Source: a virus
Reading direction: 5' to 3' (one strand)
IMG/VR virus record: IMGVR_UViG_3300031774_000129
Span: 1 to 26,089 of that record
DNA: 26,089 bases
Position 1 is the first letter of the stretch. Each line of letters starts with the position of its first letter. A program made the position numbers and the translations under genes. The notes beneath the pieces are model-generated. The model was not told where the DNA came from and did not search any database. It was given only the letters and a program-made list of their open reading frames with translations. Positions 1-26,089 of the stretch are shown here, in pieces.

Positions 1-115
1 GCTTAGTAAAATCATGAACAACTACAGGTTCTGCAGCCATTTCCACGATATACGCAGGATGGGGACGATACAATTCCGCACCGAGAAGTTTCGGGAAATC
101 GTTATCTATAAACAT
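1..115 (-). CDS. Probable major capsid protein, N-terminal 38 codons (cut by window edge)
   Basis: An open frame starts at ATG 113-115 and runs off the left edge. It begins MFIDNDFPKLLGAELY and continues with HPAYIVEMAAEPVVVHDF. I see no good SD upstream. Portal, scaffold-like protein, then major capsid protein is the canonical head-gene order, and this frame comes directly after the scaffold-like gene and one small ORF. An opening followed by a 'PVVV-DFT' segment resembles my recollection of marine phage capsid proteins, which I could not check. The capsid call is an inference from synteny plus that resemblance; another virion protein is the alternative. Confidence 0.5.
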   Translation of the reverse strand, partial: MFIDNDFPKLLGAELYRPHPAYIVEMAAEPVVVHDFTK

Positions 116-243
116 TAGACGTTTTGGTTATACAGCACAAAGCTGTTGATACCTGTGGAATGAATCCACTAGAACTGGAAAATGAATTCCATTATAAGAA
201 TTATAACAAGACTTAATAAACCAGATTATATAAGTTTATCTAT
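116..243 (-). promoter_or_regulatory. Gene-free leader of the putative capsid gene with TATAAT-like boxes
   Basis: This AT-rich spacer precedes the putative capsid gene. On the minus strand it has two TATAAT hexamers (plus 200-205 and 191-196), but no convincing TTGACA-like -35 box at 16-18 bp. A promoter here would make sense because a strong terminator (437-463) lies upstream in the transcription direction. The hexamers could also be chance in AT-rich DNA. Confidence 0.3.
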
Positions 244-423
244 TTAAAGTTGATTAGTTGCAGAATATTTAGTAGGTGGCATTACACCATTAGGATGTCC
301 AATAGCACCCATTTGGAATCCCTGAGGTTGTAAAGTATTTCCTCCACCTTGACTCATTAATTGTTGACTATAAGATTTCAATAAGTCGGATGCTTTTTTT
401 TCTGATTCTTCTGGGTTAGGCAT
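244..423 (-). CDS. Small hypothetical protein (59 aa) between scaffold-like and capsid genes
   Basis: The ORF runs from ATG at 423 to TAA at 244-246 and encodes 59 residues, MPNPEESEKKASDLL..., followed by a glycine/glutamine-rich stretch and a polar end (YSATNQL). It lies between the terminator and the capsid gene. There is no clear SD; the upstream stretch is the T-tract of the terminator. Its composition suits a small virion or decoration-type protein, but no family is recognised. Its place in a head cluster and sensible composition support it; the missing RBS weakens it. Confidence 0.45.
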   Translation of the reverse strand: MPNPEESEKKASDLLKSYSQQLMSQGGGNTLQPQGFQMGAIGHPNGVMPPTKYSATNQL

Positions 424-436
424 TTTTATAAAGATG

Positions 437-463
437 AAAAAAAGGGGTAGAATTAACTACCCC
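437..463 (-). terminator. Rho-independent terminator after the scaffold-like gene
   Basis: On the minus strand a perfect 7-bp stem GGGGTAG/CTACCCC with a 6-nt loop (TTAATT) is followed directly by seven T residues. It sits 17 nt past the stop of the scaffold-like gene and ahead of the 59-aa ORF and the capsid gene. It probably ends or attenuates the long structural transcript, so capsid expression may need readthrough or its own promoter. Confidence 0.85.
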
Positions 464-479
464 AAATTTAATGATTTGA

Positions 480-1487
480 TTATTCCATTACAAGTAACTT
501 CTGACGGAAGATCTCAGGATTCTGCTGGGCAGCACTAAGGTACTTCCAAGCGTTCTGAGGATCTCTATCAGCAGCACTACCAAAGTTATTCCAGAACTCA
601 GTAGGATTGCCTTGCTGAACCTCTGGAGCAGGTGGAACAGGCATCTCTGGACGAGATGGAGGTGCTGATGGGAATTGGCCTGTAGGAGCCGCAACAGGAG
701 CAGGAGCTGCAGGTTTGTTAGCTGCTAAAGGATAAGGACCATTAGGACCAAAGAACTTAGTAGTGTAATCGGCAAGTACATCAGGATTAGTAAGAATCTT
801 TTCATAAGCTTTATGCTCATTATTTAATTCTTGTAATAATCCAGCTGCTTCGTGAGTTTGCTTATTTGTAGTTATTAGAGCGTCTTCAACCTTACAAGCG
901 TAGTCATTAAGAACTGCAGGTGCATCAGGACCAAAATGGTCAATTACCTCTAGACTTGCGGGACTGACTCCGTTGGCGAGTAGCTGCTCTGTTGTCAACG
1001 CCTCCTGAGAGATTTGGGAAGAGTTGTTGGAGTAAGCCTGGTTGTTGTTGATCCCAGGCGTAGAGGTCGGCGCTACCTGGCTGCTGTACTGGGCTGGAAT
1101 TTGGGAAGCGTAGTTCGCCTGGTCTGCTACTGGAGTCTGACTCGACTGTTGACCCTGGAACGGGAATTGGACTGGTGAACTCAGGAGCCCCACTACCTTG
1201 TTGAACGCCTCCTTGTAGGGGTTGTCCTGAGGTTGGGATGCCTGGGGTGCCTGGTAACTGGACGGTGTAGGGCTGTAATGGGTTTCCTGAACCCCCATCT
1301 GGGCTGGCACTTGTGGAGCTGGTGCCGCCATCGGCTGGGAGGTTGCCACCCATTGGGGCGACGTTCCCACTGTTGGCGATTGAGCCGCTGTCTGAGCCAC
1401 GGGTGCTGCTGGAGCCGCGTAACTGATCGGCTGGGTCTGGGATGGTTGGGGTGCCGATTGGGTCGGCGCTACGGTAGCGTCCTGCAT
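480..1487 (-). CDS. Capsid assembly/scaffold-like protein, N-terminal half overprinted on the portal gene
   Basis: 335 residues. Positions 1-160 are rich in Pro/Gln/Ala/Ser and likely disordered, with a helical island NPYKEAFNKVV at 89-99. Positions 161-254 look helical (LTTEQLLANG, LNNEHKAYEKILTNP), 255-290 are Pro-rich, and the C-terminus (EFWNNFGSAADRDPQNAW) is charged. Its place between portal and capsid, its length and its low complexity fit a scaffolding protein; no domain proves it. The start is well supported: AAGGAAG lies on the minus strand 6 nt before the ATG. Codons 1-182 overlap the portal 3' end in a different frame, and both frames stay open throughout. It is followed by a terminator. 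Confidence 0.72.
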   Translation of the reverse strand: MQDATVAPTQSAPQPSQTQPISYAAPAAPVAQTAAQSPTVGTSPQWVATSQPMAAPAPQVPAQMGVQETHYSPTPSSYQAPQASQPQDNPYKEAFNKVVGLLSSPVQFPFQGQQSSQTPVADQANYASQIPAQYSSQVAPTSTPGINNNQAYSNNSSQISQEALTTEQLLANGVSPASLEVIDHFGPDAPAVLNDYACKVEDALITTNKQTHEAAGLLQELNNEHKAYEKILTNPDVLADYTTKFFGPNGPYPLAANKPAAPAPVAAPTGQFPSAPPSRPEMPVPPAPEVQQGNPTEFWNNFGSAADRDPQNAWKYLSAAQQNPEIFRQKLLVME

Positions 1488-3228
1488 AAGTAACTTCCTT
1501 CTGAAGGGATTCTAGTGTTCTATATAAAAATGGAGTGAGATCGAGTCTCGGATCTGCAGCCATCGGTAAATTCGGTTGCTGCGGATGTGGCGTTCTCATC
1601 TCTTGATTGATTAAATCAATAAAAGCAGAGTACGCTCTTTGTACTTCTCCAACCATTCTGAACGGGAACCCAGATAACATACCTGCGATTTCGTCGTCAG
1701 TTTTTGATGGGAATAAGTACTTCAGTGCTTCTATACTATCAACACCCAATTCTTGAAGGTTTCGTGTGAAGATAGATTGGTTCAATTTATCCTGCGCAGT
1801 ATCTTCATAAACAGGTCCCATCCAACGCCATAAAATAGTTCTATCACCATCAGGAGCAAGACCTAATACACCATCAGGAATATCTCCTGTCTCTACTGCA
1901 ACATCAATTGCCTCCTGTAATTTCCTTTCATATCTTGCTTTACTTTTACTATATTTCTCTTGTAATTTTTCATCTTCGGGATCTTCAGGTGGTAGTGGAT
2001 ATTTAATACCAGAAACGAAAGCCATTGACTTTCTAAATATCTGTTCTTCTTGGAAAAGAATTAATTCAAAACACTTACAAACACCATAGGTATATAACTG
2101 TAAACATTTCTTTTTAGCCGTCGCACTAACACGTCCATAAGCAGATTTTATTTCAGTAGCAGTTACATTCGTAATACTTAAATCATCAATACCACCTAAC
2201 GCTAAACGTAACTCACTTCGTAACTGTTCCGCATAACGAGCTTGGTCCGTACTAACAGCATTAGGAGTTATAAAACCTACCCTATCTGAAGGTTCTAAGT
2301 TAGCGATAACTCTAGGTACTCGCATACCTGAACCAGGTTTACCAATGTAACCAGAAGGCTGGCGCGAAGAAGGATCTTGTTTATAAGTAGAACTAAATAG
2401 ATTTAGATCAGAAGTAAAACCAGATTGACTAGAAATACTTGGCCTTTGTGCAGTATCGTCGGTATTGTTTTCGACAATATCTTGTTTAGGTCGTGAAGAT
2501 AAAAGAGTTGGATTACCAAAGAAAGATAAATTAGCTCTAATATTTTTGACCATTTCATCGTGAGCAACGATCTGATTAGATAACCACTCAAATTCACCCG
2601 TACCATCAGTACCGAAAGCATCAGGATTATTAAAGACTTCTACACATGGAATAAACTCCATGGTGTTTTCTACTGTCTTTTTATTAAATCCACTAAAGTC
2701 AACTGTTTCTTGATCAAAAGTTATTTCTTTTTCACTATGTATCTCTTCAATTTCAAAAGCAGTTATACGTAAACGCATATAACGTTTATCTGTATTCAAA
2801 CCTACGTTGTTATTGAAACCTTTTTTTGAACGAACTTTATAAGGATAGATTATGATTACTTCTTCTAAATCACCTTCTGGTGTGTAATAACTTCTATAAG
2901 CATCTTTATCAAACCAATAAATACGATATGTTTTCTTTGTTGGTCTTATATAAAAAAGACCTTTACCATAAGCTAAAAAACGATCCCAAATAGAGTCAAG
3001 ACGAGCATCTAACTTATTGAATTTAATAACCTGCTGTATAAAATCAAATCTTTGCGTACCGAAATTATCTTGATGAGGGAAAAATTCAACTCCTTGCCTT
3101 ATCCCAAACATTTTCATTTGAGATAAATGGGCGTTCACCAGCATGGTGTCTGCCGTTCCCGTTCCATCTCGGTCTATAACCGATTTGACAATGGAATCCA
3201 AAACAGATTTACTATTGCTTTCGCTCAT
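940..3228 (-). CDS. Portal protein with a long low-complexity C-terminal tail
   Basis: 762 residues. The head-tail connector forms a dodecameric channel for DNA packaging and ejection. Support comes from its position just downstream of the large terminase, its size, and portal-like segments: an N-terminal alpha/beta part, a helical stretch around LEPSDRVGFITPNAV then QARYAEQLRSELRLALGG, and a following helical region rich in charged residues. After about residue 580 the protein becomes a Gly/Ser/Pro-rich tail of about 180 residues (GSSSTRGSDSGSIANSGN; ends RQRSQSRKSRGN). That tail is exactly the part sharing DNA with the scaffold-like gene. There is no obvious SD before the ATG. Fold comparison would be needed to fix the portal family. 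Confidence 0.82.
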   Translation of the reverse strand: MSESNSKSVLDSIVKSVIDRDGTGTADTMLVNAHLSQMKMFGIRQGVEFFPHQDNFGTQRFDFIQQVIKFNKLDARLDSIWDRFLAYGKGLFYIRPTKKTYRIYWFDKDAYRSYYTPEGDLEEVIIIYPYKVRSKKGFNNNVGLNTDKRYMRLRITAFEIEEIHSEKEITFDQETVDFSGFNKKTVENTMEFIPCVEVFNNPDAFGTDGTGEFEWLSNQIVAHDEMVKNIRANLSFFGNPTLLSSRPKQDIVENNTDDTAQRPSISSQSGFTSDLNLFSSTYKQDPSSRQPSGYIGKPGSGMRVPRVIANLEPSDRVGFITPNAVSTDQARYAEQLRSELRLALGGIDDLSITNVTATEIKSAYGRVSATAKKKCLQLYTYGVCKCFELILFQEEQIFRKSMAFVSGIKYPLPPEDPEDEKLQEKYSKSKARYERKLQEAIDVAVETGDIPDGVLGLAPDGDRTILWRWMGPVYEDTAQDKLNQSIFTRNLQELGVDSIEALKYLFPSKTDDEIAGMLSGFPFRMVGEVQRAYSAFIDLINQEMRTPHPQQPNLPMAADPRLDLTPFLYRTLESLQKEVTYAGRYRSADPIGTPTIPDPADQLRGSSSTRGSDSGSIANSGNVAPMGGNLPADGGTSSTSASPDGGSGNPLQPYTVQLPGTPGIPTSGQPLQGGVQQGSGAPEFTSPIPVPGSTVESDSSSRPGELRFPNSSPVQQPGSADLYAWDQQQPGLLQQLFPNLSGGVDNRAATRQRSQSRKSRGN

Positions 3229-3242
3229 TGTTTTAATTAATT

Positions 3243-3425
3243 CTATTCGTCAATGCTATACCCAGCGTGAAGTCGTTTGAGTGTGATTAGATCATCCTCA
3301 ACTTCAACTTCAAACCTTTCATTAGGTTGGATTGATAAATCATGGCAGAGTTCATCGGGAAGTGGAATTACCACAGAACCGTATGCATCTTGTTCAATCT
3401 CTAACGTGTGATAGGTAATAGCCAT
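3243..3425 (-). CDS. AbrB/MazE-like swapped-hairpin small protein
   Basis: 60 residues. Residues 16-51 (GSVVIPLPDELCHDL, then SIQPNERFEVEVEDD and LITLKRL) follow the AbrB/SpoVT/MazE pattern: a beta strand with 'IP', a short helix, an 'L-I--G/N-' turn, then two strands with an acidic turn. Such proteins bind DNA as dimers and act as regulators or antitoxins. No toxin-like partner is adjacent: the neighbours are the large terminase and the portal, 28 and 14 nt away. A regulator of the head operon or a virion-associated protein are both possible. Upstream GGAAAGAAC is a plausible RBS. The fold call is by eye. Confidence 0.6.
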   Translation of the reverse strand: MAITYHTLEIEQDAYGSVVIPLPDELCHDLSIQPNERFEVEVEDDLITLKRLHAGYSIDE

Positions 3426-3453
3426 TGTGAGTTGTTCTTTCCAGTTTAAATCG

Positions 3454-4977
3454 TCAATACTCTAACTCTAGTTTTCCTCTAGTCATTAAACCATTACATA
3501 ACCAAACTAGAGCATCAACACAGTCATCATGGGAACTTACACCGAAGTTAACGATCTCATCCTTTAATGGTCCAAACCTCCTATATTTATTAAAAATGAT
3601 TTTTCTCTGTTCAAAAAGACCCATAATACCTCTAAAACGAGCAACTTTATCGCCTCTAAAACCTTTAACTGCATGCCAAAGAACATTGTAAAGACCATGG
3701 TCTCCTTGACATATTCTTTTAAAATCTGCTTCTAAAGATGCTTGATATGCAACGGCTTCTGACCAAACATGTATAGAACTTCCTGTTGGAAAATAATTGT
3801 CTTTATCTTTATGAACTACACCCCACTCTTCTAACATCTCCATTAGTGCCTCTAATTTTTCTAAATTACCCATTATCCGTAACCGTTTACAATCAATAAT
3901 ATGGATTTTGTCTTTTATACGACCACCCATTACAAAAACAGTATAATCATTTTGCTCTCGAACACCTGCTGATAAATCAACTCCTATTCCCATTGCATCA
4001 AATTGAGTTGCTATATTCCCTTTAACAATTAAATCAGGTGATAGAGATAACTCACTAGTTTGTATTATTTGATTTTGATACTGAAAACTAAAAGCAACAG
4101 GAGCCTGTCTTCTTCTATCACGTAAATACTCTAAAGACCACATATCAGGCCAATAAGAAACTTCTTCTCCTTCGCCATCTACAGTGATTGCTGATTGAAC
4201 AATCTGAACCCAATCATTAGCTGGGGTAAAAGTACTGTTATGAATATCATCATGTCTAAAACGTGTTCCTAAACAAATAGCTCTACCACCTTCAAACATG
4301 GTGGGGACAATAACTGAATTCCAGTTATCTTCCATTGCTTGGCGAATATCTCTATTTTTAATATCATCAGCACTTTTTATAGCATCATCAATAATACAAA
4401 GATGTGAACGTTTTGATGTCACAGCACCTTTAAGTCCTGCACAACACACAGTAAATTCTTCTTCACCAGTTGACTTAATACCTGCAAATTTCCAATCAAT
4501 ACTCCAATATTCATTAGAATTTATACCTTTAGCAATCTTTACTCTGGGAAAAATTTCACGATAAGTTTTACTTTCATCGATGATTCTTTTAATAGCTGCA
4601 CTCTTAGGTCTCGCAACATCAACTGTGTAAGAAATATAGAGAACTTTTAATGGTTGTTTATTAAGAGCATGTACACCAACTGTCCAAGCTGTATATAAAC
4701 CAAGAATTGTTGATTTAGCACTACCTCTAGGTGCCAAAATATCAATATTCGGTCCACCAATACCTACAAGACATTCGCTATCCTTACCTGTACATAAATA
4801 ACGATGCCACTCACGGTGATGAGCAGCTGGTGGTTTATCTCCTACAACATCACAGAAATAAGCAAAATCTTTTCGTGCTCGTTCTACATCAACACTGGAA
4901 GTTTTTTTTACAACTTGTTGTTTAGCGGCTGCTCGTGCAGTTCGACGATAGACGCTGTAAATACTTGTTCCTGCCAT
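3454..4977 (-). CDS. terL: Terminase large subunit
   Basis: 507 residues, the ATPase-nuclease that pumps and cuts DNA into the prohead. The ATPase domain has a Walker A-like loop PRGSAKST (83-90), a Walker B strand LCIIDD (193-198) and the coupling motif LGTRF (236-240). The nuclease domain has GVDLS (332-336) with catalytic Asp334 and the C-terminal HDDCVDA (483-489), the usual metal-binding acidic pair. Walker A is the deviant R-G-S-A-K-S-T type rather than GxxxxGK[ST], and Walker B ends DD instead of DE. Length is typical of full-length TerL. The TerS-like gene lies 24 nt upstream in the same direction. Confidence 0.96.
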   Translation of the reverse strand: MAGTSIYSVYRRTARAAAKQQVVKKTSSVDVERARKDFAYFCDVVGDKPPAAHHREWHRYLCTGKDSECLVGIGGPNIDILAPRGSAKSTILGLYTAWTVGVHALNKQPLKVLYISYTVDVARPKSAAIKRIIDESKTYREIFPRVKIAKGINSNEYWSIDWKFAGIKSTGEEEFTVCCAGLKGAVTSKRSHLCIIDDAIKSADDIKNRDIRQAMEDNWNSVIVPTMFEGGRAICLGTRFRHDDIHNSTFTPANDWVQIVQSAITVDGEGEEVSYWPDMWSLEYLRDRRRQAPVAFSFQYQNQIIQTSELSLSPDLIVKGNIATQFDAMGIGVDLSAGVREQNDYTVFVMGGRIKDKIHIIDCKRLRIMGNLEKLEALMEMLEEWGVVHKDKDNYFPTGSSIHVWSEAVAYQASLEADFKRICQGDHGLYNVLWHAVKGFRGDKVARFRGIMGLFEQRKIIFNKYRRFGPLKDEIVNFGVSSHDDCVDALVWLCNGLMTRGKLELEY

Positions 4978-5001
4978 GCACGTAGCATAGCGGAAGAATC
5001 T

Positions 5002-5487
5002 TTAACTTTCTTCTTGCAATATTTTTGTCCAAACTCCCATTGATGCTTCTTGCAATGGACCTTCTATTGGATCATCACGAAAAATAGTTAACATCTCACG
5101 TAAAGCTCTATCTGCACCAGCAAGAATTAATCCCTGTTTATCCATTAATACTTTCTCATCTCCTATTTGTTTAATTGCACCACGTAATTCTTTTTGTAAC
5201 ATCGCTATACGCGCAGTTCCCATATCTTGCTTTACCATCCCCATGTCAATTGCATCTCGTAATTTAGAAATATCTTGCTGCATTGCATCTATTTCAGACT
5301 CTAATAGCTCATTAAAATTACGTTTTTTAAATTTCTTTTTAGACCATTCATAACAATCCACAATGCTTCCTTTACAACCAAGGAAACGCGCGAATAAATA
5401 AATTTGTATTGGTGAAGTTGCTTGTTTGCAAAAAGCTAAAAAGGATTCACGGTCTTTTGCAGTTAATCCGTTAATCCATTTAATCAT
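5002..5487 (-). CDS. Terminase small subunit candidate
   Basis: 161 residues, directly upstream of terL with a 24-nt gap, the classical TerS position. The N-terminus (SPIQIYLFARFLGCKGSIVD, residues 26-45) could form a helix-turn-helix. The middle is strongly helical and charged (MQQDISKLRDAIDMGMVKQD, then MLQKELRGAIKQIGDE), suggesting oligomerising helices. Small terminases bind pac/cos DNA and diverge too much to recognise by eye, so the call rests on synteny and architecture. Its ATG overlaps the stop of the preceding repeat protein (ATGA), implying translational coupling. Confidence 0.65.
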   Translation of the reverse strand: MIKWINGLTAKDRESFLAFCKQATSPIQIYLFARFLGCKGSIVDCYEWSKKKFKKRNFNELLESEIDAMQQDISKLRDAIDMGMVKQDMGTARIAMLQKELRGAIKQIGDEKVLMDKQGLILAGADRALREMLTIFRDDPIEGPLQEASMGVWTKILQEES

Positions 5488-6611
5488 GCGCGATAGGCAC
5501 TTTGAGCTTGCCCGTAATCTCTTGCTTCTTTATAGCGTCTAAACATCTCTTCTTGCAACCCTGTTTTTCGAGTTTCCCTACCTGTTTTACCGATTGTTGC
5601 TCTTTGTTCCTGTCCTGTCTTACCTATTGTTGCTCTCTGTTCCTGTCCTGTCTTACCTATTGTTGCTCTTTGTTCCTGTCCACCTACTCTTTGTTCGAGA
5701 GTCCTAGTTTGTCTTTGTTCGCTAGCTGTTCTTCCAATTGTTGCTCTTTGTTCCTGTCCACCTATTCGTTGTTGTAACGAAGTTGTAGCTCTCTGCTCTT
5801 GACCACCAATTCTTAATCTCGATTCTTCAGTCGCTCTGGTTTGCTGGCCAGCAGTACGTAATCCCATTCGTTCTTCAAAACCTCTGGTCCTAATACCTGC
5901 TCTTTCTTCCTGTCCTGTAACCCTAGTGGTTGCTCGTGTTTGAGCACCACCTTCGGCTAATCCTGCACGTTGCTCTTGTCCTCTTACTCTTTCCGTTCCA
6001 CGAGTTTGAGCTCCTGTTTCTGCAATCCTTGCTCTATCTTCCTGACCTCTTACCCTTTCGGTACCACGGGTTTGAGCACCTGTTTCTGCAATTCTTGCTC
6101 TATCTTCTTGTCCTCTTACTCTTTCCGTTCCACGAGTTTGAGCACCTGTTTCTGCAATCCTTGCTCTGTCTTCCTGTCCTGAAACTCTCATCCCTGCACG
6201 AGACTGTATTCCTGTTTCAGCAATACGTGCTCTATCCTCTTGACCTTGAACTCTTTGACCAGCACGGTTTTGTTCTCCCATTGACATGTAGTTATATCTC
6301 GTCTCTAATCCAGCAGCCTGAGCTCTTCTAATATCTTGATTTGCATAAGCAGCTGCATTTGCTCTATCTAAACGAGCAGCTAACTCCATGTTATAAGCTT
6401 TTTGAGCTTGAGCTATTTCAGCTAATGCAATTTGAGACTGTAAAGATTGATCAGGTATAGCTGTCCAATCGGTATCACCAAACCAATCGTTTGCTGTCCC
6501 TGTTTCCGCTGACCCTTCACTACTTAAATCCGCAGTAGAAGCAGTAGCATTTGTTCTATCTGCTGCCACATTAGTAGCAGTATTGTTTCCTTGTCGTCTA
6601 CTTGCTCCCAT
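5484..6611 (-). CDS. 11-residue-repeat protein, probable virion structural protein
   Basis: 375 residues. An acidic, Thr/Ala-rich head (1-55) is followed by a helical segment (SLQSQIALAEIAQAQKAYNM) and then, from about residue 112 to 345, tandem 11-residue units with consensus G-Q-E-x-R-A-x-I-x-x-T. Some occur as alternating 22-residue pairs (GQEDRARIAET + GAQTRGTERVR), others as single units (GQEQRATIGKT three times in a row). An 11-residue period fits an extended hendecad helix or coiled coil. The tail (EEMFRRYKEARDYGQAQSAY) is charged. The gene is coupled to the TerS-like gene by an ATGA overlap. The function is unknown; a rod-like internal or connector protein would suit the structure. 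Confidence 0.75.
   Translation of the reverse strand: MGASRRQGNNTATNVAADRTNATASTADLSSEGSAETGTANDWFGDTDWTAIPDQSLQSQIALAEIAQAQKAYNMELAARLDRANAAAYANQDIRRAQAAGLETRYNYMSMGEQNRAGQRVQGQEDRARIAETGIQSRAGMRVSGQEDRARIAETGAQTRGTERVRGQEDRARIAETGAQTRGTERVRGQEDRARIAETGAQTRGTERVRGQEQRAGLAEGGAQTRATTRVTGQEERAGIRTRGFEERMGLRTAGQQTRATEESRLRIGGQEQRATTSLQQRIGGQEQRATIGRTASEQRQTRTLEQRVGGQEQRATIGKTGQEQRATIGKTGQEQRATIGKTGRETRKTGLQEEMFRRYKEARDYGQAQSAYRA
5570..6278 (-). repeat. In-frame 33/66-bp tandem repeats inside the repeat protein gene
   Basis: The DNA encoding the 11-residue units repeats with 33-bp (near 5590-5690) and 66-bp (near 5990-6190) periods. Copies are nearly identical at DNA level within each block and more diverged between blocks, which suggests recent unit duplication. 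All changes keep the frame. Confidence 0.85.
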
Positions 6612-6653
6612 AATGTTTCTACTACCTCCTAATAGTTTAAAGTGACTGAATAA

Positions 6654-7385
6654 TCAACCGAATTTACGTGCACCACCAGTGTTAGCCATTGCAGCAGCAG
6701 CAAGTGCTAAATTCGCCATGCTATTACGTAAATTAGCTTCAGAAGTAGCAGCGGTTCCCATGCGGTTCTGAGCAGCAGATTTTAAATTTGACTGGGCAGA
6801 TGGCATTAACTCTGCAATATTCCTACCTGTAGTTGCATAACCAATATTTCTCGGCATGTATTGATCATATGTATTTAAACTTTGGTTTAAAGCTTGGTTA
6901 TAAGCCATTTGATTTAAATTTTGTAGATTTGAGAAATTATTATTTAAATAAGAAGTTGCTGCGGCTTGTGAAAGTGGGCTAGGCACTGCAGAACCTAACA
7001 TTGGATCCATCATATTTGCATTATTTAATGCAGAATTATAAGCCGCTAAATTAAACTTAGTTTCAGGATTCCACGCCATGTTGTGGTAGGCATCCCCTGT
7101 TTTTTTCCGTTTATCAAAATCAGTTCTAAACCCTATTAAACCAGAAACAGCATCTCCTATACCTGCAATAACTCTAGGTATTCCAATAGGAGCTGAAGTA
7201 TCTACTAATTTACCTCCTTCTACTTGAAAACCTTCAGGAACTTCCTCTGTTTCATAAAAATCACTTAAGTCAACATTTCGACGACCACCGTATGCAGTAT
7301 CCATTCCTACAAAGCTAGGTATAGATTGTGGGTTTCTTATCTGCTGTATAGTTTGCAGAGCACCTAAAACTTTATTGATATCCAT
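6654..7385 (-). CDS. Putative internal/ejection virion protein A (243 aa)
   Basis: I place the start at MDINKVLGAL (ATG 7383-7385), 1 nt after the previous gene's stop; an in-frame ATG at 7436 would overlap that gene by 50 nt. The N-terminus is followed by a mixed region with a small-residue hydrophobic stretch (IPRVIAGIGDAVSGLIGF). The C-terminal half is rich in Asn/Gln/Ala (NLQNLNQMAYNQALNQSLNT) and ends with an Ala-rich helix (NLALAAAAMANTGGARKF). No family is recognised. Position in the structural operon and composition suggest a virion protein; alanine-rich, weakly amphipathic segments are seen in podoviral ejection proteins. Confidence 0.65.
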   Translation of the reverse strand: MDINKVLGALQTIQQIRNPQSIPSFVGMDTAYGGRRNVDLSDFYETEEVPEGFQVEGGKLVDTSAPIGIPRVIAGIGDAVSGLIGFRTDFDKRKKTGDAYHNMAWNPETKFNLAAYNSALNNANMMDPMLGSAVPSPLSQAAATSYLNNNFSNLQNLNQMAYNQALNQSLNTYDQYMPRNIGYATTGRNIAELMPSAQSNLKSAAQNRMGTAATSEANLRNSMANLALAAAAMANTGGARKFG

Positions 7386-7386
7386 A

Positions 7387-8175
7387 TTACATGTAATTGT
7401 AAGAAGAGGTAATAGCGTTACCTGCCTGCTGAGCACCAGTCTGACCCATGTTTATACCAGCTAATTGTGCGTTACCAAGAAGCTGAGCATTAGTAGCTAT
7501 ATTCTGCCTAATTCCTGCAGCAGCCATAGCTCTTTCAAACTCATCTTTCTTAGCTTGCTCAGAGAATTTACGTACCGTAGGTAATGTAATGTTCATAGCG
7601 TCTCTCATTGCTTCTGCATTCTTCTGAATCATTAGACGTCTAGCAGATTCAGCACCTGCAGGATTAACAACATCATAAGGATTATTTAAAAGTGGGTTTA
7701 TTCCTCCATACTGACCCATTCCTGGGGGTACTGCAGGACCTAACATTGGTTCCCCAGTAACAGCGTCATACCCAATTATTCCTGACGCACTATTTAACAT
7801 TCCACCACCAAGACCACCAGCTGTATTTTGAATTCCTCTATTTAATAATGCATTAGTAGCTAAACCCGTACCAACTGGAACTGCAGCTTGAGCAATCTTT
7901 GAAGCTACAACACTTGTCATTGGATTAGCTGGACTACCTATTAAACCAGCAGCTAAATTTCCTGCTCTAGGTATTAATCCTTTTGTTACAGTACCCATAC
8001 CATAACCAAGAGAAGCACCAGTAAGTCCACCCGTAATAGTTCCACCTATATTCCCTTGCATTAAAGAAGGAAGAGCACCAGCAATACCACTTGCTGTCAT
8101 GCCTGCAACATTAGGATTACTAATTATTTTTTGTAAGTATGGCATCAGGCTGCCTGCCATGCGTACTACACCCAT
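7387..8175 (-). CDS. Putative internal/ejection virion protein B (262 aa), glycine-zipper rich
   Basis: Residues 20-110 are dominated by small-residue hydrophobic stretches (GGTITGGLTGASLGYGMGT, AGNLAAGLIGSPAN) typical of glycine-zipper helices that can insert into membranes. A Pro/Gly linker with a MLGPAVP-like segment follows, then a charged helix (SARRLMIQKNAEAMRDAMN, KFSEQAKKDEFERAMAAAG) and an Ala/Asn/Gln-rich tail. Upstream GAGAAGAAGA is a plausible RBS. Genome position and composition fit a protein that leaves the capsid with the DNA and crosses the envelope. That role is inference; no conserved domain is recognised. Confidence 0.65.
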   Translation of the reverse strand: MGVVRMAGSLMPYLQKIISNPNVAGMTASGIAGALPSLMQGNIGGTITGGLTGASLGYGMGTVTKGLIPRAGNLAAGLIGSPANPMTSVVASKIAQAAVPVGTGLATNALLNRGIQNTAGGLGGGMLNSASGIIGYDAVTGEPMLGPAVPPGMGQYGGINPLLNNPYDVVNPAGAESARRLMIQKNAEAMRDAMNITLPTVRKFSEQAKKDEFERAMAAAGIRQNIATNAQLLGNAQLAGINMGQTGAQQAGNAITSSYNYM

Positions 8176-8248
8176 TCTTCTTCTCTCGAAATATTGTATA
8201 TACTGCTTATTTTAATTCGACTCTACTTAGGATATTTAGTTAACTATA

Positions 8249-8839
8249 TTAACCAAATAAGCCACCTAAACCACCAATAATAGCTCCTGGTATACCTCCC
8301 TTTGCATAACCTGTTGCAGCACCCATAGCAGCACCTAAAAGTTTATTCTTACCTCCTCCACTTGCTGATCCAACATCAGCCATTCTTGTACTACCACCAT
8401 ATAGATTTGGTAAAACTATTGCATTCCTATTGCCAAAATCTACATATCCGTCTCCTATATTTGCTCCAGAATTAGAGTTCCCCATAAGTGCCTGACTGGA
8501 AGGTTGTGAAGCGTTATTAATTCTCTGAGAACCAGAACCGCCTTGATTAGATGGATTTGTAGTATTAATAATCCCTTGTGCAGCACCAAGTGCGTCTTGC
8601 CAATTAAAACCGCTATATCCTGAATTTGGAGCATTGATAGCAGTAGTCCATGGAATATTACCAACATCTGAAGGGAAAGAACCACCACTAAAACTACCGA
8701 ATCCCTGATTTGGGGCATTAACAGCACTAGTCCAGGTAGTAGAACCAACATTTTGAGGTAAGTCATACGCAGATGAAGGCAAAGAACTACCGCCACCAAA
8801 AACATCACCAGCCCATCTTTTTACAGTGTCCCAAACCAT
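8249..8839 (-). CDS. Putative small virion protein C (196 aa) with an internal duplication and a C-terminal glycine zipper
   Basis: It starts MVWDTVKRWAGDVFGGGSS. An internal duplication is visible: VGSTTWTSAVNAPNQGFGSF and VGNIPWTTAINAPNSGYSGF, about 33 residues apart. A Ser/Asn/Gly-rich middle follows. The C-terminus (LLGAAMGAATGYAKGGIPGA, then IIGGLGGLFG) is a strongly hydrophobic glycine-zipper segment likely to enter a membrane. No family is recognised. It shares its style with the flanking genes, as expected for a set of ejected internal proteins. The gap to the next gene (8176-8248) is AT-rich and might hold a promoter, but I see no clear boxes. Confidence 0.65.
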   Translation of the reverse strand: MVWDTVKRWAGDVFGGGSSLPSSAYDLPQNVGSTTWTSAVNAPNQGFGSFSGGSFPSDVGNIPWTTAINAPNSGYSGFNWQDALGAAQGIINTTNPSNQGGSGSQRINNASQPSSQALMGNSNSGANIGDGYVDFGNRNAIVLPNLYGGSTRMADVGSASGGGKNKLLGAAMGAATGYAKGGIPGAIIGGLGGLFG

Positions 8840-8870
8840 TTTTCTATCTCACTTTTTATAATTATATCGC

Positions 8871-9665
8871 TTACATACGAAGACCAGTTCCGTATATCGA
8901 TCTAGCAATATCCATTTCTTTTCCAATGTAAGGTGAATGACTATCTAAGCCACCGCCATAACCTTGAACACCTGGGGTTTGCGCTTCTTGACGCATTTGC
9001 TGTAACGCCATTTGGTGTCTAAATTTCATCTCTGCTGTTTGCTGCTGATAGTAAGCAGAAGCAGCGGCAGCATCAATGTTTTGATTACCACTTCCACCCA
9101 TGTAAGGATTACTACGTTGAACCGCTAAAGCATAGTCAGAACGTGGTTTTGAACCTCCAAATAGTTGACCAAAACCCCACCCAGCAAGACCTAAAGCAGC
9201 TCCTGTTCCCGCAACAGCTGCAATATTACCAACAGTTTCAGGTCCTAAACCAGTAGCTTCATAGATCGAAGCTCCAGCAGGACTCATAACGTCTGCATCA
9301 TATCTACCTGCATTAGCTACTTGTCTAGATTCTGCTCTTGGAGCCTCTCTAAAATATTCTTCAGTTAAGCCAATAGGATTATTATCAGGAATTCTACCAG
9401 GGCTACTAGGTCTATAATTTGCACTTTTATATTGACCGATCTCAGTTGCTGGAGCAGTTCCAGTTAATGCTCCTAAAGTAGCGTCTTTTGCGGCTGTACC
9501 AAAATTACCGAAAAAATCAACAGCATGCTTTGGTATATTTAAACCTGATAAAAAGTTACCAAGATCTTCTCCAGCTTTACGTGCTGGTTTATCAAGAGCA
9601 GCAGAGAGTAAATTAGCAGTAAGTTGACTTGCTGTGTTTGCTACTTTTGGAGGTACAGATGGCAT
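8871..9665 (-). CDS. Putative internal/ejection virion protein D (264 aa)
   Basis: The N-terminal half has moderately hydrophobic helices (NTASQLTANLLSAALDKPAR, HAVDFFGNFGTAAKDATLGA). Residues about 140-170 form a probable membrane-active segment (NIAAVAGTGAALGLAGWGFG). The C-terminal part has a Gln/Met-rich helix (MKFRHQMALQQMRQEAQ) and a Gly-rich end. The ATG overlaps the stop of the upstream gene (TAATG), so the two are coupled. No known domain is seen. The structural assignment rests on operon position and composition. Confidence 0.65.
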   Translation of the reverse strand: MPSVPPKVANTASQLTANLLSAALDKPARKAGEDLGNFLSGLNIPKHAVDFFGNFGTAAKDATLGALTGTAPATEIGQYKSANYRPSSPGRIPDNNPIGLTEEYFREAPRAESRQVANAGRYDADVMSPAGASIYEATGLGPETVGNIAAVAGTGAALGLAGWGFGQLFGGSKPRSDYALAVQRSNPYMGGSGNQNIDAAAASAYYQQQTAEMKFRHQMALQQMRQEAQTPGVQGYGGGLDSHSPYIGKEMDIARSIYGTGLRM

Positions 9666-10141
9666 TAAACTTCAACTCCTTGACTAGGGAATTTATTCGC
9701 TTCATTAGGATTCATTGTACTCGCCCCAGAGTTTGCAGGTTGCTGTACTAAGAACTCAAGACTCCAAGGACCAACCTCGTCTTCAAAAGCAATTAACCCT
9801 CGTTGAGCACCAATTCGATAATTATTTAACCAATAACTCGCCTCATCATTATGAATAGGATGTTCAAATTCTGGGACATCATATGTTTGACTTAATCTGA
9901 ATAATTTTTCTTCAGCAGGAGGCCATGAATCTTGAAAACCTTTATCCCTAGTGAAATTTCTCCACTCAGGACTATCCATCTGACTGTCTTGTGCAGGGTT
10001 CTTTCTTCTTGGGTCACCTGCATAATCAAATCTTGGGGTAGCACCTATAGTCCCCCAATCAATAGGATCAGAACGTGAAAAAGCTTTATCTCGTAAATCT
10101 TTGTTTTGGTTTAAATCTTTAACTACAATGCCACGCGCCAT
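9665..10141 (-). CDS. Putative structural-operon protein E (158 aa)
   Basis: I choose MARGIVVKDLNQNKDLRD (ATG 10139-10141) because GGGAGG precedes it by 7 nt on the minus strand; an in-frame ATG at 10159 would lie inside the upstream gene. The protein is soluble-looking, charged and rich in aromatic residues (DSWPPAEEKLFRLSQTYDV, EASYWLNNYRIGAQRG, EDEVGPWSLEFLVQQ), unlike its glycine-rich neighbours, with a short disordered tail. A connector, chaperone or minor virion role is possible. No family is recognised. Confidence 0.68.
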   Translation of the reverse strand: MARGIVVKDLNQNKDLRDKAFSRSDPIDWGTIGATPRFDYAGDPRRKNPAQDSQMDSPEWRNFTRDKGFQDSWPPAEEKLFRLSQTYDVPEFEHPIHNDEASYWLNNYRIGAQRGLIAFEDEVGPWSLEFLVQQPANSGASTMNPNEANKFPSQGVEV

Positions 10142-10143
10142 CG

Positions 10144-11763
10144 TTAAACCTCCCACCACAATGGTGTTTCTTCATCTTCTCTTGGTACCCTTACATCATA
10201 AGCGGAAGCGGGTAAAGATTCGTCACGTAACCAATCACTTCCTCCTGTAGGTATGTAGGCTGAACTACCAAATCTGTCTTTCTTTAAACCAATGATGGCA
10301 TCTCCTGGTAACTTAGGTGCTGCAGGGTTGTAATCCATATTGTACTTAGATCTTACATTTGCCATTCTAGCCTCATTTCCTGCCATAGCTCTCATACGTT
10401 CTGCTTGTCGTTCACGAAGATTTGCATCAGCCATTTCTTGAAACTTCTCTTCCCCAACAGCCATTTTTAATCCACGTCTAACAACCTTCTTTGCAGCTTG
10501 ATCACCAGCTTGTGCAAGATTAGATAATACAAGTTTTACCTTGTCAGCATATGGAATATTTAATTGCAGTTTATTAGCCTGATCTCTAACAAAATCTGGA
10601 TTTAAATTTGTAGTGGATGGTGTAGTTAACCCTTGCTGCCTATTTAAACCTGCAAAAGTAGCTTGTTCATTTTCTTGATGAGTATCATTTAATTGTGGTG
10701 AATCACTTAAGTCACTTTCAAGACCTGTTTCAACACCACCAGTCCCTGAGGCAGGTGGATTTAAGAAAGTAGTAGACTGCATCTTGTTATCTGGCATAAC
10801 AGATGCTTTCATTTGCTCGTTAGCTATAACACTATCTACCTCCTGCATCGCTGCGGGGATTTTTTGAACATTAGCTACTGCTTCAGAGACAATATTTCCT
10901 GTTGTATCAAGATCTTTCCCAACTCTCGTTGCTATGTCTTTGGCGCCCTTTTCCGCAATGGTTCCTGCTACTATTGCTGCACCTTTTAAAGGAGAATCAG
11001 CACCAGCGGCTTGGTCAAATCTTTGCCCCCAATTTATCCCTTGATCAAATGCATCAACTTCTTCTTGAGCTTTACTAATCGCACCTCTTGCAAAATCACC
11101 TAAAAAACCTCTTGGATCTTGCTGTGGCCTAGTAATTGCAGTTTGAGGTTTATCAACAACTACAATTTCATCCCTTGGTTGCTCTACAAGGGTAGTAAAA
11201 CCATCAGATTGAGGACTTCCAAAGTCATGTGCGGCAACTGCGCCATAAATACCACTTTTGTTTGATATATCTGACATCTTTTCGCGAAGTGGCGTTGGAT
11301 GTCTAACATCTGGCTCCCTAAAACCATCACCCATAGGACTTTCAAAGTCATGTGCCGCAATGGCATCATGAAGATTATCTATTTTTGATACATCCATCTC
11401 CCTAGTAGGTTCTTTAGGTGGTGTTGGATGACGTACAAACCCTTTTTGACCAACACGAGTAGGAATTTCCCCCACATCGCTCGTTATATCCTCAGAAACG
11501 GGAGAAATATCTGTTTCACCACTTTTTCCTTGACTTAAACCATAAACTGCGCCACCTGCCAACCCTAAGAGGGCTGCTTTACCTAAACCACCTGCTATTT
11601 GGTGAAGAACATTGGGTTTTTCTTGTATTTGACCTCCACGAGCAAAATTTCGGGTGAAATCATACACTTCTGGGGCCATTCTCATCTGTTCTTGAGGGTT
11701 TCTAGGCAATGGACGACCAGTTACACGGGAATATAACTCGAAATCCTGCGGAGAGACAGGCAT
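10144..11763 (-). CDS. Large structural-operon protein F (539 aa), probable internal virion protein
   Basis: First gene of the left arm. It begins MPVSPQDFELYSRVTGRP. Residues 53-78 form a small-residue hydrophobic segment (HQIAGGLGKAALLGLAGGAV) that could span a membrane. Residues 110-148 and 152-189 are an imperfect duplication: each has VRHPTP and then (I/V)AAHDF(E/G)SP and DGF. The middle is largely disordered and polar. Residues about 400-470 are helical and basic (AKKVVRRGLKMAVGEEKF, ANLRERQAERMRAMAG), and the end is acidic (EDEETPLWWEV). A membrane-active segment followed by long flexible and helical regions fits an ejection protein; no homologue is recognised. Confidence 0.68.
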   Translation of the reverse strand: MPVSPQDFELYSRVTGRPLPRNPQEQMRMAPEVYDFTRNFARGGQIQEKPNVLHQIAGGLGKAALLGLAGGAVYGLSQGKSGETDISPVSEDITSDVGEIPTRVGQKGFVRHPTPPKEPTREMDVSKIDNLHDAIAAHDFESPMGDGFREPDVRHPTPLREKMSDISNKSGIYGAVAAHDFGSPQSDGFTTLVEQPRDEIVVVDKPQTAITRPQQDPRGFLGDFARGAISKAQEEVDAFDQGINWGQRFDQAAGADSPLKGAAIVAGTIAEKGAKDIATRVGKDLDTTGNIVSEAVANVQKIPAAMQEVDSVIANEQMKASVMPDNKMQSTTFLNPPASGTGGVETGLESDLSDSPQLNDTHQENEQATFAGLNRQQGLTTPSTTNLNPDFVRDQANKLQLNIPYADKVKLVLSNLAQAGDQAAKKVVRRGLKMAVGEEKFQEMADANLRERQAERMRAMAGNEARMANVRSKYNMDYNPAAPKLPGDAIIGLKKDRFGSSAYIPTGGSDWLRDESLPASAYDVRVPREDEETPLWWEV

Positions 11764-12363
11764 TGTATTAAAAATCTAGCGCTATAGACATAATTTTAAG
11801 TTCACTACTCTTTTTAGACGATTTTCCCCTACCGCACCTTAAAAATCACCTATTTGAGGTAAAAAAAATTGTAGGTGTCTGGCGCCTCCCCCCACCAATA
11901 CTCCGCAGATACAAAAAAAGAAACATATACTGTAACAATTCACGCGGCCAAGCTTGCAGCCCTGTCTAACAGGCAGTTATGCAACGTTAGAAGCCCAGTT
12001 ATACCAGTGGATTTGCGTGTTACAAATTGTTTTGGACACAACCTGGACAAATTGTTGCAAAGTATTACCGACCGAACTTGACAATTGTTACGATTTTATG
12101 TGGATTTTTACAACTAAATGTAAACTTTCCTGGATATTTGTTACAAATTGGCCTATTTTGTCCCTTTTTGGGGTACTTTTTCGGGGATTCCGCGCGTGTT
12201 TTGCCTGATAGGCTGAGATCCCTTGCTATGACTACGCGGGGAGCTTGTGGAATACGTCTATATTTCATTTGGTGTCATTTACTTATTAACTACATAGACA
12301 CTTCCTTAACATCGCCTATGATTAATAGGTAATCAATCAGCCTTCTATTAAAGGTATTCAACT
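11764..12363. promoter_or_regulatory. Divergent control region between the two genome arms; possible replication origin
   Basis: I find no convincing gene in these 600 bp; frames open here have no plausible protein composition. It must hold the start signals for both arms. Visible elements: a CACCT cluster near the left arm (direct copies at 11835 and 11847, inverted AGGT at 11857 and AGGTG at 11873); a hairpin CCTGT-CTA-ACAGG (11961-11973); two exact TGTTACAAATTG copies (12018-12029, 12139-12150) with related CAATTGTTAC (12082-12091) and GTAACAATT (11932-11940); a TTGACA at 12079-12084 without a good -10; and a palindrome CCTAT-GATTA-ATAGG (12315-12329) about 35 bp before the first right-arm gene. 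Promoter, operator and origin roles are inferred from layout. Confidence 0.6.
12018..12150. repeat. GTTACAAATTG repeat cluster (iteron- or operator-like)
   Basis: The 12-mer TGTTACAAATTG occurs exactly at 12018-12029 and 12139-12150, 121 bp apart. Between them are the related GACAAATTGTTGC (12046-12058) and GACAATTGTTACG (12080-12092), the latter an inverted variant. Spacing is irregular, so classical iterons are not proven. A repressor or initiator binding cluster is a reasonable reading. Confidence 0.5.
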
Positions 12364-13221
12364 ATGCATCTATCAAGCGACCTAAGACAATTCAAACAAG
12401 CTTTTAAGCTTAATCCTAGTAACGTCCTAACTCTAACTAATCCTAAAGTTTTAAAATCTGACAGTATCGCACCAACTGCGGTGTTACATATGTTACCAAC
12501 TAAGGTAGCCTGTCCTGCTGCTGGTACATGTGCACTAGTCTGTCTCAATACTGCTGGTAATCCTGCATATCTCAAGGGGAAGTTAGCTTGTAGAGCTAGA
12601 AGGGATAAAGCGTTCAGAACATCACCAAATCTATTTTTAAGACTACTGACTATTGAGGTTTTAAGATTCTATTTAAAGAATAGAGACAATGACCTTTTAG
12701 GCTTACGCTTGAACGGTACATCCGACTATCATTGGGAGAATATCGCAGTAAACATTACAGAGACAGACAGTAAATATATTTTAAAGACTTTCAACATTAA
12801 CTTAAATGCTGGTAGATACGACTCCATACTATTAGCTATCTTGAACGCTTACGACTACAACAAAGAGTCAAGAGTTGGGGATACTCTACACGCTTACGAC
12901 TACACCAAAAGAACAGACAGAGACTTTCAAAAGTGCTTTAATATGTCATATCATTTGACTTTAAGCCATGGCAGTAAATTTAATACCTTACAGGCAGCAT
13001 TGGAGAATAAATTGAATTATGCTGCTGCATTTGATATTGGCCGCAATAAGCCACTACCTGAGACTAGTACTATTAATGGAGTTACTTTTAAAGTTCTAGA
13101 CGGTGATAAGACAGACTGGAGAGTAGGAGACAAAGACGGAGAAACCTTCATTATTGGCTTACGCTTTAAGCGTGTTCCAAACATGACAGAAGAGCTCAAA
13201 AGATCCTTTTGTATCGCTTAG
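12364..13221 (+). CDS. GP88-family protein (conserved phage protein of unknown function)
   Basis: 285 residues, first gene of the right arm. A cysteine cluster ACPAAGTCALVCLNTAG (Cys50, 56, 60) plus Cys76 in ACRARRDKAF, followed by GLRLNGTSDYHWE (113-125), matches the pattern I know for the GP88 family of mycobacteriophages and many other phages and plasmids. The conserved cysteines suggest a metal or Fe-S site; biochemical function is not established to my knowledge. AAAGG lies 10 nt before the ATG. A 12-bp hairpin follows the gene. Being first on the arm beside a possible origin, an early or replication-linked role is plausible but unproven. Confidence 0.75.
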   Translation: MHLSSDLRQFKQAFKLNPSNVLTLTNPKVLKSDSIAPTAVLHMLPTKVACPAAGTCALVCLNTAGNPAYLKGKLACRARRDKAFRTSPNLFLRLLTIEVLRFYLKNRDNDLLGLRLNGTSDYHWENIAVNITETDSKYILKTFNINLNAGRYDSILLAILNAYDYNKESRVGDTLHAYDYTKRTDRDFQKCFNMSYHLTLSHGSKFNTLQAALENKLNYAAAFDIGRNKPLPETSTINGVTFKVLDGDKTDWRVGDKDGETFIIGLRFKRVPNMTEELKRSFCIA

Positions 13222-13239
13222 ACCTTAGTAGCTACCTTA

Positions 13240-13271
13240 AAGCCTATCTAGTGACTTGCTAGGTAGGTTTT
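13240..13271 (+). terminator. Hairpin terminator after the GP88-family gene
   Basis: AAGCCTATCTAG pairs with CTAGGTAGGTTT (12 bp, two G-U pairs) around a 7-nt loop, ending in a short T tract (TTTT). It lies 19 nt past the stop. The T tract is short, so it may be an attenuator rather than a full terminator. A weaker AAGTG/CACTT inverted repeat follows at 13274-13295. Confidence 0.55.
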
Positions 13272-13315
13272 AAAGTGGTCTCTAATGGTCACTTAATCCA
13301 CTTGTATTATTTACT

Positions 13316-13456
13316 ATGCCTATTCAAAAGATAGCGTTTAAAGAGTCTCTAGAACTGCCAGAAATGACAGACTTAGAACGCCAAGAACTGGACGAGCTCA
13401 GAGAATCTGAGGACTATTACAACAGTCCTCTAACTGCTGCCCAAAGGAACCGCTAA
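13316..13456 (+). CDS. Small acidic hypothetical protein (46 aa)
   Basis: ATG 13316 to TAA 13456, beginning MPIQKIAFKESLELPEM. It is strongly acidic and helical (DLERQELDELRESEDYY), ending in a basic QRNR. No SD is evident. It lies alone between the hairpin and the next gene. Its composition resembles small early phage proteins that bind host factors, but no function can be assigned. Confidence 0.5.
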   Translation: MPIQKIAFKESLELPEMTDLERQELDELRESEDYYNSPLTAAQRNR

Positions 13457-13503
13457 ACCTTCAAAAATTCGCTTTTTAAATTGGACTCAATGAACTATTA
13501 CCT

Positions 13504-13752
13504 ATGACACGCATAACAGAAACACGCATAAGCAAGCTAAGCGGCGGTCTATCTGACGTGAGACTATGTGAAGCAGTCCTCAAGGCTTTCTATGCTCAAG
13601 ACCTACCAGAATTGCAACGTCTACTCCAGTTAGTGAAGGGGAGGGAGTACCAGTATAAATTTCATAAATTAACCCAACGTGGTCAAGGATCAAGAATCTC
13701 TGAGTCTGGTCTATGGGATATTAGTTTTGCTTTCCTAGAGGGGAGGGGGTAA
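13504..13752 (+). CDS. Hypothetical protein (82 aa)
   Basis: It begins MTRITETRISKLSGGLSDV, continues with a helical stretch (VRLCEAVLKAFYAQDLPELQ, then RLLQLVKG) and a basic, aromatic segment (REYQYKFHKLTQRGQG), and ends FAFLEGRG. It is soluble and compact with mixed charge. No domain is recognised. A 94-bp gap with several A/T-rich tracts separates it from the next gene and may hold a promoter, though I see no clear boxes. Confidence 0.6.
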   Translation: MTRITETRISKLSGGLSDVRLCEAVLKAFYAQDLPELQRLLQLVKGREYQYKFHKLTQRGQGSRISESGLWDISFAFLEGRG

Positions 13753-13846
13753 CATTTTATACACCCTTGTAAACGATTACAACAAAACGACAAAACGTCT
13801 CTAAAAATGAGTTATTGTCTAATCAATCACACACATTCATCTAACA

Positions 13847-14104
13847 ATGAAACAATCCTACAGCTCAATCTTTAACCTCTTAGACGACTTCCGAAAGGAG
13901 GTAGGGGCTATCAAAGAACAAGACAGGCACCGCCACGAGATGGACGTAGAAATCAACCACCAACTAGAGGAGCCCATAGATAATTTACTGGAACATATCG
14001 ATAGCATCCTTGACCATGAGGGAGGGGCCGAGCCAGATGGGGAGGGAGGCTACTGCTACCCACAACCATACCCACTATGGGAACAAGTCGAAGACGCTAA
14101 CTAA
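13847..14104 (+). CDS. Acidic hypothetical protein (85 aa)
   Basis: It starts MKQSYSSIFNLLDDFRKEV. A long charged helix (DRHRHEMDVEINHQLEEPID, NLLEHIDSILDHE) is followed by a Gly/Pro/Tyr-rich end (GEGGYCYPQPYPLWEQV). The leader before the ATG contains CAATCACACACATTC, a variant of the CA-rich leader seen before other right-arm genes. No family is recognised. Confidence 0.65.
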   Translation: MKQSYSSIFNLLDDFRKEVGAIKEQDRHRHEMDVEINHQLEEPIDNLLEHIDSILDHEGGAEPDGEGGYCYPQPYPLWEQVEDAN

Positions 14105-14127
14105 TCCACCTCTACCACCACCGCACC

Positions 14128-14319
14128 ATGTCTACACTAAACGCCAAGGAAAACTACGCCAAGATCTACCAAGAGGAATATGACGCAGTTGGTGCTGAAT
14201 ACACCGACCCTAGCAGCATCCACTACAGCCTAGACCATGCGGATATGATCGCCAAGACAAAAGCAGAAGAGAGAATCAATGCAGGGGACTACGAGCAAGG
14301 AGACTATGAAAATGACTAA
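14128..14319 (+). CDS. Acidic hypothetical protein (63 aa)
   Basis: It begins MSTLNAKENYAKIYQEEYDA and is rich in Asp/Glu/Tyr, with a helical end (DHADMIAKTKAEERINAG) and an acidic tail. The CCACCACCGCACC leader directly precedes the ATG and no SD is present. The stop overlaps the next start by 8 nt (ATGACTAA), so the pair is probably translated together. No function is assigned. Confidence 0.65.
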   Translation: MSTLNAKENYAKIYQEEYDAVGAEYTDPSSIHYSLDHADMIAKTKAEERINAGDYEQGDYEND

Positions 14320-14929
14320 GAAACAACTGAAAGTCTTGGTGGCCTGCGAGTTCAGTGGGACTGTTAGAGAAGCCTTCAACAAGCTGGGCCATGACGCATG
14401 GTCTTGTGATCTACTACCAACTGATGTGGAGGGGCAGCACATACAAGGTGATGTCCTCAAAATCCTCAACAATCAAGACTGGAATCTCGTTATTGCCCAC
14501 CCCCCGTGTACGTTTTTGACAGTATCAAATGCTAAGAACTGGGCAGAGTTACAAGCTAATGGCAAACAACAAGCTGCTATTGACTTCGTAGAAGCTATTT
14601 ACTTCTCTGAGTGTCCCCACGTCTGCCTAGAAAATCCCGTTGGAGCCTTATCAACTAAGAGCAAGCTGGGTAAGGCTACTCAGTACATTCAACCGTATGA
14701 ATTTGGTCACCCTGAGCAAAAGAAGACAGGTCTATGGCTTAAAGGTCTACCAAAGCTTAAAGGTACAAAGTTCATCGATGTCTCAGGGTTACCTAAGAAG
14801 GATGTGCAACGCCTGCACTACCTTGGCCCTAGTAAAGACCGCTGGAAGCTACGCAGCACGACCTATCAAGGTATAGCTGACGCCATGGCTCAACAATTCT
14901 CTGATTATCTACTCTCACTCGACAACTAA
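14312..14929 (+). CDS. Compact DNA cytosine-C5 methyltransferase-like protein
   Basis: 205 residues from MTKKQLKVLVACEFSG; GGAG lies 9 nt upstream, which favours ATG 14312 over 14306 and 14279. It has an SAM-site-like motif I (ACEFSG, 11-16), DLLPTD (33-38), the catalytic motif IV HPPC (63-66) and an ENP motif (107-109) equivalent to motif VI ENV. This set is typical of C5-cytosine methyltransferases. At 205 residues it is well below the usual 300 or more, with little room for a target-recognition domain. Related short proteins are common in phages. It may modify phage DNA against restriction or act on another substrate. No restriction gene is nearby. Confidence 0.75.
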   Translation: MTKKQLKVLVACEFSGTVREAFNKLGHDAWSCDLLPTDVEGQHIQGDVLKILNNQDWNLVIAHPPCTFLTVSNAKNWAELQANGKQQAAIDFVEAIYFSECPHVCLENPVGALSTKSKLGKATQYIQPYEFGHPEQKKTGLWLKGLPKLKGTKFIDVSGLPKKDVQRLHYLGPSKDRWKLRSTTYQGIADAMAQQFSDYLLSLDN

Positions 14930-14931
14930 TC

Positions 14932-15312
14932 ATGCCTACTAAGAAATCATCCAAGAAGACTACAAAGAAAGATGCTAACGAGGCATCAACTGAGCCATTG
15001 TCTAACTCAGAGGTAGCTGACTTCCTTGAAAGACAGAAGAAGTACCAAGGCTCACTCAGGCAGCAATGGAAACACAGGCTAGCCCCTGAGATATTAGGTC
15101 AACGCATTGTCAGACTACGCTACATGACCAAGGTAGAGGCTGAGCAATGGGGCTGGTATAGCTGTCCTCTAGTGATGCAACTTGAAAATGGTACTTGGCT
15201 AATTCCTAGCAAAGATGATGAAAATAATGACGGCGGAGCTATTTCTTTATTGAATAACGACAGAGAACTTAAGGAAACTCTTGCCCCTGTAATCACTATC
15301 GCTGATGACTAA
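14932..15312 (+). CDS. Conserved phage protein with GWYxxPLV and DDxxNDGG motifs (126 aa)
   Basis: A Lys/Thr/Ser-rich N-terminus (1-25) leads to a helical part (NSEVADFLERQKKYQGSLRQ) and a compact domain: RLRYMTKVEAEQWGWYSCPL, then QLENGTWLIPSKDDENNDGG. The 'Y-T--EAE-WGW---P-V--L-(N/D)G----P--DDE-NDGG' pattern resembles a small protein I recognise from many phages, with no known function. It starts 2 nt after the methyltransferase-like gene and overlaps the next gene by 8 nt. Confidence 0.7.
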   Translation: MPTKKSSKKTTKKDANEASTEPLSNSEVADFLERQKKYQGSLRQQWKHRLAPEILGQRIVRLRYMTKVEAEQWGWYSCPLVMQLENGTWLIPSKDDENNDGGAISLLNNDRELKETLAPVITIADD

Positions 15313-15478
15313 CCCTTCTAACTGGATGGAAAACATACATAAAGACTATTGCAAAAGGCAAGGTCTAGAGCCTCTATCTGCTGATGACCTACTAGCTACA
15401 GCAGAGTTAAACGAGGCACAGAAACAATGGCTAAAAGAGTTTAGTCGTATCTGGCAAATCGTTCAAGAGCATTACTAA
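15305..15478 (+). CDS. Small hypothetical protein (57 aa)
   Basis: ATG 15305 lies in the end of the previous gene (8-nt ATGACTAA overlap), and its stop overlaps the next ATG (TAATG). Sequence starts MTNPSNWMENIHKDYCKRQG and continues as an amphipathic helix (TAELNEAQKQWLKEFSRIW). Overlaps on both sides are good evidence for a coupled operon gene. Function is unknown. Confidence 0.6.
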   Translation: MTNPSNWMENIHKDYCKRQGLEPLSADDLLATAELNEAQKQWLKEFSRIWQIVQEHY

Positions 15479-15651
15479 TGATCAACACCAAAGACTACAT
15501 GGTTGATGGCTGGGACAGATCTCCTCACCTAGCTGTACATCCTTACAAACGAGGGTCTAAACATAACAAGGTTGGTATGTGGATTATGTGGACTTATTAC
15601 GTCCTCATAACTCTAATAATCATCAGACTAATTTATGTACTCAACACTTAA
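15478..15651 (+). CDS. Small single-span membrane protein (57 aa)
   Basis: It starts at the TAATG junction. A polar N-terminal half (MINTKDYMVDGWDRSPHLAV, then HPYKRGSKHNK) precedes a C-terminal transmembrane helix (MWIMWTYYVLITLIIIRLIY). The positive residues before the helix suggest the N-terminus stays in the cytoplasm. No family is recognised. Small phage membrane proteins of this kind include holins and host-takeover factors; neither can be claimed here. Confidence 0.6.
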   Translation: MINTKDYMVDGWDRSPHLAVHPYKRGSKHNKVGMWIMWTYYVLITLIIIRLIYVLNT

Positions 15652-15686
15652 TTCTCACCACCACGCACACCTATCGGAGTTTAATC

Positions 15687-16280
15687 ATGGGACTAGACAT
15701 GTTTCTATATGGCGAGTATGAACTACCTGCCTACGAAAGTGAAGGGAGAACCTACGAAGAAAGAATGGAAGCTTACAGGAATCCTCCTATTAGAGGTAAA
15801 CGTCTAGACAGGGTGAGGCAAGCTTGTGGATTACCTACAAACTTACCAGTTGAATTTGAAGACTTTAACTGGTTACATGTTCAATTCCCTATTGCAAAAT
15901 GGCGTAAGGAGAATGCAATTCACAAATGGTTTATAGATAACTGTGCGCCAAGAGATCACAAGAACAAACCAATTGATGACTGCAAACCATTCTTTGTAAG
16001 TGAATCAAAGATCAACGAGCTTGATCGTTTATTAGATACAGTTCTAAGAACAAAGGGTTTAGAAAAGGATTTAACGGCAAGGAAGACACTTCCAACATGC
16101 AGTGGCCATTTCTTTGGCTCGACTGGCTATGACGAATGGTACTGGAGGGGGTTGAAGTACACCTCAGATCGCATAAAAGCTTTAATCAAATATCAAGACA
16201 CACAAAACGAGAAAGATAATAAACGCAAAGACGGAGTAGGCAAGATGTTTGATGCTATCTATTATCGAGCATCTTGGTAA
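15687..16280 (+). CDS. MGLDMYL-type conserved phage/bacterial protein (197 aa)
   Basis: The start is MGLDMFLYGEYELPAYESEG, with CGGAG before ATG 15687; an earlier in-frame ATG at 15579 lies inside the small membrane protein gene and is rejected. The opening MGLDM-L, then WRKENAIHKWFIDN and a C-terminal FFGSTGYDEWYW are the hallmarks of a family found widely in phages and bacteria. Its function is unknown to me. A CA-rich leader ending CACCTATCGGAG precedes it. Confidence 0.8.
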   Translation: MGLDMFLYGEYELPAYESEGRTYEERMEAYRNPPIRGKRLDRVRQACGLPTNLPVEFEDFNWLHVQFPIAKWRKENAIHKWFIDNCAPRDHKNKPIDDCKPFFVSESKINELDRLLDTVLRTKGLEKDLTARKTLPTCSGHFFGSTGYDEWYWRGLKYTSDRIKALIKYQDTQNEKDNKRKDGVGKMFDAIYYRASW

Positions 16281-16326
16281 ATCACACTTAATTTCCACCA
16301 CCACACAACCTATAGGACTTAAACCA

Positions 16327-16839
16327 ATGCCAAACTGGATTCACAACGAGGTCACCTTTACCCACTCAGACCCACACAAATTGGAGGAGATGGCTGACAT
16401 CTTCAGAGAAAGTGACCGACCATTTGATCAACTAATACCTGAACCAGACTGGCCTAACGTACCAGCAGCATCAAATATAAAAGACAGTGCTGGTAACCCA
16501 GTTGCAAAGAAGGGAGAATTACCTGAAAAGATAGTACTAAAGCTTGCTAGTGGAAGGGAGTCCATTGAATATGAATGGCCTAGCAGTGGCAGACGAGATG
16601 CACGTTGGTACGATTGGCGGCGAAAGCACTGGGGATGCAAGCAAAACCCAAGTGACGTTGAAGTTAACTTTCAAATGGCAGCCAACCTAGTGCATATGAA
16701 TTTCAATACTCCTTGGAATCCACCTCACGGCATCTATGAGAAATTGTGTGAGATGGGCTATGAGTTTATAAATTGGCAATATCAAGATGAGTGTGAAGAA
16801 GAAATCCATTATTTAGTGCCTCTGGAGGTGGTGGCATGA
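16327..16839 (+). CDS. Api92/YubB-like protein with a ferredoxin-like domain (170 aa)
   Basis: It starts at MPNWIHNEVTFTHSDPHKLE; TATAGGA lies just upstream. MPNW--N-VT-----, then ADIFRESDRPFDQLIPEP and a C-terminal NFNTPWNPPHGIYEKL followed by a Tyr/Trp-rich acidic end fit the phage/plasmid family named after Api92 and YubB (DUF1281 type), whose first domain has a ferredoxin-like fold without a cofactor. The biological role is unknown. An in-frame ATG at 16249 would overlap the previous gene by 32 nt and is less likely. The CA-rich leader precedes this gene too. Confidence 0.75.
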   Translation: MPNWIHNEVTFTHSDPHKLEEMADIFRESDRPFDQLIPEPDWPNVPAASNIKDSAGNPVAKKGELPEKIVLKLASGRESIEYEWPSSGRRDARWYDWRRKHWGCKQNPSDVEVNFQMAANLVHMNFNTPWNPPHGIYEKLCEMGYEFINWQYQDECEEEIHYLVPLEVVA

Positions 16840-16928
16840 CTGAAACTTCTATTAAGCAAAGCTGGACTACCTATAAAAAGGCTGTACTTTGCATACAGAT
16901 AGCATTAATTATTCACTATCTCAGCTAA
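16836..16928 (+). CDS. Very small membrane peptide candidate (30 aa)
   Basis: ATG 16836 overlaps the previous stop (ATGA) and TGGAGGTGG gives a good SD. It encodes MTETSIKQSWTTYKK followed by a hydrophobic AVLCIQIALIIHYLS. The coupling and RBS favour a real gene despite the size; it could span the membrane once. Function is unknown. Confidence 0.45.
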   Translation: MTETSIKQSWTTYKKAVLCIQIALIIHYLS

Positions 16929-16932
16929 CACC

Positions 16933-17145
16933 ATGAGTGAAGATGATCTAGAGGAATTCTCTGTCCTCCTAGCAAGAGCAATGAAGCGAGACTATGTACT
17001 TTTTGAATCAGTAATCGAAGAGTATGTTGCTGGCTTAACTGAAGAGAAGATAGACCTACTACAACAGGTCATCAACAAACAAGAAGAAGAAAGGGCAAAG
17101 ATGCCTTACACACTTGACTCCTATCACGCTATGGAACAACCATGA
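16933..17145 (+). CDS. Small acidic helical protein (70 aa)
   Basis: It begins MSEDDLEEFSVLLARAMKRD and is nearly all helical and acidic (ESVIEEYVAGLTEEKIDLLQ, QVINKQEEERAKM). It follows the 30-aa ORF by 4 nt and its stop overlaps the next start (ATGA). There is no SD; AACACC precedes the ATG. No family is recognised. Confidence 0.65.
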   Translation: MSEDDLEEFSVLLARAMKRDYVLFESVIEEYVAGLTEEKIDLLQQVINKQEEERAKMPYTLDSYHAMEQP

Positions 17146-17399
17146 AATTCCAATTCCCAGAAGACTTTGTACCTACCGAGGAACAATTAGAGCTTCAATT
17201 CTCAATTAATGAATGGCAAATCATTCAAAAGGCTTTGAGGCATTATGCAGTGCAAGACATGAGCATCACCCCTGCACGAATGGCCAAACAGATAAGAGAT
17301 GAATTAGCTAGTACTCGACACCAACAAAACATCGAGAAGTTAGAAAAGCTAATCGACCCTGATCTAAAGAAAATTCTTGAGGACTGGAATGAGTCTTAA
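17142..17399 (+). CDS. Small hypothetical protein (85 aa)
   Basis: It begins MKFQFPEDFVPTEEQLELQF. Helices follow (NEWQIIQKALRHYAVQDMSI, then RMAKQIRDELASTRHQ and IEKLEKLIDPDLKKIL). It is coupled upstream by ATGA and overlaps the next gene by 11 nt. Composition suggests a small helical, possibly dimeric protein. No function is assigned. Confidence 0.65.
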   Translation: MKFQFPEDFVPTEEQLELQFSINEWQIIQKALRHYAVQDMSITPARMAKQIRDELASTRHQQNIEKLEKLIDPDLKKILEDWNES

Positions 17400-17577
17400 T
17401 GAACTAACCCCAGAGGAGCTGGACGTGGTAATCAGAGCACTAGGGGAGTGCAAGTTACCATCAAAAGGCTCTGTATCAGTCACAGCACTGATCCAAAGAT
17501 TCAAGAAAGCTAAGGAGGCTCCCCACCCCTTTAATGAACCAAGACTCCAGTCCTGGATTAGGAAGTCTTTAAGTTAA
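17389..17577 (+). CDS. Small hypothetical protein (62 aa)
   Basis: I choose ATG 17389 (MSLNELTPEELDVVIRALGE) because GAGG lies 7 nt upstream; a TTG at 17377 is in frame but less likely. The protein is compact, with a helical start, a basic middle (VTALIQRFKKAKEAPHPF) and ending RLQSWIRKSLS. It overlaps the previous gene by 11 nt. No family is recognised. Confidence 0.6.
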   Translation: MSLNELTPEELDVVIRALGECKLPSKGSVSVTALIQRFKKAKEAPHPFNEPRLQSWIRKSLS

Positions 17578-17621
17578 TCACTCTGAGTGACACACCACAA
17601 CCACCACAGCCTATAGGAACC

Positions 17622-17879
17622 ATGACTAAACTCACACCACAATTGATCGAGGTTTTAAGAATAGAAGCAGAGAATGCAATAAGCAGAGGTGAGCAAACAG
17701 AAGGAGATGAGATGCTTGCTCAATGTATGAAGTTAGGTGTTGATTATTTACTAGACAAGATAAAGCAATCTCCAGAACTTCTAGACTTGCTAGCTCTACA
17801 AGCTGAAGAGGATGGAATTGCTGGACATTACATCTATGCCCAATTACTCAGACGTTTAACTCAAGAAAACAATGACTAA
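17622..17879 (+). CDS. Small helical hypothetical protein (85 aa)
   Basis: It begins MTKLTPQLIEVLRIEAENAI and is helical and acidic throughout (DEMLAQCMKLGVDYLLDKIK, LLDLLALQAEEDGIAGHYIY). It is preceded by a CA-rich leader ending CAGCCTATAGGAACC before the ATG. Its stop overlaps the next start by 8 nt. The function is unknown. Confidence 0.65.
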   Translation: MTKLTPQLIEVLRIEAENAISRGEQTEGDEMLAQCMKLGVDYLLDKIKQSPELLDLLALQAEEDGIAGHYIYAQLLRRLTQENND

Positions 17880-18099
17880 CCAAAACAACTCTATCTCTAG
17901 TCCTTATGCAGACTACAAACCCTATTTCAACAAGAAGAAGAACTATAAAAAGAAGAACCCAGCACAACTGTCTACCACCTTTGGAGTTCGCATACCAAAT
18001 GAACTAGCTGCTGAAGTAGACAAATTATGTGTCAACGGTCTAACTAGACCTGAAGTAATTCGACTAGCCCTTTATGAATACATGGAGAAACAATCATGA
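17872..18099 (+). CDS. Ribbon-helix-helix (CopG/Arc-like) DNA-binding protein (75 aa)
   Basis: A polar, Lys/Asn/Tyr-rich tail (1-32) precedes a ribbon-helix-helix core: strand STTFGVRIP, helix NELAAEVDKLCV, turn NGL, helix TRPEVIRLALYEYM. This is the pattern of CopG/Arc/MetJ-type repressors, which bind DNA as dimers through the paired strand. It is coupled on both sides (8-nt overlap upstream, ATGA downstream). No toxin gene is obvious beside it, so a phage gene regulator is more likely than an antitoxin. Confidence 0.72.
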   Translation: MTNQNNSISSPYADYKPYFNKKKNYKKKNPAQLSTTFGVRIPNELAAEVDKLCVNGLTRPEVIRLALYEYMEKQS

Positions 18100-18842
18100 G
18101 TACTGAATCAATCAAATCCAAACTCGCCAAGATGTTGAGACTCTCTAAGAGTAACAACGAGCACGAGGCAACCAACGCACTTCACAAATTTGAAGAGCTA
18201 TGTAGAGAGTACGGAGTAGCACCAACTGAAGTTACTGCTGACTACGACCCTGAAAGAGATGAAGTAATAGCTTTTTACTACGGTAAAAAGTTTCGTAAGC
18301 AGGACGCTAGTTACAACCTCATTATTACAGCCGTAACAACTTACTTTAATGGCACAGTAGTTATTACTCGTGAAGATAAGACCAGCTACTCCACCTTCCA
18401 CAAGAAACGGTTAGAGATCCTAGCAACAAAAGGAAACCAGCTCCAGATTGAACTCTATAGTGATTACTTATTAGAAGTAATGGAAGACCTTAGTTGGAAA
18501 GCTAAGGAAGAAAATCCAGGATCTAATCCAAAATACAGAGATCGATGGAAAAGAGGTTTTGCTAATGAAGTTGGGAGGAGATTAAAACAGAAGAAGAAAC
18601 AACAAGAGAAAGAAGGCATCCCAGAGAGTACTACTACTGGTCTAATCCTAATCAACAAAAATGCTAGAGATCGCAGTGCTGTACAAAAGTTTCTAAATGT
18701 AAATTATCCATGCAGACGTAGGGCAGTTCGTTACACTATGGGTGGTGAAGGATACAACGATGGTTCTACAGCGGGATCATCCGTAGGTCTCAACTATCAG
18801 ACCGAAGGAACTAAACCAACCCTTGCCTTAACTGGCTCTTAA
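18096..18842 (+). CDS. DUF2786-domain protein (248 aa)
   Basis: Residues 5-38 (IKSKLAKMLRLSKSNNEHEA, then TNALHKFEELCREYGV) match DUF2786, a short helical domain found in many phage and bacterial proteins. A central alpha/beta region (SYNLIITAVTTYFNGTVVIT, then LEILATKGNQLQIELYSDYL) and a basic segment (RWKRGFANEVGRRLKQKKKQ) follow. This arrangement is usual for the long members of the family. The Lys/Arg-rich segment suggests nucleic-acid contact, but the function is unknown. The start overlaps the RHH gene stop (ATGA). Confidence 0.75.
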   Translation: MSTESIKSKLAKMLRLSKSNNEHEATNALHKFEELCREYGVAPTEVTADYDPERDEVIAFYYGKKFRKQDASYNLIITAVTTYFNGTVVITREDKTSYSTFHKKRLEILATKGNQLQIELYSDYLLEVMEDLSWKAKEENPGSNPKYRDRWKRGFANEVGRRLKQKKKQQEKEGIPESTTTGLILINKNARDRSAVQKFLNVNYPCRRRAVRYTMGGEGYNDGSTAGSSVGLNYQTEGTKPTLALTGS

Positions 18843-18864
18843 TCACACACACGCACCTTTAACC

Positions 18865-19287
18865 ATGACACAATCTACTAGTAAAAAAACTGCATCGAAA
18901 CTCTTTACACAAGCTCAGTATGGGCAAGTCAGAGGGCCTAGAACTCCAAAGCGCAAAAGAGTTGATATTGACTTAGAAATACAAGCGAAGTTACGCAAAA
19001 TAAGAGATCTTCATATTAAAAATGAACAGCATAAAGCAACTATTGACGCTGCATTAAAGAAAGCAAAAGATGAAGTTGCTATTTTGATGGAAGTAAATAA
19101 TGTTGAAAAATTACATTGCACAGGGACAAACTTCTCATTACAACTAAAACATAGATCAAATTGGACTTATTCAAATGATATTGCAATACAAGAAAAGGAA
19201 TTAAAACGAGCTAAAGAGGATGAGAGAGACACAGGTATTGCAACAAATGACCTTACTATTTACACATCAGTATTAATAGAAAAATGA
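18865..19287 (+). CDS. Hypothetical coiled-coil protein (140 aa)
   Basis: A basic N-terminus (GPRTPKRKRVDIDLE) leads into a long charged helix (IQAKLRKIRDLHIKNEQHKA, then IDAALKKAKDEVAILMEVNN). A small domain follows with strand-like CTGTNFSLQLKHRSN, then YSNDIAIQEKELKRAKEDER before a T/A-rich end. The late 'W-YS-----Q-KEL---KE-E---G-A' pattern recurs in other phage proteins of unknown function. The CA-rich leader CACACACGCACC precedes the start. ATGA couples it to the next gene. Confidence 0.65.
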   Translation: MTQSTSKKTASKLFTQAQYGQVRGPRTPKRKRVDIDLEIQAKLRKIRDLHIKNEQHKATIDAALKKAKDEVAILMEVNNVEKLHCTGTNFSLQLKHRSNWTYSNDIAIQEKELKRAKEDERDTGIATNDLTIYTSVLIEK

Positions 19288-19520
19288 CTAATCACGGACT
19301 TGCTCAAAGAGCCTATGCTCTCCTTCCACACATAACTAATGTTGTGCCTGAAGATAACCTTATTGAATTTACTCGTGAAGGAACAATCCTGATTGATAGA
19401 TACCAAGAAGAACTAAAAGATGACGGAGACTTTAATCTCCTCTGCAACTATACCTGCCACGTCTGGAGCTACTCCCAGAAGGAAGCTAGAAACTTAATCC
19501 CTGAAAGAGTAGTGCTATGA
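19284..19520 (+). CDS. Small hypothetical protein (78 aa)
   Basis: It begins MTNHGLAQRAYALLPHITNV and continues with a mixed charged segment (EGTILIDRYQEELKDDG), two cysteines (NLLCNYTCHVWSYSQKEA) and a basic end. Overlaps on both sides (ATGA) place it firmly in the operon. No family is recognised. Confidence 0.6.
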   Translation: MTNHGLAQRAYALLPHITNVVPEDNLIEFTREGTILIDRYQEELKDDGDFNLLCNYTCHVWSYSQKEARNLIPERVVL

Positions 19521-19624
19521 GATCAAAACAATATTTCAATTTAATGACCATAAAAGTAACACTCCCTGACGATGGTCTAATAAATAGTTACTCTCCACTT
19601 GAAGAAGACACTTTCATACAATGA
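19517..19624 (+). CDS. Very small hypothetical protein (35 aa)
   Basis: ATG 19517 overlaps the previous stop and its TGA overlaps the next ATG (ATGA on both sides). It encodes MRSKQYFNLMTIKVTLPDDG followed by an acidic end. The double overlap exactly fills the gap between two longer genes, which supports a real short gene; chance remains possible at this length. Confidence 0.45.
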   Translation: MRSKQYFNLMTIKVTLPDDGLINSYSPLEEDTFIQ

Positions 19625-20133
19625 CCTACGTTCAAACCGACTCAGATAAGAAGGACGAAAGACTTCTTCGCCAGCTCCTGACTGGTAAACCTACTACTAA
19701 AGAGGTAGAGGCAATTATGACCAATACCTTTAGTGACTTAATTAAATGGACATTAGAGGATGTAACTCATCATCTAATTCATGTATTTAACTTTACTCCA
19801 GTAGAAGTAGATCTATTAATAGAACGCTACCCAATGCACATCCCGACCAACACCCAAACTGTTAAAAGGCCAGCTCCATTCCCAACTTTTAAAAAGAATA
19901 GTGAGCGTGTAGTCAAATATGCTCAAGATCTTTGGAAAGCTAGGAAAGAACTAAACGAGACTAAGAAACTACTCAGTACAACTGCTCTTAGACCAACTGA
20001 CTACCCTGATGAAGCAGCATATGACGCAGCTATGGCTGAACGTCTGAATATAAATTCTGCTTTTGTAGATATAAATAAGTATATCGATGGACAATTGGAA
20101 AATGCTCATCAATATATACAAGGAGGCGGCTAA
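19621..20133 (+). CDS. Hypothetical protein (170 aa)
   Basis: It begins MTYVQTDSDKKDERLLRQLL. A helical N-terminal part (KEVEAIMTNTFSDLIKWTLE, VTHHLIHVFNFTPVEVDLLI) is followed by a Pro/Lys-rich linker and a second helical part (VKYAQDLWKARKELNETKKL), ending with a helix and YIQGGG. It looks soluble and all-helical. It is coupled on both sides (ATGA, TAATG). No function is recognised. Confidence 0.68.
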   Translation: MTYVQTDSDKKDERLLRQLLTGKPTTKEVEAIMTNTFSDLIKWTLEDVTHHLIHVFNFTPVEVDLLIERYPMHIPTNTQTVKRPAPFPTFKKNSERVVKYAQDLWKARKELNETKKLLSTTALRPTDYPDEAAYDAAMAERLNINSAFVDINKYIDGQLENAHQYIQGGG

Positions 20134-20348
20134 TGGGACTTCCTGAAAATATTTTCTCTATGGATCTAAAGCACCTACCACCTGAGTCAGCAGCAGATGA
20201 TAAGGGGAAAATAATGGTTTATGGTAGACAAATTGGCTGGAGAACTGTTGATATAAGAGAAGCTGACCACTTCTGCAAATTCTTTGAATGTACTCACTTT
20301 ACTTACACACCACCTATTCCAAAAAATGTCAAACAAACGAGCCTCTAA
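20133..20348 (+). CDS. Small hypothetical protein (71 aa)
   Basis: It begins MGLPENIFSMDLKHLPPESA, then has strand-like GKIMVYGRQIGWRTVDIRE, a Cys/Phe/His patch (DHFCKFFECTHFTY) and a basic tail. AAGGAGGCGG gives a strong SD ahead of the TAATG start. It overlaps the next gene by 23 nt. No family is recognised. Confidence 0.65.
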   Translation: MGLPENIFSMDLKHLPPESAADDKGKIMVYGRQIGWRTVDIREADHFCKFFECTHFTYTPPIPKNVKQTSL

Positions 20349-20847
20349 AGAACAACTACAGGAGCGTTATGAACGAGCTGCTAACTTGCTTTCTAAAGGT
20401 ACTCCATGTCAGGAAGTTGTTCGAGATTTAGCAAAAACCTATGAAGTCTCACCTCAACAAAGCAGAGAATATGTAAGAGAAGGTAAAAAGCTAGTAATTC
20501 AAGCAGTTGATCCTGATGATAAAACCTTCATGATCTGTTCTTTAATGGACAGTCTTAAACAAGATAGGCTATCTGCTAGAGAAGCCAATAACTTCTCAGC
20601 AGCAGTAGGTGCAGATAAAGCAATGGCTCAAGTTATTAAATTATTGATTCAGCACCAGAGAGAAGAAGATCCTATGAAAATGTGGGGCGAAGAGATAGAA
20701 CATGCTTTCCAAGACTATGTAAAAGAAAAGTTAAAACCTGCTAGTGGCAAAATCCCTAGATCTAAGATCAGTGATCTTGATCGATTTGAAAAATATGTCC
20801 ACCCTTGGGATAAACACTGCCAAGAGCAGGACAACATACCTTTCTAA
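20326..20847 (+). CDS. Helix-turn-helix protein (173 aa); alternative TerS candidate
   Basis: I start at MSNKRASKEQLQERYERAAN (ATG 20326); an in-frame ATG at 20284 lies deeper in the previous gene. Residues about 23-50 (GTPCQEVVRDLAKTYEVS, PQQSREYVREG) look like a helix-turn-helix of the kind found in small terminases and resolvase-type proteins. The remainder is helical and acidic (TFMICSLMDSLKQDRLSARE, QVIKLLIQHQREEDPMKMWG). The architecture would also suit a small terminase, but it is far from terL. A regulator is the other option. The leader ACACCACCTATTCC resembles the CA-rich leader. Confidence 0.62.
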   Translation: MSNKRASKEQLQERYERAANLLSKGTPCQEVVRDLAKTYEVSPQQSREYVREGKKLVIQAVDPDDKTFMICSLMDSLKQDRLSAREANNFSAAVGADKAMAQVIKLLIQHQREEDPMKMWGEEIEHAFQDYVKEKLKPASGKIPRSKISDLDRFEKYVHPWDKHCQEQDNIPF

Positions 20848-20849
20848 CT

Positions 20850-20927
20850 ATGACTTCTTTTATCGTTTGGCTCTGTGTAGTGATCTTGCTCTACATCTGG
20901 CTGCGTAACGTTACAAATCATTCGTAA
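20850..20927 (+). CDS. Tiny single-span membrane peptide (25 aa)
   Basis: It starts 2 nt after the HTH gene stop. The sequence MTSFIVWLCVVILLYIWLRN plus VTNHS is a single hydrophobic helix with one Arg at the end, the size of the smallest membrane peptides. No SD is clear. It might be a holin-like or regulatory peptide, or not a gene; the strongly hydrophobic composition is the main support. Confidence 0.4.
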   Translation: MTSFIVWLCVVILLYIWLRNVTNHS

Positions 20928-21142
20928 ACCTGGGGCGGAGTCTGGTCTGCATGATCCCCCAGAAAACATGCTGCCTAATGATGCTATTACACTAGTCGGG
21001 CTAACTGGTGTAAGTCATATAGCCTCTCATTGATATTATTATGGTTCCCGCCGAGGAGTGTTAGTAGTTCCGCAATGGATAGAGGGCTAACACTAAGCAT
21101 GTACTCGTAAGTCCCCTAATTATTCACCACTTTTTTATTACC
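20928..21142 (+). ncRNA. Candidate structured RNA with an H-type pseudoknot
   Basis: These 215 bp have no plausible gene. By eye three stems form: CTGGGG/CCCCAG (20930-20935 with 20957-20962); a 10-bp stem TTACACTAGT/ACTGGTGTAA (20987-20996 with 21004-21013, one G-U); and AGTGTTAG/CTAACACT (21057-21064 with 21087-21094). The 7-nt loop of the second stem contains GGGCTA (20998-21003), which can pair with TAGCCT at 21020-21025, giving a classical H-type pseudoknot with 1-nt and 6-nt loops. GCATG/CATGC (20949-20953 with 20967-20971) offers an alternative fold for the first stem. A T6 run lies at 21131-21136. The RNA and its role are inference; it could also be a 5' leader of the next gene. Confidence 0.5.
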
Positions 21143-21427
21143 ATGGCTAGTGCTCCTACTTTCAATATCGGTGATCGTGTTCAAGAGAGAAGAAAAGCAC
21201 CATCGATACAAAATAATAGAGACTTTAGAAGTCCTAAAACACGATATACAGAACGAGGTAACTCACGACCAGTTTTTGTTGCTCGTCGAAAAGGTACTAT
21301 TATGAATCGTCATGTAGAAGTAAATAGAGCTGGAAAATCTTATTGGCACTATGAAGTTCAATATGATGGAACAAATAGAACTGAAAAAAGAGCACAAGGC
21401 GTTTTGAAACTACTGGAGGAAGAATGA
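21143..21427 (+). CDS. Small basic protein with an SH3/KOW-like start (94 aa)
   Basis: It begins MASAPTFNIGDRVQERRKAP. 'F-IGDRV' followed by short strands (SRPVFVARRKGTIMNRHVEV, SYWHYEVQYDGTNRTEKRAQ) is the usual layout of a small SH3-like/KOW barrel. The many Arg/Lys residues suit nucleic-acid binding. It lies just after the candidate structured RNA and is coupled by ATGA to the zinc-ribbon gene; GGAGGAAG precedes the latter's start. The function is unknown. Confidence 0.62.
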   Translation: MASAPTFNIGDRVQERRKAPSIQNNRDFRSPKTRYTERGNSRPVFVARRKGTIMNRHVEVNRAGKSYWHYEVQYDGTNRTEKRAQGVLKLLEEE

Positions 21428-21636
21428 AACATAACGTTCCATGCCCAAAATGCAATTCCTTATCTATAAAAGTAATTTGTATTAAGTATGATGAAGAAAA
21501 ATGTGCTGTAAGAAGAAAACTTTGCCTAGATTGTGAGCATAGATTTTACACATTACAATACCCAGAAGCCCTTATCTCTAGTAAGGAAATCAAATATACA
21601 AAGCAAGGTAGGCAAATCGTTATATTAAATAACTAA
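21424..21636 (+). CDS. NrdR-like zinc-ribbon protein (70 aa)
   Basis: Cysteine pairs C7-P-K-C10 and C34-L-D-C37 frame a zinc ribbon. RRKLCLDCEHRFYTLQYPE closely follows the NrdR pattern RRR-ECL-CG-RFTT-E. NrdR represses ribonucleotide reductase operons and has a zinc ribbon plus an ATP-cone; here only the ribbon is present, with no room for the ATP-cone. It could bind DNA without nucleotide sensing. Similar stand-alone ribbons occur in phages. No ribonucleotide reductase gene is in the window. Confidence 0.72.
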   Translation: MKHNVPCPKCNSLSIKVICIKYDEEKCAVRRKLCLDCEHRFYTLQYPEALISSKEIKYTKQGRQIVILNN

Positions 21637-21669
21637 AAATTATAAAGAGAAACTTAAGCAACTTAGGAA

Positions 21670-21695
21670 AGGGTAAGATGAAGTTCTGAAACCCT
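21670..21695 (+). other. Short hairpin upstream of the next small gene
   Basis: AGGGT (21670-21674) pairs with ACCCT (21691-21695) across a 16-nt loop, 7 nt before ATG 21703. There is no T tract, so it is not a typical terminator. It could influence translation of the downstream gene; a 5-bp stem may also be chance. Confidence 0.25.
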
Positions 21696-21702
21696 AACAT
21701 TC

Positions 21703-21885
21703 ATGACTCACGAACACGGCACAGTTAAATGCAGAATTATTAGTGACTGCAAGAGAGGTCTTGAAGCAATAATGATAGATTTAGCAGTATTAGAAAAAAC
21801 AGATAACTTAAAAGAAACTCTGTGTGATGTTTATGCAAAACTAGACGCCATGCATCAAGAAAAGGAAACTATATACTTTCGTTAA
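21703..21885 (+). CDS. Small hypothetical protein (60 aa)
   Basis: It begins MTHEHGTVKCRIISDCKRGL and continues as a helix (EAIMIDLAVLEKTDNLKETL, then YAKLDAMHQEKETIYF). It has three cysteines without a motif. No SD is visible. It stands alone between two gaps of about 66 and 83 bp. No family is recognised. Confidence 0.5.
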   Translation: MTHEHGTVKCRIISDCKRGLEAIMIDLAVLEKTDNLKETLCDVYAKLDAMHQEKETIYFR

Positions 21886-21968
21886 TCAGGGTACTACTAA
21901 ATAATGTAAATTTACCGATGTATTAATGAAAAGAAAACTGCATAATAAAAATACAATCTATTAATCAC

Positions 21969-22250
21969 ATGGCCAAACAAACCTCAGTTCGTTACATCAT
22001 CAGCCCAGATGGTAAAAAAATTACTGAACAAGTAGAAGGAGTAACAGGTAATCAATGTGCAGTAATTACTAAATCTATAGAAGATGCTTTAGGTGTAGTT
22101 ACTAGCAGAAAACTTACAGCAGCTTTTTATAATGATGATGAAAGATTTGAAAATTTAGAAGAAGAAGACTGGGTAGGTACTTGTACTACTTGGGGATGTG
22201 CTTTGGAACCTAATCGTATAGAAAAACTTGAGGAAGAAGATTGGCGTTAA
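21969..22250 (+). CDS. DUF2997-family protein with an acidic tail (93 aa)
   Basis: Residues 6-56 (VRYIISPDGKKITEQVEGVT, GNQCAVITKSIEDALGVVTS) match the DUF2997 pattern: 'Y-I-PDG-----V-GV-G--C---T--IE-ALG-V'. DUF2997 proteins are short and frequent in cyanobacteria, with no established function. A repeated acidic tail follows, with EEEDW occurring twice (NLEEEDWVG and KLEEEDWR). This gene is the best hint of a cyanobacterial host. It may be host-derived or a shared phage family. Confidence 0.75.
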   Translation: MAKQTSVRYIISPDGKKITEQVEGVTGNQCAVITKSIEDALGVVTSRKLTAAFYNDDERFENLEEEDWVGTCTTWGCALEPNRIEKLEEEDWR

Positions 22251-22432
22251 GAGACTATATAGAACGACCAAAAAAGGATTGGACTAAACAAGACTGGCTT
22301 CAAGAGGCACAAGTCATGATTCATTCTCCATGGATTTCGGAGGATGATAGAGAGTATTGGAAAGATAAAATTAAAAAGTTAACTCAGGATAAAGTAACGA
22401 CAAATATAAAAGGTATACCCCATGAGTTGTGA
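22241..22432 (+). CDS. Small hypothetical protein with TTG start (63 aa)
   Basis: The start is TTG 22241, overlapping the DUF2997 gene by 10 nt, with GAGGAAGAAGA as SD. It reads MALRDYIERPKKDWTKQDWL and then EAQVMIHSPWISEDDREYWK, ending with a basic helix. It overlaps the next gene by 11 nt. No ATG start gives a comparable RBS. No family is recognised. Confidence 0.55.
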   Translation: MALRDYIERPKKDWTKQDWLQEAQVMIHSPWISEDDREYWKDKIKKLTQDKVTTNIKGIPHEL

Positions 22433-22631
22433 AACTAATGCTATTGATTCTGCACAAGAAACTAGAATTGTTGTCCAGGCTTTAAAAATTGAGAGATTAG
22501 AAGAGAAACAGGAAGAGTTACGTGAGAGATTAAAAGCAGTAGAGAAATGGGTCATCGGAGCTGGGGCAGTATTAGCAGCTGGTGTTACCTTGGTGGGCTT
22601 TGCTACTAACATATCGAAAGCGTACCTCTAA
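22422..22631 (+). CDS. XhlA-like coiled-coil membrane protein (69 aa)
   Basis: A charged coiled coil (ALKIERLEEKQEELRERLKA, residues 20-39) leads into one C-terminal transmembrane helix (WVIGAGAVLAAGVTLVGFAT, 43-62). This is the layout of the haemolysin XhlA family, found in phages near lysis genes and thought to anchor holin/lysin complexes. No endolysin is in the window, so the lysis role is inferred from layout only. Its stop region overlaps a minus-strand small ORF by 4 bp. Confidence 0.65.
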   Translation: MSCETNAIDSAQETRIVVQALKIERLEEKQEELRERLKAVEKWVIGAGAVLAAGVTLVGFATNISKAYL

Positions 22632-22780
22632 CCAACTGGATAATAAGATGGTATTAATGTTCCTCTATCTGGAGGATCGTCATCCTCATCGTCTTGAGGG
22701 TTAATTAATAGATATAGAGATAAAGCAGTAAAAAAGAAAACAAAGGGATACAAAAGGGCTAATTGTAAGTCGCTCAACAT
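22628..22780 (-). CDS. Antisense small membrane protein candidate (50 aa)
   Basis: On the minus strand, ATG 22780 to TAG 22628-22630 encodes MLSDLQLALLYPFVFFFTAL, then SLYLLINPQDDEDDDPPDRG and TLIPSYYPVG. This gives one transmembrane helix, an acidic stretch and a Tyr/Pro end, a composition that looks protein-like rather than random. It fills a plus-strand gap and converges on the XhlA-like gene (4-bp tail overlap). No SD is present. It would be the only minus-strand gene right of 11.8 kb. Confidence 0.5.
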   Translation of the reverse strand: MLSDLQLALLYPFVFFFTALSLYLLINPQDDEDDDPPDRGTLIPSYYPVG

Positions 22781-22834
22781 AATTAATATGTATGGGTAAA
22801 AATGCTTATAAGATATAAATATATTTTAAATGCT

Positions 22835-22957
22835 ATGAGACCATTAGAAACTCACATCTTTGAATTACTTATGCTGGTATTACCGCTAATATGGTTATGG
22901 ATATTACTACTAAGTACTAATGACGGACACACCAGGACAAAACGAAGAGACTCCTAA
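22835..22957 (+). CDS. Small single-span membrane protein (40 aa)
   Basis: ATG 22835 to TAA 22957. MRPLETHIFELLMLVLPLIW plus LWILLLST forms one hydrophobic helix, followed by a basic tail (HTRTKRRDS). It overlaps the next gene by 38 nt. The hydrophobic helix with a positive C-terminal end would suit a holin-like or accessory membrane peptide near the XhlA-like gene. No SD is seen. Confidence 0.42.
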   Translation: MRPLETHIFELLMLVLPLIWLWILLLSTNDGHTRTKRRDS

Positions 22958-23141
22958 ATTAATTACAAGAGAAGAATACATACAAGATATAAAAACTAGA
23001 TGGAAAATAGTAGCAAAAGAAATAAATGATTTTATTGAAGATGTAAAAAAATTTGTTACCTTTATAAAACCATACGTCGTTAAAACAGTAGATAAATTAA
23101 AAGAAGTATATAAACAAGTAAGGACCAGATTAAAAAAATAG
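22920..23141 (+). CDS. Basic amphipathic helical protein (73 aa)
   Basis: It begins MTDTPGQNEETPKLITREEY. The rest is one long amphipathic, Lys-rich helix (IQDIKTRWKIVAKEINDFIE, then FVTFIKPYVVKTVDKLKEVY) with a basic end. It could lie on a membrane or form a coiled coil. It follows the small membrane proteins and precedes a terminator-like hairpin. No family is recognised. Confidence 0.6.
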   Translation: MTDTPGQNEETPKLITREEYIQDIKTRWKIVAKEINDFIEDVKKFVTFIKPYVVKTVDKLKEVYKQVRTRLKK

Positions 23142-23145
23142 TTGA

Positions 23146-23173
23146 AATAAACTGGAAGGTAAGTTTATTTTTT
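23146..23173 (+). terminator. AT-rich terminator-like hairpin before the glycine-rich genes
   Basis: AATAAACT pairs with AGTTTATT (8 bp) around GGAAGGTA, followed by TTTT. It lies just after the amphipathic protein gene. The stem is AT-rich and therefore weak. The loop contains a GGAAGG that could act as an RBS, but it is about 20 nt from the GTG start. Confidence 0.5.
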
Positions 23174-23178
23174 AGAAA

Positions 23179-24879
23179 GTGGCGCTACCTGCAGGTCCTG
23201 GAAGAGACGAATTATGGGCGAGAGCACAAGCAGATCCAGATAATTACAGAGATACATGGGATGAAAACCAAGTACCAGATAGTGAAAAAGGAAGGGTTGG
23301 TCCAAGGTATACATATGATCGCAAGTGGAAAGAAAAACCCTTAGGAGCAGTATGGAAAGATGAACAAAAAAGTACTACGAATAAAATAAATAACAATAAT
23401 ACAAATAACAGAGAAGTACAGATGTCAAGAATGTTATTACCTGATCTTCCACATGAGAGAGGAGGTGGTAGAGGTTTCGGTGGAAGAAGAGGAGGTGGTA
23501 GAGGTTTCGGTGGAAGAAGAGGAGGTGGTGGATATGGTGGAGGCTACGACATTGTTGATCATGAATTAAATAGATATCAACCTGCTTTTGACCATGTTCA
23601 AAGATATCCTAGAGGATATGGTGGAAGAGGTGGTGGCTCTGGTGGAGGATATGGTGGAGGATATGGTGGAGGATATAGTGGTGGCTATGGTGGTGGTGGT
23701 AATAGTGGATCGACTAACAATGTTATAAACATAATGAACCAGCCTAGTGGAGGTAATAATACACAGGGACAAAATGTAGGTAATACAAAAATTGGAGGAG
23801 ATTCTTGGGGAGGTATAAGAGGGAATTCCGATCTTGGTGACGATGTTACCTTTGGTGGTGCTAAAGAAACAGAGCTGGGGTCAAAAAAGAAAACTGATAT
23901 ATATAAAGAAACAGAGCTGGGGTCAAAAAATAAAAATGATGATGGTTCTTTAAAAGATGACACGAAAAACATAACTGAAAAAGCTGATGATTTTTTAAAA
24001 AAAATAATACACCACGATGATGGTTCAAAAACCATACATCACAAGGATAAATCAATACAAACAGTTAATGCAGACACTAGAACTGATAAACAAAAAGCGG
24101 ATGATGCAACTAGAGGAGACTATAAAAATTATGTAAATGCTGCCTATCAAAGATTATTAGAAAGAGACGCTAATTATGAAGGTGGTAGAGGTTCGACGAA
24201 AAACGCCAACTGGTGGGTAGATAGCTTAATGGGAGAAGGAGGTTTAAAAGCAGAACATGGTGGAGATTGGAAGAAATGGATTGATGCTGGTATTGAAGGA
24301 AGTGATGAGTATAAGAAAAAATATAGTGACACAATAAGACATGCAGATGGTTCAGTACAAAGGGTACATAACACAGGAAACAATGAAAATGCTGCTAATT
24401 TCTTAAAAGCAGCTGCTAGTTCAGTGAGTGATACAGGGAAAGTAGGTGAAACGATACACCATGATGATGGCTCCATACAAACTGTTTATAAAACAATTGA
24501 AACCCCAGCTACAAAAGCATTTAGTGGGACAAGAGGTGATATTAAAGACTACGTTAATGTAGCGTATCAAGATCTATTAGGAAGACAAGCTAATTATGAA
24601 GGTGGTATGGGATCAGGACAAAATGCTAATTATTGGGTAGATCGTTTATTAAAACAACACCCATCAGAAAAAGGAGCTGTTGACTTAAGTGGTACTGGTG
24701 GGGATTGGAGAAAATGGATTGATGCTGGTATTAAGGGTAGTGATGAATATATTAATAGAAAGAAAACTGGAGCTACAGATAAATCAGGTCGAGACGTCGT
24801 AATAAGTCAGCAAGGTACTACAGCAAGTGATTATCTAAAAAACGTAGTTAATAAGCAACATAAGGAATGGTTCCTATAG
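23179..24879 (+). CDS. Glycine-rich fibre/adhesin-like protein with two DUF4214-like units (566 aa)
   Basis: The apparent start is GTG 23179 with a weak RBS; ATG 23422 is an alternative. The N-terminus (1-80) is polar. Residues 94-175 are an RGG/GYGG-rich stalk (GGGRGFGGRR twice, then GGYGGGYGGGYSGGY). Residues 122-147 (YDIVDHELNRYQPAFDHVQR) are shared with the next gene. Two units at 312-379 and 452-525 follow DUF4214: DYVNVAYQDLLGR--NYEGG, then ANYWVDRLL and WIDAGIKGSDEY. Each is preceded by a HHDDGS--TV-like hairpin repeat. DUF4214 occurs in secreted and surface proteins. A tail-fibre or virion-surface role is inferred. Confidence 0.68.
   Translation: MALPAGPGRDELWARAQADPDNYRDTWDENQVPDSEKGRVGPRYTYDRKWKEKPLGAVWKDEQKSTTNKINNNNTNNREVQMSRMLLPDLPHERGGGRGFGGRRGGGRGFGGRRGGGGYGGGYDIVDHELNRYQPAFDHVQRYPRGYGGRGGGSGGGYGGGYGGGYSGGYGGGGNSGSTNNVINIMNQPSGGNNTQGQNVGNTKIGGDSWGGIRGNSDLGDDVTFGGAKETELGSKKKTDIYKETELGSKNKNDDGSLKDDTKNITEKADDFLKKIIHHDDGSKTIHHKDKSIQTVNADTRTDKQKADDATRGDYKNYVNAAYQRLLERDANYEGGRGSTKNANWWVDSLMGEGGLKAEHGGDWKKWIDAGIEGSDEYKKKYSDTIRHADGSVQRVHNTGNNENAANFLKAAASSVSDTGKVGETIHHDDGSIQTVYKTIETPATKAFSGTRGDIKDYVNVAYQDLLGRQANYEGGMGSGQNANYWVDRLLKQHPSEKGAVDLSGTGGDWRKWIDAGIKGSDEYINRKKTGATDKSGRDVVISQQGTTASDYLKNVVNKQHKEWFL
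23461..23520 (+). repeat. Perfect 30-bp tandem duplication encoding GGGRGFGGRR
   Basis: The 30-bp unit at 23461-23490 is repeated exactly at 23491-23520. Both copies encode GGGRGFGGRR in frame. Perfect identity implies a recent duplication by slippage or recombination in the glycine-rich stalk. Confidence 0.9.
23542..23636 (+). repeat. Long direct repeat, copy 1 (95 bp), shared with 25395-25489
   Basis: This 95-bp block matches 25395-25489 with a single mismatch and encodes the shared GYDIVDHELNR-QPAFDHVQR segment. A second 45-bp block (23743-23787) is identical to 25635-25679. Direct copies in neighbouring genes in the same orientation invite recombination. Confidence 0.9.
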
Positions 24880-24950
24880 TGTGGCAGCAACAGGCTGGAT
24901 GTAAGTAGATATACAGTAGCTATAGAATAAATAAAAATAATGTTTTTAAT

Positions 24951-26089
24951 ATGGCTACGCGCGGTAATCAGTATGGCGGATTCAACAAAAGAATAGCTGA
25001 TAACGAGTTTGAAAATAATGGTGGTTTTGGCGGCGCCAATTTAACGGTTATGAGAGACTGGTATAACCCAAAAACAGGTCAAAGAACATCAGTCACTGAT
25101 GGTAAAACACCAAAAGCAGGTACAGGCTGGGAACGTTACCAAGGTCCAGGTGGTAATGATGATGGAAGAGCTAACGCAGTAAGAGCTGCTATGAAAGCTG
25201 AAAAAAGAGCATACGAAAATAGTGGTCCAAGACAAGGTTCAGGAATTAGAAATGCTGGCTTTAGAAGTGATGAATCATGGAATCCTGCAGGAGAAGGTTA
25301 TATTCCGAGAAAGAGTGAAGGTCTAGGAGCACTTCCACCTCCTCCTCCTCCCGGTTACAGCGGTAGAAGAGGGGGTGGTAGAGGTTTCGGTAGGGGCTAC
25401 GACATTGTTGATCATGAATTAAATAGAGATCAACCTGCTTTTGACCATGTTCAAAGATATCCTAGAGGATATGGTGGAAGAGGTGGTGGTGGAAGAGGTG
25501 GTGGTAGAAGAGGTGGTCTTCCTGGACTCATACCTGTTGGTGGTGATAACTACGGAGGAGGAGCAAGAAGAGGAGGAAATAACTACGGAGGAGGAGGTGG
25601 TGGAATTAATAACATTATTAACATACTGAATCAACCTAGTGGAGGTAATAATACACAGGGACAAAATGTAGGTAATACACAAGCTGGTGGTATCTGGGAC
25701 AACGGTAAAGGTCCTACTCAGTACGGAGGAATATCTAATGGAGGAGGGGGTAGCTCTACTGGAGGAGGGGGCACCTCTACTGGAGGAGGACAATGGAATA
25801 AAGGCGCCATTTTAGATTGGTTAAAAGATAATTGGGGAACAACAACAGGTGGAGGTACAACTACTGAAGGAGGAGGAGGAGCAACAACAACAGGGGGAAC
25901 AACAACAGGAGGAGGTACAACTACTGAAGGAGGAGGAGCAACAACAACAACAGGGGGAGGTACAACTACTGAAGGAGGAACAACAACAACAACAGGGGGA
26001 ACAACAACAGGAGGAGGTACAACTACTGAAGGAGGAGGAGCAACAACAACAACAGGGGGAGGTACAACTACTGAAGGAGGAACAACAAC
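24951..26089 (+). CDS. Second glycine/threonine-rich fibre-like protein (5' part, runs off window)
   Basis: Open from ATG 24951 (MATRGNQYGGFNKRIADNEF) to the window end, at least 379 residues. The order is: a unique N-terminus with RDWYNPKTGQRTSVTDGKTP, a Pro run (LPPPPPPGYSG), the RGGGRGFG motif, the shared YDIVDHELNR-QPAFDHVQR block, an RGGG/NNYGGG stalk, the shared QPSGGNNTQGQNVGNT block, and a Thr/Gly/Glu repeat array (TTTGGGTTTEGG-type). There is no SD. It is clearly related to the preceding gene in its middle but not at its N-terminus. A fibre or surface role is inferred. Its C-terminal domain is outside the window. Confidence 0.68.
   Translation, partial: MATRGNQYGGFNKRIADNEFENNGGFGGANLTVMRDWYNPKTGQRTSVTDGKTPKAGTGWERYQGPGGNDDGRANAVRAAMKAEKRAYENSGPRQGSGIRNAGFRSDESWNPAGEGYIPRKSEGLGALPPPPPPGYSGRRGGGRGFGRGYDIVDHELNRDQPAFDHVQRYPRGYGGRGGGGRGGGRRGGLPGLIPVGGDNYGGGARRGGNNYGGGGGGINNIINILNQPSGGNNTQGQNVGNTQAGGIWDNGKGPTQYGGISNGGGGSSTGGGGTSTGGGQWNKGAILDWLKDNWGTTTGGGTTTEGGGGATTTGGTTTGGGTTTEGGGATTTTGGGTTTEGGTTTTTGGTTTGGGTTTEGGGATTTTGGGTTTEGGTT
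25395..25489 (+). repeat. Long direct repeat, copy 2 (95 bp)
   Basis: One mismatch from 23542-23636. It lies at the corresponding place in the second glycine-rich gene, between an RGG motif and the glycine stalk. Confidence 0.9.
25635..25679 (+). repeat. 45-bp direct repeat shared with 23743-23787
   Basis: Identical to 23743-23787 over 45 bp and encodes the PSGGNNTQGQNVGNT segment in both proteins. It follows the longer shared block in the same order in both genes. Confidence 0.88.
25851..26089 (+). repeat. Threonine/glycine tandem repeat array with a 102-bp higher-order unit
   Basis: GGAGGTACAACTACTGAAGG occurs at 25851, 25911, 25956, 26013 and 26058. The segment 25911-26012 (102 bp, 34 codons) is repeated perfectly from 26013 until the window edge (77 bp seen). 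The array keeps the frame and encodes runs of Thr and Gly with periodic Glu. It probably continues beyond the window. Confidence 0.9.

Follow-up and report, generated by a model that had tools for sequence, protein, structure and literature searches.

Sequence comparisons point to an old overlap between a portal tail and a scaffold-like protein in S-EIV1-like phages

In a 26-kb virus fragment from IMG/VR (26,089 nt, analysed in full and referred to here as the window), the portal gene shares its last 548 nt with a second open frame, and the question raised by this locus is whether one stretch of DNA encodes two protein ends at once, the C-terminal tail of a portal and the N-terminal part of a scaffold-like protein. 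The relevant head genes are all located on the minus strand, and their order is fixed by the position of the terminase large subunit gene (3454..4977, 507 aa; phrog_38 at 1e-77 and PF17289 at 1e-7), which is followed by the portal gene, the second frame and the major capsid gene. The portal gene (940..3228, 762 aa, ATG at 3228, stop TGA at 942-940) is composed of a conserved core, codons 1-580, and a low-complexity tail, codons 581-762. The second frame (480..1487, 335 aa) runs from an ATG inside the portal gene (1487-1485) to a TAA at 482-480, and beyond the overlap it includes a scaffold-only part (480..939) that is homologous in all four clades of relatives described below and that contains a conserved C-terminal segment, DRDPQNAWKYL...KLLVME (483-569). 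The major capsid gene is cut by the window edge, leaving its 5' end (1..112, MFIDNDFPKLLGAELYRPHPAYI...), and its full-length relatives match the phrog_1357 major head protein at 1e-14 to 1e-19. The terminase, portal and capsid genes are homologous to those of S-EIV1-like phages and stand in the same order, and the window was assigned to this large and widespread group. Between the terminase and portal genes lies an AbrB-like gene of 60 aa (3243..3425, minus strand; phrog_661 at 5e-7, phrog_4681 at 0.0015); its product resembles antitoxin-type DNA-binding proteins, and small genes alike are found at the same place in two relatives (L008 and L037) and in the freshwater Synechococcus phage S-EIVl (KJ410740.1; S-EIV1 in the literature).

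The identification of the upstream gene as a portal is supported by profiles and, tentatively, by fold. Its product in the window matches phrog_20475 (virion structural protein) at 1e-218 and, weakly, the portal family phrog_104 at 0.007, while the portal family phrog_64 was matched by 8 of 15 relatives, with a best value of 1e-5, and by the relative L387 at 3e-7. The AlphaFold portal models were poor (mean pLDDT of 39 and 42 with 15 and 51 sequences, respectively) and permit a rough domain match only; with such a poor model, every Foldseek row at E <= 0.001 is a portal, and the best fold match (Z of 7.7) covers residues 58-210 only. A sequence search against solved structures returned only chance antibody matches. 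The portal tail is probably a disordered, G/S/P-rich extension of ~180 residues, and the first ~180 residues of the second protein, encoded over this tail, are rich in Q, A, P and S. This second protein is most likely a capsid scaffold, judging from its composition and from the location of its gene between the portal gene and the phrog_1357 major capsid gene; no PHROG or Pfam match was obtained for it, and similarity to known scaffolds was not found.

The original prediction had described two same-strand frames that stay open together over 548 bp within a GC island, and all of its numbers were reproduced. The portal frame (3228..940) and the second frame (1487..480) share positions 940-1487 and are out of frame by one base, the second frame being one base ahead. 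Rows 1321-1380 and 1381-1440 each contain 40 G+C of 60, as compared with 18 of 60 in row 2041-2100, and the G+C content of the window is 58.9% in the overlap, 36.1% in the portal core and 43.9% in the scaffold-only part. In every clade examined the overlap has 58-63% G+C versus 36-46% in the core, making the GC island a conserved trait of the dual-coding DNA. It likely arises because the third positions of portal codons are the second positions of scaffold codons and because both proteins are rich in G, P, A, S, T and Q.

Approximately 545 loci were gathered from IMG/VR via portal similarity and DNA patterns, and the removal of duplicates and short contigs resulted in 305 distinct loci reaching 700 nt beyond codon 580. 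They fall into four clades, namely A (that of the window), B (that of S-EIVl, the sole isolate among the relatives, whose portal shares 53-56% identity with that of the window), C (L388-like) and D (L387-like), and portals are ~45-56% identical between clades. Both frames are open, with the second frame running past the portal stop, in 304 of the 305 loci and in all four clades, and the overlap is 485-677 nt long. The sole exception, a 5.5-kb contig (L069), carries a 134-nt deletion breaking both frames, which may be real or an assembly error; as a single deletion that disrupts both frames together, it was rejected as a counter-example to dual coding. Among the loci taken by DNA pattern and not by portal similarity, the ATG was found in 106 of 106 and both frames in 88 of 90, the two exceptions being the same contig and a locus with an intact overlap (L340), whose second frame is cut short at a point past the portal stop. 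In addition, the portal stop of one locus (L107) lies 9 nt before the contig end, and another locus (L366) appears frame-broken. Among the relatives, none was found in which the portal stops near codon 580 or in which the second frame starts well downstream, and no sequencing indel artefact was found.

For the analysis of selection, substitutions in the overlap were classed as silent in both frames (SS), changing the portal only, changing the scaffold only, or changing both. The rates per site in this order are 0.485, 0.138, 0.099 and 0.048 in clade A, 0.292, 0.147, 0.068 and 0.041 in clade B, 0.629, 0.169, 0.119 and 0.070 in clade C, and 0.451, 0.094, 0.119 and 0.036 in clade D, the silent-in-both rates being rough since those classes are small (15-31 changes per clade). 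The silent-in-both rates, 0.29-0.63, are near or somewhat under the synonymous rates of the portal core. For clades A-D, respectively, omega is 0.49, 0.60, 0.59 and 0.30 in the portal tail (NN/SN) and 0.35, 0.28, 0.41 and 0.38 in the scaffold N-terminus (NN/NS), as compared with 0.86, 1.00, 0.98 and 0.83 (NN/NS) and 0.77-0.85 (SN/SS) when this +1 frame is examined in the portal core as a control. The codon-level dN/dS-type test on relatives that had been suggested for this locus thus reveals purifying selection on both frames in all four clades, with control frames at ~0.8 or more. Tree-based change counts agree with constraint on both frames, and the phase of substitution shifts, with portal third positions at 0.27/0.31 in the core versus 0.09/0.07 in the overlap. 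Genuine overprinting between the portal C-terminal tail and the scaffold-like N-terminus is strongly supported by these alignments, according to which dual coding is real, old and conserved across clades with about half-identical portals.

Several other readings of the locus have to be weighed against dual coding. According to one of them, the scaffold frame alone is functional, and the portal would be finished by about codon 586, its tail being translated but held open passively. The portal fold seemingly ends near residue 582 on the weak model, the distant Bacteroides phage BS162P1 has a portal of 524 aa without an overlap, and the omega of the portal tail exceeds that of the scaffold in clades A, B and C, all of which speak for this scenario. 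However, substitutions that change the portal and are silent in the scaffold are 2-5 fold below those silent in both in all clades, and a control in which the portal frame was extended beyond its stop into the scaffold-only part gives 1.6-1.8 (NN/NS; clades A and B). Motifs are also retained in the portal frame, with PxPG(S/T), mostly GxADL, and a basic C-terminus kept across clades. The motif GSADLYAWDQQQPGLLQQLFPN near the portal C-terminus (1012..1077, minus strand) retains a GxADL core in the majority of sequences from every clade, and portal-changing substitutions are rare there (0.05) while scaffold-changing ones are frequent (0.24). The other portal-frame motif, TSPIPVPGST (1147..1176, minus strand; PxPG(S/T) in four clades), is encoded by the same DNA as the scaffold-frame motif NPYKEAFNKVVGLLSSPVQFPFQGQ (1149..1223, minus strand), for which (N/D)P(W/Y)xxA(F/M) is shared by all clades and where the scaffold frame is more constrained. 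Along the overlap, constraint on portal-tail codons 21-120 is mostly scaffold-driven, and portal-driven constraint is located at codons 141-160 in clade A, which are constrained in the portal frame only, and at about 121-140 in clade B. It is therefore very unlikely that the scaffold frame alone is functional.

The converse scenario, in which the portal frame alone is coding, the second gene begins downstream of the portal stop and the +1 frame stays open as a side effect of GC-rich, low-complexity portal sequence, appears less probable still. It agrees with the annotation of S-EIVl, where the second gene (AHV82225.1) starts after the portal stop, and to some degree with a chance test in which the portal-tail protein was fixed, its codons were permuted or redrawn from the core, and openness in +1 was scored. 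In the clade of the window, 4-30% of recoded tails were still open (tested with L003, a near-identical copy of the window), as compared with 0.1-0.5% for S-EIVl and its nearest relatives. At such chance levels the open +1 frame in one genome is weak evidence, and it is the comparison of relatives that decides. The +1 frame of the portal core is open in just 2 of 5081 (overlapping) 516-nt windows and the third frame of the overlap is closed in 304 of the 305 distinct loci, so that, together with their retention among relatives, the two open frames are non-random. Moreover, scaffold-changing, portal-silent substitutions occur at 0.07-0.12 versus 0.29-0.63 for those silent in both in the four clades, with the core at ~1, and the start codon is kept in 305 of 305 loci, as is a Shine-Dalgarno core (AGGA, GGAG, GAGG or AAGG within 18 nt of the start) in 239 of 239 clade A and B loci.

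For the internal start, the Shine-Dalgarno-like stretch AAGGAAG (1494..1500, minus strand), which also codes for portal residues 576-578 (QKE), was confirmed to be at the right distance from the internal ATG (1500..1494, 6 nt away), and a TAG at 1512..1514 closes the second frame upstream of this ATG. A stop that closes the second frame no more than 30 nt upstream of the start is present in 303 of the 305 loci. The start codon and its place differ by clade, being ATG at +2 in clades A and B, GTG at +5 in clade C and ATG at +14 in clade D, and for some clade D starts the Shine-Dalgarno stretch is less obvious at standard spacing. The last portal codons before the start display almost no synonymous change, and none in clade B pairs. 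Given the conserved Shine-Dalgarno stretch and the closed upstream frame, internal initiation fits, and these features point to it as the way in which the second frame begins. The suggestion that portal and scaffold synthesis are locked together found no support, a start codon and a Shine-Dalgarno stretch of its own being available to the second gene; coupling of scaffold to portal translation is possible. With the frames in a +1 relation over ~500 nt, a programmed +1 frameshift anywhere in the overlap would yield a fused portal-scaffold protein, either replacing internal initiation or in addition to it. Such a mechanism is hardly to be expected, since a stop interrupts the second frame shortly before its conserved start, which is preceded by a Shine-Dalgarno stretch, as in an independent gene.

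The least probable reading, that slow synonymous evolution is due to a DNA or RNA element and not to a second protein, could appeal to a 23-nt nucleotide-level element upstream in the portal core, but the constraint in the overlap tracks the +1 codon phase, the third-frame control differs, and the consensus RNA structure predicted between -260 and +40 relative to the start is a weak one (35 pairs, of which 4 show double changes; an energy of -16.3 over 301 columns), with no Rfam match around the internal start. The 23-nt element itself (GTTGATAGNATNGAAGCACTGAA; window 1721-1743, minus strand; portal codons 496-503, ~234 nt upstream of the internal start) is perfectly matched in 229 of the 243 loci from clades A and B, even though synonymous codons vary freely elsewhere, and among the matches listed in an IMG/VR scan it occurred only in these portal genes. 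Over the last 100 codons of the portal core (~481-580, window 1488-1790), synonymous change is about halved in close clade A and B pairs and the protein is near-invariant; as regards a hidden frame there, four of the five other frames contain stops in every locus examined, and one antisense frame holds 0-5 stops.

The original prediction also held that one of the frames originated de novo on top of the other; the overprint itself stands, and a de novo origin is plausible, in either direction. In 42 of 46 and 49 of 49 loci it is the portal frame whose codon usage comes closer to that of the portal core, which favours it as the better adapted frame, whereas composition leans in the opposite direction, the scaffold overlap resembling the rest of the scaffold in amino acids. 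No close relative without the overlap was found in scans with the portals of S-EIVl, L163, L387 and L388 or in a genome search, and either frame may be the older. The absence of an overlap in BS162P1 (OP172706.1) suggests that the arrangement is derived, with this phage too distant to fix the ancestral state. Its portal matches phrog_64 at 1e-32 and phrog_20475 weakly, and its capsid belongs to phrog_1357, the S-EIV1-like capsid family; in contrast to the window, its shorter portal is followed by a separate 250-aa gene before the capsid gene.

The isolate S-EIVl has the same gene order and the same overlap as the window. Its portal gene is located at 57537-59840 and the second frame can be read at 59287-60264 (9742-10719 of locus L002), with the conserved start at 59287; the overlap is missing from the record, in which AHV82225.1 (59863-60264) represents the last part of the second frame only. 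Over half of the scaffold-like protein is thus missing from the annotation of the group, the reference isolate included, with consequences for structural and proteomic work. The major capsid frame of S-EIVl (phrog_1357 at 1e-19; L002 11314-12465, KJ410740.1 60859-62010) lies in a region annotated as an antisense gene, AHV82227.1, and a short gene for the capsid end, AHV82228.1. In addition, the terminase large subunit of S-EIVl (L002 4535-7075, 846 aa) contains an intein splicing domain (PF14890 at 1e-11, residues 202-526), whereas none is present in the 507-aa terminase of the window.

Among known systems, phage lambda produces its scaffold Nu3 by internal initiation inside gene C (protease), in the same frame and with shared sequence. 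The window is similar in that a scaffold would be started internally in an upstream head gene, but Nu3 is in frame with C, whereas the two frames of the window differ and the host gene encodes the portal. A list of lambda genes is given in PMC10695390. The A/K pair of phiX174 is a terminal overprint, and overlapping genes are enriched in disordered sequence (PMC8227390); as in the window, the 3' end of one gene lies out of frame over the 5' start of the next, although long overprints are best known from small genomes. The median +1 overlap in virus reference genomes measures 14 nt, with an interquartile range of 8-26 (PMC8903798), and 84% of overlaps are <50 nt (PMC7017920). In large dsDNA phages, extensive out-of-frame overlaps are seldom encountered; the present one, between two head-assembly genes, exceeds the usual length for such a phage and has been kept at ~500-600 nt across four clades. 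The portal of P22 has 725 aa with a C-terminal barrel, and its incorporation depends on the scaffold, with contacts at the wing and crown (PMC13386823). Both are large portals with an extra C-terminal part; the tail in the window differs in being of low complexity, having no barrel and sharing DNA with a scaffold-like gene. No earlier description of a portal/scaffold overprint was found in the literature searched, the original S-EIV1 paper being outside that search. As an old and stable overprint with hundreds of aligned examples, the locus should be useful for studying how two proteins divide constraint.

Taken as a whole, it is highly probable that the 548 nt are truly dual-coding, with a likely scaffold initiated internally over the portal tail, and both proteins are presumably made. 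Some ribosomes on the mRNA of the portal gene would read to its end and add the tail of ~180 residues, and others would start at the internal ATG, just past the last predicted helix of the portal core, by means of the Shine-Dalgarno stretch in codons 576-578. Reading in +1 would then give a protein of ~335 residues, the first ~180 of which lie over the portal tail, and the low-complexity sequence on both sides may let one DNA stretch serve two proteins. If the second protein functions as a scaffold, as we infer, the portal tail would presumably be located inside the procapsid, where it could meet the scaffold. Mutual binding, in which the disordered tail extends into the procapsid and its GxADL and PxPG motifs dock the scaffold, is a speculative and rather doubtful extension of this picture; if true, both partners of the interaction by which head assembly is initiated would be encoded in one overprinted segment.

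Elsewhere in the window, a 375-aa frame (5484-6611, minus strand) consists mostly of ~22-residue repeats (RVRGQEDRARIAETGAQTRGTE). A 285-aa protein with a PF17338 GP88 match at 8e-13 is encoded at 12364-13221 on the plus strand, close to where the minus-strand structural genes give way to genes on the other strand. Two long glycine-rich frames on the plus strand (23179-24879 and 24951-26087) have in common a similar segment, RRGGGRGFGxGYDIVDHELNRxQPAFDHVQRYPRGYGGRGGG, and the second of them runs on into T/G repeats at the window end.
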